Assembly (NCBI RefSeq): GCF_016107655.1
Contig: NZ_JABASX010000003.1
Coordinates: 186,001-250,000 of the forward strand
DNA length: 64,000 nt
Source: Brevibacterium antiquum
Lineage (GTDB): Bacteria > Actinomycetota > Actinomycetes > Actinomycetales > Brevibacteriaceae
Direction of reading: 5' to 3'
Under the pieces are notes generated by a model. The model was not told where the DNA came from, searched no databases, and was given only the letters and a program-made list of their open reading frames with translations. Both the position numbers and the translations under genes were made by a program. Every line of letters begins with the position of its first letter. Position 1 is the first letter of the stretch. Below are positions 1-64,000 of this stretch, in pieces.

Positions 1-55
1 TGTCGTTGACAGCGACCTGCTTCGGCTGCACCGATTCCGGCGTGGTGGTGGTCAT
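1..55 (-). CDS. N-terminal fragment of an unidentified protein, cut by the window edge
   Basis: An ATG at 55-53 opens a frame that runs off the left edge and reads MTTTTPESVQPKQVAVND. Only 18 residues are visible, so no family can be named. A GGAG lies about 12 bases upstream, and a good promoter with a palindromic operator is seen at 159-187 on the same strand, which supports a real gene. A short polar N-terminus like this would suit a membrane transporter or a cytosolic enzyme equally well. Confidence 0.45.
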   Translation of the reverse strand, partial: MTTTTPESVQPKQVAVND

Positions 56-158
56 ATAGGTTGGGACTCCGATGGAATTATGGTCCAGATCCGATACTCT
101 GAGGCGATGCTGTGAAACAGCCCGAGAACTGGATCCGGTCTCGATTACGATTTTGGAC

Positions 159-187
159 ATGTATGCATACGCGCATACGGTTGTCAA
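159..187 (-). promoter_or_regulatory. Promoter with overlapping palindromic operator for the leftmost gene
   Basis: On the minus strand a perfect TTGACA (187-182) is followed after 17 bases by ATACAT (164-159). The spacer and -10 region contain GTATGC-6-GCATAC (161-178) and the 10-bp palindrome GTATGCATAC (161-170). A palindrome between and over the -35 and -10 boxes is the classic place for a repressor of the TetR or similar type. The regulator is not in the window. Confidence 0.5.
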
Positions 188-259
188 TACTAGCATCATC
201 CATGGCGTGAATGCACGCCGAAGTCGGAAACAGAACATGGCGATCGCCACGGAGGAATG

Positions 260-1099
260 ATGAGCGACGGAAGTTATCAGGCCGAGGTCATCAGCGGCGG
301 CTATCTGCCCATCGATGAAGAGGCCTCAGTCCGCGCCAACAGAGGCTATTGGGACAATTCTGCCGAGGATTACCTGGCCGAGCACGGCAGTGCGCTCGGC
401 GACACGGATTTCATCTGGTGTCCGGAGGGAATCCGCGAATCCGATGTGAATCTGCTCGGCAATGTCGCTCGAAGGCAGATCCTCGAGGTCGGCTGCGGCG
501 CCGGACAGTGCTCGCGCTGGCTGGCCGAGGAAGGGGCGATCGCGACCGGCGTCGACGTATCCTCAGGCATGCTCGAGCAGGCCTCCAGGCTCCAGCGCGA
601 ACACCCGCTCAGCGACGATGCAACTCCCCCGACGTTCCTCCACGCCGATGCCCGCCAGCTGCCGTTCGCGTCGAACAGCTTCGATGTCGGGTTCTCCTCC
701 TACGGCGCACTGCCCTTCGTGAAAGACGCCGATGTCGTCTTCTCCGAGGTCGCTCGTGTGCTTCGACCGGGTGGACGGTGGGCCTTCTCCACCACCCACC
801 CGCTGCGCTGGATGTTTCCCGATGTACCCGGCGAAGCGGGACTGACCGTCGAGTACTCATACTTCGACCGCACGCCGTACGTGGAGATCTCCGCGGACGG
901 GCAGCCGGTCTACGCCGAGCACCACCGGACAATGGGCGATTGGGTGAATCTGCTGGTCACGGCCGGCTTCACGATCGATTCGGTGACGGAGCCGGAATGG
1001 CCGGAGTCCAACCAGACCGCCTGGGGCGGCTGGTCTCCCCTGCGCGGTTCGCTCATGCCCGGCACCGTCATCTTCTCCACCACTCTGAATAAGGACTGA
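260..1099 (+). CDS. Class I SAM-dependent methyltransferase
   Basis: The product (279 aa) has the class I methyltransferase fold. Motif I ILEVGCGAG is at about residues 74-82, followed by an acidic strand end (GVDVS), FLHADARQLPF as the adenine-binding segment, and VLRPGGRWAF after the usual fourth strand. It should transfer a methyl group from SAM to a small molecule or other acceptor; the substrate cannot be read from the sequence. Two ATG codons stand in tandem at 257 and 260. The GGAGG at 251-255 is only 1 base from the first, so 260 is preferred. It is convergent with polA and diverges from the gene at the left edge. Related proteins are often annotated UbiE/COQ5-like, but there is no quinone gene here to support that role. 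Confidence 0.85.
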   Translation: MSDGSYQAEVISGGYLPIDEEASVRANRGYWDNSAEDYLAEHGSALGDTDFIWCPEGIRESDVNLLGNVARRQILEVGCGAGQCSRWLAEEGAIATGVDVSSGMLEQASRLQREHPLSDDATPPTFLHADARQLPFASNSFDVGFSSYGALPFVKDADVVFSEVARVLRPGGRWAFSTTHPLRWMFPDVPGEAGLTVEYSYFDRTPYVEISADGQPVYAEHHRTMGDWVNLLVTAGFTIDSVTEPEWPESNQTAWGGWSPLRGSLMPGTVIFSTTLNKD

Positions 1100-1172
1100 C
1101 TCCCGCACTGCTGTAGGCACTGATTCCCGCGCTGCTGCGCACCCGCCAGAGCCACCGCCGCGCACCCGCCAG
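1097..1172. repeat. Short direct repeats after the methyltransferase gene
   Basis: Two kinds of direct repeat lie next to the methyltransferase stop codon. An 18-bp element with two mismatches is at 1097-1114 and 1120-1137. A 13-bp exact element (GCGCACCCGCCAG) is at 1137-1149 and 1160-1172. They form the left part of a 304-base spacer (1100-1403) with no credible gene. Confidence 0.6.
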
Positions 1173-1240
1173 GGTCCCCGCTGCGAACAGCAATGCGCAC
1201 CACAGCCCCTCTTCGTGCACCTCGCTTCGCGCTGAACCTA

Positions 1241-1302
1241 TATTCATTGTGCGATTACGGTCGCCCCCAGCCGTATTCTCGAACGTAATCGCACAATGAA
1301 TA
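1241..1302. repeat. Perfect 19-bp inverted repeat with 24-base loop
   Basis: Arm TATTCATTGTGCGATTACG (1241-1259) is matched exactly by its reverse complement at 1284-1302. The loop is 1260-1283. It lies between the convergent methyltransferase and polA genes. A long stem would stop transcription from both sides, but there is no T-tract and the arms are AT-rich compared with the surroundings. A miniature mobile element or a protein-binding site are the alternatives. No target-site duplication is evident. Confidence 0.7.
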
Positions 1303-1308
1303 CCGGTT

Positions 1309-1371
1309 CATCTCCGCGTCACGTCCGCCGTCGCGTCGCGCGCATCTCCGCGTCACGTCCGCCGTCGCGTC
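1309..1371. repeat. Two exact 29-bp direct repeats, period 34
   Basis: A 29-base unit beginning CATCTCCGCGTCACG occurs at 1309-1337 and again without mismatch at 1343-1371, separated by 5 bases. Each unit itself contains repeated CGTC/CGCGTC steps. It directly follows the inverted repeat and ends about 30 bases before the polA stop codon. Unequal copy number between strains would be expected. Confidence 0.7.
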
Positions 1372-1403
1372 ACGTCCACCTCGGTGGCCGGCTCACCGTC
1401 GCG

Positions 1404-4070
1404 TCAGTGGGCTGCGTCGTGCCAGGAGACTCCGGTGCCGACGTTGACGTCGAGGGGTACGTCCAACTCGAAGGCTGATCCCATCTCCTCGGTCACAACC
1501 GCCGTCACGGATTCGACCTCGTCTGGGTGGACGTCGACGATGATCTCGTCATGGACCTGGAGCAGGACCGTCGACTTGAGATCGCCGAGGCGGTCGCTGA
1601 CCTTGAGCATCGCAATCTTCATGATGTCGGCCGCCGATCCCTGAATCGGGGCGTTGAGGGCGGCACGTTCGGCCATGTCCCGCAGCTGCCGCCGGTCGCT
1701 GTGCAGGGCCGGCAGGTACCGCCTTCGACCCATGATGGTCTCTGTGTAACCGTTGGCTCGAGCCTGTTCGACGATCTCATCGAGATAGTCCTTGACCGCG
1801 CCGAAGCGCTCGAAGTACTGCTCCATGAGGTTCTTCGCCTCGTCCACACCGATCGCCAGCTGTCGGGACAGGCCATAGGCGGACAGCCCGTAGACCAGTC
1901 CGTAGGACATGGCCTTGACCTTCGAGCGCATCGCCGAGTCCACTTCGTCGATGCCAACTCCGAAGACCTTCGAACCGACGTATGAGTGCAGATCCTCGCC
2001 ATCCTTGAATGCCTGGATCAGTGCGGCATCGCCGGACAGGTGGGCCATGATGCGCATTTCGATCTGCGAGTAGTCGGCTGTCAGGAGCCGAGATTCTTCG
2101 ACCTCGGGGTCGGAGATGAAGATCTCACGGATACGCCGCCCTGATTCGGTACGGACCGGAATGTTCTGCAGATTCGGGTCGAGCGAGGACAGTCGGCCCG
2201 TCGCAGCGACGGTCTGCTGGTAGGTCGTGTGGATGCGACCGTCCTCGGCCACGGTCTTGAGCAGACCCACGACGGTCTGCTTGAGCTTCGTCGCATCACG
2301 GTAGGCCAGCAGATGCTGCAGGAACGGATGCTCGGTTTTGATGAACAGCTCCGCCAGCGCGTCGGCATCGGTGGTGTATCCGGTCTTCGTACGTTTCGTT
2401 TTGGGCATGTCGAGTTCGTCGAAGAGCACGGCCTGCAGCTGCTTGGGCGAACCGAGATTGACCTCATGGCCGATCGCCTCATAGGCGAGCTTCGCGCTTT
2501 CCTCCGCCTGCTTGGTGAACTCATCGATGAGCCCGGACAGACCCGCTTCATCGACTGCGATGCCTGCCAGCTCCATCTTGGCCAGCACCGGAACCAGCGG
2601 CAGTTCGATGTCGCGGTAGACCTGGCTCATGTTCGCTTCGTCGATTGCCAGTGCCAGGATCTCGTGGACTTCAAGCAGCGCGGCAGCCCTGTATCCGTGT
2701 GTCTGAGCGGTCTGGTCCGAGTCGAGGTCAAGGGCCAGCTGCCCGCTGTCGTTTCCGGGCTCGCTCAGTTCGATTCCGGCTCGTTCGAGCGCGATCTGCG
2801 GCAGCTCGTAGCTGCGCTGATCGGGCACCAGGAGGTAAGCGGCCAGAGCCGTGTCACCGGCAACGTCGTCGACCTCGAGACCCAGTGAGCGCCAGGCCTT
2901 GATCTGCGTCTTCGCGCTGTGCAGGATGAGGGTCTTCGACCGCAGCGCCGAACTCAGATTCGCCACGGCGCTCTCCCCCGCCTCGGCGAGATCGACGACC
3001 CAGGCTTCCTCCGGTGTGCCGGAAACGGCGAGGACTCGAACATCGCCGTGCCCGAGTTCGTAACGCGCGTCGGAGTCAAGCGCGAGCACATCGGAATCAG
3101 ACATCTTCTCTAGCAGCCCTGCAACGTCGAGAGTCTCAACGGAGACTTCGCGCGCGGGTCCGGCGGCTTCCTCGGGTACGGCTTCCTCACCGAAGATCGC
3201 ACTCAGCCGTTTGCCGAGAGCCTGGAATTCGAGCTGGTCGAACAGGCTCGACAGTTCGCTCGGGTCACCCTCGCCCCATTTCAGGTCGGCGTAGGTCAGG
3301 CCCAGGTCGACATCGTCGAGGAGGCGATTGAGTCGGAAGTTGCGTTCGACCTCAGAGACGTGGTCGCGAAGCTTCTCTCCGACTTTGCCCTTGATCGATT
3401 CCGCGTTCTCGAGCACTCCGGGCAGGTCACCGTAGGTTGTCAGCCATTTCGCCGCGGTCTTGTCACCGACACCGGGCACTCCGGGAAGGTTGTCGGCCTT
3501 CTCCCCCACCAGAGCAGCGAGTCCGCGGTAGTTCGCGGGAGTCACCGCGTACTTCTCTTCGATCGCGGCCGGGGTCATGCGATTGAGGTCGCTGACGCCG
3601 CGTTTTGGGTAGAGGATCGTCACGGACTCGTTGGAGAGCTGGAACGAGTCCTTGTCTCCGCTCATCACCTCGACATTGGCGCCTGCTTCGGTGCCCATGC
3701 GGGCCATGGTCGCCAGCGCATCGTCGGCTTCGAACCCGTCTTTGGTCACCACAGTGATCCCCATCGCGACGACGATGTCCTTGATCAGGTCGATCTGGGG
3801 GTGGAACTCCGGTGGCGTCTTGGCCCGTCCGGCCTTGTACTCCGGATACTCTTCGAGGCGGAACGTCTGACGTCCCAGGTCGAAGGCCACGGCCACATGG
3901 CTGGGCGACTCGTCCCTGAGGACATTGATGAGCATCGAGATGAAGCCGTAGATGGCGTTCGTCGACTGGCCGGTGCTGGTGGCGAAGTTCTCCACCGGCA
4001 GGGCGTGGAATGCCCGGTAGGCCAGAGAGTGTCCATCGATGAGCAGGAGGGATTCGTTTACTTGAGTCAC
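1404..4070 (-). CDS. polA: DNA polymerase I
   Basis: The product (888 aa) fills gaps and removes RNA primers during replication and excision repair. The N-terminal 5'-nuclease shows LLLIDGHSLAYRAF, GFEADDALATMAR and a GDKDSFQL segment. The polymerase domain shows motif A DYSQIEMRI (Asp near 666), the O-helix RSKVKAMSYGLVYG (near 715) and motif C QVHDEIIVDV (near 840). The middle 3'-5' exonuclease-like domain has no DxE catalytic motif, as is usual in actinobacteria, so proofreading is not expected. The GTG at 4070 (MTQVNESLLL) is chosen as start because it places the N-terminus as in known Pol I and has AGG 9 bases upstream. An in-frame ATG at 4100 would run into the leader of the divergent gene. 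Confidence 0.97.
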   Translation of the reverse strand: MTQVNESLLLIDGHSLAYRAFHALPVENFATSTGQSTNAIYGFISMLINVLRDESPSHVAVAFDLGRQTFRLEEYPEYKAGRAKTPPEFHPQIDLIKDIVVAMGITVVTKDGFEADDALATMARMGTEAGANVEVMSGDKDSFQLSNESVTILYPKRGVSDLNRMTPAAIEEKYAVTPANYRGLAALVGEKADNLPGVPGVGDKTAAKWLTTYGDLPGVLENAESIKGKVGEKLRDHVSEVERNFRLNRLLDDVDLGLTYADLKWGEGDPSELSSLFDQLEFQALGKRLSAIFGEEAVPEEAAGPAREVSVETLDVAGLLEKMSDSDVLALDSDARYELGHGDVRVLAVSGTPEEAWVVDLAEAGESAVANLSSALRSKTLILHSAKTQIKAWRSLGLEVDDVAGDTALAAYLLVPDQRSYELPQIALERAGIELSEPGNDSGQLALDLDSDQTAQTHGYRAAALLEVHEILALAIDEANMSQVYRDIELPLVPVLAKMELAGIAVDEAGLSGLIDEFTKQAEESAKLAYEAIGHEVNLGSPKQLQAVLFDELDMPKTKRTKTGYTTDADALAELFIKTEHPFLQHLLAYRDATKLKQTVVGLLKTVAEDGRIHTTYQQTVAATGRLSSLDPNLQNIPVRTESGRRIREIFISDPEVEESRLLTADYSQIEMRIMAHLSGDAALIQAFKDGEDLHSYVGSKVFGVGIDEVDSAMRSKVKAMSYGLVYGLSAYGLSRQLAIGVDEAKNLMEQYFERFGAVKDYLDEIVEQARANGYTETIMGRRRYLPALHSDRRQLRDMAERAALNAPIQGSAADIMKIAMLKVSDRLGDLKSTVLLQVHDEIIVDVHPDEVESVTAVVTEEMGSAFELDVPLDVNVGTGVSWHDAAH

Positions 4071-4111
4071 ATGGCATAGCCTATCGTTCAAAACTGACAT
4101 GAAGGAGAACG

Positions 4112-4570
4112 ATGTTCAGACCGGATGCATCACTGACTGCGGAGACCACCGAAGAGCAGTGCAAGCAGCTGCTCCGCCAGCTCAACGCCGCCGACGCAGT
4201 CGGTGATCTGGCGGCGAAGATGGGGATTGAGTTCACAGAGCTGGCCCACGACCACGTCACGGGCACCGCACCGGTAGCGGGCAACACTCAGCCCATGGGC
4301 CTCTTCCACGGCGGCGGCCATGTCGTACTCGCCGAATCCCTGGCCTCGATGCATTCGTTCCTCATCTCCGGCGGGAAGAACGTCGTCGGCGTCGACCTCA
4401 ATGCCACACATCTGCGTGCGGCGAGGGACGGCACAGTGACCGGCCGCGCCGAGGTGCTCCACCAGGGACGCACGATCGTGTCTCACGAGGTGAAGATGAC
4501 CGATGCCGCCGGTCGGCTCCTCTCAATCGTGCGAATCACGAACATGATCCTCAAAACCAAGCCCAAATGA
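4112..4570 (+). CDS. PaaI-type hotdog-fold thioesterase
   Basis: The product (152 aa) is a single hotdog domain that probably hydrolyses an acyl-CoA or aryl-CoA thioester in the cytosol. The family signature is MGLFHGGGHVVLAES, with the HGG turn at about residues 66-68 and the candidate catalytic Glu near 75. The C-terminal strands GRAEVLHQGRTIVSHEVK are typical. AAGGAG lies 5 bases before the ATG. It is divergent from polA with only 41 bases between the starts. In mycobacteria a similar thioesterase gene also sits beside polA and the ANTAR regulator. The substrate is unknown. Confidence 0.88.
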   Translation: MFRPDASLTAETTEEQCKQLLRQLNAADAVGDLAAKMGIEFTELAHDHVTGTAPVAGNTQPMGLFHGGGHVVLAESLASMHSFLISGGKNVVGVDLNATHLRAARDGTVTGRAEVLHQGRTIVSHEVKMTDAAGRLLSIVRITNMILKTKPK

Positions 4571-4631
4571 TCTGCAGGCAGTGTCATTCGCAGGCGGTGT
4601 GATCTGCAGACAGCGTAATCTGCAAACGGTG
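4568..4631. repeat. Four tandem copies of a 16-bp repeat
   Basis: Units are 4568-4583, 4584-4599, 4600-4615 and 4616-4631. The first is TGATCTGCAGGCAGTG and supplies the stop codon of the thioesterase; the others differ by a few bases. The array ends shortly before the hairpin at 4646-4680. Confidence 0.75.
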
Positions 4632-4645
4632 ACTGCATGACGCAG

Positions 4646-4680
4646 GAGGCCGGCGAATCCTCATCGGATTCGTCGGCCTC
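4646..4680. terminator. Bidirectional terminator between thioesterase and pdtaR
   Basis: A 15-bp stem with one G.T pair is formed by 4646-4660 and 4666-4680 around the loop TCATC. It lies between two convergent genes and is followed on the plus strand by a GT-rich stretch. Confidence 0.7.
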
Positions 4681-4704
4681 GGTGTGTGTTGGGGTGGACG
4701 CTGA

Positions 4705-5325
4705 CTACTTGTCGGAGCTGATCTGCTTGAGAACGGTGTCCGCGACCTCGCGCATGGTCAAGCGACGATCCATCGACGTCTTCTGGATCCAGCGGAAGGC
4801 CTCGGGCTCACTCAGACCCATCGAGGTCTGGAGCAGGCTCTTGGCGCGCTCGACGACCTTGCGGGTTTCGAAGCGCTCGGTCAGATCGGAGATCTCGCTC
4901 TCGAGCGAGCTGATCTCTGCATGACGCGACAAGGCGATCTCGAGGGCCGGAATGAGATCCGCAGCGGTGAAGGGCTTGACCACGTAAGCCATTGCTCCCG
5001 CATCACGAGCTCGCTCGACGAGCTCCTTCTGCGAGAAGGCCGTGAGCAGGACCACCGGAGCGATGCGCGCCTTGGCGATCCTCTCTGCTGCGGAGATTCC
5101 GTCGAGGATGGGCATCTTGATGTCCATCACGACGAGATCAGGGCGCAGCTCTTCGGCCAGGCGGATTGCGGATTCGCCGTCTGCGGCTTCGCCGACGACG
5201 TCGTATCCGACCTCGCGCAGCATCTCGACGATATCGAGACGAATCACGGCCTCGTCTTCCGCCACTACGACGCGGCGAACCGGCACGGACTCATCTGAAG
5301 TTGGTTGTTCGCTGTTTGAAAGCAC
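4705..5325 (-). CDS. pdtaR: ANTAR-domain response regulator (PdtaR type)
   Basis: The product (206 aa) has a receiver domain at about residues 18-130 with the acidic pair E23/D24, phosphoacceptor D68 in VVMDIKMP, T95 and K117. An ANTAR RNA-binding domain follows at about 143-200 (AKSLLQTSMGLSEPEAFRWIQ). When phosphorylated, such proteins dimerise and bind paired hexaloops in nascent RNA, acting as antiterminators. The closest named relative is mycobacterial PdtaR (Rv1626), which also lies near polA. No partner histidine kinase (PdtaS) is in the window. The start is a GTG at 5325 with a weak ribosome site. It is convergent with the thioesterase gene. Confidence 0.9.
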   Translation of the reverse strand: MLSNSEQPTSDESVPVRRVVVAEDEAVIRLDIVEMLREVGYDVVGEAADGESAIRLAEELRPDLVVMDIKMPILDGISAAERIAKARIAPVVLLTAFSQKELVERARDAGAMAYVVKPFTAADLIPALEIALSRHAEISSLESEISDLTERFETRKVVERAKSLLQTSMGLSEPEAFRWIQKTSMDRRLTMREVADTVLKQISSDK

Positions 5326-5382
5326 GGCACCAGTCTAAACCAGGCCCACGCGCGCACCGACGTCGGTACCCAAGTTTCTTCT

Positions 5383-5415
5383 GTGATGGTAGCCACCCGT
5401 GTGATGGTCACCACC
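5383..5415. promoter_or_regulatory. Spaced direct repeats upstream of pdtaR
   Basis: GTGATGGTAGCCACC (5383-5397) and GTGATGGTCACCACC (5401-5415) differ at two positions and are spaced 18 bases apart. They lie in the pdtaR upstream region and before the tRNA-Leu promoter area. This could be a regulator site or chance; no known box is recognised. Confidence 0.3.
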
Positions 5416-5423
5416 GCCGCCGA

Positions 5424-5454
5424 TTGTGCAATCACATAAAAGCTGTCGTAAACT
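5424..5454 (+). promoter_or_regulatory. Candidate tRNA-Leu promoter
   Basis: TTGTGC (5424-5429) and TAAACT (5449-5454) are 19 bases apart, about 32 bases before the mature tRNA. The spacing is long, so this is only a candidate. Confidence 0.3.
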
Positions 5455-5485
5455 CGACTCTGTCGCGGATGCGCTCTGCGGCCGA

Positions 5486-5567
5486 GCCGGATTGGCGGAA
5501 TCGGTAGACGCGGTGCACTCAAAATGCATTGTCGAGAGACGTGTGGGTTCGAGTCCCACATCCGGTA
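5486..5567 (+). tRNA. tRNA-Leu (anticodon CAA)
   Basis: The acceptor stem GCCGGAT (5486-5492) pairs with ATCCGGT (5560-5566), with a G.U first pair and A73 as discriminator. The anticodon arm GTGCA-CTCAAAA-TGCAT gives anticodon CAA, which reads UUG. A long variable arm and the T arm with GGTTCGAGTCC complete a class II tRNA of 82 bases. CCA is not encoded. A strong terminator follows. Confidence 0.95.
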
Positions 5568-5612
5568 CTTATACCCAGACAGTCGTCAGACGGTCACAGG
5601 GCACGAAACAGC

Positions 5613-5652
5613 AGTGAAGGGCCGGCGAACTTGAGTTCGCCGGCCCTTCACT
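5613..5652. terminator. Strong hairpin terminator after tRNA-Leu
   Basis: A perfect 18-bp stem (5613-5630 with 5635-5652) closes a TTGA loop. It lies downstream of the tRNA and could also serve transcripts arriving from the symporter on the other strand. No T-tract follows. Confidence 0.8.
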
Positions 5653-5732
5653 CACTACGCCACGAACTTTCCGCCGCGAACTCAGCCACCAGCGAAGCGC
5701 TCTGCGCCGCAACAGCTCGAAATGCACTTCTG

Positions 5733-5774
5733 ACCAACATGAGTCCGGCCGACACCAACATGAGTCTGGCCGAC
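5733..5774. repeat. Two tandem copies of a 21-bp repeat
   Basis: ACCAACATGAGTCCGGCCGAC (5733-5753, split here for reading only) is followed at once by a copy with one C-to-T change (5754-5774). A third partial ATGAGC step follows. The repeat lies in the spacer after the symporter gene, in no credible reading frame. Confidence 0.65.
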
Positions 5775-5813
5775 ATGAGCGAAATGCTCATGCCGGCCAG
5801 GTGCCCAATTGAG

Positions 5814-7208
5814 TCAGGAACGCACTCCACTCGAGGGCTGTTCGAGTTCAGCTTCATCGGAGTCGCCGGCAGTCTCCTCTGTGTCCTCATCGACCGGCAC
5901 ATAGCCGTCCACACGAGCAGCATCGTAGCGGTCGACATCGAGGATGCCGTGGCGTTTGGCCACAATGGCGGGAACGAGAGCCTGTCCCGAGACATTGAGC
6001 GCTGTGCGCCCCATGTCGACGATCGGCTCGATCGCCAGGAGCAGACCCACACCTTCAAGGGGCAGCCCGAGGGTGGACAGCGTGAGAGTCAGCATCACAG
6101 TGGCACCGGTCGTTCCGGCCGTTGCCGCCGAACCGATGACCGAGACGAACACGATCAGGAAGTACTGCACGATCGTGAGATCGATTCCAAAGAACTGGGC
6201 CACAAAGACAGCGGCGATCGCCGGATAGATCGCGGCACAGCCGTCCATCTTCGTCGTCGCCCCGAAGGGGACTGCGAAGGCGGCGTAACTCTGCGGAACG
6301 CCGAAGTTGTCGGTCGTGACCTTCTGGGTCACAGGCATGGTGCCGATCGATGACCGGGACACGAAGCCCATCTGGGCGGCCGGCCACACACCGGAGAAGT
6401 ACTGACGAACGGAGAGACCGTTGAGCTTGGCCAGTGTCGGATAGACGACGAAGAAGACGATCGCCAGTCCCACGTACACAGCGACGACGAACCACAGCAG
6501 GGAACCCATGGTCGACCACCCGTAGGAGTTGACCGCGTTGCCGATGAGGCCGAGGGTGCCGATCGGTGCGATGCGCACGATCCACCAGACCACCTTCTGC
6601 ACGACGGCCAAGGCCGCTTCGACGAACTGGAGGAAAGGTTCGGCGGCCTTGCCGACCTTGACCGCGGCGATGCCGATGGCACCGGAGACGATGATGAGCT
6701 GAAGGATGTTGAAGTCGACCTCGGAGACCAGGCCGCCGGCCTCATCGGGTGAGGTCGCGACCTCGAGGCCGAGGAAGTTCACGGGCACAAGACCGGTCAG
6801 GAAGCCGATCCAGCTGCCTTGAGAATCAGGGGCGGAACCGCTCAACGATGCGGCGTCAGCGTGCATGCCCGGCTGAATCACAACACCGAGGATGAGCCCG
6901 ATGAGGACGGCGATGAGTGCGGTGAAGGCGAACCACAGAAGCGTGGAGACTGCGAGCCTGGCCGCATTCGTGACCTTGCGCAGATTGCCGATGCTGGCGA
7001 TGATCGCGGTGATGACGAGGGGCACGACGGCCGCCTTGAGGAGTGTCACGTAGGACGATCCGATGGTGTCCAAGGTCTGACCGAGCCAGTTGTCCTGACT
7101 CTCACTGACCGGACCCCAGGATCGGGCGATCAGCCCGAGGATCACGCCCGCAATCAGGGCTATGGTGACCTGCACCCCGAATGATCGACTCCACTTGGGC
7201 AATCTCAT
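5814..7208 (-). CDS. Dicarboxylate/amino acid:cation symporter (DAACS family)
   Basis: The product (464 aa) is a polytopic inner-membrane carrier of the glutamate/dicarboxylate transporter fold. HP1 reads SRSSIGTMPVT (near 284-294). The TM7 motif reads TTKMDGC (near 318-324) where most homologues have NMDGT, and TM8 reads VDMGRTALNVSGQ (near 397-409) where many have NVTGD. Asp, Arg, Thr and Asn of TM8 are kept, so an acidic or zwitterionic substrate is plausible. The pattern is nearer to the TcyP/YdjN cystine-type branch than to DctA. The last 40 residues form an acidic cytosolic tail. GAGGAG lies 6 bases before the ATG. The gene stands alone between terminators. Confidence 0.88.
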   Translation of the reverse strand: MRLPKWSRSFGVQVTIALIAGVILGLIARSWGPVSESQDNWLGQTLDTIGSSYVTLLKAAVVPLVITAIIASIGNLRKVTNAARLAVSTLLWFAFTALIAVLIGLILGVVIQPGMHADAASLSGSAPDSQGSWIGFLTGLVPVNFLGLEVATSPDEAGGLVSEVDFNILQLIIVSGAIGIAAVKVGKAAEPFLQFVEAALAVVQKVVWWIVRIAPIGTLGLIGNAVNSYGWSTMGSLLWFVVAVYVGLAIVFFVVYPTLAKLNGLSVRQYFSGVWPAAQMGFVSRSSIGTMPVTQKVTTDNFGVPQSYAAFAVPFGATTKMDGCAAIYPAIAAVFVAQFFGIDLTIVQYFLIVFVSVIGSAATAGTTGATVMLTLTLSTLGLPLEGVGLLLAIEPIVDMGRTALNVSGQALVPAIVAKRHGILDVDRYDAARVDGYVPVDEDTEETAGDSDEAELEQPSSGVRS

Positions 7209-7238
7209 GCCACTCCTCTTCTTCGTCTGTCGGTTTCC

Positions 7239-7302
7239 GAATGATGCTCAACTCGAATGGTGCTCAATTCGAGCGAATCTCAGTTCAGGCAATGTTCAAC
7301 TC
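7239..7302. repeat. Four degenerate 16-bp tandem repeats upstream of the symporter
   Basis: Units are 7239-7254 (GAATGATGCTCAACTC), 7255-7270 (GAATGGTGCTCAATTC), 7271-7286 and 7287-7302. The first two differ at two positions; the next two keep mainly TCA and the final TC. A related TTGAGC sequence follows. They begin 30 bases upstream of the symporter ATG, where promoter and operator sequences are expected. Confidence 0.6.
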
Positions 7303-7410
7303 AATGCACAACTGTTGAGCAATCTCAGAAATTCCGCAAGTCCAAGTGAAGTGGCTCTCACTGGCGCCAACCGCTCAGGCGGCTGCTCGCACAAATGACA
7401 ACGGCACATG

Positions 7411-7449
7411 ACAACGGCGGCCACCCCGGAAAGGGGCGGCCGCCGTTGT
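7411..7449 (-). terminator. Terminator of pyk
   Basis: A 17-bp stem with one mismatch is formed by 7411-7427 and 7433-7449 around a 5-base loop. It begins 8 bases after the pyk stop codon. ATGACAACGGC is repeated just beyond it. Confidence 0.75.
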
Positions 7450-7457
7450 AGGGAGCC

Positions 7458-9005
7458 TCAGTGCCTTGGCGTGCCGTTCTCCTTGATGATCGGCACCTCA
7501 CGGGTGACCGGCGTTTCGGAGACGATGCCGTACCCGGCCAAGGGATCTTCCTCATCATCCGAGGAGTCCTCGTAGGCCGCGGCAACGCCCTTGGCGGCAT
7601 CACCCATCGTGTGGATGCGCAGGGCATTGGTCGACCCGGGGATGCCGGGAGGGGACCCGGCCACGAGGATGGACTGGTCACCTTCGTGGGCGGTTCCGTC
7701 CGCGAGCAGCACGGCATCGACCTGCCTGGCCATCTGGTCCGTGTGCCGCACGGTCTTGACCAGGTAGGGGCGTACGCCCCAGGTCAGTGCCAGCTGGTGG
7801 CGAACCTGAGCGTCGGGGGTGAAGCCGAGGATCGGCCAAGCGGGACGCAGACGCGACATCCGGCGTACGGAGTCACCCGTCTGGGAGAAGGTGCACAGCA
7901 GATCGATGTCGAGCTGTTCAGCAATCTGAACCGCTGCGGCGGTCACGGCCCCACCCTTGGTGTGAGGAACTGTGCCCAATTGCGGGATCCGCTCCATGCC
8001 GTGTTCCTCGGTGGACTCGATGATGCGGCTCATGGTCCGGATCGCTTCGACCCAGTAGTCGCCCACTGAAGTCTCACCGGAGAGCATCAGGGCATCGGCT
8101 CCGTCGAGGACGGCGTTGGCGCAGTCGCTCGCCTCGGCGCGGGTGGGCCTGGCCGCATCGATCATGGTCTCGAGCATCTGTGTGGCCACGATCACGGGCT
8201 TGGCCTGCTGCCGGGCGATCTCGACCGCACGCTTCTGCACGATCGGAACCTGCTCCAGGGGCAGCTCCACGCCGAGGTCGCCGCGGGCGACCATGATTCC
8301 GTCGAAGGCGTCGATGACCGCGTCGAGCTGTTCGACGGCCTGCGGCTTCTCCAGCTTGGCGATGACGGGTGCGGAGATGCCGACCTCGTCCATGACTGCC
8401 CTGACATCATCCATGTCCTCGGGACTGCGGACGAAGGACAGCGCCACCCAGTCGAAGCCGAGCTTGAGGCCCCATTTGAGGTCCTCGATGTCCTTCTCCG
8501 ACAGCGCCGGCACGGAGACCGGAACACCGGGAAGGTTGATGCCCTTGTGGTTCGAGATCGTTCCGCCGATCTCCACCTCGGTGACGACATCGGTGTCGGT
8601 GACCTCGGTGGCACGCAGACGCAGGCGCCCATCATCGATGAGCAACGGATCGCCGACGGACACATCGCCCGGCAGAGTCGACAGTGTGGTGCTCACGACC
8701 TCGGCGGTGCCGGCGATGTCGCGGTTGGTGATGGTGAAGGTTGCGCCTTCGACCAGCTCTTCCTTGCCGTTGGCGAAATTGCCGACCCTGATCTTCGGGC
8801 CCTGCAGATCGAGCAGCAGCGCGACGGCGCGGCCGGTGTCGAGTGCGGCCTGGCGAACCCAGGCGAATTTCTCTTCGTGTTCTTCCCGCTTGCCGTGGCT
8901 GAGATTGAATCTGGCCACATCGACGCCTTCGTCGACGAGCGCGCGGATCTCTTCATAGGAGTTCTGATTCGGACCTAATGTTGCGACTATCTTTGCACGC
9001 CTCAT
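7458..9005 (-). CDS. pyk: Pyruvate kinase
   Basis: The product (515 aa) converts phosphoenolpyruvate and ADP to pyruvate and ATP. The N-terminus MRRAKIVATLGP, the substrate segment VARFNLSHG, the catalytic Lys region IAKLEKPQAVEQLD and the metal site GDLGVELP are all present. The allosteric C-domain ends near residue 470 (TNALRIHTMG). A further acidic, proline-containing tail of about 45 residues (EDSSDDEEDPLAGYG) is longer than in most family members. The start at 9005 has AGGG about 9 bases upstream and matches the family N-terminus; upstream in-frame codons have no such support. The gene lies downstream of gltD with a 123-base spacer containing hairpins. Confidence 0.96.
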   Translation of the reverse strand: MRRAKIVATLGPNQNSYEEIRALVDEGVDVARFNLSHGKREEHEEKFAWVRQAALDTGRAVALLLDLQGPKIRVGNFANGKEELVEGATFTITNRDIAGTAEVVSTTLSTLPGDVSVGDPLLIDDGRLRLRATEVTDTDVVTEVEIGGTISNHKGINLPGVPVSVPALSEKDIEDLKWGLKLGFDWVALSFVRSPEDMDDVRAVMDEVGISAPVIAKLEKPQAVEQLDAVIDAFDGIMVARGDLGVELPLEQVPIVQKRAVEIARQQAKPVIVATQMLETMIDAARPTRAEASDCANAVLDGADALMLSGETSVGDYWVEAIRTMSRIIESTEEHGMERIPQLGTVPHTKGGAVTAAAVQIAEQLDIDLLCTFSQTGDSVRRMSRLRPAWPILGFTPDAQVRHQLALTWGVRPYLVKTVRHTDQMARQVDAVLLADGTAHEGDQSILVAGSPPGIPGSTNALRIHTMGDAAKGVAAAYEDSSDDEEDPLAGYGIVSETPVTREVPIIKENGTPRH

Positions 9006-9026
9006 GCACACCACCCTACCTGTACC

Positions 9027-9093
9027 GTGGCGGGCGATCCGAACCGCCCGCCACATCTGTTCGTCGGAGGAGAGTCACGCACATCAATGTGCG
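9027..9093 (-). promoter_or_regulatory. Two inverted repeats in the pyk leader
   Basis: GTGGCGGGC (9027-9035) pairs with GCCCGCCAC (9046-9054), leaving a 10-base loop, and ends 22 bases before the pyk ATG. A second, shorter repeat CGCACAT-CA-ATGTGCG spans 9078-9093. The first could be an mRNA leader stem or a terminator after gltD, the second an operator. Neither is a known riboswitch that I recognise. Confidence 0.45.
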
Positions 9094-9128
9094 GACTTCT
9101 CATTAATTGACACAGACTATCTTAACAT

Positions 9129-10583
9129 TTAAAACGATCTGTCGTGTGGTCCGACCGGTTCAGGCAGCCGAGTCGATCCCGTGAGGAACCGGTCGACCTC
9201 GGCCGCGACCGACCGCCCCTCGGCGATCGCCCAGACGATGAGCGACTGACCCCGCCCAGCGTCACCGGCGATGAAGACCCCGGGAGTCGAGCTGAGATAG
9301 GTCTCATCGCGGGCGAAGGCCCCGCTGTCGCTGACGTCGAGGCCGAGAGCTTCGGATTCCGGCCCCGAGAAGCCGAGAGCCAGGAGCACGAGGTCTGCAT
9401 CCAAACGGTGCTCGGTACCAGGAGTCGGCACGCGGCGACCGTCGACGAACTGGGTCTCTGCCACATCGATCCCGACCACCCGGCCCCCCTCGTCTCCGGC
9501 GAACCCTGTCGTCGATGCGAGGTAGCGCCGCGTGCCGCCCTCCTCATGGGAGGACTGGACCTCGAAGATGCGCGGGACCGTGGGCCAGGGATCTGCGTCG
9601 CTGCGGTCGATGGGCGGCTGAGCTCCGATCGCCAGCGTCGTGACCGAGGCTGCAGACTGCCGCAGGGCCGTGCCCAAACAGTCCGCACCCGTGTCACCAC
9701 CGCCGATGATGACCACGTGCTTTCCCGCAGCGTCGATGTGGCTCTTGACTCCACCGGGTCCAGGCTGCTCCCCCGCCTGCACACGATTCGAGGGCACCAG
9801 ATAGTCCATCGCGAATTCGACTCCGCGAAGGTCCCGACCGCCGATGCTCATGTCACGGGGCACTGTGGCACCTGTGCACACGATGACGGCGTCGAAGCTC
9901 GACTGCAGGTCCTCGAGACTGATGTCCCTGCCGATCTCGACCGAGGTCGTGAACCGGGTGCCTTCGGCGCGCATCTGATCGAGACGACGGTCGATGTGCT
10001 GCTTCTCGAGCTTGAAGTCCGGGATCCCGTAGCGCAGCAGTCCGCCGAGGCGATCGTCGCGTTCGTGGACGACGACGGTGTGCCCGGCCCGGGTCAGCTG
10101 CTGGGCCGCGGCGAGCCCGGTCGGACCAGAACCGATGACGGCAACGGTCTGCCCGGTGATCCGTTCAGGAATCATCGGCTGGATGAGCCCGGCCGCGAAG
10201 CCCTGGTCGACGATCGAGACCTCGACCTGCTTGATCGTCACTGCAGGCTGATTGATCCCGAGGACGCACGCATTCTCACACGGTGCAGGGCAGGCGCGAC
10301 CGGTGAATTCCGGGAAGTTGTTCGTTGCATGCAGAAGTTCGACGGCCCGCGGAAGTTCGCCGCGATACATCGCATCGTTGAACTCCGGAATCAGATTGCC
10401 CAAGGGGCAGCCCTGATGGCAGAACGGAACGCCGCAGTCCATGCAGCGCGATGCCTGCCTGCGCAGCTGCTCCGGATCGCCTGCTTCGTAGACCTCGCGG
10501 TAGTCCATGAGTCGGATGGGAACCGGGCGCCGCCGTGGCAGCTCGCGCTGGTCGGTGGTGAGGAATCCATGTGGATCAGCCAT
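9129..10583 (-). CDS. gltD: Glutamate synthase small subunit (NADPH)
   Basis: The product (484 aa) passes electrons from NADPH through FAD and iron-sulfur clusters to the large subunit. The N-terminal cluster motif CMDCGVPFCHQGCP (Cys 47, 50, 55, 59) is followed by CPAPCENAC (98, 102, 106). The FAD fold VAVIGSGPTGLAAA and the NADPH fold VVIIGGGDTGADC come next, and the C-terminal GVFIAGDAGRGQSLIVWA completes the flavin site. The start is set at 10583, where GGAGG lies 6 bases upstream; this overlaps the gltB stop by 8 bases, so the subunits are probably made together. An in-frame extension to 10778 lies inside gltB and has no family resemblance. Confidence 0.97.
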   Translation of the reverse strand: MADPHGFLTTDQRELPRRRPVPIRLMDYREVYEAGDPEQLRRQASRCMDCGVPFCHQGCPLGNLIPEFNDAMYRGELPRAVELLHATNNFPEFTGRACPAPCENACVLGINQPAVTIKQVEVSIVDQGFAAGLIQPMIPERITGQTVAVIGSGPTGLAAAQQLTRAGHTVVVHERDDRLGGLLRYGIPDFKLEKQHIDRRLDQMRAEGTRFTTSVEIGRDISLEDLQSSFDAVIVCTGATVPRDMSIGGRDLRGVEFAMDYLVPSNRVQAGEQPGPGGVKSHIDAAGKHVVIIGGGDTGADCLGTALRQSAASVTTLAIGAQPPIDRSDADPWPTVPRIFEVQSSHEEGGTRRYLASTTGFAGDEGGRVVGIDVAETQFVDGRRVPTPGTEHRLDADLVLLALGFSGPESEALGLDVSDSGAFARDETYLSSTPGVFIAGDAGRGQSLIVWAIAEGRSVAAEVDRFLTGSTRLPEPVGPHDRSF

Positions 10584-13500
10584 TGGCGACCTCCAGAATC
10601 TTGTGCCAGGCCTCATCCGAATCCGCGGACTGACCTGCCGCGGTGAACTCTTCCTGGACGTCTTTGACCATCGCATAGGCGACGGGGATGATCTTTGTGA
10701 AGCGGGAGAGGACGTCCTCTCCTCGGCGCAGTCCCTCAAGCAGCTGGGCAGCCAGGGGCGAGACCGTCCACTGAACATGTTCAGTCAGTAGGCGCTGGAG
10801 GACTTCCATATCGGTGATTCCCACCCCGGTGAACCGGAATACGCCGGCAGCGCGTTCCTTGGGGTTGAGCTTGGCAGGGTTGAAGTCCAGGACGTAGGCC
10901 GTGCCGCCCGACATACCGGCGGCGAAGTTGCGTCCGGTGCTGCCCAGGATCACGGCGAGGCCTCCGGTCATGTATTCGAGCCCGTGATCACCGATCCCTT
11001 CGACCACCGCCTCGGCGCCCGAGTTGCGCACCATGAAACGTTCCCCCACCTGGCCAGAGATGAACAGCTTGCCCGCGGTCGCGCCGTAGCCCAGCACGTT
11101 GCCGGCGATGACGTTGTGCTCGGGTCTGGTCGGATTCTCCTCGTGCGGATGCACGCTGATGGTTCCGCCCGAGAGCCCCTTGCCGACGTAGTCGTTGGCG
11201 TCGCCGTGCAGGTCGATGCTGACCCCGCGAGGCAGGAAGGCACCGAGTGACTGCCCGGCCGTGCCGTGCAGGTCGAGCCTGATCGTGTGCTCGGGCAGGC
11301 CCGCATCCGCATGGGCGAGCGTGACATTGTGCCCCAGCAGGGTGCCGACGCTGCGGTCCGTGTTCTCGATCGCCGAGGTGATTCTGACCTTCGCCCCGGA
11401 CTCGATCGACTCCCCGGCCTCGGCCAGCAGACGCAGGTCCAGTTCCCCCGCGAAGTCGCGGTTGACCTCAGTGGTGCGTTTGCGAGGCACTTCGGTGTTG
11501 CCGTGGACGTCCTCGGGCACGGTGAGGATCGAGGCCAGATCGAGGTCGAGGCCAGAGGCCTCGGCACGCTTCTCATCGATGCGCAGCCTCTCGACAGCAC
11601 CGATCGCCTCGTCAAGTGAGCGCAGGCCCAGCTGCGCCAAGTAGCCGCGGACCTCCTCGGCGATGAAGGTGAAGAAGTTCACGACGTGATCGGCCTGTCC
11701 GTGGAAGCGTTCGCGCAGCTTCGGGTTCTGGGTCGCAACGCCGACGGGACATGTGTCCTTGTGGCACACACGCATCATGATGCAGCCGGAGACCACGAGG
11801 GCCGTAGTCGCGAATCCGAACTCCTCACCACCCAGCAGGGCGGCGATGATAACGTCGCGGCCGGTCTTGAGCTGGCCGTCGACCTGCACGCTGACCTTCT
11901 CTCGCAGCCCGTTGAGCACCAGGGTCTGCTGGGCCTCGGCCAAGCCCAGTTCCCAAGGGGTGCCGGCATGCTTGAGAGAGTTCAGCGGACTGGCCCCGGT
12001 GCCTCCATCGTGACCGGAGACGAGGACGACGTCCGCTCCGGCCTTGGCCACGCCTGCGGCCACCGTGCCGACGCCGATCCCGGACACGAGCTTCACGTGC
12101 ACGCGGGCCCTGGCATTGGCGCGACCGAGATCGTGGATGAGCTGAGCGAGGTCCTCGATCGAATAGATGTCGTGATGCGGCGGCGGAGAGATCAGCCCCA
12201 CTCCGGGAGTGGCGTGTCTGGTCTTCGCGATCCACGGGTAGACCTTCGCCCCGGGCAGCTGTCCGCCCTCCCCCGGCTTCGCGCCCTGAGCCATCTTGAT
12301 CTGCAGGTCATCGGCCTCGGTGAGGTAATGGCTGGTGACCCCGAAACGTCCGCTGGCGATCTGCTTGACAGCCGATCGGCGTTCGGGGTCGACGAGACGT
12401 TCGGTGTCCTCTCCACCCTCACCCGTGTTCGACCTCCCGCCGATGCGGTTCATGGCGATGGCCAGAGTCTCGTGTGCCTCTTGGGACAGTGAGCCGTAGC
12501 TCATGGCGCCTGTCGAGAAGCGCTTCATGATCTCGCTGGCCGGCTCCACCTCGGCGATGTCGATCGGTCCCGAATCCGTGGGCACGAGGTCGAACAGTCC
12601 GCGCAGCGTCATCAGCTCACGTGACTGCTCATCGACGGCGTGGGTGTACTGCTCGAAGATGTCGAAGCGTCCTGTGGCAGTGGAGTGCTGGAGCTTGAAG
12701 ATCGTCTCCGGGTTGAACAGGTGCCCCGGACCTTCCCGCCGCCACTGATATTCGCCGCCGACCAGCAGATTCCGGTGCGAGGGCCGCGGATGGTCATCGC
12801 GGTAGGCGTCTGCGTGCCGAGCACTCGATTCCGCGGTGATCTCGATGATCCCCTTGCCCCCGAGCTGGTGCGGGGTGGAGGTGAAGTACTGATCAACGAA
12901 GTCATCCGAGAGTCCGAGAGCTTCGAAGGTCTGTGCACCGTGGTAGGACTGGACGGTCGAGATCCCCATCTTCGACATGATCTTCAGCAGACCCTTGTTC
13001 AGAGCCGTGAGCACATTCGCCACGGCTGCGGATTCGCTGATGCCGCGGATCCTGTCTGAGCGCACGAGCGCCTCGGCGGTCTCCATGACGAGGTACGGGT
13101 TGACTGCGGAGGCACCGAAGGCCACCAGTGTGGCAACATGGTGGACCTCACGGACGTCGCCGGCCTCCACGATGATGGACACCCGCGTCCGCGAACGCTG
13201 CCGCACCAGGTGGTGGTGAAGGGCCGAAGTCAGCAGCAGCGACGGAATCGGAGCGAGATCAGCCGTCGAGTCCCGATCGCTGAGGATGATGAACACTGCT
13301 CCGGCCTCAACGGCCGCGCTGGCTTCCCGGCACAGCGCATCGAGGCGCTTGGCCATGGCATCGGGCCCCGCATTCACCGAATACAGGCCGGCCAGCGTCA
13401 CACTTGGTCGTCCATCGTCGACGCCGAGGTGGTGACCCTGGACGTGCGAGATCGCCGTCAGTTCGTCGTTGTCGATGACCGGCTGATCGAGCAGGATATG

Positions 13501-15276
13501 CGCGGAGTCCGGCTGGGCGAACTGCAGCAGGTTGCCTTCGCGCCCGATGCCCGAGGACATGCTGGTGACGATGTCTTCGCGGATGGAGTCCAGCGGCGGG
13601 TTCGTCACCTGAGCGAAGTTCTGGTGGAAGTAGTCGAAGAGCAGCCTCGGCCGTTGGCTCAATGCCGCGATCGCCGTGTCAGTGCCCATGGCTCCCAGTG
13701 GCTCTGCCCCGGTCTCGGCCATCGGCGAGATGAGGATACGCAGCTCCTCCTCGGTGTAGCCGAAGGTTCGCTGGCGTCTGCGCACCGATGACTGCGGGTG
13801 AGTGACGTGGATCCGGGTGGGCAGATCCGAGAGTCGACGCGAACAGCTCTTGACCCACTCCTCATAGGGGTGCTCAGTGGCGAGCTGATTCTTGATCTCC
13901 GTGTCGGAGATGATCCGTTCGGACTCGGTGTCGACGAGGAACATGCGTCCCGGAGTCAGTCGACCGCGAGCGACGATGTCCGCTTCGGGCAGGTCGACGA
14001 CGCCGATCTCACTGGCCAGGACCACGGTGTCGGAGGTCATGACGTAGCGCGCAGGACGCAGGCCGTTGCGATCGAGGACCGCCCCAGCCAGCTTCCCGTC
14101 GGTGAATGCCACACAGGCGGGTCCGTCCCACGGCTCCATCAGCAGCGAGTGGTATTCGTAGAACGCCTTGCGGGACTCCCCCATGCCTGGATTGTTCTCC
14201 CAGGCCTCCGGGATCATCATCAGCATTGCCTGCGGCAGCGACCGGCCCGAGGCGACCATGAGTTCGAGCACCGAGTTGAATGATGCCGAGTCCGAGGCGC
14301 CGGGCGGCACGATCGGGCACAGTCTGTCCAGGCTCGTCGAGGTGCCGGGCACCGGGGAGACGAGCAGGTCCGAGGCCAGCTTCGACTCCCTGGCCTGCAT
14401 CCAGTTGCGGTTGCCGCGCACCGTGTTGATCTCACCGTTGTGGGCGATCGTGCCGAAGGGCTGCGCGAGCTGCCAGGACGGGAACGTGTTCGTCGAGAAG
14501 CGAGAATGCACGAGTGCGATCCGAGAAGTCAGCCGTTCGTCGAGCAGTTCCGTGTAGAAGGCAGAGAGCTGACCCGTTGAGAGCATGCCCTTATAGGTGA
14601 TGGTGCCCGGGTTGAGAGAAGGGCAGTAGAGACCCGCATGGTCGAGGCGCTTCCTCACGATGTAGGACCGGCGGCTCAGATCCTGTGGGTCCCGGGACGG
14701 ATACCGCTCGTCGATGGCGAGGAAGAGCTGGCGCATGCGCGGCATCGTGGTGCGTGCGGTCTCGCCCAACACGCTCGCGTCGTGGGGTACGTCGCGGAAG
14801 GCAAGGACCTGCAGTCCCTCTTCGGCGGCGATCCTCTTGACGAGGTCGTCCTGATCCTCGTGCGAATCGTTCATGCCCTCTGTGACCAATGCATCCCTGT
14901 CATCCGTGAGGAAAGCCACGTCGGGGATGAGATCCTGTCGGTAGTCCTGAGCGAAGAATCCGATGCCTGCGGAGTAGCTGCCCGGCTCCGGAAGTTCGAC
15001 GCCGTCGGCACCGAGCACCTCGGCGAAATAGTCGTGGGGAATCTGCAGGGTGATCCCGGCACCATCTCCTGTGCCTTCATCGGAACCGATGCCGCCTCGG
15101 TGTTCGAGCTTGCGCAGTGCGGTCAGAGCCTGTTCGACGACCTCATGGTCTGCCGGGCCACGGTAGCGGACGATGAGCGCCAGCCCACATGCGTCGTGCT
15201 CGAGTGCGGGATCGTAGAGTCCGGCACGAACTGGTTGACGCGGAGCTTTCGGGGTCGTTGAGTGTTCACTGTACAT
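10576..15276 (-). CDS. gltB: Glutamate synthase large subunit
   Basis: The product (1566 aa) makes two glutamates from glutamine and 2-oxoglutarate. The N-terminal class II amidotransferase begins at Cys30 (HDACGLAL) after a propeptide of 29 residues, which should be cleaved. The FMN-binding synthase domain contains TGEGGE and a DVVLVSGHDGGTGASP segment, with the 3Fe-4S site CIMMRVCHKDTCPVG. The C-terminal GXGXG beta-helix domain ends the protein. The ATG at 15276 has AAGG 5 bases upstream, whereas the GTG at 15288 has none. It forms an operon with gltD. Confidence 0.97.
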   Translation of the reverse strand: MYSEHSTTPKAPRQPVRAGLYDPALEHDACGLALIVRYRGPADHEVVEQALTALRKLEHRGGIGSDEGTGDGAGITLQIPHDYFAEVLGADGVELPEPGSYSAGIGFFAQDYRQDLIPDVAFLTDDRDALVTEGMNDSHEDQDDLVKRIAAEEGLQVLAFRDVPHDASVLGETARTTMPRMRQLFLAIDERYPSRDPQDLSRRSYIVRKRLDHAGLYCPSLNPGTITYKGMLSTGQLSAFYTELLDERLTSRIALVHSRFSTNTFPSWQLAQPFGTIAHNGEINTVRGNRNWMQARESKLASDLLVSPVPGTSTSLDRLCPIVPPGASDSASFNSVLELMVASGRSLPQAMLMMIPEAWENNPGMGESRKAFYEYHSLLMEPWDGPACVAFTDGKLAGAVLDRNGLRPARYVMTSDTVVLASEIGVVDLPEADIVARGRLTPGRMFLVDTESERIISDTEIKNQLATEHPYEEWVKSCSRRLSDLPTRIHVTHPQSSVRRRQRTFGYTEEELRILISPMAETGAEPLGAMGTDTAIAALSQRPRLLFDYFHQNFAQVTNPPLDSIREDIVTSMSSGIGREGNLLQFAQPDSAHILLDQPVIDNDELTAISHVQGHHLGVDDGRPSVTLAGLYSVNAGPDAMAKRLDALCREASAAVEAGAVFIILSDRDSTADLAPIPSLLLTSALHHHLVRQRSRTRVSIIVEAGDVREVHHVATLVAFGASAVNPYLVMETAEALVRSDRIRGISESAAVANVLTALNKGLLKIMSKMGISTVQSYHGAQTFEALGLSDDFVDQYFTSTPHQLGGKGIIEITAESSARHADAYRDDHPRPSHRNLLVGGEYQWRREGPGHLFNPETIFKLQHSTATGRFDIFEQYTHAVDEQSRELMTLRGLFDLVPTDSGPIDIAEVEPASEIMKRFSTGAMSYGSLSQEAHETLAIAMNRIGGRSNTGEGGEDTERLVDPERRSAVKQIASGRFGVTSHYLTEADDLQIKMAQGAKPGEGGQLPGAKVYPWIAKTRHATPGVGLISPPPHHDIYSIEDLAQLIHDLGRANARARVHVKLVSGIGVGTVAAGVAKAGADVVLVSGHDGGTGASPLNSLKHAGTPWELGLAEAQQTLVLNGLREKVSVQVDGQLKTGRDVIIAALLGGEEFGFATTALVVSGCIMMRVCHKDTCPVGVATQNPKLRERFHGQADHVVNFFTFIAEEVRGYLAQLGLRSLDEAIGAVERLRIDEKRAEASGLDLDLASILTVPEDVHGNTEVPRKRTTEVNRDFAGELDLRLLAEAGESIESGAKVRITSAIENTDRSVGTLLGHNVTLAHADAGLPEHTIRLDLHGTAGQSLGAFLPRGVSIDLHGDANDYVGKGLSGGTISVHPHEENPTRPEHNVIAGNVLGYGATAGKLFISGQVGERFMVRNSGAEAVVEGIGDHGLEYMTGGLAVILGSTGRNFAAGMSGGTAYVLDFNPAKLNPKERAAGVFRFTGVGITDMEVLQRLLTEHVQWTVSPLAAQLLEGLRRGEDVLSRFTKIIPVAYAMVKDVQEEFTAAGQSADSDEAWHKILEVANG

Positions 15277-15370
15277 CGCTGCCTTCACGGGGTGTAGGAG
15301 TTTACGTTAAAGACGGCGCTGTCCCTAGCTGTTTTCGCGGTGTCCTTCGAAGATCGTCCTCAGACACAGT

Positions 15371-15388
15371 TGTGACGTGGTTCTCACA
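15371..15388. promoter_or_regulatory. Inverted repeat upstream of gltB
   Basis: TGTGA-8-TCACA (15371-15375 and 15384-15388) lies about 95 bases before the gltB start, in a 187-base spacer (15277-15463). It resembles a CRP/FNR-family half-site pair but has 8 rather than 6 central bases. No clear -35/-10 pair or T-box was seen in the spacer. Confidence 0.25.
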
Positions 15389-15463
15389 GTCGGTTTTCCA
15401 ACCTACACCACGTGGCGGCACCGAATAGCAGCGAAAAAGGACCGTAAAACGAACCTAAACGTC

Positions 15464-15766
15464 TCAGTCGTCGGACTTCGAACCGCTCTCGCCCCGAGTT
15501 CTCCGCTTCACGTCGGGGGTGATCGAGATCGCCGAGGTGACCGCTCCGAAGTATCCGAAGCCGTGTCCCCCGAAGTCCTCACCGCCCTTCTTCGAGGCGT
15601 CTGTTGCTCGGGCGATCTTTCGGGCACGACGAGCGAGGACGAAGAAGACGATTCCGACGATGAGGAGGACCACAGCGAGTGCGAGCACCCACAGTGCCCA
15701 CCCGGGGATCGTGGCAGAGCCGAGCTGCAGTGCGTTGTTTGAGGCGAGCAGTTGAGCCCGGCTCAT
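15464..15766 (-). CDS. Small single-pass membrane protein of unknown function at the end of the trp operon
   Basis: I do not recognise this 100-aa protein. It has one strong membrane segment at about residues 22-44 (ALWVLALAVVLLIVGIVFFV), followed at once by a basic stretch (ARRARKIAR), so the C-terminal half is probably cytosolic. That half is glycine-rich and then charged (GGHGFGYFG, SKSDD). Its ATG overlaps the trpA stop by 4 bases (ATGA) and GAGGG lies upstream, so it is translated with trpA. Other actinobacteria often have lgt at this position; this protein is not Lgt. Confidence 0.75.
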   Translation of the reverse strand: MSRAQLLASNNALQLGSATIPGWALWVLALAVVLLIVGIVFFVLARRARKIARATDASKKGGEDFGGHGFGYFGAVTSAISITPDVKRRTRGESGSKSDD

Positions 15767-16554
15767 GCACAGCCCTCGGCGAGTTCAGCGGCCAAGCTGG
15801 CGATTCCGCTGACTCCGTCGCTGTCGAGAGCGCGCACGAGCGCCGAGCCGACGATCACGCCGTCAGCGTATTCGGCGACCTCTGCAGCCTGTTCGCGCGT
15901 CGAGACGCCGAGCCCGACGCAGGCGTGCGGCGCTCCGGCGTCCTTGAGCCGAGATACGAGCTCACGAGCGTGGTTGTCGACCTCGGAGCGGACGCCGGTC
16001 ACGCCCATCGTCGAGGCGGCATAGACGAATCCGCGGCTCGCATCGACGATGGTGGCCAGTCGTTCAGGTGTCGATGAAGGGGCCGCGAGGAAGATGCGGT
16101 CCAGATCGAATTCGTCCGAGGCGCTCACCCATTCAGATGCCTCATCGGGGATGAGATCCGGGGTGATGATGCCTCCGCCCCCGGCAGAGTCCAGGTCGCG
16201 GGCGAAGGCCGAGACACCGTACTGCAGCACGATGTTCCAATAGCTCATCACCACGGCGGTTCCCCCGGCCTCAGCGACGGCTGAGACTGCAGAGAAGATG
16301 TCGGAGGTGCGCACCCCGGCGGCGAGTCCCTGCTCGGCGGCACGTTGGATGACGGGGCCATCCATTCCCGGGTCCGAGTACGGCATGCCGACCTCGACGA
16401 TGTCGACTCCGGACTTCACCAGTTCGACCATGGCCTCGATGGAGCCCTCGACAGAGGGGAAGCCGACCGGAAGGTATCCGATCAGGGCGGCCTTGCGGCC
16501 TGCCTGGGCGACTGTGTCGAGAGTGGTGCCGGTTCGGGGTCCTGAGCTCGTCAT
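15763..16554 (-). CDS. trpA: Tryptophan synthase alpha chain
   Basis: The product (263 aa) cleaves indole-3-glycerol phosphate to indole and glyceraldehyde 3-phosphate. The catalytic acids are visible as Glu54 in VEVGMPYSD and Asp65 in DPGMDGP. The phosphate-binding end [12 protein letters not shown] is present. The ATG at 16554 overlaps the trpB stop in ATGA, so alpha and beta chains are coupled. An upstream in-frame codon at 16590 lies within trpB and is not used here. Confidence 0.97.
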
Positions 16555-17765
16555 ACCTGCACAGCTCCTTCGTCGAAGTAGTTGAACCATTTGGCCGCGG
16601 TCGTCATGTCCTTGTCGCCGCGTCCGGAGAGATTGACGAGCAGGACCGCCTCGCTGCCGAGTTCCCGGCCGATGCGCATAGCACCGGCCAGGGCGTGGGC
16701 GGATTCGATTGCGGGGATGATGCCTTCGGTTCGCGACAGCAGCTGCATGGCTTCCATCGCATCTTCATCGACGACAGGTTCGTAGGTGACGCGCTGAATG
16801 TCGTGGAGGTGGGAGTGCTCGGGGCCGACCGATGGATAGTCGAGTCCGGCCGAGATCGAGTGGGACCCCTGGGTCTGGCCGTCCTCGTTCTGGAGGATAT
16901 AGGTGGCCGAGCCGTGCAGGACTCCGGGTCGCCCGCCGGAGAATCGGGCGGCGTGACGGCCGCTGTCGACGCCGTCTCCCCCGGCTTCGAAGCCGAAGAT
17001 CTTCACTTCGGGATCGGCGAGGAATGCGGCGAAGAGGCCCATCGCGTTCGACCCGCCGCCGACACACGCGCAGACCGCGTCGGGCAGACGACCGACGGCG
17101 TTCTGGATCTGTTCGCGGGCTTCGACGCCGATGATGTCCTGGAAGGACCGGACCATGGCCGGGAACGGATGCGGGCCGGCGACTGTGCCGATGATGTAGT
17201 GCGTGTTCTCGACGTTGGCGACCCAGTCGCGCATCGCTTCGTTCATCGCGTCTTTGAGCGTCTTGGTGCCGTTGGACACGGAGTTGACCTTCGCTCCGAG
17301 CAGTCGCATCCGAGCGACGTTGAGCGCCTGCCGCTGGGTGTCTTCCTCACCCATGTAGACCTCGCACTCCATGTCGAGGAGAGCTGCGGCAGTTGCTGCT
17401 GCAACACCGTGCTGTCCGGCTCCGGTTTCGGCGATGACACGGGTCTTGCCCATGCACTTGGCCAACAGGGCCTGACCCACGGCGTTGTTGATCTTATGGC
17501 TGCCGGTGTGGTTGAGGTCTTCGCGTTTGAGGAAGACCCGCGCCCCACCGCAGTGCGCGGCGAAGCGGGTGGCCTCGGTGAGGAGGCTGGGACGGCCGAT
17601 GTAGTTCTGCTGCAGGTCGAGCAGCTGCTGCGTGAACTCCGGGTCGACCTGGGATTTGCGCCATGTCTCCTCGATCTCGTCGAGTGCGGGGATCAGCGCT
17701 TCGGGGAAGAACCTGCCTCCGTACGAACCGAAGTAGGGTCCGTTCTCCTGGCTCAAATCGGTCAT
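16551..17765 (-). CDS. trpB: Tryptophan synthase beta chain
   Basis: The product (404 aa) condenses indole with serine using PLP. The PLP lysine is Lys91 in [10 protein letters not shown], the indole-activating Glu lies in AETGAGQHG, and the cofactor phosphate loop is GGGSNAMG. The length is typical. GAAGGA lies about 5 bases before the ATG at 17765. Upstream in-frame sequence is trpC antisense-like low-complexity coding and was excluded. It follows trpC after 37 bases. Confidence 0.97.
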
Positions 17766-17802
17766 TGCCGTCCTTCGTGGTTCGAAATGGTGGTCGGGTG
17801 GA

Positions 17803-18606
17803 TCAGGACTGACGACTGCTCGCCGCCCGCCGCTCCTGCCCGGTCGAGGTGAACGCGGCCACGGCCGACTCGGCGTCGCCGCCGGTGACGAGTGCTTCGC
17901 CCACGAGCACGAGATCGGCGCCGGCTCCGGCGTAGGTCTCGACATCATCGGGACCGGTGACTCCGGACTCTGCGACGAGGGTGCAGTCCGCCGGTGCCAG
18001 ATCGGCCAAGGGGGCGAAACGGTTCGTATCGACGCTGAGGTCCTTGAGGTTGCGGGTGTTGATGCCGATCAGAGGGGCATTCAGTTCGGCCGCGATCGCC
18101 AGCTCATCAGCGTTGTGGGTCTCCACCAGAGCAGTCATCCCGAGTTCGTGGGCGAGAGCATGGAACTCGTGGAGCTGTCCGACGTCGAGTGCTGCGACGA
18201 TGAGGAGGACGAGATCAGCACCGTGGGCGCGGGCCTCATGGAACTGGTACTCCTCGACCATGAAATCCTTGCGCAGGATGGGAACGTCAACGGCTGCGCG
18301 GACGGAGTCGAGGTCCGCCAGGCTTCCTGAGAAGCGACGTCCTTCGGTGAGGACGCTGATCGCCCGTGCTCCCCCAGCGGCATAGAGACCGGCCAGGGTC
18401 CCCGGATCCGCGATGTGGGCGAGGTCTCCGCGGGAGGGAGAACGTCGTTTCACCTCGGCGATGACCCCGAAGTCGACTGAGAGATCGAACGCACGCGCAG
18501 GCTGAGCCTCACGCGCGCGATCACTGACGTCTGCCAGCGGTGTCTGCCTCCGGCGTTCGGCGAGATCTTCGCGGACACCGGCGACGATGTCGTCGAGAAC
18601 TGTCAT
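17803..18606 (-). CDS. trpC: Indole-3-glycerol phosphate synthase
   Basis: The product (267 aa) is a TIM barrel that closes the indole ring. The family features [48 protein letters not shown] and [12 protein letters not shown] are in order. The ATG at 18606 overlaps the stop of the preceding small membrane gene (ATGA). It is a stand-alone TrpC, not fused to TrpF. trpD, trpF and trpG are not in the window. Confidence 0.96.
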
Positions 18607-18872
18607 TTCTGCTTCGGCTTGTTTCCCAGACCGACGGCACGCAGGATGATGCCGGCGATGAGGCCGAGCACGACGACGCCGATGCCGACGTAGGTGATGG
18701 TCGCGGTGTGGATCGTGAACCCGACACAGCCGATCGTGACGCCGATCAGCATGACGATGACACCGGTCCAACCGGCCACGGAGTTTCCGTGTCCCGGGTC
18801 GGCGATTGCTGCATAGTCGATCGTCGATTTGTCGAGATCGGTTGCGCCGTTACGAGCGACGGTTTGCGACAT
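18603..18872 (-). CDS. HGxxPAAW-family small membrane protein
   Basis: The product (89 aa) has the motif HGNSVAGW near residue 28, a variant of HGxxPAAW, followed by two membrane segments separated by a short turn. Proteins of this family lie in trp operons of many actinobacteria and have no established function. The ATG at 18872 has AAGGAG 5 bases upstream; the earlier in-frame GTG/ATG at 18932 lacks a ribosome site. It overlaps trpC by 4 bases. Confidence 0.85.
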
Positions 18873-18970
18873 GGTGCTCCTTAGAGATGCAGGCGTGGCA
18901 CGCGTGAAAACTTGTTGCATCCATTGTGACACGCTTCGAGTTCGGTTCAGACACCGACCCGGTCACGAGG

Positions 18971-19498
18971 TCATTTCGATTCATCATCGACCCCACCAGC
19001 GGTGGGATCGGGGTCGTCTCCGCGGGAGAGGGCGTCCCAGGTCGCTGCCGAATCGAACTCGTCGCCTGCGGCTTCCGCCGTCCTGGCGTACCGGTTCGAA
19101 TTGGCCCATCTCGCCGAGGCGAAGGCGATGTAGACGATGACGATGAGTGCGATGGCTGCCGCAAACAGGGCCACGATCGGCCAGGCGGTGGCCCCGGGGG
19201 ATGAAACCGACTGGAGTGCGGTCATGCCGTAGCCGATGGCGGCCAGAGCAGCGAAGCCGAGAACGACGAAACGTCCGATCTTGCCCAACATGGCTGAGAG
19301 CAGCCCGGTGACGGCGATGATTGCGACGCAGGCGGTCGCGACCGGCGATGCCTGAGAGCTTGCGTCCTCAGTGACATCGGCCACACCTGCGGGCCCCAGT
19401 GAGTCACCGGCGGCACCGGCTTGCCAGGACGCAAGGCTGATCGCCCACAGTGCACCGGCCAGGATGAGGACGAGGAGTACTCCGCGTGATTTCGTCAT
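18971..19498 (-). CDS. Trp biosynthesis-associated membrane protein
   Basis: The product (175 aa) starts MTKSRGVLLVLILAGALWAI and contains about four membrane segments, with an acidic cytosolic tail ending DPTAGGVDDESK. Size, topology and position directly after trpE match the Trp_oprn_chp family of actinobacterial trp operons, whose role is unknown. The ATG at 19498 lies one base after the trpE stop. A spacer of 98 bases (18873-18970) separates it from the next gene. Confidence 0.85.
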   Translation of the reverse strand: MTKSRGVLLVLILAGALWAISLASWQAGAAGDSLGPAGVADVTEDASSQASPVATACVAIIAVTGLLSAMLGKIGRFVVLGFAALAAIGYGMTALQSVSSPGATAWPIVALFAAAIALIVIVYIAFASARWANSNRYARTAEAAGDEFDSAATWDALSRGDDPDPTAGGVDDESK

Positions 19499-19499
19499 T

Positions 19500-21062
19500 T
19501 CAGCCGCGTTCCCTGCTCGAGGCTCCGAGCTTGTCCACCGCGCCGGCTGCTGCCGCAGCTCCCAGGACTGCGGCCGCCTTGTTCTGCGATTCCTGATATT
19601 CGGTTTCGGGAACCGAATCGGCGACGAGCCCACCGCCGGCATAGACGCTCATGACCGAGTCACGCAGGACTCCGGTGCGGATGGCGATCGCCAGGTCGAG
19701 GTCGCCGGTGAACGACATGTAGCCGACGACTCCCCCATATATTCCGCGGCCGATGGGTTCGAGCTCGTCGATGATCTGCAGAGCGCGGGGTTTCGGCGCT
19801 CCGGAGAGGGTGCCTGCCGGGAACGTGGCACGCAGCACGTCGACGGCTCCGTGTCCTGGTGCGAGCTCTCCGCGTACGGTCGAGGAGATGTGCATGATGT
19901 GGCTGTAGCGCACGATGTCCATGAACTCACTGACATCGACTGTGCCCGCCCGACAGACCTTTGCGAGGTCGTTGCGGGCAAGGTCGACGAGCATGAGGTG
20001 TTCGGCACGTTCCTTCTCGTCGCTGATGAGGTCTCTGGCCAGTGCGGAGTCCTCTTCGGTCGTGGCGCCTCGAGGGCGCGAGCCGGCGATCGGGTGGGTG
20101 ACGACGTCACCGGAGCGGACCGTGACGAGAGCTTCCGGGGACGAGCCGATGATGCTGGCAGGCTGTCCCTGGTCGTCATGGAGGTTGAGCAGGTACATGA
20201 ACGGGCTGGGGTTCGAATGGCGCAGCATCCGATAGACGGTCAATGGGTCGGCTGTGCAGTCGGTGTCGAAGCGTTGGCCGAGGACAACCTGGAAGATCTC
20301 TCCATCGACGATCTCGCGTTTGGCGTCTTCGACGTTGTCGAGGTAGACCTGCGGGTCGGTGCGGGTCGACACTTCGGGTCTGACGAAGTGCGTGCTCAGG
20401 ATCTCGGCGTCGCTGGGCCTGCTGATCCTCGACAGCATCGCCTCGATCCGTTCGACGCCTGCGTGGTAGGCATCGTCGATGCCCGTATCGACACCATTGA
20501 CGTTGAATACATTGGCCACGAGGGTGAGAGTTCCGGAGTAGTGGTCATAGACCGCGATGTCGCCGGGGATCATCAGCTGCACGGTCGGCAGATGGTGTTC
20601 GTTGGCTCGGGCGGGGCCGAGCCTCTCGAACTGCCGCACGATGTCCCAGCCGAAGTATCCGACGAAGCTTGAGACCATCGGTGGAAGAACCGACTCGCTC
20701 GCGTCGACGGCGAGCAGTTCGAGGGTCGCCGTGACCGCGTCCAAAACGCTGCCTTCGGTCGGGATCCCCACCGGAGGCGTGCCTTCCCACCGAAAGCTCT
20801 CGCCCTCGGAGATCAGGGTGGCGACAGGTGAGGAGCCGATGAACGAGTAGCGCGCCCAGGCCCCGGACACGGCCGATTCGAAGAGAAAGCTGCCAGGACC
20901 GCCGTCCGTGAGTTTGCGGTACAGGCTCAGCGGGGTCTCGGAGTCGGCGAGGACTTCCGCGTGGACTGGCACCAAGCGGTGATCGGCGCCGGACGCGCGG
21001 AACTCATCGAGGCTGGGCCGGATCGTCAGCCCGGTGTCGGTCGTGCGTGTGTCAGTTGGCAC
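19500..21062 (-). CDS. trpE: Anthranilate synthase component I
   Basis: The product (520 aa) makes anthranilate from chorismate with ammonia supplied by TrpG. An N-terminal feedback region with FLFESAVSG, the chorismate-binding domain with [40 protein letters not shown] and [12 protein letters not shown] are all present. The GTG start at 21062 has GAAGGA 7-8 bases upstream and overlaps hisI by 11 bases, tying Trp to His synthesis. With hisI overlapping the start there is no room for a trp leader peptide or T-box. No trpG is adjacent. Confidence 0.97.
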
Positions 21063-21423
21063 TGATGGTCCTTCCGGTGAAGCACGTCGGGGTCAGGGTG
21101 TGGCAGGCGGGCCCGGTCTGTTCGACCTCCATGAGCAGAGCGTCCGCATCGCAGTCGAGGCTCAGGGATGCCACCTTCTGAGTGTGTCCAGAGGTCTCGC
21201 CTTTGACCCAGTATTCCTGGCGGGACCGTGACCAGTACACTGCGGCACCGCTGCTCAGGGTGCGTTCGATGGCTTCGGTGTCCATCCAGGCCATCATGAG
21301 GACTTCACGGGTGGTGACCTCTTGGACGATGACGGGAATGAGCCCGTCTGCGTTGACCGTGATCAGTTCGCGCCAGTTCTCCGGGGTGGCGTCGATCTGG
21401 GCGGCAGAATCGTGTGTGCTCAA
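21052..21423 (-). CDS. hisI: Phosphoribosyl-AMP cyclohydrolase
   Basis: The product (123 aa) opens the purine ring of PR-AMP in the third step of His synthesis. The zinc and magnesium ligands are seen as DCDAD (D90, C91, D92, D94), C107 and C114, with the substrate segment [19 protein letters not shown]. It is the stand-alone cyclohydrolase; the HisE partner is encoded separately at 26396-26659. The start is a TTG at 21423 overlapping the hisF stop (TTGA), with GAAGGGA upstream. No better start exists downstream. Confidence 0.95.
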
Positions 21424-22184
21424 CGGACTTCGATCCCTTCCTTGCGCAGTGCGTCCTTGACTTCGCCGATGCTCAGTGTCCCGAAGTGGAAGACACTCGC
21501 GGCCAGCAGCGCGTCGGCCCCGGCAGCCACGGCCGGAGCGAAGTGTTCGACTCGGCCGGCTCCTCCGGACGCGATCAGCGGAACGTCGACGGCGGCCCGC
21601 GCGGCGGCGATGAGTTCGAGATCGAAGCCGTCACGGGTGCCGTCCGCGTCGATGGAGTTGAGGAGGATCTCGCCGACGCCGCGCTCGGCTGCCTCGGTGA
21701 TCCAGTCGATCGCGCAGCGACCGGTTCCCTCACGCCCACCGCGGGTGGTGACTTCGAAGCCAGAGGGCGTCTGTGTCCCCTGCGCGCGTCTGGCGTCGAG
21801 AGACAGGACGAGGACCTGGTTGCCGAAGTGGTGGGCGATATCGCTGATGAGCTGGGGGTTCGCGACAGCGGAGGTATTGACGGAGACCTTGTCTGCCCCA
21901 TCGCGCAGGAGGCGGTCGACGTCGGTGACGCTGCGGATGCCGCCGCCGACGGTCAGCGGAATGAAGACCTCTTCGGCACAGGCCCGGACGATATCGTGAA
22001 CGGTCTCGCGATCACCGCTGCTGGCGGTGACATCGAGGAATGTCAGCTCGTCCGCACCGGATTCCCCGTAGCGTCGGGCCAATTCGACCGGATCGCCGGC
22101 GTCCTTGAGGTCCGCGAACTTCACGCCCTTGACGACCCGTCCTTCGTCGACGTCGAGGCACGGAATGACTCTGATGGCAACCAT
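21420..22184 (-). CDS. hisF: Imidazole glycerol phosphate synthase subunit HisF
   Basis: The product (254 aa) is the cyclase half of the HisH-HisF complex. The catalytic Asp11 ([14 protein letters not shown]) and Asp130 (VLSLDARR) and the phosphate loops ([15 protein letters not shown]) are present. AGGAGA lies 6 bases before the ATG at 22184. It follows the carboxyltransferase gene by 28 bases, so the two are probably cotranscribed. hisH is absent from the window. Confidence 0.97.
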
Positions 22185-22212
22185 GTGACTCTCCTGGATT
22201 CCTTGTCGACGT

Positions 22213-23715
22213 TCAGATTCCGAGTGTGCGATACCGTTCCATCCGGCGCGCCAAGCGGCGGTCGGATGGTTCACGCATGAGCTCGATGAGTTCGTACTCC
22301 AGTGTCGCACCCACCCGGGACACGAAGTCCAATGGCTCCTCACTGGCATCTGGATGTTCGGCGATGATGCGGTCGACGACTCCCGTCGCCTTGAGCATGG
22401 GTGCATGCACACCTTGGCTCTGGGCCATCTCCGGCGCGCGGTCGGTCGTCCGGTGCACGATCGCCGAGGCGCCTTCCGGGGGAAGGGGCGAAAGCCACCC
22501 GTTTTCGGCACTGAGCACTCGATCCGCGGGGATCAGTGCCAGCGCTCCCCCGCCTGACCCCTCACCGAGGATGAGGGACACCGAGGGTGCATCGAGGTTC
22601 GCGAGGTCGGCGAGGCTGCGGGCGATCTCGCCGGCGATTCCGCCCTCTTCAGCGGATTTCGACAGTGCAGCACCAGGGGTGTCGATGACGGTCACCAGCG
22701 GCAGATCGAGTTCGGCGGCCAAGCGCATTCCGCGCCTGGCCTCTCGCAGTGCCGCTGGCCCGAGAGGCGCCCGGGAATCCTGGCGGAAACGATCCTGACC
22801 GAGGACGATGCACGGGGCGGAGCCGAACTTCGCCAGCGCCAACAGGAGTCCCGGGTCCTTCTCTCCTTGTCCGGTGCCGTTGAGGGGCAGCACGGTGTTG
22901 GCCGCGGTGCGCAGCAGGTCGCGAACTCCGGGACGATCGGCGTTGCGGGAACGGGTGATCGCATCCCAGGCGTCGGAGTCCGGATCGACGATCTCGGGGC
23001 GTGTGTCCGGGTCGGCGACGCGCGGCGGAATCTCCTTGGCGCCCATGAGCACGTCGAGGACTCGGGCGAGGGTGGTCTGGATCCGTTCGGGACTGATCAC
23101 TGCGTCGATGATCCCGTGCTTGTGCAGGTTCTCACCCGTCTGCACGTTCTCGGGGAACTTCTCTCCGTAGATGGCCTCAAAGACGCGCGGGCCGAGGAAG
23201 CCGATGAGTGATCCAGCCTCGGCGACGGTGACATGGCCCATCGAACCCCAGGAGGCGAACACGCCGCCTGTGGTGGGATGCCGCAGATACACGAGGTAGG
23301 GCAGGGCGGCCCGACGATGGGCCATCACGGCGTTGGTGATCTTGACCATCGACAGGAACGCGATCGTGCCTTCCTGCATCCTGGTCCCGCCCGAGGCGGG
23401 CCCGGCCAGCAGCGGCAGCCCTTCGAGCGTGGCGCGTTCGATCGCGTCGACGAGCCGCTGAGCCGCGGCAACGCCGATCGAACCGGCAAGGAACCGGAAT
23501 TCCCCGGCGACGATGGCGACGCGCCGGCCCTCGATCATGCCTTCCCCGGTGATGATGGCCTCATCGACTCCGGATTTCTCCCTGGCTGCGGCGAGTTCGG
23601 CCGCGTATTCCTCGGAGATGCCTCCGGCGGGCCTGATCGGAGTCGTATCCCAGGACACGAAGGATCCGTCATCGACGACGATGTCGACGAGTTCATGTGC
23701 GTTCAACCGTGCCAC
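22213..23715 (-). CDS. Fused acyl-CoA carboxyltransferase (beta-alpha type)
   Basis: The product (500 aa) joins two crotonase-like halves. The first half has [12 protein letters not shown] near residues 105-116, the oxyanion site of AccD-type beta subunits, and the second has DTPGA (345-349) and [14 protein letters not shown] (381-394) like AccA. It should move the carboxyl group from carboxybiotin to acetyl-CoA or another acyl-CoA. No biotin carboxylase or carrier gene is adjacent. The zinc ribbon of E. coli AccD is absent. The GTG at 23715 has AGGAGA 7 bases upstream; the in-frame extension to 23787 has none. A terminator lies just upstream, so it probably has its own promoter. Confidence 0.85.
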
Positions 23716-23800
23716 GTGCTTATCTCCTGCTTCAGATGTGTCTGACCAACGGTAAATCTGACGAACGGCAAAGCGGTGTTGGGCCACCAGCTGTTGATTG

Positions 23801-23834
23801 CCGCCAGCTGCGGATCAGAGAGCGCAGCTGGCGG
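23801..23834 (-). terminator. Terminator after the CoA-transferase gene
   Basis: A perfect 12-bp stem (CCGCCAGCTGCG, 23801-23812, with 23823-23834) closes a 10-base loop directly after the CoA-transferase stop codon. A related GCCACCAGCTG sequence sits just beyond it. Confidence 0.7.
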
Positions 23835-23843
23835 TCAGGGTCC

Positions 23844-25049
23844 TCAACTGTCCGCATCGAGCCAGGACACGATCGCCTCGGCGTCCTCGTTCAGCAGAGG
23901 CGGTGCATCGTGAGCGGTTCTCGTGGTTTCGACCTCGGCCTCGCCGTCCGCGTCGAAGAACCGCAGCGGTGGTCCTGGCAGGTCGATGTCGCCGAGGACG
24001 GGATGGTCGACGGAGACCTTGAGTCCCTGGCTCAGTGCCTGGTCCCACGAGTAGACCTCTTCGAGGGTGCGCACGGTGCCGGAGGGGATTCCTGCATCTG
24101 CGAGTTTGGCGAGCAGTTCGTCCGATCCGTAGGCGGCGAACTTGCTTTCGATGAGTTCGATCACGGCCGGACGGTTCGCGACACGAGCGGAGTTGTCGCC
24201 CATGCCCTCGGTCGCCGGGTCGATGCCGAATGCGGCGCAGAACTTCTGCCACAGGTTCTCGTTGCCCACGGAGATCTGCACGGCACCTTCGTGGCAGTTG
24301 AAGAGTCCGTAGGGAGAGAGCGACGGATGGTGGTTGCCACCGGGCTCGGGGTTCTGCCCGGCCACCGTGGCGCGTGTGCCCTGGAAAGCGTGGACTCCGA
24401 CCATGCCGGCGATGAGCGAGGTCCGCACGACCTTGCCCTTGCCCGTGCGCTCGCGTTCGAGCAGGGCTGCGAGAACGCCGTAGGAGCCGTAGATGCCTGC
24501 GAGGAGGTCTGCGATGGGAACGCCGACACGCTGCATGTCCTCGGGTCCGGATCCTGTCAGCGACATGAGTCCGGCCTCGCCCTGGGCGATCTGGTCGTAC
24601 CCAGCGCGCGAGGATTCGGGTCCGTCGTGGCCGAAGCCGGTGATCGAGAGGAGCACGAGGCGGGGGTTGATCTCCATGCACACGGCGGTGGAGAAGCCGA
24701 GCCGATCGAGGACGCCGGAGCGGAAGTTCTCGATGAGCACATCGGCGCGGGAGATCAGTTCCCGCAGCGTCTCCTTGCCGGTGTCCGACTTGAGGTCGAG
24801 GGCGATGGATTCCTTGTTGCGGTTGCAGGAGAAGAAGTAGGTGGCCTGAGGATCGTCCTCGGGACCGACGAACGGAGGGCCCCAGGACCGGGAGTCATCC
24901 CCCTTGCCCGGGTTCTCGACCTTGATCACTCGGGCTCCGAGGTCACCGAACATCATTCCCGCGTGCGGGCCGGCCAATGCGCGGGAGAGATCGATGACCG
25001 TGTATCCGGTCAGTGGGCCTTCGACCCCTGTGATTGTGTCGTTCGACAT
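23844..25049 (-). CDS. CaiB/BaiF-type CoA transferase (family III)
   Basis: The product (401 aa) should transfer CoA between an acyl-CoA and a free acid through an aspartyl intermediate. The N-terminal Rossmann region reads VIDLSRALAGPHAGMMFGDLGARVIKVE (split across residues 18-45) and the catalytic Asp is Asp152 in GYDQIAQGEAG. The segment GNHHPSLSPYGLFNC is typical. The substrate is unknown; frc-, CaiB- and racemase-like roles are all possible. AAGGAGG lies 8 bases before the ATG at 25049 and sits within the end of the PH-like gene, 2 bases away, so it is coupled to the his genes upstream. Confidence 0.88.
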   Translation of the reverse strand: MSNDTITGVEGPLTGYTVIDLSRALAGPHAGMMFGDLGARVIKVENPGKGDDSRSWGPPFVGPEDDPQATYFFSCNRNKESIALDLKSDTGKETLRELISRADVLIENFRSGVLDRLGFSTAVCMEINPRLVLLSITGFGHDGPESSRAGYDQIAQGEAGLMSLTGSGPEDMQRVGVPIADLLAGIYGSYGVLAALLERERTGKGKVVRTSLIAGMVGVHAFQGTRATVAGQNPEPGGNHHPSLSPYGLFNCHEGAVQISVGNENLWQKFCAAFGIDPATEGMGDNSARVANRPAVIELIESKFAAYGSDELLAKLADAGIPSGTVRTLEEVYSWDQALSQGLKVSVDHPVLGDIDLPGPPLRFFDADGEAEVETTRTAHDAPPLLNEDAEAIVSWLDADS

Positions 25050-25051
25050 TC

Positions 25052-25513
25052 CTATTCCTCCTTGAAGTGGGTCCATCTAGCGATGAGCATACGCAATCGC
25101 TGACATTCCTCGTGGGCTCGGGGCCCGTCCGCGTGCTGGATCGCCATCACGGCGTATGTGGTTCCGTCGGTCAAATCGAGGGTGGGCCATGGGTCGTCGC
25201 CCTCGGGTGAGAAGGCGACGCCGAGGATCTGCCCCCACGCGAAGGTGCGTGTCCTGACCATGTTCTTCACGACCAGGCCGGCTTCGCTGGGTCGGGCCTG
25301 GATGTCGGCGACGCGCAGCAGGGCCGCAGCGAAGATGATCCCGAGCAGGTTCATCCAGACCGTATCGAGCGGGGTCCAGGGGTCCCAGTCCACGACGAGC
25401 AGGGCGACGGAGAGCACCGCGAAGCCGATGAACACCACCACGGCGCCGACGGTGCTGATGATGCGCACCTGGCGGGGTCGGAAGACGCGGAACTCAGATT
25501 CGGCAGGCGCCAA
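25052..25513 (-). CDS. PH-like membrane protein between hisG and the CoA transferase
   Basis: The product (153 aa) has two membrane segments (about residues 18-40 and 49-71) followed by a small soluble domain resembling bacterial PH domains (VKNMVRTRTFAWGQILGVAF, PWPTLDLTDGTTYAVMAI). Such proteins follow hisG in many Micrococcales and are uncharacterised. The proposed start is TTG at 25513, overlapping hisG by 20 bases with only a weak ribosome site; translation may depend on hisG. A later GTG near residue 16 would remove only the N-terminal tail. Confidence 0.75.
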   Translation of the reverse strand: MAPAESEFRVFRPRQVRIISTVGAVVVFIGFAVLSVALLVVDWDPWTPLDTVWMNLLGIIFAAALLRVADIQARPSEAGLVVKNMVRTRTFAWGQILGVAFSPEGDDPWPTLDLTDGTTYAVMAIQHADGPRAHEECQRLRMLIARWTHFKEE

Positions 25514-26333
25514 TGTTCGTCACCAGAATCGCACGGGCACCGACTGCGTAGAGACGGTCCATGACATTGTTGACCTCTTTGGATTCGACCATGACGCGCG
25601 CGGCCACCCAGCCCGTCTCCTGCAGCGGGGAGATCGTGGGTGATTCGAGGCCGGGCGTGAGTCCGAGGGCCTCAGGCAGAAGGCGCTCTTCGATGTTGTA
25701 GTCGACGAGAACGTACTGCCGGGCCACCATCACGGATTCCAGACGGCGACGCAGCACCTCGATCGACTCGGCTGCTCCATCACGCTGGACGAGGACGGCC
25801 TCGGATTCCAGCAGGGGTTCGCCGAACGTCTCGAGCCCTGCGGCGCGCAGGGTGCTGCCGGTCTCGACCACGTCGGCGATGGCGTCGGCGACGCCGAGCT
25901 GGATGGAGACTTCGATCGCACCGTCGAGCTGAACGGTCTTCGCGTCGATGCCCCTGGCCTGCAGATCGGCGTCGACGAGGTTCGGAAAGCTGGTGGCGAT
26001 GCGTGCGCCTTCCAGCTGGGTCGGCGATGAGTAGGAACCGGTGACTCCGGCGTAGAAGAAGCGGGAGGCTCCGAATCCGAGGCCGATGACTTCCTGAGCT
26101 TCGGCCTCCGACTCAAGCAGCAGGTCCCGACCGGTGATGCCGGCGTCGAGGATTCCCGAGCCGACGTAGACGGCGATGTCGCGCGGGCGCAGGTAGAAGA
26201 ATTCGACGTCGTTGACTTCGTCCTGATGGACAAGGGTCTTGCTTCCCCGACGGGTGGAGTATCCTGCCTCGCTGAGCATCTCGGAGGCGGCTTCGGACAG
26301 TGCGCCCTTGTTCGGCACGGCTACACGCAGCAT
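25494..26333 (-). CDS. hisG: ATP phosphoribosyltransferase, long form
   Basis: The product (279 aa) performs the first and feedback-controlled step of His synthesis. MLRVAVPNKGALSE, the GITGRDLLLES hinge and the PRPP segment ADAIADVVETGSTLRAAGL are clear. A C-terminal regulatory domain of about 75 residues makes this the long, HisZ-independent form. AAGGAC lies before the ATG at 26333. It follows hisE after 62 bases. Confidence 0.97.
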   Translation of the reverse strand: MLRVAVPNKGALSEAASEMLSEAGYSTRRGSKTLVHQDEVNDVEFFYLRPRDIAVYVGSGILDAGITGRDLLLESEAEAQEVIGLGFGASRFFYAGVTGSYSSPTQLEGARIATSFPNLVDADLQARGIDAKTVQLDGAIEVSIQLGVADAIADVVETGSTLRAAGLETFGEPLLESEAVLVQRDGAAESIEVLRRRLESVMVARQYVLVDYNIEERLLPEALGLTPGLESPTISPLQETGWVAARVMVESKEVNNVMDRLYAVGARAILVTNIGACRI

Positions 26334-26395
26334 GGTGTCCTTTTGTGTTTCATCGTCAACGGTTGTGTGGGGTTCGGCTGTGCCGGCGTGGAAGG

Positions 26396-26659
26396 CTACA
26401 GATGCGAGTTGACGTCGTCGAGGCTGAGATCCTTGGCGACCATGAGCACCTGCAGGTGATAGAGCAGCTGAGAGATCTCCTCGGCGAGCTCGTCCTTGGT
26501 CTCATATTCTGCCGCCATCCAGACCTCTGCGGCTTCTTCGACGACCTTCTTACCGATCGCATGGATTCCGGCATCGAGTTCGGCCACGGTCTTCGAGCCT
26601 TCGGGACGATCGAGGGATTTCTGCAGGAGTTCGGCGTAGAGCGAGTCAAAGGTCTTCAC
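26396..26659 (-). CDS. hisE: Phosphoribosyl-ATP pyrophosphatase
   Basis: The product (87 aa) removes pyrophosphate from PR-ATP in the second step of His synthesis. It is an all-helical MazG-like protein with the metal-binding segment [15 protein letters not shown] followed by [13 protein letters not shown]. Length is typical. The start is a GTG at 26659 with a weak AGG upstream. An 80-base spacer separates it from pnuC. Confidence 0.96.
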
Positions 26660-26739
26660 GAATCCAGCCTAATACATCGCGGCCGCCGCGCTCACACGGG
26701 GTCTCGGCCAGCGGGACGCTCCCACCCGCCGCGGCAGCC

Positions 26740-27405
26740 TCAGCTCTCGGTGCTGCGGTTGATGTCCGTGGCACCCCGATGCGGCGCGGAGATCGTCTGG
26801 CGTGATCGCTTCGACCAGTCGATGAAGCCGATGACGACCATGACGAGGAAGATGAGGTACACGGCCCCGGAGAACACGAGTCCTCCGGCCACTGCCAAGG
26901 GAATCCCGACGAGGTCGACGGCCAGCCAGACGAACCAGAACTCGACGATCGCCCGCCCCTGGGCATACATCGCCACGAGTGATCCGATGAAGATGTAGGC
27001 GTCTGGATAGGGATTCCAGGACCACCCTCCGAGGGCGAGGACGTAGCCGAACACCGCGGTGCCCAGCACGAGGGCGCCGATCAGGAGCAGTCGCTCCTTC
27101 CAGGTCGCCCAGCGGACGAGGACCTCGCCGGAGGCCTCTCGGGACTTCTTCCACTGCGTCCAGCCCCACACTGCGGCCACGATGATGACGACCTGGCGGG
27201 AGGCGTTGCCGCCGAGTCCCGCTGAGATGCTCGCGGCGAAGAGGAGGATAGAGCCCAGGATCTGGACCGGCCAGGACAGGATGTTCCGGCGCAGTGCGAG
27301 GACCACGGTGGCCAGAGCACAGATATTGCCGAACAGGTCGGAGTACGGCACCTGTTTGCCCAGCATTTCGAACGCCGGGGTGTTCAGCCAGTCGAGCAGT
27401 TCCAT
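26740..27405 (-). CDS. pnuC: Nicotinamide riboside transporter PnuC
   Basis: The product (221 aa) is a small membrane protein with about seven helices that imports nicotinamide riboside for NAD salvage. Family segments are WPVQILGSILLF, AVWGWTQWKKSR and AMYAQGRAIVEFWFVWLAVDL with its tryptophans. The C-terminal tail is basic and cytosolic. It lies 11 bases downstream of rpe. No NadR or riboswitch was found nearby, so regulation is unknown. Confidence 0.9.
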   Translation of the reverse strand: MELLDWLNTPAFEMLGKQVPYSDLFGNICALATVVLALRRNILSWPVQILGSILLFAASISAGLGGNASRQVVIIVAAVWGWTQWKKSREASGEVLVRWATWKERLLLIGALVLGTAVFGYVLALGGWSWNPYPDAYIFIGSLVAMYAQGRAIVEFWFVWLAVDLVGIPLAVAGGLVFSGAVYLIFLVMVVIGFIDWSKRSRQTISAPHRGATDINRSTES

Positions 27406-27416
27406 ATCGGCCTTCT

Positions 27417-28079
27417 TCAGTGCACGTGGGATGCTGCGAGCTCACGCAGCCCTGAGATCGCAGTGGCAGCGTCCTCGGCACCGTAGACGGCGGACCCGGC
27501 CACGAGCACATCGGCACCGGCGTCGACGACGCGTTCGATCGTCGACGTGGAGACTCCCCCGTCGACCTGCAGTTTGATCTCCAGCCCGGCGGCCGAGATC
27601 GCCTCACGGGTCCGTCGGATCTTCGGCAGGCACACATCGAGGAACTTCTGCCCGCCGAAACCGGGTTCGACGGTCATGATGAGGATCTGGTCGAACTCGC
27701 CGAGGAGGTCGATGAAGGGTTCGATCGGGGTCGCCGGCTTGAGTGCGAGGCTGGCTTTGGCCCCCAGCTTCCGGATCTCCCGGGCCAGGCGCACGGGGGC
27801 GGCGGCCGCCTCGGCGTGGAAGGTCACCGAGGCGCAGCCGAGTTCGGCATAGACCGGAGCGTGACGGTCTGCCTCGGCGATCATCAGGTGAGCGTCGAGC
27901 GGGATCGGGCTGATCGCCTGGATCCGCTCGACTACGGGAGGCCCGAAGGTGAGGTTCGGGACGAAATGGTTGTCCATCACGTCGATGTGCGCCATATCTG
28001 CCGTGCTGATCTTCGCCAGTTCACCACGCAGGTCCGAGAAATCGGAGCTGAGGATGCTGGGATTGATCTCGATCGCCAT
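27417..28079 (-). CDS. rpe: Ribulose-phosphate 3-epimerase
   Basis: The product (220 aa) interconverts ribulose 5-phosphate and xylulose 5-phosphate. The metal and acid-base residues lie in [42 protein letters not shown] and VDGGV. The ATG follows the rsmB stop after one base, and pnuC follows closely, so it is inside an operon. Confidence 0.97.
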
Positions 28080-28080
28080 T

Positions 28081-29493
28081 TCAGTTCGCCTTCCGCATCA
28101 GAGCCAAGAACATTCCATCGGTGTTGTGGACATGGGGCCATAGCTGAGCGTACCGTCCCGCTCCCCGACTCACCGAGGCGAACCCTGCGGCATCGGCGCC
28201 CGTGACCTCGGCGAGGACTGCCGGGGCGTCGAGGATCTCGACGTCAATGCCGCGGAGGACATCGTCGACGACCAGCACGGTCTCCGCGTAGTGGGGAGAG
28301 CAGGTGGAGTAGGCGACGACTCCCCCCGGAGCACATGCGTTCAAGGCCGCCCGCAGCAGTTCTCGCTGCAGTCCGGCCAGGGCGTTGATGTCCTCGGGGC
28401 GACGGCGGTAGCGAGCTTCGGGACGGCGGCGCAGGGCACCGAGGCCCGAGCAGGGGACGTCGACGAGGACCTTCGCATACGGGCCCGTGGCGTCGCGGGC
28501 GTCTTGTACGCGGGTGGTGACGTTGTCGAGTGCCTGGGTGGAGGATCTCACGAGCTCGACCCTGTGCTCACTGGAGTCGAAGGCATCGAGGGTGGTCCCC
28601 GACTGCTTCGCAATCGCGGCGAGGACTGCGGCCTTGCCACCGGGTCCAGCGCACAGGTCCGCCCAGGTGCCCGCCGGTGCCTGAACCTGCGCCAGTGCCA
28701 GGGCCACCAGCGCGGAGCCTTCGTCCTGCACGCGGGCCCGGCCGGTGGCGACGGCGTCGACGTTCTTGGGCACAGCGGTGTCGAGTGTGACGCCGATGGG
28801 TGAGAACTCGGTCGGTGCTCCGGGCAGTTCGCTGCGGTCGATGAGTCCGGGCAGAGCGGACACGCTGACCTTCGCGGCCGCGTTGTCGGCTTCGAGCAGC
28901 GCCTGCAGTTCAGATGCCTGCCGTCCGTGGCCCTTGAGAGCCTGAGTCATCGCCCTCACGATCCATTCCGGGTGGGAGTACTCGATGGCCTGTTCACCCA
29001 CCGCGGTGGCTCCGGCGGTGACGCGGCGCAGCCATTCGGCCCGGTCGACCTCGGAGATCCGACGCAGGACGGCGTTGACGAACCCGGATGTCTTCGGTGC
29101 GTAGGACTTGATGACGGCGACAGTCTCCGACAGCGCCGCATGGTCTGGCACGCGCATGGACAGGATCTGGTGGGCGCCGAGGCGCATGCCTGCCAGCGGT
29201 TCGGGGTCGATGGAGTCGAGGGACCGGTTCGCCGCCTTGGCGATGATCGCATCGTAGAACTCCTGTTGACGCAGAGCACCGTAGGTGAGTTCAGTCGTGA
29301 ACGCCGCGTCCTGGTGGTCCATATGCGTGCGGGCGAGCTTGGCGGGCAGGAGCAGGTTCGCGTAGGAGTCCTTCGTCTCAACGTCGACGAGGACCTCCCA
29401 GGCGATGCGCCGCGGCAGGTTCTTCGCCTGTCTCGGCTCTCGTCCTGCCGGTCTCTTCCGCGGCATGCGCTCATCTGCTGGCATCTGTCTCAT
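28081..29493 (-). CDS. rsmB: 16S rRNA m5C967 methyltransferase
   Basis: The product (470 aa) has an N-terminal NusB-like RNA-binding domain (about residues 25-170) and a C-terminal SAM methyltransferase domain. The two catalytic cysteines are in [16 protein letters not shown] and [11 protein letters not shown]; the SAM loop is [11 protein letters not shown]. It methylates C967 of 16S rRNA. The N-terminus carries a basic extension ([13 protein letters not shown]). It overlaps the fmt stop by 4 bases. Confidence 0.95.
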
Positions 29494-30449
29494 GCTCCTT
29501 GCTCGGGGTCTGCCGCCGGCTCGGCGCTGGTTTCAGTGGGATCGAATCGGATGTCGCCACGTCCGCGGAGGAAGTCCACGGCCGCCATCCGTGCCTTGCC
29601 GAAGGGTTGGATCTCCGCGACATGGACCCAGCCGTCGCCGCAGCCGAGGACGGCGGTCTTCTGCCAGGAGGTGAGCAATCCGACTTCTGGAGGGGTGGTG
29701 ACGTCGGGCGCGGGTGTGAGTCCGAAGAGTTTGGTCCGCTTCCCGTCGACGTTCGCCCATGGCCCGGGGCTGGGGCTGACTCCCCGGGAACGGTCGATGA
29801 TCGCCCGGGCAGAGTCGGAGAAGTCGAGATGGGCATCATCGATGCCGATCTTGTCCGCGTGGCTCGCTTCTCCGGACTGCGGGGTCATCACTGCGGTTCC
29901 GTCCGCGAGGTCATCGAAGGCGGCGACCAGTTCGACCGCGCCTCGGCGGGCGTAGTCGTCGAGGGCGGCGGCGACATCGGGATGGTCCAGAGGCAGTTCG
30001 AGGCTGCGCAGGACGGGTCCGGAATCCATGCCCTCGTCGATCTTGAACACGCTGACTCCGCTGCTGCTCTGGCCCGCGATGAGGGCCCGTTGGACCGGTG
30101 CGGCTCCGCGATGCGCCGGCAGGAGTGAGAAGTGGAGGTTGAACCAGCCGAGTTCGGCGGTCGACAGCGCTGCCGGGCCGGCGATGGCACCATAGGCGAC
30201 CACGGCCACGGCATCGACCTTGAGGGCTCGGAGTTCGGCGATGACCTCGCCGCGGAGTCGGCTGGCCTCGATGACGTCGAGGCCGAGTTCGAGGGCTCGT
30301 GCCTTGACCGGCGAGGGGGTGAGGACGCGTTTGCGCCCCACCGGGGCATCGGGTCGGGTGAGGACGGCACGGATGCGGTGCCGGGATTCGACAAGGGCCT
30401 CGAGGGCTGGCACTGCGGCATCCGGAGTTCCGGCGAAGACGATATCCAC
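29490..30449 (-). CDS. fmt: Methionyl-tRNA formyltransferase
   Basis: The product (319 aa) formylates initiator Met-tRNA. The N-terminus VDIVFAGTP, the folate-binding and catalytic segment NLHFSLLPAHRGAAPVQRAL and the GVSVFKIDEGMDSGP motif identify it. The GTG at 30449 is chosen because it fits the family N-terminus, although no good ribosome site is visible; the next upstream in-frame codon is at 30503, directly after priA. It lies between priA and rsmB. Confidence 0.95.
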   Translation of the reverse strand: MDIVFAGTPDAAVPALEALVESRHRIRAVLTRPDAPVGRKRVLTPSPVKARALELGLDVIEASRLRGEVIAELRALKVDAVAVVAYGAIAGPAALSTAELGWFNLHFSLLPAHRGAAPVQRALIAGQSSSGVSVFKIDEGMDSGPVLRSLELPLDHPDVAAALDDYARRGAVELVAAFDDLADGTAVMTPQSGEASHADKIGIDDAHLDFSDSARAIIDRSRGVSPSPGPWANVDGKRTKLFGLTPAPDVTTPPEVGLLTSWQKTAVLGCGDGWVHVAEIQPFGKARMAAVDFLRGRGDIRFDPTETSAEPAADPEQGA

Positions 30450-30503
30450 TTGAGGAATTCTACTTGTTCGCTTCGCGGACGCAGAGTCCGGGCACCGGTG
30501 CAC

Positions 30504-32582
30504 TCACAGCGACCGCGGATCGTCGATGCGGACGCGCACCTGGGGAAGCTTCTTGGCAGACCGGGAGGCGATCTGATGAGCCAGTGCTTCGCCGACCGTG
30601 TCTCCTGCTGCGATCGGATAGGCGGCAACGGCCTTCTGCTCGTCACCGTCGGAGTCGCGGATGAGTTCGGTGAGATCTGGGACGGCCGCGATGACGGCGT
30701 CGATGTCGGTGCCGGCACCGGTGAGTTCGACAATGCGACGGTAGGGCGGAAAGCCGAGATCCAAACGATCGCCGAGAGCTCTGGACATGGTGGTGACCGG
30801 GTCGAAGGTGGTCACCGTGTTCCGGATCGTCTCATCGGTATCGCCGAGGTAGACGACTCCCCCAGCTGTGCGTGACCTCACGAGAACTGCCGCCCGCAGC
30901 CGTCTGCTGACTCCTTCATCGGTCGAGCGCATCCACGGCCCTGGCCACAGCGAGTCGAGCAGGATTGCGCAGGCGTAGCCACCGAGAGCATAGGGTTCTG
31001 CTCCGGTGGTGGCGACGACGATACGCCGGCTGTCGTCGATGGCCACAGGAATGTCATCGCCGCCGGATTCGAGGATCTCGATTCCCGGCATGGCCTTGCG
31101 CAGCTCCTCGACTGTCCGACCCCTGCCGCGCACGATCGAGCGCACCTGATTCGAGCGGCAGCGCCCGCAGGAGAACGTATCGGAGTGGTAGCCGCAGGAG
31201 CGACAGGCGAAGGGCCCGACCTCCGACTGAGTGGTCAGTGTGGCCGAGCATTGAGGGCAGCGAGCGACCTCTTGGCATCTCGCGCAGGCGAACACCGGGT
31301 AGTACCCGGCACGCGGGACCTGGACGAGGACGGGTCCGACCGCGTTCGTGTCCTTGGCGCCGGGGCGCAGGGCACCGCGCATCAGCTGCCAGGCGCGTGA
31401 TGGGATGCGCTGCCAGGCGAAGGGGTCACGCTCCTCGTCGGGAACGTAGACGCGTGGCGCGCCCTCACGGCGCTCGGGGCCGGTGGGCGTGGCGTCACGA
31501 AGCCACCCCACCTCGACCAGACGCTGAATCTCCGCGCTGCGATCGGTGGAGACGAACAGCAGTCCGGTGGCGTCGATGGTCGATCTCAGCAGGCACACTT
31601 CTCTGGCGTGCGGATACGGCGCGTGCTGGTCGAGGTAGTTCGGGTTCGAGTCGTCGAAGCAGATGATGAGGCCGAGGCCGGCGATCGGAGCGAAGGCGGC
31701 CGCTCTGGTGCCGATCGTCACTCGTGTGTGCCCCAGCAGGCTGCGCAGCCAGGCTTTCCACCTCTGCTCCGGTGACTGGTCTGCACTCAGGACTGAGTAG
31801 GAGGGGATGTCCGGGCTAGCGTCAAGTGCCGCCGAGAGGACTGCGAGCTCACGGTGATCGGGCACCAGCCACAGCACCGACTCCCCTGCAGCCAGTGTCG
31901 CTCGGGCAGCCTCCAGCCCGGCGGTGATCCAACTCAGCCCCGGCGTCGGGCCGGGAACGCAGGTCAGTGCCATCCGCGGATGCTCAGCGGCTGGGAAGTC
32001 GTCTTCTCGCTCGTGCGAAGACTCGCGGACCACCCATGCGCCGAGGCGGTCGATCGTGTTCTCGGCAGGCCCTTGATCGGCAGTCGAGGACGCGGAGACC
32101 GTGCTTGCGTTGTCGGAGTCGGACGGTGCCCCAGAGCTGCCCTCGTTGTGTTGAAGCGTCTTCTCGGCCTTGAGCACAGCCTTCTCGGCGCGTGCGTGGC
32201 GCGGCGGGATCGCCAGACGCAGAACATCGGAGAGGGTTCCCGCGTACCGGCGGGCAGTGGCAGAAGCGAGGCTCATCAGTCCGGGGGTGAGCACCACGAC
32301 GGGACTGGTGATGCGCTCGATCGTAGCGAGTGGGCCGATGTGGTCGGACTTCTCGACCCGTTCGAGGAGGAAGCCGTCGCGCAGTCTTCCGGCGAATCTG
32401 ACCCTGACTCGCACACCCGGGCGGGCCGTGTCGGCGAACTTCTCCGGAACCGCGTAGTCGAAGGCACGGGCCAGGTGCGGCACCGGGTGATCGATGAGCA
32501 CATGGGCGACGGGGTCTTCCGCTGCCAGCGGCACCTGCCCGACGGCTGAGGTGCCGGTGTCGATCGGAAGAGGTTCGTCCAT
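30504..32582 (-). CDS. priA: Primosomal protein N' PriA, helicase motifs degenerate
   Basis: The product (692 aa) has the PriA layout: an N-terminal DNA-binding domain (HVLIDHPVPHLARAFDYAVPE), a helicase-like core, and paired zinc sites (CARCQEVARCPQC and CRSCGYHSDTFSCGRC) that bind the primosome. The usual Walker A GSGKTE is missing and stands as PGPTPGLSW, and the DEEH box is FDDSNPN, so ATP-driven unwinding is unlikely. This degeneration is known for actinobacterial PriA. A Ser/Ala-rich linker (about residues 147-176) is unusual. The ATG at 32582 shares a base with the metK stop (TGATG). Confidence 0.92.
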   Translation of the reverse strand: MDEPLPIDTGTSAVGQVPLAAEDPVAHVLIDHPVPHLARAFDYAVPEKFADTARPGVRVRVRFAGRLRDGFLLERVEKSDHIGPLATIERITSPVVVLTPGLMSLASATARRYAGTLSDVLRLAIPPRHARAEKAVLKAEKTLQHNEGSSGAPSDSDNASTVSASSTADQGPAENTIDRLGAWVVRESSHEREDDFPAAEHPRMALTCVPGPTPGLSWITAGLEAARATLAAGESVLWLVPDHRELAVLSAALDASPDIPSYSVLSADQSPEQRWKAWLRSLLGHTRVTIGTRAAAFAPIAGLGLIICFDDSNPNYLDQHAPYPHAREVCLLRSTIDATGLLFVSTDRSAEIQRLVEVGWLRDATPTGPERREGAPRVYVPDEERDPFAWQRIPSRAWQLMRGALRPGAKDTNAVGPVLVQVPRAGYYPVFACARCQEVARCPQCSATLTTQSEVGPFACRSCGYHSDTFSCGRCRSNQVRSIVRGRGRTVEELRKAMPGIEILESGGDDIPVAIDDSRRIVVATTGAEPYALGGYACAILLDSLWPGPWMRSTDEGVSRRLRAAVLVRSRTAGGVVYLGDTDETIRNTVTTFDPVTTMSRALGDRLDLGFPPYRRIVELTGAGTDIDAVIAAVPDLTELIRDSDGDEQKAVAAYPIAAGDTVGEALAHQIASRSAKKLPQVRVRIDDPRSL

Positions 32583-33784
32583 CAAGCCGAGGAGACTGCG
32601 CGCAGCAGATCGTCGGCGCGGTCCGTGACCTCCCAGGTGAAGTCGGGGAGCTCACGGCCGAAGTGGCCGTATGTCGATGTCTGAGAGTAGATCGGGCGCA
32701 GGAGATCGAGTTCCTGGATGATCATGGCAGGTCGCAGGTCGAAGACTTCGCGAATGGCCCGCGAGATCGCGTGCGGGTCGACCTTCTCGGTGCCGAATGT
32801 TTCGACGTAGAGGCCCATCGGGTCGACACGGCCGATCGCATAGGAGACCTGCACCTCGGCGCGGTCGGCGAGTCCGGCGGCCACAACGTTCTTCGCGACC
32901 CAGCGCATGGCGTACGCAGCTGAGCGGTCGACCTTCGAGGGGTCCTTGCCGGAGAAGGCGCCTCCGCCGTGACGCGAGTATCCGCCATACGTGTCGACGA
33001 TGATCTTGCGGCCTGTCAGCCCCGCGTCGCCCATCGGCCCGCCAGTGACGAAGGGGCCGGCCGGGTTGATGTGGATGTTCGCATGGCTGTCATCGAGACC
33101 GGAGCCTGCGATGACCGGATCGATGACGAAGTCTTTGATCTCGGCGTGAAGCTGTGCCTGATCGACGTGGCCTGCATGCTGAGTCGAGACGACGATGTTC
33201 TCGATCGACACGGCTTCGTTGCCGTCGTAGCCCAGTGTCAGCTGGGTTTTGCCGTCAGGACGCAGATAGTCCAGTGCACCGGTCTTGCGCACCTCGGAGA
33301 GCTTCTCCGCCATGCGTGAGGCGAGATGGATGGGTACGGGCATGAGGACGTCGGTGGCGTTGTCGGCATAGCCGAACATGAGGCCCTGGTCGCCGGCGCC
33401 GAGGCTCGAACCGTGGTCGGATTCCACGGCTTCGCGGAAGTCCAGTGGGTTCGTCACTCCGGAATGGATGTCGGTGGACTGACTGCCGATGGACACGGAG
33501 ACGCCGCAGGAGTGACCGTCGAATCCGGTGTCGGAGGAGTCATAGCCGATTCCGGTGATGAGCCGGCGCACGATGCCGGCGACGTCGGCATAGGCTGCGG
33601 TATTGACCTCGCCGGCGACGTGGACGAGACCGGTGGTGACCATTGTCTCGACGGCGACCTTGGCGTTCGGGTCCTGACTCAGCAGATCGTCGAGGACGGC
33701 ATCACTGATCTGGTCACAGATCTTGTCGGGATGACCCTCGGTGACGGATTCGGACGAGAAGAAGCGCAGATTTGATTGACTCAC
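32582..33784 (-). CDS. metK: S-adenosylmethionine synthetase
   Basis: The product (400 aa) makes SAM from methionine and ATP. The motifs [27 protein letters not shown] and the P-loop-like [19 protein letters not shown] are present, and length is typical. The GTG at 33784 overlaps the coaBC stop (GTGA) and gives the standard N-terminus ([13 protein letters not shown]). No SAM riboswitch is present because the gene is inside the operon. Confidence 0.98.
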
Positions 33785-35037
33785 GCCGTCGATTCTACGC
33801 ATTCCAAACGGCTGACGAGAGCCTCGACGACCTTTTCCGAAACATCGTCCTTGCTGCCGGTGAGTTCTGGGCTGGCGACGACTTCGTCACCGTCGACGCT
33901 CAGGATCTGGACGGCATTGTCGTCGTGGCCGAAGGCCCTGTCGTCCGAGACATTGTTGAAGACGAGAAGGTCGACGCCCTTGCGACGGAACTTCGCCTTC
34001 GCATAGTCGAGTGCGCTGTGATGAGAATCTCCGGTCTCGGCGGCGAATCCGATGATGAGCTGGTGTTCGCGACGTGATTCGACGAGTCCCACGAGCACAT
34101 CCGGGTTCTGCACCAAGTTCAGAGTCATTCCCTCATCACCCGACTTCTTCATCTTCGATTCGGTGCGCTCGGCTGGGCGGTAGTCGGCCACGGCGGCGGC
34201 CATGATGATGGCATCAGCATCAGCCTGAGCAGCCTGCATCTGGGCCTGAAGCTCGAGCGTGGACTCGACCGCGGTGATCGCGACACTGTCGGGCAGTGCG
34301 GACAGCAGACCCGAGTCGATGTTGGCAGCGACCAGGTCGACGTGGGCTCCGGCGGCGGCAGCGGCACGTGCCAGCGCAATGCCCTGCTTGCCTGAGGAGC
34401 GGTTCCCGAGGAATCGGACAGGATCGAGCGGTTCCCTGGTCCCGCCGGCACTGATGACGACGCGCCTGTTGTTCAGCAGCCCGACTGTCTTCAGCACTGG
34501 ATCGGTCTGCGCTGATCGGGCAGCTGCCAGGGCGAAGTCGACGATCGTGTCGGGTTCGGGCAGACGACCGGGACCGGAGTCCGGGCCGGTGAGACGCCCC
34601 ACTGCGGGTTCGAGGACATGGATGCCCCGCTGCTTCAAGGTCGCGATGTTCGCGACGGTGGCGGGGTTCTGCCACATCTCGGTGTGCATGGCGGGGGCGA
34701 CGACCACTTCGGCGGTCGTCGTGAGGACCGTGGCGGTCAGCAGGTCATCGGCGATGCCTGCGGCCAGCTTGGCCAGAGTATTGGCGGTGGCCGGCGCGAT
34801 GATGACGAGTTCGGCGTCCTGCCCGATGCGGACATGGTTGACCGATTCGACCTCGTCGAAGACATCGGTGGTCACGGTCTGTGAGGACAGAGCTTCGAAG
34901 GTGGCCGCACCGACGAAGTTCAGAGCGCTGGCGGTGGGCACGACCTTGACGCTGTGCCCGAGTTCCCGGAGTCGCCGAATGACATGGCACGCCTTGTAAG
35001 CGGCGATTCCACCGGCGACGCCGAGTACGGTTCTCAC
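33781..35037 (-). CDS. coaBC: Bifunctional CoaBC (phosphopantothenoylcysteine synthetase/decarboxylase)
   Basis: The product (418 aa) carries out two steps of coenzyme A synthesis. The N-terminal flavoprotein decarboxylase has [36 protein letters not shown] and [13 protein letters not shown]. The C-terminal synthetase has [23 protein letters not shown] and AAAVADYRP. Start GTG at 35037 overlaps the rpoZ stop (GTGA). Confidence 0.97.
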
Positions 35038-35366
35038 TGGTCGCTGAAGTCCAGTGCGCCGTCGTTGCTGGCAGCGGGCTGCACAGGCTCTTGGCTGAGC
35101 GCACCGAAGTCGGCTTCGGTGACTTCGCGGGCCACGATCTTGCCTTCGTTGATCTCGCGGAGCGCGATCGAGAGCGGCTTCTCGTGGGTACCCGGGGTCA
35201 CCAGCGGACCGACGTTCTCGAGCAGGCCCTCTTGGAGCTGGGCGTAGTAGGAGTTGATCTGGCGGGCTCGCTGAGCCGCAATCGAGACCAGTTCGTACTT
35301 CGAGCTGGTCACGGCCAGCAGATCATCAATCGGTGGATTGGTGATGCCTTCAGGTTGTGCAGGCAA
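35034..35366 (-). CDS. rpoZ: RNA polymerase omega subunit
   Basis: The product (110 aa) helps assemble RNA polymerase. The conserved core is [32 protein letters not shown] (split, residues 7-38), followed by [15 protein letters not shown]. The C-terminal tail is acidic. The start is a TTG at 35366 with a poor ribosome site; no alternative keeps the core. It lies between gmk and coaBC. Confidence 0.94.
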
Positions 35367-35378
35367 TGAATGTCCAAT

Positions 35379-35957
35379 CTAATCGGTAGTGGGTATACCC
35401 ATCAATGATATGAGTTCTTCGGCCGCAGTGCGAACGTGGTCATTGACGATCGTGACATCGAACTCGGATTCGGCCTGCAATTCCTGCTTGGCCGTGGTCA
35501 GCCGACGCTCCTGTTCGACTGCCGTTTCCGTTCCGCGTCCGGTGAGTCTCGACACCAGTTCCTCCCAGCTGGGCGGAGACAGGAAGACGAACAGCGCGTC
35601 GGGCATCTTGTCCTTGACCTGGCGTGCTCCCTGCAGATCGATCTCCAGCAGGGAGGGTATCCCCTGACTCAGCTTCTCCTGAACCTGGGCCGAAGGAGTG
35701 CCGTAGCGGTGGCGTCCGTGGACGACGGCGTACTCGAGCAGCTCACCGGCAGCGATGAGCGAGTCGAATTCGTCATCGCTGATGAAGTGATAATGAACAC
35801 CATCGATTTCGCCGGGTCGCCGCGGCCGCGTGGTGGCGGAGACGGAGAACCAGACCTCGGGATGATGATCTCTGATGTACGCGCTGATGGTGCCTTTTCC
35901 GACCGCGGTAGGTCCCGCGAGGACGGTCAGTCGATTATTCACAGATCTATTGTTCAC
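35379..35957 (-). CDS. gmk: Guanylate kinase
   Basis: The product (192 aa from this start) phosphorylates GMP. The P-loop [11 protein letters not shown], the GMP-binding [17 protein letters not shown] and [12 protein letters not shown], and the lid segment identify it. The start is uncertain: GTG at 35957 lies just after the mihF stop; GTG at 35942 gives a family-like N-terminus; ATG at 35987 would overlap mihF by 26 bases. All keep the P-loop. Confidence 0.95.
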
Positions 35958-35961
35958 ACAT

Positions 35962-36273
35962 TCAGGAGTATTTCTCCAACAGGGCATTCTTCTGGTGTAC
36001 GCCCAGGCCCTTGATCCGACGTGACGATGCGATGCCGACGTCGTCCATGGCCGCTTCCGCGCGTCGGTCGCCGACTCCGGGCAACGATCTCAGCAGATCG
36101 ACGACGCGCATCTTCGCGAGTGCCTCGTCTGCGCCGGCCTTCTTCAGCACAGCAGCGAGATCGGTTTGACCATTCTTCAGCGCTGTCTTGACCTCGGCCC
36201 GCGCCTGACGCGCTTTGAAGGCCTTGTCCAGAGCGGCTGAACGCTGTTGCGGGGTCAAAGGTTCGAGTGCCAC
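35962..36273 (-). CDS. mihF: Actinobacterial integration host factor
   Basis: The product (103 aa) is the nucleoid protein needed in mycobacteria for phage integration and chromosome organisation. It is unrelated to enterobacterial [22 protein letters not shown], the helix-two-turn-helix [22 protein letters not shown] and the end [15 protein letters not shown] match family members closely. The GTG start has GAGGAG about 5 bases upstream. It heads the gmk-rpoZ-coaBC-metK series. Confidence 0.95.
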
Positions 36274-36360
36274 ATTATCTCCTCTGTCACCATGAACGGG
36301 CAGGTAGGGAAGTTGCTTCAGTCTAAAACAAAAACCCTCGTGAGAGGCATAAAGCGCAAA
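36274..36360 (-). promoter_or_regulatory. Leader and promoter region of the mihF operon
   Basis: An AT-rich stretch before mihF contains a candidate -10 TAGACT (complement of 36320-36325) and a short hairpin CCTC-TCAC-GAGG (36347-36336) followed on the minus strand by a T-rich run. The latter looks like a weak terminator or attenuator in the leader; with only 4 paired bases it may be chance. Confidence 0.35.
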
Positions 36361-36439
36361 AGAAAACTCAAGTGTCTGCAGAACACGTCGTTTTCAGTAC
36401 CCTATTGACCCGGGATATCACCAGTGGTTGGATAAGCGC

Positions 36440-36970
36440 ATGGCGCGAGGCACAGCAGCATCCCAGGGCGCAGCTCACGAAGGTGGCCGTGCCCCGGAAC
36501 CGGCGGCCACCGATGTCGGCGTCCGTTTGGCCCACGAGCGGGACCTGCCCGGCTTAGCCGAGCTGCGTTGGCGGTGGGCCCTTGAACAGCATGAGCGCAG
36601 CGAACTTCCCCCACTCGAGGAATTTACAGCAGCAACTGCTGACTGGTCGCACCGTCACTCGGACTCACACATCCCTTTCGTGGCTGTCCTCAGAGACGAA
36701 CCGGTCGGCATGGCATGGTTAGCGATACTGCCGCGGGTACTGGCGCCCCTGAATCCAGATCGAGCCAGCGGTGATATCCAATCGTGCTTTGTCGTCCCGC
36801 AACTGCGCGGCAACGGCATTGGTCATCGCCTCGTCACCGAAGTCATCGAATATGCTCACCGACGTGGACTTGACTACATCACGGCCCACTCGTCCGAAGG
36901 CGCCGTGAGAATGTACGAGAGAGCCGGCTTCAAACAGTATTCTGCACTGCTGGGCAGAAGCACTGTCTGA
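36440..36970 (+). CDS. GNAT-family N-acetyltransferase
   Basis: The product (176 aa) has one GNAT domain. The acetyl-CoA loop is VVPQLRGNGIGHRLV, preceded by the strand SGDIQSCF and followed by the C-terminal AVRMYERAGFKQY. The acceptor is unknown. ATG at 36440 is chosen; a TTG at 36428 is also in frame and neither has a strong ribosome site. It is the only plus-strand gene between 4.6 kb and 62 kb, divergent from mihF and convergent with pyrF. Confidence 0.85.
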   Translation: MARGTAASQGAAHEGGRAPEPAATDVGVRLAHERDLPGLAELRWRWALEQHERSELPPLEEFTAATADWSHRHSDSHIPFVAVLRDEPVGMAWLAILPRVLAPLNPDRASGDIQSCFVVPQLRGNGIGHRLVTEVIEYAHRRGLDYITAHSSEGAVRMYERAGFKQYSALLGRSTV

Positions 36971-36998
36971 AGCCGGGGAATCCCGTAGGTATGTAGAC

Positions 36999-37856
36999 TC
37001 AGCCCACCTGTTTCAGGGACAGGTTCAGTGCCTTCGCTGCGGCTTGGAGCCCGTTGGGCCCCGCACCGAGGACAGCACGTGAGGTCGTGGCCAGAATCTG
37101 GTTGGCAGCGATCGCATCGGCTCCGAAGACGTCGATGAGTTCGTTGATTCCTGCGCCCTGAGCGCCGACTCCCGGGGCCAGGATCGGCCCTCCACATGCA
37201 GACGGGTCGAACCCGAGGTCACGTGCCGCGGAACCGATTGTCGCCCCCACCACCAGACCGAAGCGCCCGAGGCCCTGTGCGGAGGCAGCCGAGTTGCGCT
37301 GCGCGACCTGGCCGACGATCGACCCTGCCACGGACTCACCGAAACCGGGAACAGCCTCGGCGCTCAGGGCGTGCTGGACCTCTGCGCCTTCCGGGTTCGA
37401 GGTCAGAGCCAGGACGAAGACTCCCCGATCATGAGCCAAGGCGAGTTCGAAGGCCGGGTCCAGTGCCCCGAATCCGAGGTACGGAGACACAGTGATCGAA
37501 TCGGCGGCCAGCGCCGAGGCGGGGTCGAGGTAGGCGCGTGCGTAGGCTCCCATGGTCGATCCGATGTCCCCGCGTTTGATATCGAGGACACTGATGAGAT
37601 CGTGTTCCCGGCAGGCTGCCAGTGTCTCTTCGAGAACAGCGACTCCGGCCGAACCGTATTGCTCGTAGAAGGCTGACTGCGGTTTGACCGCAGCCACATT
37701 CCCAGCCAGCTCGGTCACCGTGCGCAGTGAGAATTCCCGCAGCCCTGCCGCTGTGCGCGGCAGGCCCCAGGCCTCAAGGAGATGCTCATGGGGGTCGATG
37801 CCCACACACAGTGGTCCGTGCTCCTCCATGGCCTCCTGGAGGCGGGCGCCGAACAT
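36999..37856 (-). CDS. pyrF: Orotidine 5'-phosphate decarboxylase, type 2
   Basis: The product (285 aa) forms UMP in the last step of the pathway. The catalytic DIKRGDIGSTMGAYA is of the type 2 class found in actinobacteria, and LCVGIDPHEHLL and GPILAPGVGAQG are also typical. The ATG at 37856 shares a base with the carB stop (TGATG). Confidence 0.97.
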   Translation of the reverse strand: MFGARLQEAMEEHGPLCVGIDPHEHLLEAWGLPRTAAGLREFSLRTVTELAGNVAAVKPQSAFYEQYGSAGVAVLEETLAACREHDLISVLDIKRGDIGSTMGAYARAYLDPASALAADSITVSPYLGFGALDPAFELALAHDRGVFVLALTSNPEGAEVQHALSAEAVPGFGESVAGSIVGQVAQRNSAASAQGLGRFGLVVGATIGSAARDLGFDPSACGGPILAPGVGAQGAGINELIDVFGADAIAANQILATTSRAVLGAGPNGLQAAAKALNLSLKQVG

Positions 37857-40800
37857 CAAGCGTTCCAGTCCTGCAGGCTGCGGACCTTGAAAGTCTTGTC
37901 ACGAACGACCTCGAGTGAGGTGACTGCGGCCGCGAACTCGGCGAGTGTGGTGATCAGCGGCACGGAGTGCGCGGTCGCCGAGGCACGGATCTCGTAGCCG
38001 TCTGCCCGTTCCTGGCGTCCGGATGGGACGTTGATGACCATGTCGATCGTACCGGCGGCCAGGTAGTCGAGGATCGTGCGATCCTCGGCATCGGCCTCGA
38101 AGTGCTTGTGCACCTGTGTGGTCTTGATGCCGTACCGGGACAGAACTGCGGCCGTTCCGGTTGTGGCGACCACGTCGAAGCCCATGTCGACGAGTTCCTT
38201 GACCGGCAGGACCATGGCCCTTTTGTCCCGGTCAGCGACGGACACGAACACGGTGCCGGAGGTCGGAAGCTTGATCGATGCTCCCAGCAGGCCCTTCGCG
38301 AAGGCAGTCGGGAAGTCGTGGTCGATGCCCATGACCTCACCGGTCGAGCGCATCTCCGGTCCGAGGATCGAATCGACGACCTTGCCCTCGACGGTCCTGA
38401 ATCGACGGAACGGCAGGACCGCTTCCTTGACCGCGATCGGGTGGTCCAAGGACAGTCGCGAACCGTCGCCGGTCTCCGGGAGCATGTCTCCGCGCATATC
38501 GGCGATGGTGCGTCCGACCGCGATGAGCGCGGCGGCCTTCGCCAGCTGTGTGGAAGTGGCCTTCGAGACGAACGGCACGGTCCGGGAGGCACGGGGGTTG
38601 GCTTCGATGACGTGGAGGACGTCGGCGGTGATGGCGAACTGGATGTTGAGCAGCCCGCGCACGTTCGTGCCTTCGGCGATTGCCGCGGTGGCGCTGCGGA
38701 CACGGTCGAGCACGTCTTCGCCCAGGGTCAGCGAGGGCAGCACGCAGGCGGAGTCACCGGAGTGGATTCCGGCTTCCTCGATGTGCTCCATGATGCCGCC
38801 GATGAAGATGTCGGTGCCGTCGTAGAGGGCATCGACATCGATTTCGATGGCGTCCTCGAGGAAGCGGTCGACGAGGACGGGACGGTCAATGGAGATCTCT
38901 GTGGCAGTGGCCATGTAGTCCACGAGCTGAGTGCGGTCGTAGACGATCTGCATGCCGCGGCCACCGAGCACATATGAGGGGCGGACGAGGACCGGGTAGC
39001 CGATCTCCTCCGCGATCGTCTCGGCCTCCGCGTAGGTCACAGCGGTGCCGTGCTTCGGTGCGGTGAGACCGGCGCGGTCGAGGACGGCGCCGAATTCGCC
39101 GCGATCCTCGGCCAGGTCGATGGCTTCGGGCTGGGTGCCGAGGACCGGCACTCCTGCGGCCTTGAGCTTGTCGGCCAGGCCCAGCGGGGTCTGGCCACCC
39201 AGTGTGCAGACGACGCCGAGCACGGGACCGGCGGCCACCTCGGCGTGATAGACCTCCATCACGTCTTCGAAGGTCAGGGGTTCGAAGTAGAGGCGATCCG
39301 CGGTGTCATAGTCCGTGGACACGGTCTCCGGATTGCAGTTGACCATGATGGTCTCGAAGCCGGCCTCGGAGATGGCCATCGTCGCGTGCACGCATGAGTA
39401 GTCGAACTCGATGCCCTGGCCGATCCGGTTCGGTCCCGAACCGAGGATGATCACGGCAGGCTTCTCGCGCGGGGCGACCTCGGTCTCTTCGTCATAGCTC
39501 GAGTAGTGGTACGGGGTGTGTGCGGCGAACTCACCGGCGCAGGTGTCGACGGTCTTGAACACGGGGCGGATCCGCAGGGCATGCCGGACACCGGTGACGA
39601 CACCGGTATCCATGCTGCGCAGCGACGCGATCTGCTCATCGGAGAAGCCGTGGTTCTTCGCAACCTGCAGCACCTGGGCGTCGAGTTCCTCGGCCGAGGA
39701 GATGAACTCGGCGACCTCATTGATCAGTTCGATCTGGTCGAGGAACCAGGGATCGATCTCGCAGGCCTCGAATACCTCGGCATTGCTCAGGCCAGCGGCC
39801 AATCCGCGCTGAACGGAATGGATGCGGTCGGCTGTCGCGTGCGAGATCGACTCAAGGACGGATTCTCTGACATCCTCGTCGCTGATGTCGGGAAGATCGG
39901 ACCAGGAGAACGAGGCATCGCGCTGCTCCATCGACCGCATGGCCTTCTGCAGTGCGGTGGTGAAGTTGCGGCCCAGGGACATGACCTCGCCCACGGACTT
40001 CATGGTCGTGGTCAGCGTCGGATCCGCTGCGGGGAACTTCTCGAACGTAAACCGTGGGATCTTGACCACGACGTAGTCGAGTGTCGGTTCGAAGCTGGCC
40101 GGTGTGACCTTCGTGATGTCGTTGGGGATCTCGTCGAGCGAGTAGCCCACGGCCAGCTTGGCGGCCATCTTGGCGATCGGGAAGCCTGTGGCCTTCGATG
40201 CCAGTGCCGAGGACCGTGAGACTCTGGGATTCATTTCGATGACGACGATGCGGCCGGTCGCAGGATCCACTGCGTACTGGATGTTGCAGCCGCCGGTGGC
40301 GACTCCGACGGCGCGGATGACGTCGATGCCGATGTCGCGCATCTTCTGGTATTCGCGGTCGGTCAGGGTCAGCGATGGGGCCACCGTGATCGAGTCGCCG
40401 GTGTGGACGCCGACGGGGTCGACGTTCTCGATCGAGCAGATGACGACCACGTTGTCCTTGTGGTCGCGCATGAGTTCGAGTTCGTATTCCTTCCAGCCGA
40501 GGATCGACTCCTCGAGGAGCACCTCGTGGGTGATGGAGTCACCCAAGCCGGCGCCGGCGATGCGCCGGAGGTCGTTCTCGTCATAGGCCATGCCGGAACC
40601 CAGTCCGCCCATCGTGAACGAGGGTCGCACGACGACGGGATAGTTGAGCTCTTCGGCCCCGGCCAGTGCCTCGTCGATGGTGTGGCAGATGACGGATTTC
40701 GCCGACTCGGCGCCGCATTCCTCAACGATGGTCTTGAACTTCTGCCGGTCCTCGCCGCGCTGGATGGCGTCGACGTCGGCGCCGATGAGTTCGACCCCGT

Positions 40801-41131
40801 ACTTCTCGAGGATGCCGGCATCGTGCAGTGCGATCGCCGCATTCAGCGCTGTCTGTCCGCCCAGGGTCGGCAGGATCGCGTCGGGGCGTTCCTTGTCGAT
40901 GATCGATTCGATGATGTCGGGATCGATCGGCTCGACGTAGGTGGCATCGGCGACGTCGGGGTCGGTCATGATCGTCGCGGGATTGGAGTTGATGAGGATG
41001 ACGCGCAGGCCTTCATCCCGCAGGACACGGCATGCCTGGGTGCCCGAGTAGTCGAATTCGCAGGCCTGCCCGATCACGATGGGGCCGGAGCCGATGACGA
41101 GAACGGATGAGAGATCTTGTCTGAGTGGCAT
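37856..41131 (-). CDS. carB: Carbamoyl phosphate synthase large chain
   Basis: The product (1091 aa) makes carbamoyl phosphate for pyrimidine and arginine synthesis. Two homologous ATP-grasp halves are clear: [20 protein letters not shown] opens the first and [20 protein letters not shown] the second. The C-terminal MGS-like domain (about 950-1091) binds allosteric effectors such as UMP. AAGGAG lies 5 bases before the ATG. It follows carA by 9 bases. Confidence 0.98.
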
Positions 41132-41140
41132 GAGTTCTCC

Positions 41141-42292
41141 TTAGGCCTGTGCGACCTGGGAAGCGGACATGAGGTCGATGAAGCGATCGAACAGGTAGCT
41201 CGAATCGTGGGGGCCGGCTGCGGCCTCCGGATGGAATTGGACGGAGAACGCGGGAAGGTCGAGGCATTGGAGTCCTTCGACCACGTCATCGTTGAGGCAC
41301 ACGTGGGAGACGGCGACACGGCCGAAACTCTCATCATGCGGTGCCTGTGTCTCACCGTCCAAAGGAGCGTCGACAGCGAAGCCGTGGTTCTGCGAGGTGA
41401 TCTCGACTTTGTCTGTGGTGCGGTCCATGACGGGGACGTTGATGCCGCGATGGCCGAAGGGGAGTTTGTATGTGCCGAAGCCCAGCGCTCGGCCCAGCAG
41501 CTGGTTGCCGAAGCAGATGCCGAAGAACGGGATCTTCGCGCCGAGGACCTCGCGGAGGAGGTCGACCTGAGCATCGGCGGTCGCCGGGTCACCGGGCCCG
41601 TTGGAGAAGAAGACGCCGTCGACTCCCAGCGCCTGGATCTCCGCAAAGTTCGTCGTCGCGGGCAGGAGGTGCACGTCGATGCCGCGTTCGCTCAGTCGTT
41701 GAGGTGTCATCGACTTGATGCCCAGGTCCAGGGCTGCGACGCTGAACTTCTTCTCGCCCACTGCGGGGATGAGCTGAGGCTGCGTGATCGAGACCTGTTC
41801 GGCCAGTTTCGCTCCGGCCATGCGCGGTGAGGCCTGGACCTTGGCCAGCAGCTCCTTGTCGTCGGCCTCGGCAGCAGGGCCGGAGAAGATGCCCATGCGC
41901 ATGGCTCCAGCCTCGCGCAGGTGCAGTGTCAGAGCGCGGGTGTCGACGTCGCTGATGCCCACGATGCCCGATTCCTCGAGGCGGGTGGACAGGTCTCCGA
42001 TGGAGCGCCAGTTCGAGGAGATGCGGGAAGCGTCGCGAACGACGTAGCCGGCGACCCAGATCTTGCCCGATTCGTCGTCATCATCGGTGATCCCCGTATT
42101 GCCGATGTGCGGCGCGGTCTGGATCACGATCTGACGGTGATAGGACGGGTCGGTCAGGGTCTCCTGATAACCGGACATTGCGGTGACGAAGACCGCTTCG
42201 CCCAGGGTCTCGCCGACGGCCCCGTAGGAGGAACCGCGGAAGGTGCGTCCGTCTTCGAGGACGAGGACGGCAGGTGTGGTGGACAGTCTCAT
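41141..42292 (-). CDS. carA: Carbamoyl phosphate synthase small chain
   Basis: The product (383 aa) releases ammonia from glutamine for CarB. The N-terminal CPSase domain ([20 protein letters not shown]) is followed by a class I amidotransferase with nucleophile Cys in [17 protein letters not shown] and the His/Glu pair in [11 protein letters not shown]. It overlaps the preceding PH-like gene by 4 bases. Confidence 0.97.
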
Positions 42293-42783
42293 TGTGCCTC
42301 TTCGATCATTTCGCGGATGCGGTCGACGGTGGGGGTGGTGCTGGCGGCGTAGCGCGCGCGGAAGCCGGTGTCGACGAGGGTCTCCCCCAGTCGCCAGGTG
42401 ATGCGCACGATGCCGCCGCGTTCGACGAATTTGCCGATCATGCCGGCGGTGGTGTCGACGGAGACGATATCGCGCCGAGGGATGAGGAAGTCCTCACGTC
42501 CGGCGAGGTCCATGACCACGCCCCCGTCGGTGATGACGATCTCTCCCGTGGTGCGGATGCCGAGACCATGGACGGCGACTCGTTCGAGCGGATGTCCGGC
42601 CAAGGTCGTCGACACGTACGATCCCTCGACGGGATCGGAGACGGGTTTGATTCCCATATGTGGTTTCGCCGGCTGCGGCACCACTGTCTGGCTCTTCTTT
42701 CGTCGGCTCCAGCCCCAGGTGATCGCCAGGATCAGGAGGAGGAAGACGACTGCGATGATGATGACGCTCACTGGTCTGTCCAT
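42289..42783 (-). CDS. PH-like membrane-anchored protein of the pyr operon
   Basis: The product (164 aa) has one N-terminal membrane segment (about residues 5-23, [20 protein letters not shown]), a basic stop-transfer, and a cytosolic domain of beta-strands ([23 protein letters not shown]). It matches the uncharacterised protein found between pyrC and carA in many actinobacteria, including Rv1382 of M. tuberculosis. Its role is unknown. It overlaps pyrC by 16 bases and carA by 4. Confidence 0.85.
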
Positions 42784-44079
42784 GATGCTCCTGCCGGGTG
42801 GGGTGTGCTGAGTCGTCCGCCGGAAAGCACCCGGTGGCCGTAGAAGAAGGTGTCGGTGATCGAGGTGGAGACCTCGAGTCCGGCAAAGGGGTTGTTGCGT
42901 CCCTTCGTGGCATGGTCATCGGGCACGATCGTGTGTGTCGAGGCCGGGTCGATGAGCACGATATTCGCGCTCGCGCCGATCTCGAGGCTGCCGTGTCCGG
43001 TTGCTCCGGTGATGCGTGCCGGTGTCGCCGACATCACGCGGGCAAGGTCGCCGTAGTCGAAGTCGTAGTCGGCCATCGCCTCGACGACGATGGGCAGCGC
43101 CGTCTCCATGCCGACCATGCCCATGGCCGCTGCCGTCCATTCGCTGCATTTGTGTTCGGCTGTATGCGGAGCGTGGTCGGTGCCGATGACGTCGATCGTG
43201 CCGTCGGCCAGCGCTTCGCGCAGTGCGGTGACGTCGGCTTCGGTCCGCAGCGGCGGGTTCACCTTGTAGACGGGGTCGAAGCTGCGGACGAGTTCGTCGG
43301 TGAGCATCAGGTGATGCGGAGTGACCTCGGCGGTGATCTCGACTCCGCGGGACTTCGCCCAGCGGATGATGTCGACGCTGCCCTTGGTCGATACGTGGCA
43401 GATGTGCAGCCGCGAGCCCACATGTTCGGCCAGGAGCACATCGCGGGCGATGATCGATTCCTCGGCGACGGCTGGCCAGCCGGGCAGCCCCAGCTCAGCA
43501 GAGACGACACCCTCGTTCATCTGCGCGCCCTCGGTCAGGCGCGGCTCCTGGGCGTGCTGGGCGATGACTCCGTCGAAGGTCTTGACGTACTCGAGGGCCC
43601 GACGCATGAGCAGCGGATCTGAGACGCAGACGCCGTCGTCGGAGAAGATCCGAACTCGAGCCGCAGAGCGGGCCATGGCTCCGATCTCGGCGAGGTTCTC
43701 TCCCTCCAGGCCGATGGTCACGGCTCCGATGGGCACGACCTCGGTGTAGCCGGCTGTCCGACCGAGGCGGTGGACCTGTTCGACGACGCCTGCGGTGTCC
43801 GCGACGGGAGCGGTGTTCGCCATCGCATGAACGCAGGTGAAGCCGCCCGAGGCGGCCGCGCGCGACCCGCTCAGGATCGTCTCCGCATCTTCTTTGCCCG
43901 GTTCCCGCAGGTGTGTGTGCATGTCGACGAGGCCGGGCAGGGCGATGAGCCCGTCGGCGTTCACGAGCTCCACATCGCTGCCGTCGGCGTCGAGCAGATC
44001 GGGGTCGACGATCGTCGAATCCTTGATCGCAATATCGGCGATTCCCTGGCCCAGCACGTTCGCACCGCGGATCAGATAA

Positions 44080-44087
<8 letters not shown>
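42768..44087 (-). CDS. pyrC: Dihydroorotase
   Basis: The product (439 aa) is a type I dihydroorotase. The zinc ligands are in [12 protein letters not shown], then [17 protein letters not shown] and [21 protein letters not shown] is also conserved. It overlaps pyrB by 8 bases and the PH-like gene downstream by 16. Confidence 0.97.
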
Positions 44088-46126
<2,039 letters not shown>

Positions 46127-46687
46127 TTACTTGACGCGACCCAGGTAGTCGCCGTTGCGGGTGTCCACCTTGACCTTGGTGCCCTCTTCGAGGAACAGGG
46201 GCACCTGGATGTCGTAGCCGGTCTCCAGCGTTGCAGGCTTGGAGCCACCGGTCGAGCGGTCGCCCTGCAGTCCCGGTTCCGTGTGGGTGATCAGCAGCTC
46301 GACCGAAGGCGGCAGCTCCACGGAGAGCGCGGTGCCCTCGTGGAAGGAGATCTGCAGGTTCTGGTTCTCGAGCATGTAGTTGGCGGCATCGCCGACGAGG
46401 TCGGGAGAGACGCTGACCTGGTCGTAGTCCTCGGCGTCCATGAAGACGTAGTCGGTGCCGTCATGGTAGAGGTACTGCATATCGCGACGGTCGACATTGG
46501 CTGTCTCGACCTTGGTCCCGGCATTGAAGGTCTTGTCGATGATCTTGCCGGAGATGACGTTCTTGAGCTTGGTGCGGACGAAAGCCGGACCCTTGCCGGG
46601 CTTGACGTGCTGGAACTCCAGCACCTGCCACAGCTGCTTATCGATATTGAGCACAAGGCCGTTCTTCAGGTCGTTGGTTGAAGCCAC
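46127..46687 (-). CDS. efp: Elongation factor P
   Basis: The product (186 aa) relieves ribosome stalling at polyproline. The first domain starts [16 protein letters not shown] and the modified tip region is [15 protein letters not shown], which has Lys32-type placement; actinobacterial EF-P commonly lacks the lysylation system. GTG at 46687 has AAGGA about 8 bases upstream and gives the standard N-terminus; the ATG at 46756 would add 23 unlike residues. Confidence 0.96.
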
Positions 46688-46762
46688 TAATCCGTCCTTC
46701 TTCGTGTCAGTCTTGGCCACCGCGAGGTGATTTGATGTATCTGGCAGTTTCGCCAAACAGCA

Positions 46763-46768
46763 ATTCTA
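46763..46768 (-). promoter_or_regulatory. Candidate -10 box of the efp-nusB unit
   Basis: TAGAAT on the minus strand lies about 75 bases before the efp GTG. The -35 area is occupied by the hairpin at 46772-46787, so promoter strength is uncertain. Confidence 0.35.
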
Positions 46769-46771
46769 GCA

Positions 46772-46787
46772 AGCTCCTGTAGGAGCT
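46772..46787 (-). terminator. Short hairpin after aroB
   Basis: AGCTCC-TACA-GGAGCT is a perfect 6-bp stem 16 bases after the aroB stop, followed by a moderately T-rich stretch. Confidence 0.45.
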
Positions 46788-46802
46788 GCCATCTTGGGCC
46801 TC

Positions 46803-47918
46803 TCAGCCCAGATCAGTGCCGAGCATGACGCGGGGCGAGTCCTCGCCGATCTCCTGGTAGGCCGTGTGGAGAATTGAGACGTCCGGGATCTCCACCGTCG
46901 CGGGTGCGCCCACCTCGCTCAGCAGCACCATGCGCAGCATCGAGCCGCGCGCCTTCTTGTCTCGCTTCATCGTGTCCAACAGCTGCGGCCAGACATCGGC
47001 ACGGTAGGCGATGGGCAGACCCAGCTTGGTCAGCAGCTCACGATGGAGGTCGACGGTCTCCGGCGAGAGGCTCTTGACCATCGCCGCCACCTCGGCTGCG
47101 AAGACCATGCCCACGGACACCGCGGCGCCGTGGCGCCACTGATAGCGCTCTTTGTGCTCGATGGCATGGGCAAGGGTGTGGCCGTAGTTGAGGATCTCGC
47201 GGCGTCCGGATTCCTTGAAGTCATCGGCGACGACCTCGGCCTTGACCGCGATGGCGCGTTCGATGAGCTCGCGCAGGACAGGTCCATCCACCTCGGCGAT
47301 CTCAGCCTTCGAATACCTGCTCACCAGATCGAGGATCGCGGGATCGGCGATGAAGCCGGTCTTGACCACCTCGGCGAGGCCGGTGAAGAGCTCGTTCTCC
47401 GGCAGCGTCTGCAGGGTGTCGAGGTCCACGAGGACGCCCGAGGGCGCGTGGAAGGAACCGACGAGGTTCTTGCCTTCAGCGGTGTTGATTCCGGTCTTGC
47501 CGCCGATGGCCGCATCGACCATTCCGAGGACTGTGGTGGGAATGTGGATGACGGAGATTCCGCGCAGCCAGGTTGCTGCGACGAAGCCGCCGAGGTCGGA
47601 GACGGCTCCTCCGCCGACAGTGATGATGGCATCGGTGCGGGTGAAGTCGCTCTGGCCGAGGACCTGCCAGCAGAACGCGGCGACCTGCACATGTTTGGCT
47701 TCCTCCGCGTCGGGGATCTCGGCCACAATCGCATCGAGACCGGTTGCGCGCAGGTCATCACGGACCGTCTCCCCTGTTGTCCGCAGAGCCCGCGGATGGA
47801 TCACGAGCACCTTCTCGACGCGGGGGCCGAGGAGCTCGGGAAGTTCACCCAGGAGACCTTGGCCCACGAGAACCGGATAGTTCCCGCCGGCTTCGACATT
47901 GATGCGTGTGAGACTCAT
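46803..47918 (-). CDS. aroB: 3-dehydroquinate synthase
   Basis: The product (371 aa) forms 3-dehydroquinate, the second step of the shikimate pathway. The NAD-binding ITVGGGAVSDLGGFVAATW, the ligand segments HIPTTVLGMVDAAIGGKTGIN and NYGHTLAHAIE are present. The ATG at 47918 gives the usual N-terminus; AAGGGG lies farther upstream than usual. It follows aroK by 80 bases. Confidence 0.97.
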   Translation of the reverse strand: MSLTRINVEAGGNYPVLVGQGLLGELPELLGPRVEKVLVIHPRALRTTGETVRDDLRATGLDAIVAEIPDAEEAKHVQVAAFCWQVLGQSDFTRTDAIITVGGGAVSDLGGFVAATWLRGISVIHIPTTVLGMVDAAIGGKTGINTAEGKNLVGSFHAPSGVLVDLDTLQTLPENELFTGLAEVVKTGFIADPAILDLVSRYSKAEIAEVDGPVLRELIERAIAVKAEVVADDFKESGRREILNYGHTLAHAIEHKERYQWRHGAAVSVGMVFAAEVAAMVKSLSPETVDLHRELLTKLGLPIAYRADVWPQLLDTMKRDKKARGSMLRMVLLSEVGAPATVEIPDVSILHTAYQEIGEDSPRVMLGTDLG

Positions 47919-47998
47919 TCGTGCACTTTCCCCTTTGCTGCCTCCGGGCATGACATGACCGCGGTGGCTGAACTTACGAACCGGTTGCGACCTCAAGC

Positions 47999-48622
47999 CT
48001 AACTCTCCGGCTCGCGGCCCGAGTACTTGGCATACTCCTCCGCACGCTGCAGACCGGTGAGGACGTCGACGACGCGGTTGACGATGGTCGAGGGATGCGA
48101 ATTCGAGGCGTGGACGCGGAAGGTGGCGACCTGATCGTAGAGAGGTTCACGCTCGTTCACGAGCGCCAACCAGTTCTCCACCGGAGTCCCCGCACCGCGC
48201 AGCAGCGGTCGGTGCGGGGAGTTCAGCCGAGTCACGACGGTGTCGACATCGATGTCGATGTGCACGACCTTGATAGCGGGATGGCCCAACTGGGCCCGGG
48301 TGCCCGGGTTGAGGATCGCTCCCCCGCCCAGGGACACGATGCCTGGGCGGTCGAGCAGACGACGCAGGGCACGCCGAACGACCTCGCGTTCGATCCGCCG
48401 GAAATGGTCCTCACCGCGCTCGACGAAGATCTCTGCAATGACGCCGTACTTGTCGACGATGTTCGCATCCGTGTCGATGAGCGGCAGATCGAGTCGATCA
48501 GCCAGGAGCCGGCCGATTGTGGATTTGCCGGCTGCAGGCGGTCCGGTCAGGACGATGCGCGACTGCGAGGCCGGGACCGGTTCCAGCGGTGGAACCGGTT
48601 TCGGGTGCGGGCGTTGAGTCAT
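47999..48622 (-). CDS. aroK: Shikimate kinase
   Basis: The product (207 aa) phosphorylates shikimate. The P-loop is [12 protein letters not shown] (26-37), then DTDANIV for the shikimate-binding Asp, and [11 protein letters not shown] 20-residue proline-rich leader precedes the core, slightly longer than usual. The ATG at 48622 overlaps the aroC stop (ATGA). Confidence 0.95.
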
Positions 48623-49824
48623 CGGCCGATGCGGAGGTTCTCCGGAATGGCCGCCACGTAGGCATCCAGGTTCCGTTTGGTCTCGGCCACGGAGTCGCCG
48701 CCGAACTTCTCCACCACTGCCTCGGCGAGGACGAGAGCCACCATCGCTTCGGCCACGACACCGGAGGCCGGAACCGCGCACACGTCGGAGCGCTGGTGGT
48801 TGGCCTTGGCAGGTTCACCGGTGACGACGTCGACGGTGGCCAGAGCGCGTGGGACCGTGGCGATGGGCTTCATACCTGCCCGGACTCGCAGCGGTCCACC
48901 TGTCGACATTCCGCCTTCGGTGCCGCCTGCGCGGTTGCTGACGCGTCGGATACCCTCGTCACCAACGGCGAGTTCATCGTGGGCTGCGGACCCGGGGCGC
49001 CTGGTCGTGAGGAAGCCGTCGCCGACCTCGACGCCCTTGATCGCCTGGATGCCCATCAGGGCCCCGGCAAGTCGGGAGTCGAGCCGACGGTCCCAGTGGA
49101 CGTGCGAGCCCAGACCGGGCGGCAGGTCGTAGGCGAGGACCTCGACGACTCCGCCGAGGGTGTCACCGGCCTTCTTCGCAGCATCGATCTGCTCAACCAT
49201 GCGAGCGGAGAGTTCCGGGTCGAAGCAGCGCACGGGATCGGCGTCGAGTGCGTCGACGTCCGTTGCCGATGGCAATGCCGGTTCGGTCGCGGTCTCTGTG
49301 GATTCCGCAGCCGTGCCGATTGCCACGGTGTGGGAGACGAGCGTGATGCCGAGTTCCCGGAGGAAGTTCGCTGCAATGGTGCCCAACGCCACACGCATTG
49401 CCGTTTCACGAGCCGAGGCACGTTCGAGGATCGGTCGAGCCTCGTCGAATCCGTACTTCTGCATGCCGACGATATCGGCATGACCGGGCCGCGGTCGGGT
49501 CAGCGGGGCGTTCCGCGCCTGACCGGCGAGTTCGTCCTCGTCGATCGGGTCGGGGCTCATCACGGTCTCCCATTTGGGCCATTCCGTGTTCCCGACCTCA
49601 ACGGCCACCGGTGATCCCAGCGTCTGCCCGTGTCGCACTCCGCCGAGGAGGCGAACCTCGTCGGCTTCGAATTTCATCCGGGCTCCACGGCCGTAGCCCA
49701 ATCTGCGTCGAGCTAAGCTCGCGCGGATGTCTTCCCTGGTGATAGGAACGTGGGCGGGAAGCCCCTCAATGATCCCAGTCAGCGCTTCGCCGTGGGATTC
49801 GCCTGCAGTCAGCCATCTCAACAT
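48619..49824 (-). CDS. aroC: Chorismate synthase
   Basis: The product (401 aa) makes chorismate with reduced FMN. Motifs are [36 protein letters not shown], the family signature [13 protein letters not shown] and [18 protein letters not shown]. The start codon ATG is 10 bases after the prepilin peptidase stop. Confidence 0.98.
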
Positions 49825-49834
49825 TCAACCGATT

Positions 49835-50623
49835 CTACAAAAGGATCGGCGCAAGCACCGACCCGACCCACATTCCGGATAGCATTGCCGGTCCGAATGC
49901 GATCGTCGTCGCCTTCAGGCTGCGTTTCGCAGCGGCTGCCAGCAGCGCTGCGACGCCGGCGATGAGCATCATGATGATGAAGACGAGCGCCGGTGCCCAC
50001 GGAGAGAACAGCGCGGGCATACCGAAGACGAGAAACGCGAGTTTGACGTCGCCGAGGCCCATCGTGCGCGCGTGCATCACCCGTCCGCTCAGGTAGAGGA
50101 CGCCGAAGAGCAGGACCCCTGCGCCACCAGCGATGAGACCGAGGCCCCAGATTGCGGACTCCCCCAGCAGCTGCCCGAGAACGAAGGTGAGAAGTTCGAT
50201 TCCGATGAGCGGATACACGATCCGATCCGGCAGCCGATGCACGACGATGTCGACGACAGCGAGGAACGGGGTGGCAGCGGCCGCTGCACTCAGGCTCAGA
50301 GCCAGCAGAAGCCCGTCAACGGACCCGATGTCGGCAAGATGAGCGGCGCCTGACATTGAGCCGGCCTCGGACATCGAGCCGGCATCAGACATCGTGCCGG
50401 AGCCGGCTGCGGCGGCGGGGAAGAGCAGCGCGGCTGCAACAGCCAAGACGATGCCGAGGATCGCTAAGGGCAGAGGGCGGTACAGACGAGTCTTCACCAG
50501 CACGGCAGCGTGGTCGTCATCGGCCAGCCACCACGAGGCGCTGCGGGCCAGGAGAATGCCGAGACCAGCACTGATGACGGCGCTGACTCCGATCGGCCAC
50601 CCGTGGAGAACTCCGATGTCCAC
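49835..50623 (-). CDS. Prepilin peptidase (A24 family)
   Basis: The product (262 aa) is a membrane aspartyl protease that would cleave class III signal peptides of pilin-like proteins. The two catalytic Asp are in VVDIVVHRLPDR and GLGDVKLA. The N-terminal methylase domain with zinc cysteines is absent, as in actinobacterial forms. A repeat of three units GTMSDA-GSMSEA-GSMSGA (residues 76-93) sits in the loop after the second hydrophobic region. No pilin or secretion ATPase is in the window. The gene lies between aroE and aroC, a position also seen in mycobacteria. GTG start. Confidence 0.85.
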   Translation of the reverse strand: MDIGVLHGWPIGVSAVISAGLGILLARSASWWLADDDHAAVLVKTRLYRPLPLAILGIVLAVAAALLFPAAAAGSGTMSDAGSMSEAGSMSGAAHLADIGSVDGLLLALSLSAAAAATPFLAVVDIVVHRLPDRIVYPLIGIELLTFVLGQLLGESAIWGLGLIAGGAGVLLFGVLYLSGRVMHARTMGLGDVKLAFLVFGMPALFSPWAPALVFIIMMLIAGVAALLAAAAKRSLKATTIAFGPAMLSGMWVGSVLAPILL

Positions 50624-50650
50624 CCTCGCCCGCCCTTTCCGTCCTTCTGG

Positions 50651-51631
50651 TCAGTCGCCTGCCGGCCCAGGTTGGTCGTCGAGTGCGCTGTACATGGCTG
50701 CTGCGATCACGGCACGCCGCTCAGCGTTGTGCGTGGCGCTCTGTGTGGAGCCCTGCGTGAAGCCGGGCTCGGCGGCCGATGCTTCGGCTGCAGCGATGAA
50801 CATCTCCGACTGTGCAACGGCCTGCTCGACGAGCATCACCGTGCCCTCTACCGGGATGAGCCCGTGGGATTGCGCTGCGCGAAGGAACCCGGATTCTGCG
50901 GCATAGGCGACGTCGAGGGCGACTCCGCCGCGGAAGCGGGGAGACCACTGCAGTTCGGGGACGGCCTCGGCGGGGAGGGTAGAGATGACCACGGCGGAGG
51001 GTTCGATCTGCTTCAGCGTCGTGGTGGACGCCGACACTCCGAGCTGTTTGCCCAGGTGGAGGACCCGGGCGGCCCGATCAGGGTTTCTGACGAGGAATTC
51101 GACCGTGGTGATGCCCAGTTCGCTGCAGGCCAGCAGCGCCGAAGCCGCGGTCGCCCCCGCACCCAGGATGGTCGCCCTGTCAGCACCGTCGCTGTCGGCA
51201 GTACTCACGCCTGCAGTTGCGCCGAGGCCTGCGGCCGTGGCCGATATCGCGGCCGTGACAGCTGCTTCCCGACAGGAGTTGAGCCCCGGAGTCAGCGCGC
51301 GCACGATGCCCTGCACGTCGGTGTTGGCAACCGACGTCGCCCCACCTCGGCGAACCAGTGTGTTCGCCACTCCGGTCAGCCTGGCCGTGTCATCGAGGCC
51401 CCACCCATGGGTCAGCGCGAGTTCGACGAGCCGTTCCTTCAACGGCATCGTCAGCGAGAATCCGATCTGACTTCCGTGAGCAGCCAGGAAGGATTCGAGA
51501 TCCTCCGCACCGAGGTCGAAGCTGGCGTATTCGCCGCTGTCGAGGCCCAGGGCCTGAAATGCCGCACGATGAAGCAGGGGCGATTTGGAATGGGCGATCG
51601 GGCGACCGAGCACCGCAGCCGAGATCGTCAT
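50651..51631 (-). CDS. aroE: Shikimate dehydrogenase
   Basis: The product (326 aa) reduces 3-dehydroshikimate with NADPH. The substrate segment VLGRPIAHSKSPLLHRAAF, the catalytic Lys in LTMPLKERLVELA and the cofactor loop ILGAGATAASAL are present. It is longer than the usual 270-290 residues because of an Ala/Ser-rich C-terminal region and an insertion before the cofactor loop. The ATG at 51631 overlaps the mltG stop (ATGA). Confidence 0.93.
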   Translation of the reverse strand: MTISAAVLGRPIAHSKSPLLHRAAFQALGLDSGEYASFDLGAEDLESFLAAHGSQIGFSLTMPLKERLVELALTHGWGLDDTARLTGVANTLVRRGGATSVANTDVQGIVRALTPGLNSCREAAVTAAISATAAGLGATAGVSTADSDGADRATILGAGATAASALLACSELGITTVEFLVRNPDRAARVLHLGKQLGVSASTTTLKQIEPSAVVISTLPAEAVPELQWSPRFRGGVALDVAYAAESGFLRAAQSHGLIPVEGTVMLVEQAVAQSEMFIAAAEASAAEPGFTQGSTQSATHNAERRAVIAAAMYSALDDQPGPAGD

Positions 51632-52770
51632 TTGTCGCCGTTGGCCTCTCCGTGCTCCTTGAGCCATTTCCGATAGATCTCGACATTCTTCCGATGTTCG
51701 TCGTAGGTCTCGGCGAACTTGGTCTCCCCGGTGTCCGGGTTCGTGGCCACGAAGAACTGCCAATCGCCGTCGGTGGGATTGAGCGCGGCATCGACTGCTC
51801 CGGCGCTGGGCGAATTGATCGGTCCCGGTGGCAGCCCCTTCTTCTTGTACGTGTTGTACGGGCTGTCGGACTCGCGCTCCTCCTTCGTCGTCGTCAGATC
51901 GCTGCGGGCACCGTGGATATAGGCCACCGTCGCATCGGACTGGAGCAGTTCTCCGGTCTTCGAGTCCTCAGATATGCGGTTGAGGAAGACCTGCGCCACC
52001 TTCTTCCGCACCTCTTCGTCACCGGGTGATTCGATTTCGACGAGGCTCGCCAGGGTCATGATCCGATTCGCATCGTCGAGATCGATGTCAGCGTTCTCGA
52101 TCTCACGCTTCGTCTTCTTGACCATCTCGGACACGATGTCCTCGGCCGTTCTGTCCTGGTTCAGCTCGTAGGTTGCCGGGTACAGGTACCCTTCCAGGCT
52201 GGGAGCGTCGACGTCGAGGCCGTAGTCCTTCGGAGTCTTGTCATCGATGGCTTTGTCGACGGCTTCGGCCTTCATCCCCGACTCGACCATCGTTGATTTG
52301 ATCTGGTCGATCTTGCGGCCCTCGGCGATCGTGATCTTGGGAGGTTTGATCGGATTGACGATCGCTTCCACTGCTGATTTGGAACTCATCTTCTCGCGCA
52401 GAATGATCGGTCCGGCCTGGATCGTAATGTCGCGGCGCTCGACTTCGTCGAGGAACGGCTCGGAGTTCATGATCACCCCGGCCTCGACGAGCTGATTGGC
52501 CACGGAGCGGGCAGAGGCTCCCGGCGGGATCTCGATTGTGACCTCACTGGTGCCGGCGCCCTCGTAGTCGCCTTTGGGACCGAACAGGTCATCGAAGACT
52601 CCGCCCGCGGCTCTGACACCAAAGAATCCCCCGATGCCGAACACGAGCACGCAGACGACGACGATGGCCGTCGTCCGCCGCCTGCGCAGCATCCGGCGGC
52701 GCTTCTTTGCTCTGAGATCGGACCTGGTCAGCCCTTCGTCTTCCGAGAACTCACCTGGGAACGGGCTCAT
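51628..52770 (-). CDS. mltG: Endolytic murein transglycosylase MltG
   Basis: The product (380 aa) cuts nascent glycan strands at the membrane. A basic cytosolic N-terminus (AKKRRRMLRRRR) leads to one membrane segment (about 34-54). The LysM-like region and the YceG catalytic domain follow with Glu245 in LASLVEIES and the end motif YKKKGLPPGPINSPSAGAV. It overlaps ruvX by 4 bases. Confidence 0.94.
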   Translation of the reverse strand: MSPFPGEFSEDEGLTRSDLRAKKRRRMLRRRRTTAIVVVCVLVFGIGGFFGVRAAGGVFDDLFGPKGDYEGAGTSEVTIEIPPGASARSVANQLVEAGVIMNSEPFLDEVERRDITIQAGPIILREKMSSKSAVEAIVNPIKPPKITIAEGRKIDQIKSTMVESGMKAEAVDKAIDDKTPKDYGLDVDAPSLEGYLYPATYELNQDRTAEDIVSEMVKKTKREIENADIDLDDANRIMTLASLVEIESPGDEEVRKKVAQVFLNRISEDSKTGELLQSDATVAYIHGARSDLTTTKEERESDSPYNTYKKKGLPPGPINSPSAGAVDAALNPTDGDWQFFVATNPDTGETKFAETYDEHRKNVEIYRKWLKEHGEANGDK

Positions 52771-53243
52771 AGCTCACTCTCCTCGTCGGGCATTGCTCGA
52801 CCGGCTGGCTCACCGGTGTTGTGTTCGAATTCGAGGGCATTCTGCAAAATGATCACGGCGGCCTGGGCGTCGACGATCTCACGACGCTGACGCGAGTTCT
52901 TCCCTGCCGCGGCAAGGGCGTGGTGAGCCTCGACCGTGGTGAAGCGCTCATCGACGAGGCGGATGGGCGTCGACGTGGCGAGACTGATTCGCCTGGCGAA
53001 CTCAAGTGCAGTCGCCGCCGCCGCCCGTGCCGCTCCATCGAGGGACTTCGGGTCGCCGATGAGCAGTTCGATCGGTTCGTATTCGTCGATGATCTCCCGC
53101 AGCGCTCTCAGCGCAGCGGGCTCGTCGGTCCTGCGCACCACTGTCAGCGGCGTAGCGAGGATGCCGTCAGGGTCGCTGCTGGCGACCCCGATGCGCACCG
53201 AACCGATGTCGAGGCCCAGACGGCGGCCCCGGCGGAAACTCAC
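52767..53243 (-). CDS. ruvX: Holliday junction resolvase-like RuvX/YqgF
   Basis: The product (158 aa) has an RNase H-like fold with acidic residues in GLDIGSVRIGVA, VDERFTTVEAHHAL and VDAQAAVIILQ. The family acts in pre-16S rRNA processing or recombination. The GTG start overlaps the alaS stop (GTGA). Confidence 0.94.
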   Translation of the reverse strand: MSFRRGRRLGLDIGSVRIGVASSDPDGILATPLTVVRRTDEPAALRALREIIDEYEPIELLIGDPKSLDGAARAAAATALEFARRISLATSTPIRLVDERFTTVEAHHALAAAGKNSRQRREIVDAQAAVIILQNALEFEHNTGEPAGRAMPDEESEL

Positions 53244-55894
53244 TGGAGAGCTGCCTTGACCGCTGTGATGGCAGAGGGGATCGCGGAGACATCGCTGCCG
53301 CCGCCCTGAGCGAGGTCGGGTTTGCCTCCTCCGCCGCCGCCGAGTTCACCACAGGCCAAGGACACGAGCTTGCCAGCCTGCTGTCCCTCTTCGCGTGAAG
53401 TGGCAGTCGTGGCGACCACGACAACGGGTTTTCCGTTGCTCGTTCCGATGCCCAGGACCACGGCGGAGCGTTCGGAGACGCGACCGCGCAGGTCGGTGAC
53501 GACGGTGCGGATGTCTCCTGCGTTCGAGACTTCGCCGAGATCGGCGACGACGAACAGTGTTGACCCCACGGTTTCGGCGTTGTCGAGGAATCTTCCGGCT
53601 GAGGCCAGGAGCTGCTGGGAGTTCAGGCGGGCGATCTCCTTCTCCGCATCCTTGAGCTTGGTCATCAGATCTCCGACGCGTTCGCGCACATCGGTTCCTG
53701 GCACCTTGAGCATGTCGGACAGTGAGGAGACGATGCTGCGTTCGGCGGCCAGTGAGCGGAAGGCGTCCATGCCGACGGCGGCTTCGATGCGGCGTACCCC
53801 TGAGCCCACCGAGGCTTCGGAGAGTACGGAGATCGGCCCGACCTCGGACGAGGCACCGACGTGGGTGCCTCCGCAGAGTTCGCGGGAGAATGGTCCGCCG
53901 ATATCGACGACGCGCACGATGTTCGGGTACTTCTCGCCGAAGAGCGCCATCGCACCGGACTTCCTGGCGTCCTCGAACGGCAGGAATTCGGTCCCGACCT
54001 CATAGTTCGAGCGGACGGCGAGGTTGGCGACGTCTTCGATCTCCGCGCGCATCTGCTGACTCGGGGCTTCGGGGAATGAGTAGTCGAAGCGCATGTAGCC
54101 TGGCTGGTTCATCGAGCCGGCCTGGACAGCGTGAGTGCCGAGGATCTCGCGCAGCGCGGCGTGGACGAGGTGGGTGGCGGTGTGCGCCTGTGAGCCCTGG
54201 AACCGGTGGTCGCGGTCGACGACGGCCAGGACCTCGGCCCCGACGTGGATCTCGCCGTCGATGACTTCGACCCTGTGCGCGGGGAGCCCCTTGATGGGAT
54301 TCTGCACGTCGAGGACGCGGGCGGTGAAGCCATGGCCTCTGATGAGGCCGATATCGGCGCGCTGTCCGCCTGCCTCGGCGTAGAACGGAGTCAGATCGAG
54401 GATGAGGTCGGCGGACTGTCCCGGTGTCAGAACTTCCTGGGCGAGGCCGTCGACGACGATTCCGCGCACCCGGGAGTCGGCTTCGAGGCGGTCGTAGCCG
54501 ACGAACTCGGAGGCACCGTCCTCGAGCAGCGCAGAGTAGGCGGAGAGGTCGGCATGTCCGCCGCCCTTCTTCGCCTTCGCGTCGGCCTTTGCTCGGGTCC
54601 GCTGTTCGCTCATGAGTGCGCGGAAACCCTCTTCGTCGACGTGGACGCCCTGTTCGGAAGCCATTTCAAGCGTCAGGTCGATGGGGAATCCGTGGGTGTC
54701 GTGCAGGGCGAACGCGACGTCGCCGCTGATGGTCTTGTCCGACTCGGGCAGGGAGGCCGCAGCGTTCTGGAACAGCTGGGTGCCCGACTCCAGGGTCCGC
54801 AGGAAGGCTTTCTCCTCGGCGTAGGCGATGCGGGAGATGCGATCGAAATCCGTCTCCAGCTCAGGGTAGGAGAGTTTCATCGATTCCATGGACACCGGCA
54901 GCAGTTCCGGCAGGACCTCGCTGGTCACGCCGAGGAGGCGCATCGCACGCACGGCACGGCGGAGGAGACGGCGCAGGATGTAGCCGCGGCCTTCGTTGCC
55001 GGGGCGGACACCGTCGCCGATGATGATCAGGGAGGAACGGACGTGGTCGGCCACGACGCGCATCTGCACGTCGGCCTCGTGATCGACACCGTAGCGGTGT
55101 CCGGAGAGGCGGCTGGCAGCCTCGATGACGGGGAAGACTTCGTCGATTTCGTACATGTTCTCGACGCCCTGGAGCAGGAAGGCGACACGCTCGAGGCCCA
55201 TGCCGGTGTCGATGTTCTTCGCGGGGAGATCTCCGGCGATGTCGAAATCGACCTTCGACCGGACCTCGCTGAGTTCGAATTCCATGAACACGAGGTTCCA
55301 GATCTCGATGTACCGATCTTCATCGGCCACGGGACCGCCTTCGACACCGTAGTCCGGACCACGGTCGAAGTAGATCTCGGAGCAGTAGCCGCCGGGGCCG
55401 GGCTGACCGGTGTGCCAGAAATTGTCCTCGTTGTCGCGCGGCTGGATGCGCTCTCGTGGGACCGATGTCTCCTCGAGCCACAGGTCGATGGTCTCGATAT
55501 CGTCCTCATGGACTGTTGCCCACAGGCGGTTCTTGTCGAAGCCGAGACCGCCGTCGTCCACGGAGCTCGTCAGCAGTCCCCAGGCGAAGCGGATGGCTTC
55601 GCGCTTGAAGTAGTCGCCGAAGGAGAAGTTCCCATTCATCTGGAAGAAGGTGCCGTGACGGGTGGTCTTTCCGACCTCTTCGATGTCGCCGGTGCGCACG
55701 CATTTCTGCACGCTCGTGGCGCGATTGAATGGGGCAGGCTCCCGACCGGAGAGATATGGGATGAACTGAACCATGCCCGCGATGTTGAACAGGATCGATG
55801 GATCCGAGCTGATCACCGACGCTGAGGGGACGACTGTGTGCCCATTCGCTTCGAAGTAGTCCAACCAGCGCTGTTTGATCTCTGCCGTCTTCAT
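53240..55894 (-). CDS. alaS: Alanyl-tRNA synthetase
   Basis: The product (884 aa) charges tRNA-Ala. The class II catalytic core starts MKTAEIKQRWLDYFEANGH (split) with RATSVQKCVRTGDIEEVGKT-like motif 2. The editing domain has the zinc ligands HTATHLVHAAL and CGGTHV, and a C-Ala domain ends with a glycine-rich GGGGGGKPDLAQGGG. AAAGG lies 6 bases before the ATG. Confidence 0.98.
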   Translation of the reverse strand: MKTAEIKQRWLDYFEANGHTVVPSASVISSDPSILFNIAGMVQFIPYLSGREPAPFNRATSVQKCVRTGDIEEVGKTTRHGTFFQMNGNFSFGDYFKREAIRFAWGLLTSSVDDGGLGFDKNRLWATVHEDDIETIDLWLEETSVPRERIQPRDNEDNFWHTGQPGPGGYCSEIYFDRGPDYGVEGGPVADEDRYIEIWNLVFMEFELSEVRSKVDFDIAGDLPAKNIDTGMGLERVAFLLQGVENMYEIDEVFPVIEAASRLSGHRYGVDHEADVQMRVVADHVRSSLIIIGDGVRPGNEGRGYILRRLLRRAVRAMRLLGVTSEVLPELLPVSMESMKLSYPELETDFDRISRIAYAEEKAFLRTLESGTQLFQNAAASLPESDKTISGDVAFALHDTHGFPIDLTLEMASEQGVHVDEEGFRALMSEQRTRAKADAKAKKGGGHADLSAYSALLEDGASEFVGYDRLEADSRVRGIVVDGLAQEVLTPGQSADLILDLTPFYAEAGGQRADIGLIRGHGFTARVLDVQNPIKGLPAHRVEVIDGEIHVGAEVLAVVDRDHRFQGSQAHTATHLVHAALREILGTHAVQAGSMNQPGYMRFDYSFPEAPSQQMRAEIEDVANLAVRSNYEVGTEFLPFEDARKSGAMALFGEKYPNIVRVVDIGGPFSRELCGGTHVGASSEVGPISVLSEASVGSGVRRIEAAVGMDAFRSLAAERSIVSSLSDMLKVPGTDVRERVGDLMTKLKDAEKEIARLNSQQLLASAGRFLDNAETVGSTLFVVADLGEVSNAGDIRTVVTDLRGRVSERSAVVLGIGTSNGKPVVVVATTATSREEGQQAGKLVSLACGELGGGGGGKPDLAQGGGSDVSAIPSAITAVKAALQ

Positions 55895-56010
55895 CCAAGG
55901 CCTTTCACATGTTGCGTGTGCACTCTTGCACTCATCAGTGATTAGTTTAGTTGCTCATCCGCATTATGCGAGGTGCCGACGCTGCGCGCCGTCGACTTGC
56001 GTATGAATGC

Positions 56011-56043
56011 ACAACTGCCCGGAACTCGACGTTCCGGGCAGTT
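56011..56043 (-). terminator. Terminator of rpsD
   Basis: A perfect 14-bp stem (56011-56024 with 56030-56043) closes the loop TCGAC, 27 bases after the rpsD stop. Confidence 0.8.
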
Positions 56044-56069
56044 GATGCCGTGCGATCCCTCTGGGGTGA

Positions 56070-56696
56070 TCAGCGCGAGTAGTGCTCGACGACCAGCTGA
56101 ACATCAACGGTCACAGGAACCTCTTCGCGCTTGGGGCGACGAAGCAGGGTGGTCTGCAGACCTTCGAGGTTGACATTGAGGTAGCCGGGAACTGCAGGGA
56201 GAACATCCTTGTGTCCACCGGCTGCGGCGACCTGGAACGGATCCATCGATGCGCTGCGTTCGTGAACCTGGATGGTCTGGCCTTCCTTCACGCGGAATGA
56301 AGGACGATCGACGCGCTGGCCGTCAACGGTGATGTGACGGTGCACGACGAACTGACGCGCCTGGGCGATGGTCCGGGCGAAGCCCGAACGCAGCACCAGA
56401 GCGTCGAGACGCATTTCGAGGAGCTCGACCATGGTCTCACCGGTCAGACCGGAGAGGCGGCTGGATTCCTTGTAGATCTTGAGCATCTGAGCTTCGCGAA
56501 TGCCGTACTGGGCGCGAAGACGCTGCTTCTCCTTGAGACGGACCGAGTAGTCGCTGTCATTGCGACGACGAGCACGGCCGTGCTCGCCTGGAGGATACGG
56601 GCGACGCTCGAAGTACTTCTCCGCTTTCGGAGTCAGCGGCATGCCGAGGGCGCGCGAGACGCGCGTCATCCGGCGGTTACGTGCTGGTGCTGGCAC
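56070..56696 (-). CDS. rpsD: 30S ribosomal protein S4
   Basis: The product (208 aa) starts ribosome small-subunit assembly. SRALGMPLTPKAEKYFERRP, PPGEHGRARRRN and the S4 RNA-binding domain ARQFVVHRHITVDGQRVD are present. GTG at 56696 has AAAGG 7 bases upstream and gives normal length; earlier in-frame codons do not. The N-terminal zinc cysteines are absent. It stands alone, not in the rpl/rps operon, which is common in related bacteria. Confidence 0.97.
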   Translation of the reverse strand: MPAPARNRRMTRVSRALGMPLTPKAEKYFERRPYPPGEHGRARRRNDSDYSVRLKEKQRLRAQYGIREAQMLKIYKESSRLSGLTGETMVELLEMRLDALVLRSGFARTIAQARQFVVHRHITVDGQRVDRPSFRVKEGQTIQVHERSASMDPFQVAAAGGHKDVLPAVPGYLNVNLEGLQTTLLRRPKREEVPVTVDVQLVVEHYSR

Positions 56697-56764
56697 AGTA
56701 TTACCTTTCATCAATATGGTGTGTCTCGACCGGCCATAGGTTCTCGCCCTAGTCGACACGGTTG

Positions 56765-56852
56765 TTTCCCTGGATGGGAAAGAGGGATTGAGCGTCGAGA
56801 TCCGCTCGCACCGACCGCCTTTAGGGTGCAGGCACAACAGCAACCAATCTTA
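56765..56852 (-). promoter_or_regulatory. rpsD leader: candidate -10 and small hairpin
   Basis: TAAGAT (complement of 56847-56852) is a candidate -10 box about 150 bases before rpsD. The leader contains TTTCCC-TGGAT-GGGAAA (56765-56781). S4 often represses its own mRNA in other bacteria, but no recognised S4 leader fold is evident here. Confidence 0.3.
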
Positions 56853-56909
56853 GCGGATTCCACTCCCCCGGCGCAAAGCGACAGAACGGGGACTCGAGCG
56901 ATCTGATGC

Positions 56910-58523
56910 TCAGGCGTCGGTGAGGTCGGCGCCGCCGTCGGGCCTTCGCTTGGTGGACAGCCGCATCGCCGCATCGGCAACTTCGGCTCCCGAACCACCA
57001 TAGATGTTGACGACGGTGTGAACTCCTGCCGCGGTGAGAGCGTCGGCCTGGTCCTGACGCTGGACCACTGCGGCGATGGCACCGTCGAACCCGGCTATTC
57101 TCAGCTGCTCGAGCGCGAAGGTGTTCGAGTCATGAATCGCCATAGCCAGAATCACGGTCCGGGCGGTTCCACCGACGACCAGGCGATGCCAGAACTCATG
57201 GTCTGTGGCGTCGCCTTCCAGGACATTGAACTTCTCGCCTTTGAGATCCTCCACCACCAGATGATCGTTGTCGACACCGATGACGGACAGACCCCCTCGG
57301 TCGACCAATCGTTCATATGCACCGCGGCCGATGCGGCCCATGCCCAGCACCACCACCTCGGCGGCACCTGTGTCGATCGGACGATCCGGTGGTCGCAGTT
57401 TGGCCTCATTCTCATCGGGCAGGATCTCATCGAGTCTGCCCACGATCTGCAGACTGTAGGCGTTGGCCAGCGAGGAGATGATCATTGAGATCGCGACGGC
57501 CAGAGCAGTCACTGTCAGCCAGCTGTCTTCGAACACTCCGTTGGCCGCCCCGACCGCCACCACGATGAGGGCGAATTCGGAGAAGTTGCTCAACGCGAGG
57601 CTGGTGCGGATGCTGGTCCGGTTGCGCAGGCCGAAGAGTCGGCCCATCAGATAGAAGCTGAGGAAATTGAAGGGGATGAGAATCACGCACAGGATGAGTG
57701 CCATGACCAGGTCGGCCCAGGTCGGGATCGCCTGCAGTCCGATGACGACGAAGAAGGCGACGAGGAAGAGCTCCTTGACGCTGAACAGGGACTTCGACAA
57801 CTCGGTGGATCGGGGATGGCTGGCGAAGAGCAGACCCATCACCAAGGCACCCAGGTCACCATGGATGCCCACGGACTCGAAGGCCACATATCCCGGGCCA
57901 AGCGCCATGACCACACCGAAGAGCACCAGCAGCTCGCCTCGTCCCACTCGGTCGAGAAGGCGGCGGAGCACCCATGCTGCGGGAACCAGGAGAACGAGCG
58001 CGAAGGCCCATGGGCTCGGCGGCTCGTCCCCCGCGATGGTGATGAACGCGACTGCGGCGATGTCTTGGATGACGAGGATCGCAATGGCGATCTGACCGTA
58101 GTACGAACCGTCGTCGGAGCGATCTTCGAGGACCTTGACCACGAGCACCGTTGAGGAGAACGACAGTGCGAATCCGAGCAGACCGATCGTGCCCAGTCCA
58201 CCGTCGAGCGATACGACGCCGATGACCGCGGCCAACCCGATGGTGCCGGCTCCGACGAGGACGCTGGAGATCATGTGGAGCGCGGCCGTACCGTAGGCCT
58301 CGGGCTGGAGGAGGGAGCGCAGATCGAACTTCAGTCCGATGGTGAAGAGGAGCAGCACCACGCCGAGGTCGGAGACCTGTTCGAGACCGTCGAATGCGGA
58401 GAAGCCGAGGAAGTGAAGCAGGAATCCGGCGCCGAGGAAGCCCACCAGCGGAGGAATGTGCAGTTCACGCGCCACCAATCCCAGAGCGAGAGCGGCCGCG
58501 ATGGTGACGATGATGTCCTGCAC
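56910..58523 (-). CDS. CPA2-type cation:proton antiporter with TrkA-N domain
   Basis: The product (537 aa) has about 12 membrane helices (residues 1-375) of the KefB/KefC type, with SFSSTVLVVKVLEDR and NFSEFALIVVAVG segments, then a cytosolic Rossmann TrkA-N domain opening VVVLGMGRIGRGAYE (near 388-402). It probably exports K+ or Na+ for protons under nucleotide control. GAGGAGGG lies 5 bases before the GTG start. It is a single gene between rpsD and rarA. Confidence 0.9.
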   Translation of the reverse strand: MQDIIVTIAAALALGLVARELHIPPLVGFLGAGFLLHFLGFSAFDGLEQVSDLGVVLLLFTIGLKFDLRSLLQPEAYGTAALHMISSVLVGAGTIGLAAVIGVVSLDGGLGTIGLLGFALSFSSTVLVVKVLEDRSDDGSYYGQIAIAILVIQDIAAVAFITIAGDEPPSPWAFALVLLVPAAWVLRRLLDRVGRGELLVLFGVVMALGPGYVAFESVGIHGDLGALVMGLLFASHPRSTELSKSLFSVKELFLVAFFVVIGLQAIPTWADLVMALILCVILIPFNFLSFYLMGRLFGLRNRTSIRTSLALSNFSEFALIVVAVGAANGVFEDSWLTVTALAVAISMIISSLANAYSLQIVGRLDEILPDENEAKLRPPDRPIDTGAAEVVVLGMGRIGRGAYERLVDRGGLSVIGVDNDHLVVEDLKGEKFNVLEGDATDHEFWHRLVVGGTARTVILAMAIHDSNTFALEQLRIAGFDGAIAAVVQRQDQADALTAAGVHTVVNIYGGSGAEVADAAMRLSTKRRPDGGADLTDA

Positions 58524-58661
58524 GTCGACCCTCCTCGGTCTCTCCTGCGCCGGCTCACCGACTCTGGCTGCGGCGTTCTTTCATCCTGTGCACAAAACTA
58601 CCGTGTCTCAGGAGTCAGAGGGAGGGAATCTGGGGCGAATATGGGCAGGCGAGTGCCGATC

Positions 58662-60179
58662 TCAGGGTCGCAGGAGCCTCTGCAGCATCTCGAGGCGCTC
58701 ACCTAAGGAACGCTCCATGCCGTTGCCTGTCGGCTCATAGTAGCGCTTCCCGCGCAATGTCTCGGGCAGGTATTCCTGGGCGGCGACCCCATGAGGATGA
58801 TCGTGCGAGTATTTGTAGCCCTCGCCGTGGCCGAGCTCCTTGGCGCCGGGATAGTGCGCATCGCGCAGATGTGTGGGCACCTGTCCGGAGAACCCGTTCT
58901 TGACGTCGGCGATGGCAGCGTCGAGGGCACGGTAGCTCGCGTTCGACTTCGGCGCCATGGCCAGGTAGGTGACCGCCTCGGCCAGCGGGATGCGGCCTTC
59001 CGGCATGCCGATGTTCTGCACGGCTGTTGATGCCGCCACCGCGATCGGCAGGGCCTGCGGATCGGCCATGCCGATGTCCTCGGCAGCCGATATCACGACG
59101 CGGCGCGCGATGAAGCGGGGATCCTCGCCGGCAACGATCATCCTGGCCAGGTAGTGCAGCGCGGCGTCGACGTCTGAGCCGCGAATCGACTTGATGAATG
59201 CGGAGACGACGTCGTAGTGCTGGTCACCGTTCTTGTCGTAGCGCAGCACAGTTTCGGAGCTGGCCTCGGCACAGGCGGCCTCGGTGATGAGGATCGCGCG
59301 GCGATCAGTTTCCGAATCAGAAGAGCCCTCGGCGTCGGCATCAGCGTCCGTGCGGGCTTCGGGTTCGGTTTCGGCGTCCTCGTCAGCTGGGTCATCTGCT
59401 GAATCGCCGGCGCCTGCCTCGGCGAACTCTGCCTGTGCGGCAGCGATTCCGGCGGCGGCTTCGAGGATGGTCAGGGAGCGCCTGGCGTCGGCACCGGCGA
59501 TGCGGACGATGAAGTCCTTCGCTGCCGGCTGGAGTTCGAATTGGCCGGCCAAACCTCGTTCGCTGGCGACTGCACGGTCGAGGAGATCGGCGATGGCGGC
59601 ATCGTCGAGCGGACGCAGCGTGAGCAGAAGCGAGCGGGACAGGAGCGGGGAGATGACGGAGAACGATGGGTTCTCGGTCGTCGCGGCCACGAGCACGACG
59701 AGGCGGTTCTCCACCGCTGGCAGCAGAGCGTCCTGCTGTGCCTTCGAGAAGCGGTGGATCTCGTCGAGGAAGAGCACTGTCGTGCGCTGGTACATGTCGC
59801 GTTCACGACGCGCGTTCTCGATCACCTGGCGCACGTCCTTCACACCGGCGGTGATGGCCGAGAGTTCGACGAAGGTGCGTCCCGGGGCGTGGGAGATGAC
59901 GTGGGCCAGGGTGGTCTTGCCGACCCCGGGAGGACCCCACAGGATCACCGAGGAGGCTCCTGCCCGGTCTCCCCCGCTGGCCTCGACGAGTTGGACGAGG
60001 GGTGAGCCGGGGAACGTCAGATGGTCTTGGCCGACCACCTCGGCGATGGTGCGCGGACGCATCCGCACCGCCAGCGGATCGAGAGCTCGACCCGAACCGG
60101 CAGCTGAACCGCCGGCGCCCGGACCAGGAGATCCCTGGTCCGGGCCATCGGAGGAGAAGAGGTCAGGACCGTTGGTCAT
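58662..60179 (-). CDS. rarA: Replication-associated recombination protein A (RarA/MgsA)
   Basis: The product (505 aa) is an AAA+ ATPase acting at stalled forks. Walker A is GPPGVGKTT (82-90), Walker [10 protein letters not shown] (136-144), sensor 1 AATTENPSF, and the tetramerisation end [21 protein letters not shown] is intact. An acidic insert of about 40 residues (252-293) interrupts the lid region. The N-terminal 40 residues are Gly/Pro-rich. The ATG at 60179 shares a base with the aspS stop (TGATG). Confidence 0.94.
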
Positions 60180-61963
60180 CAGGCCTCGGCGTCGTCGTCT
60201 TCCGGTTCGAAGTCCACGCCGGCCTCGGCACGCTGTGCGTCGGTGATCGGTGCGGGAGCCTGGGTGAGCGGATCGTATCCGGCGCCCGTCTTCGGGAAGG
60301 CGATGACTTCGCGGATCGAGTCGACCCCGGCGAGCAGGGACACGATGCGGTCCCAGCCGAAGGCGATGCCTCCGTGCGGGGGTGCGCCGAACTTGAAGGC
60401 TTCGAGGAGGAAGCCGAACTTCTCCTGTGCGTCCTCCTCGGAGATGCCCATGATCTTGAACACGCGTTCCTGGACGTCCTTGCGATGGATGCGGATCGAA
60501 CCGCCGCCGATCTCGTTGCCGTTGCACACGATGTCGTAGGCGTAGGCCAGGGCGGCACCCGGATCGGACTCCAGAGTGTCAAGGAATTCGGGCTTCGGAG
60601 CGGTGAAGGCGTGGTGGACAGCGGTCCATGTTCCTTCACCGACGGCCACGTCGCCTGCGGCCTGAGCCGCGGCTGCCGATTCGAAGAGCGGTGCGTCGAC
60701 GACCCACACGAAGGCCCAGTCGCCTTCCTTGATGAGTCCTGTGCGTTCGGCGATCTCATTGCGGGCCGCGCCCAGGAGAGCCCGCGAGCTCGCAGGATCA
60801 CCGGCGGCGAAGAAGATCGCGTCACCGGGAGCTGCTCCTGCGGCTTCGACGAGGCCTGCCTTCTCCTGCTCGGAGATGTTCTTGGCCACAGGACCACTCA
60901 GGGTGCCGTCTTCGGCCACGAGCACGTAGGCCAGGCCCTTGGCGCCGCGCTGCTTGGCCCAGTCCTGCCAGGCGTCGAGCTGACGACGGGGCAGGGAGCC
61001 GCCGCCGGGGTAGACGACGGAGCCGACGTAGTCGGACTGGAAGACCCGGAACGGGGTGTCCTGGAAGAATTCGGTGAGGTTGTGCAGTTCGAGTTCGAAG
61101 CGCAGATCGGGCTTGTCGCTGCCGTACTTCTCCATCGCCTCGGCGTAGGTGATGTGCGGGATCGGCGTGGTGATCTCGTGTCCGATGAGCTTCCACAGAG
61201 CCACGAGGATCTTCTCGGCAAGCTCGATGATGTCTTCCTGCTCGACGAAGGAGGCCTCGATGTCGAGCTGGGTGAATTCTGGCTGCCGGTCGGCGCGGAA
61301 GTCCTCGTCGCGGTAGCAGCGTGCCAGCTGGTAGTAGCGTTCCATACCCGCGACCTGCAGAAGCTGCTTGAACAGCTGCGGCGACTGCGGCAGTGCGTAC
61401 CAGGAACCGGGCTGCAGGCGAGCGGGGACGAGGAAGTCGCGTGCGCCCTCAGGGGTCGACCGGGTCAGGGTCGGGGTCTCGATCTCGAGGAATTCCTGCT
61501 CGTCGAGGACCGTGCGGGCCGCCTTGTTCGCGGCCGAGCGCAGACGCATGGTGGAGGCCGGACCTGACCGACGCAGGTCGAGGTACCGGTAGCGCAGGCG
61601 GGTCTCCTCGCCGACGGTGCCGGCGTCTTCGGCGTGGTCGGAGACCTGGAAGGGCAGCGCCTCGGCGAGGCTGAGGATCTCGACGTTCGTGTCGATGACC
61701 TCGATGTCGCCGGTCGGCAGGTTGGCGTTGGTGTTGCCCTCGGGACGCAGGGACACGGTGCCGGTGACCTTGACGACGGATTCGTTGCGCAGCGCGTGCG
61801 CATCGTCCTCACGGACGACGACCTGGACGATGCCCGAAGCGTCACGCAGATCGATGAAGGCGACACCTCCGTGATCGCGACGACGGTCGACCCACCCGGT
61901 CAGAGTGACGGTCTGTCCTGCGTGTGAGGCTCGCAGGCTTCCGGTTTTGTGGCTTCGCAGCAC
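60179..61963 (-). CDS. aspS: Aspartyl-tRNA synthetase
   Basis: The product (594 aa) has an N-terminal OB-fold ([20 protein letters not shown]), a class II core with [26 protein letters not shown], and the bacterial GAD insert, ending with GIAFGWDRI. It may be non-discriminating (Asp/Asn), which cannot be told here. AGGAG lies about 7 bases before the GTG start. Confidence 0.97.
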
Positions 61964-61980
61964 CTAGGGCTCCTTTACGA

Positions 61981-62004
61981 TGTTTATGTGGCAGCGCGTG
62001 AACA
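61981..62004. promoter_or_regulatory. Imperfect inverted repeat between aspS and the arsR-type gene
   Basis: TGTTTATG-8-CGTGAACA pairs at 6 of 8 positions, with the rest G.T-like. It lies in the 119-base divergent spacer and could be the regulator's own operator. ArsR/SmtB operators often have the form TGAACA/TGTTCA. Confidence 0.3.
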
Positions 62005-62082
62005 ATGATAGTCGCTCGCCACTCGATTACCGGCATGGCCCACAGCAGGTCATCTGCCGCGGGCGACGAGGAAGAGGATCAC

Positions 62083-62457
62083 ATGAGCACAGGTGGCACG
62101 GGCACGGAGGATCTCGGCTGGGATGCGGGAACAGACCCCACCTCGGCGCAGGTCGAGGTGGCTGCGGAGACCTTTCGCATGCTCGCCTCCGGGACTCGCC
62201 TCCGTTTGGTCTGGACGTTGGTCAACCAGGAACTCGATGTCTCTTCCCTCGCCGAGGCGATCGGTGCGGCCGTCCCCACCGTGAGTCAGCATCTGGCGAA
62301 GATGAGATTGGCGGGCCTGATCTCGTCTCGCCGGGACGGGCGTCGGATCTTCTACACCGTCGATGATCCGCACGTGGTCACAATGGTGCGCGAGATCTTC
62401 GATCACATCGCCCCCGACGGATCCTTGGCGCCCGACCCGCCCGCGAGCGGCTCCTGA
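62083..62457 (+). CDS. ArsR/SmtB-family metal-sensing transcriptional regulator
   Basis: The product (124 aa) is a winged-helix repressor. The recognition helix is VPTVSQHLAKMRLAGLISS and the wing RRDGRRIFYTVDD. Helix 5 has Asp95, His97 and His108 with the spacing of the CzrA/SmtB zinc site (DxHx10H); the fourth ligand position is Pro111, and Asp112 is next to it. GAGG lies 6 bases before ATG 62083; earlier in-frame starts are weaker. No cysteine-type arsenic site (CxC) is present. No metal exporter is adjacent. Confidence 0.88.
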   Translation: MSTGGTGTEDLGWDAGTDPTSAQVEVAAETFRMLASGTRLRLVWTLVNQELDVSSLAEAIGAAVPTVSQHLAKMRLAGLISSRRDGRRIFYTVDDPHVVTMVREIFDHIAPDGSLAPDPPASGS

Positions 62458-62511
62458 CATTAGGCAGAGGCTTCACACCTCGGCCCAGGCAGGAATTCGG
62501 TCCGAACGATC

Positions 62512-63846
62512 TCAGTCCCGATACACCCGTGGCTGACGATCGGCGGCGACAGGCTCCCATGTCTGAGGGTCCGCCGGAGCCTGCTCACCGGTGCGGATGT
62601 CCTTGATTTCGTGACCACTCTCACCATCGGTGAACCATACGAAGGGGATCTCCCGACGTTCGGCGTAGCGAATCTGCTTTCCGAACTTCGCAGCGCTCGG
62701 TGAGACCTCACAGGCGATGTCACGGGCACGCAGAGCGGTGGCGACCGCATCGGCCTCACCGCGCTTGTCCTCATCCGTGACGGCGACGACCACAGCCGAG
62801 GGTGTTCCACGCGTGGCCTTGATGCCGCTGTCAGCATCGAGGACGAAGGCCATGAGCCGCGAGACGCCGATCGACATCCCGACACCGGGGTAGCTCTTCT
62901 TCCCCACAGTCACGAGCGAATCGTAGCGACCTCCCGAAGCCACGGATCCGAGTTCTTCGTGTCCGATCAGCTGCGTCTCGTAGACGGCTCCTGTGTAGTA
63001 GTCGAGCCCCCGCGCGATCTTCAACTGCGCTACAACTACGCCGGGTGCTCGCTCATCGGCGGCGCGAAGCATCGTGGTCAGAGAGTCGAGACCCTCGTCG
63101 AGCAGGGGGTGCTCGACTCCGAGTGCACGCACGTCGTCTGCGAAGTCCGGCGAATCCGATTCGATCGCGGCCAGTGCGAGGCACAGTCGCTGCTGCTCCT
63201 CGTCGGCCTCGGCCTCCGCGGCCAACAGTTTGCCCACCTCGGCGGGACCGATCTTGTCGTACTTGTCGAGGCAGCGCAGGACTGCCTGGATGTTGGTGAG
63301 TCCGATGCCGCGCGCGAACCCTTCGAGGAGCCTGCGATCGTTGACCACGATCTTGACCCCGGGCACGCCCAGCGGGGCCAACCGGTTGAAGGCATCGGCG
63401 ACTGCGAGCGGTATCTCAACTTCGAAGTGTCCGGGCAGCTCCGCCTCGGCGATGACGTCGATATCGGCTTGGATGAACTCGCGGTACCGGCCCTGCTGGG
63501 GGCGTTCGCCGCGCCACACCGGCTGGATTCGGGCGGCTTTGAACGGGAAGGAGAGTTCGTTTGCGTTGTCGGCGATGAACCGTGCCAGGGGCACAGTGAG
63601 GTCGAAGTGCAGCCCCAGCGGATTGCGCTCGGTGCCCTCGGAGTGCAGGCGGCTGACAGCGAAGATCTCTTTGTCGATCTCTCCGTCCTTGGCGAGCTGG
63701 CTGATCGGCTCGACTGCACGGTGGTTGAGTGCCGAGTATCCATGCAGCGCGAAGGTGTGTTCGAGGACGTCGATGATCGACCTCTCAATCACGCGCTCTG
63801 CTGGAAGTCGTTCCGGGAAACCGGACAGTCGGGCTGACTTCGCCAT
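62512..63846 (-). CDS. hisS: Histidyl-tRNA synthetase
   Basis: The product (444 aa) charges tRNA-His. Class II motifs FDLTVPLARF, QPVWRGERPQQGRYREF and the His-specific ARGLDYYTGAVYE are present, with an anticodon domain ending near TDEDKRGEADAVATALR. AAGGAG lies 5 bases before ATG 63846. It is convergent with the ArsR-type gene. Confidence 0.97.
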   Translation of the reverse strand: MAKSARLSGFPERLPAERVIERSIIDVLEHTFALHGYSALNHRAVEPISQLAKDGEIDKEIFAVSRLHSEGTERNPLGLHFDLTVPLARFIADNANELSFPFKAARIQPVWRGERPQQGRYREFIQADIDVIAEAELPGHFEVEIPLAVADAFNRLAPLGVPGVKIVVNDRRLLEGFARGIGLTNIQAVLRCLDKYDKIGPAEVGKLLAAEAEADEEQQRLCLALAAIESDSPDFADDVRALGVEHPLLDEGLDSLTTMLRAADERAPGVVVAQLKIARGLDYYTGAVYETQLIGHEELGSVASGGRYDSLVTVGKKSYPGVGMSIGVSRLMAFVLDADSGIKATRGTPSAVVVAVTDEDKRGEADAVATALRARDIACEVSPSAAKFGKQIRYAERREIPFVWFTDGESGHEIKDIRTGEQAPADPQTWEPVAADRQPRVYRD

Positions 63847-63905
63847 TGTTCTCCTTGGTGCTCTTCGTCTCTGATGGGTGTTGTCGTAGCTGGTGGGCAC
63901 TGGTC

Positions 63906-63985
63906 TGGTTCGTCTCGAGCAGAAGCGATTCGCCTCATGCGGAACCGATTCGTCTCTAGAAGAACGGGTTCGTCGCCAGCTCGTG
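63906..63985. repeat. Four degenerate 20-bp tandem repeats upstream of hisS
   Basis: Units are 63906-63925, 63926-63945, 63946-63965 and 63966-63985. All share a GATTCG- or GGTTCG-like start followed by TCTC or similar and a GAAC/GAAG end in three of the four. They begin 60 bases upstream of the hisS start; the array may continue beyond the window. Confidence 0.6.
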
Positions 63986-64000
63986 GCCGACTCGGGAGCC

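Follow-up and report, generated by a model that had tools for sequence, protein, structure and literature searches.

The DNA examined here, referred to as the window, is a stretch of 64,000 nucleotides (G000:C18:186001–250000) of the Brevibacterium antiquum genome, which comprises 4,254,817 bases. A gene for a SAM-dependent methyltransferase (257..1099, plus strand) and polA, the gene for DNA polymerase I (1404..4100, minus strand), converge in this window, and the gap between their 3′ ends contains a palindromic element of 60 nt (1242..1301, no strand assigned) that lies 142 nt from the end of the methyltransferase gene and 102 nt from that of polA. The arms of the element, 1242–1263 and 1280–1301, are each 22 nt long, with 21 of 22 positions paired, and they enclose a centre of 16 nt (1264–1279). 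The sequence-only reading had reported a perfect inverted repeat of 19 bp at this site, and we confirmed that the left arm TATTCATTGTGCGATTACG (1241..1259, plus strand) and the right arm CGTAATCGCACAATGAATA (1284..1302, minus strand) are perfectly complementary across a spacer of 24 bases. The inverted repeat extends further than was then reported, given that 1233–1263 pairs with 1280–1310 in arms of 31 nt that are 90% complementary and separated by 16 nt; the outer extensions are 1233..1240 on the plus strand (TGAACC..) and 1303..1310 on the minus strand (..GGTTCA), which pair with each other. Between the polA stop codon and the hairpin, an array of degenerate 17-nt units that resemble CGCGGAAGTGAACCTCA in relatives occupies 1305..1403 on the minus strand (approximate limits, set by eye), and it is clearer in relatives G004, G044, and G046. 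A genome-wide 17-nt repeat was dismissed: allowing one mismatch, the pattern used occurred in two of 57 genus genomes and in the polA gap only.

The 19-bp arm length is rare by chance, as had been proposed: when the window was resampled 20 times under a first-order Markov model, the longest perfect arm (loop of up to 40 nt) measured 10 to 14 bp. The arms are also AT-rich: G+C content was 37% in the arm and 48% in the 60-mer, compared with 70% and 74% in the flanks and 64% in the window. RNA folding gave a single long stem for each strand, with predicted energies of −42.9 kcal/mol (z of −8.2) for the plus strand and −46.2 kcal/mol (z of −7.5) for the minus strand. A terminator scan of 1000–1700 returned none, consistent with the described absence of a T-tract. 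A known Rfam family and a phage or plasmid origin were rejected: the Rfam search of 1000–1700 yielded nothing above the gathering score, the only candidate being mir-586 with 37 bits against a gathering score of 89, and neither the 96-bp region around the hairpin matched phages nor the 304-bp polA gap matched plasmids.

To place the element among the hairpins of its genome, we sampled 1,213,752 bases (28.5% of the genome: C16 and C20 whole and 364 kb of C18, a convenience choice), called genes with a crude rule based on G+C content by codon position, and counted as long those hairpins with a score of 12 or more. Convergent gaps contained 42 long hairpins in 30.8 kb, or 1.37 per kb, compared with 0.80 per kb in tandem gaps, 0.12 per kb in divergent gaps, and 0.035 per kb inside genes. 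A long hairpin was present in 38 of the 150 convergent gaps longer than 30 nt, whereas the corresponding number in three Markov controls was 1, 1, and 0; a long hairpin between converging genes is thus ordinary in this genome. The window itself has a second perfect hairpin at 5613–5652, with arms of 18 bp and a loop of 4 nt (AGTGAAGGGCCGGCGAAC-ttga), which lies in a tandem gap according to the crude caller and is a member of a tetraloop class found at gene ends. Two small groups of tetraloop hairpins, at G000:C16:132858, C16:338435, and C20:86126 and at G000:C16:212009 and C16:495461, respectively, each have a common arm sequence, and one copy of the two groups is located in a divergent gap.

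A group among the hairpins of the genome follows a fixed plan, in which an arm of 22 nt, a centre of 16 nt, and a second arm of 22 nt add up to 60 nt. Gap-free alignment of 17 copies revealed invariant residues G8, G22, A23, G40, and C53, and the triplets TCG and CGA border the centre in nearly all copies. The copies form two clear sequence groups, alpha (AACGGTTGGTAAGTTCTnnTCGA) and beta (nnTCATTGTGGGCTnnCGTTCGA), whose arm letters differ widely. The polA copy belongs to beta, its minus strand ATTCATTGTGCGATTACGTTCGAGAAT being comparable with CGTCATTGTGGACTTACGTTCGAAAAT at C16:53292.

A covariance model built from these 17 copies, 15 from the same genome and two from relatives (model R2), detected 33 places across the genome at an E value of 1 or better, 32 of them at 0.01 or better, a count that may be a lower bound given that scoring covered 150 of the 2669 first-look candidates. 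Eighteen of these 33 places lie outside the training set; fifteen of the eighteen are full-length at 60 nt, one measures 61 nt, and two are truncated at the end of a contig. We then prepared a leave-out model (R3) from 14 copies of the same genome, with copies at the polA site excluded. R3 assigned the polA copy 42.9 bits (E value of 1.9e-9 in 1.21 Mb) over all 60 positions without gaps, and at an E value of 10 or better it otherwise detected the 14 training copies and seven matches with 16.2 bits or less. Applied to 56 polA loci, R3 recovered the copies of G000, G046, G049, G004, and G044. The G020 copy was not recovered at an E value of 1, and the link to the family is therefore carried by the G000-type sequence.

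These scores bear on whether the polA element is an ordinary single hairpin whose likeness to the other 60-nt elements is coincidental. In favour of coincidence, convergent gaps often contain long hairpins built on other plans, and L033, a strong hairpin unrelated to the family, obtained 23.9 bits with R3, which shows how much of a score mere pairing earns. BLAST did not find a second copy either, the 96-bp region matching only itself and three stretches of 14 to 17 bases in the genome. The arm pattern likewise matched only itself. The score of 42.9 bits for a gap-free match, with other nontraining places in 1.21 Mb at 16.2 bits at most, argues against coincidence, as do the arm-end and loop-edge letters common to the polA copy and the nonorthologous copy at C16:53292, and we consider this explanation very improbable. 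The sequence-only reading had proposed a search of the arm against the genome, with a single conserved copy suggesting a site and multiple copies a repeat family. The arm is indeed unique by BLAST and arm pattern, which under this criterion would speak against a repeat family, but the single-copy inference misleads, in that about 30 diverged copies emerge once the 22-16-22 plan is modelled; geometry scanning and the covariance models rule out a single-copy site. The polA hairpin belongs, as a diverged copy, to a family of 60-nt palindromes dispersed through the genome in about 30 copies.

The length of the family was also examined without assuming the geometry. When arms within four mismatches of AACGGTTGGTAAGTTC were allowed to pair at whatever span, to a maximum of 200, there were 27 matches to the left arm and 23 to the right, most of them unpaired at this tolerance, and all nine of the alpha pairs spanned exactly 60 nt. 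With five mismatches, nine pairs were found at 60 nt and five at other spans. The corresponding test for beta was weak, its motif being too loose for the purpose, and gave two pairs at 60 nt and three elsewhere with three mismatches, and noise with four. As separate observations, contigs C21 and C22 of G000 start with the same 61 bases (G000:C21:1–61 and G000:C22:1–61), 57 of which belong to an element, so that both contigs begin inside the same element; long palindromes break assembly, and the assembly probably broke at one 60-nt element to give both starts.

With the crude caller, the 31 full copies were assigned to convergent gaps (15), tandem gaps (10), a divergent gap (1), and doubtful open reading frames (5), and the family is thus dispersed and extragenic (26 of 31 copies intergenic) with a preference for gene 3′ ends. 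To assess the pairing of the arms, we collected 28 alpha copies from named genomes with a fetch pattern that was silent on arm positions 17 to 22. Positions 17 to 20 were paired in 27, 20, 19, and 28 copies, respectively, compared with 13.6, 9.8, 11.6, and 17.5 expected from column make-up; positions 21 and 22 were paired in 24 and 28 of 28 copies and hardly vary, hence they are uninformative. In nine copies from the G000 sample, positions 17 to 20 were paired in 6, 7, 8, and 7, compared with 3.6, 2.6, 4.0, and 5.7 expected. Orthologous copies were counted separately in both sets. At the polA site of six species (G000, G004, G044, G046, G020, and G049), seven of the 22 pairs have changed on both sides, and 91.7% of cells were paired compared with 85.8% (SD of 1.6) in shuffles, a count that leans to pairing given that two of the six rows, those of G020 and G049, had been identified from their paired ends. 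Of the eight cells changed on both sides, five derive from G020, and the G049 copy is partly broken. The covariation count on the 17-copy set is inflated, most copies having been picked for pairing, and that on a larger pooled set partly so, with many loci coming from model searches; the test with 28 alpha copies is the fair one. The arms of the family change together and pairing is kept. Six of 17 beta copies have arm position 20 unpaired with position 41 beside the centre, reading GTTCG..CGCAC on one strand.

Maintained pairing is relevant to the possibility that the element acts at the DNA level, as a rigid 60-bp dyad of two 22-bp half sites bound by a nucleoid protein or a recombinase, with its place at gene ends reflecting where insertions are tolerated. 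The fixed length, apparent in both the nine alpha pairs within four mismatches and the fifteen exactly 60-nt places outside R2 training, is consistent with such a site, as are the TCG and CGA triplets beside the centre. A further consistent feature is the mismatches on the transcribed strand of nine tandem copies (2 G-T and 4 A-C), which show no wobble preference and lend no support to an RNA-level preference, although the counts are very few; the script considered 24 of the 31 copies, dropping the five in open reading frames, the divergent copy, and the 61-nt copy. Changes in the arms nevertheless preserve self-pairing rather than one sequence, which a site bound as duplex would not require, few copies occupy divergent gaps, and alpha and beta arm letters are widely different. 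We regard a DNA-level site as unlikely.

We examined the distribution of the family with the alpha arm pattern and with R2. A scan of named genomes with the former identified 26 stretches, all 26 of them from Brevibacterium; B. aurantiacum ATCC 9175 is among the strains with alpha elements. R2 matched at 1e-6 in 23 of 57 genus genomes with 96 candidates scored per genome, and 20 or more rows, with both strands counted, were found in twelve of them (G000, G003, G004, G015, G016, G020, G027, G044, G046, G049, G052, and G056). Gamma (GGTCACGCGAAACTCGAAAAAGTCGTC-GCCAGT-...), a different dispersed hairpin, was matched in 22 of the 57 genomes, with four or more rows in twelve (G002, G008, G013, G017, G023, G028, G038, G040, G041, G045, G048, and G053). 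No genome among the 57 is rich in both the 60-nt family and gamma. Like the 60-nt family, gamma is dispersed and palindromic in other Brevibacterium species and it fills the same polA gap in five species, but its stem is longer, its loop is 6 nt in the best copies, and its stem contains A/T runs.

Among the 37 genomes whose polA genes are nearest, the polA gap contains beta in six, gamma in five, another hairpin with a score of 12 or more in seven, and none so strong in 18, with no methyltransferase neighbour found in the remaining one. On the polA tree, these labels require 12 changes, compared with 17.5 by shuffling. In nineteen more distant genomes the gap was judged by the best inverted repeat alone; the remaining genome of the 57 yielded no match to polA. 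In G003, G016, and G056, only 8 nt separate polA from the methyltransferase gene and no hairpin is present there. The gap in G015 contains an apparent partial beta element (by eye).

Such presence and absence in close relatives, together with the possible remnant in G015, would be compatible with a selfish REP-like or MITE-like repeat that is copied by some enzyme and tolerated without function in gene 3′ flanks, as would the dispersed copies abundant in 12 of 57 genus genomes. A further point in favour of such a repeat is that one orthologous gene (MKTKLIAIAA... or MQTKLIAIAA...) is followed by alpha in G056 and by beta in G000 (L234 and L226, by eye), a gap that is half comparable given that the far-side gene differs. 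Copies are, on the other hand, at the same place in several species (at polA, and at L219 and L233 by eye), and compensating changes keep their pairing. A search for PF01797 (Y1_Tnp) gave no match in the G000 genome but was positive in six of 14 control genomes. The description of the element as MITE-like was not supported: in the flanking sequences of copies from several genomes, 66 of alpha and 16 of beta, no direct duplication exceeded the offset control, with identical flanks of 2 nt at seven of the 66 alpha copies (control, 6), of 3 nt at one (control, 1), and none longer, and none at the 16 beta copies. A functionless selfish repeat is, in our estimation, quite unlikely. The term REP-like is the closest of those proposed, since REPs or palindromic units are likewise dispersed and extragenic, although the family, with its 33 places, is not REP in the strict sense: it consists of near-perfect 60-nt palindromes in a genome where we found no Y1/RAYT gene, whereas REP is accompanied by a RAYT transposase. 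REPs usually exceed 100 copies, according to PMC2817692, compared with about 30 here.

Several arrangements of elements were noted in their own right. In five species (L210–L214, about 972–2447), alpha elements lie about 1.35 kb apart on either side of a gene with the start MSYW.SKPMTF..., and a G000 gene with a somewhat similar start (L215) is likewise flanked. An insertion sequence flanked by hairpins was rejected, in that the enclosed product (G056 copy) matched only REase_MTES_1575 and DUF559, below Pfam cut-offs, and no transposase family. In G046 (L221, G046:C21:1–8000), the genes whose products start with MDLELNDIQQ and MDTLLNAEEREF are duplicated in inverted order, the whole being bordered at either end by an alpha element, which is either an inverted duplication or an assembly artefact. 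An integron attC site, a candidate raised by the 60-nt length, was also rejected because R-box ends did not fit by eye.

Beyond the genus, 149 genomes drawn from across the order included eight with matches, four of them in two other genera. One genome from another family of the order, g24, has arms of ACCGGGGGTGAAGTTGACGTCG and retains the 60-nt plan with these other arm letters, which is again as expected of a DNA site. A class-wide draw of 296 genomes gave four with matches including G000; the other three were weak and two of them were 61 nt.

Our preferred interpretation, held with moderate confidence, is that the polA element is a bidirectional 3′-end hairpin without a U-tract, serving as a terminator or as a protector of mRNA ends. 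When read from either side, the element would fold into a long stem within the 3′ untranslated region of the mRNA concerned, that of the methyltransferase gene or that of polA. Such a stem might terminate transcription without a U-tract, or it might be a barrier at which the 3′ end of the mRNA is fixed and shielded once Rho has released the transcript, and the element would thereby limit antisense read-through between the converging genes. The analysis shows membership of the family, a fixed geometry, the preference for gene 3′ ends, and maintained pairing; stopping of RNA polymerase or protection of the RNA end at the element is inferred. A canonical Rho-independent terminator was rejected, no U-tract being present at the polA site or in the pooled family flanks, where base counts for 66 alpha and 16 beta copies revealed no T run. 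The earlier statement that the hairpin is not a standard terminator is right as far as the T-tract goes; the location at gene ends, however, is indicative of U-less 3′-end formation as described for actinobacteria.

Mycobacterial genes are stated in PMC12288462 to use mostly I-shaped terminators that lack a U tail and lie within 50 bp of the stop codon, and the same source gives Rho-dependent termination as dominant. For Streptomyces clavuligerus, PMC8269248 reports 353 highly structured transcript ends that lack U, and allows both intrinsic termination and the ends of Rho-dependent transcripts; intrinsic termination and Rho-dependent 3′ ends both fit the present element. The likeness consists in a long stem at gene 3′ ends without a U-tract in a host with a high G+C content (PMC12288462, PMC8269248), and the polA element is a strong stem after gene ends. 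The passages of those sources drawn on here do not describe such ends as a sequence-related dispersed family or as fixed in length, in contrast to the centre of 16 nt and total of 60 nt found here, and the stop codons lie 142 and 102 nt away from the polA copy, farther than the 50 bp stated for mycobacteria. Bidirectional terminators of Bacillus cereus resemble the element in that one hairpin serves two converging genes and evolves by compensatory change, as set out in PMC5381666, but the 60-nt elements have no U-tract on either side and form a repeated family.

Other observations count against a 3′-end hairpin. The 16-nt centre exceeds the loop of 4 to 8 nt given as optimal in E. coli in PMC8269248, and the 8-nt gaps of relatives G003, G016, and G056 are free of hairpins. 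The concentration in G020 of the cells changed on both sides at the polA site, the partly broken G049 copy, and the mismatches of the nine tandem copies, with their very few counts and no wobble preference, weigh on the same side. A terminator also offers no reason for an exact length of 60 nt, and this fixed length is explained by neither the intrinsic nor the Rho-dependent reading. Twenty-two base pairs amount to about two turns of A-form RNA, and a 22-bp arm would, as a speculation, suit a factor that measures stems. A bolder proposal, which we consider improbable, sees in the 60-nt palindromes a punctuation module, mobile or copied, at gene ends of Brevibacterium and some other actinobacteria, whose 22-bp arms and 16-nt centre would be measured by such a factor, with whole hairpin families taking one another's place at the same gene ends from clade to clade. 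A search of the literature on hairpins or palindromes of Brevibacterium returned nothing relevant, which does not in itself establish absence from print.

The function of the polA element as a 3′-end hairpin is probably ordinary in kind; of more interest are the fixed length and the exchange of hairpin families from clade to clade. When the two arms of a repeat drift together, a BLAST search with one arm can overlook the family. How transcripts end without U-tracts in bacteria with a high G+C content is a disputed matter, and a family of near-perfect hairpins that have one length but varied sequences, and that close relatives may possess or lack at a given gene end, constitutes a natural experiment on this matter.
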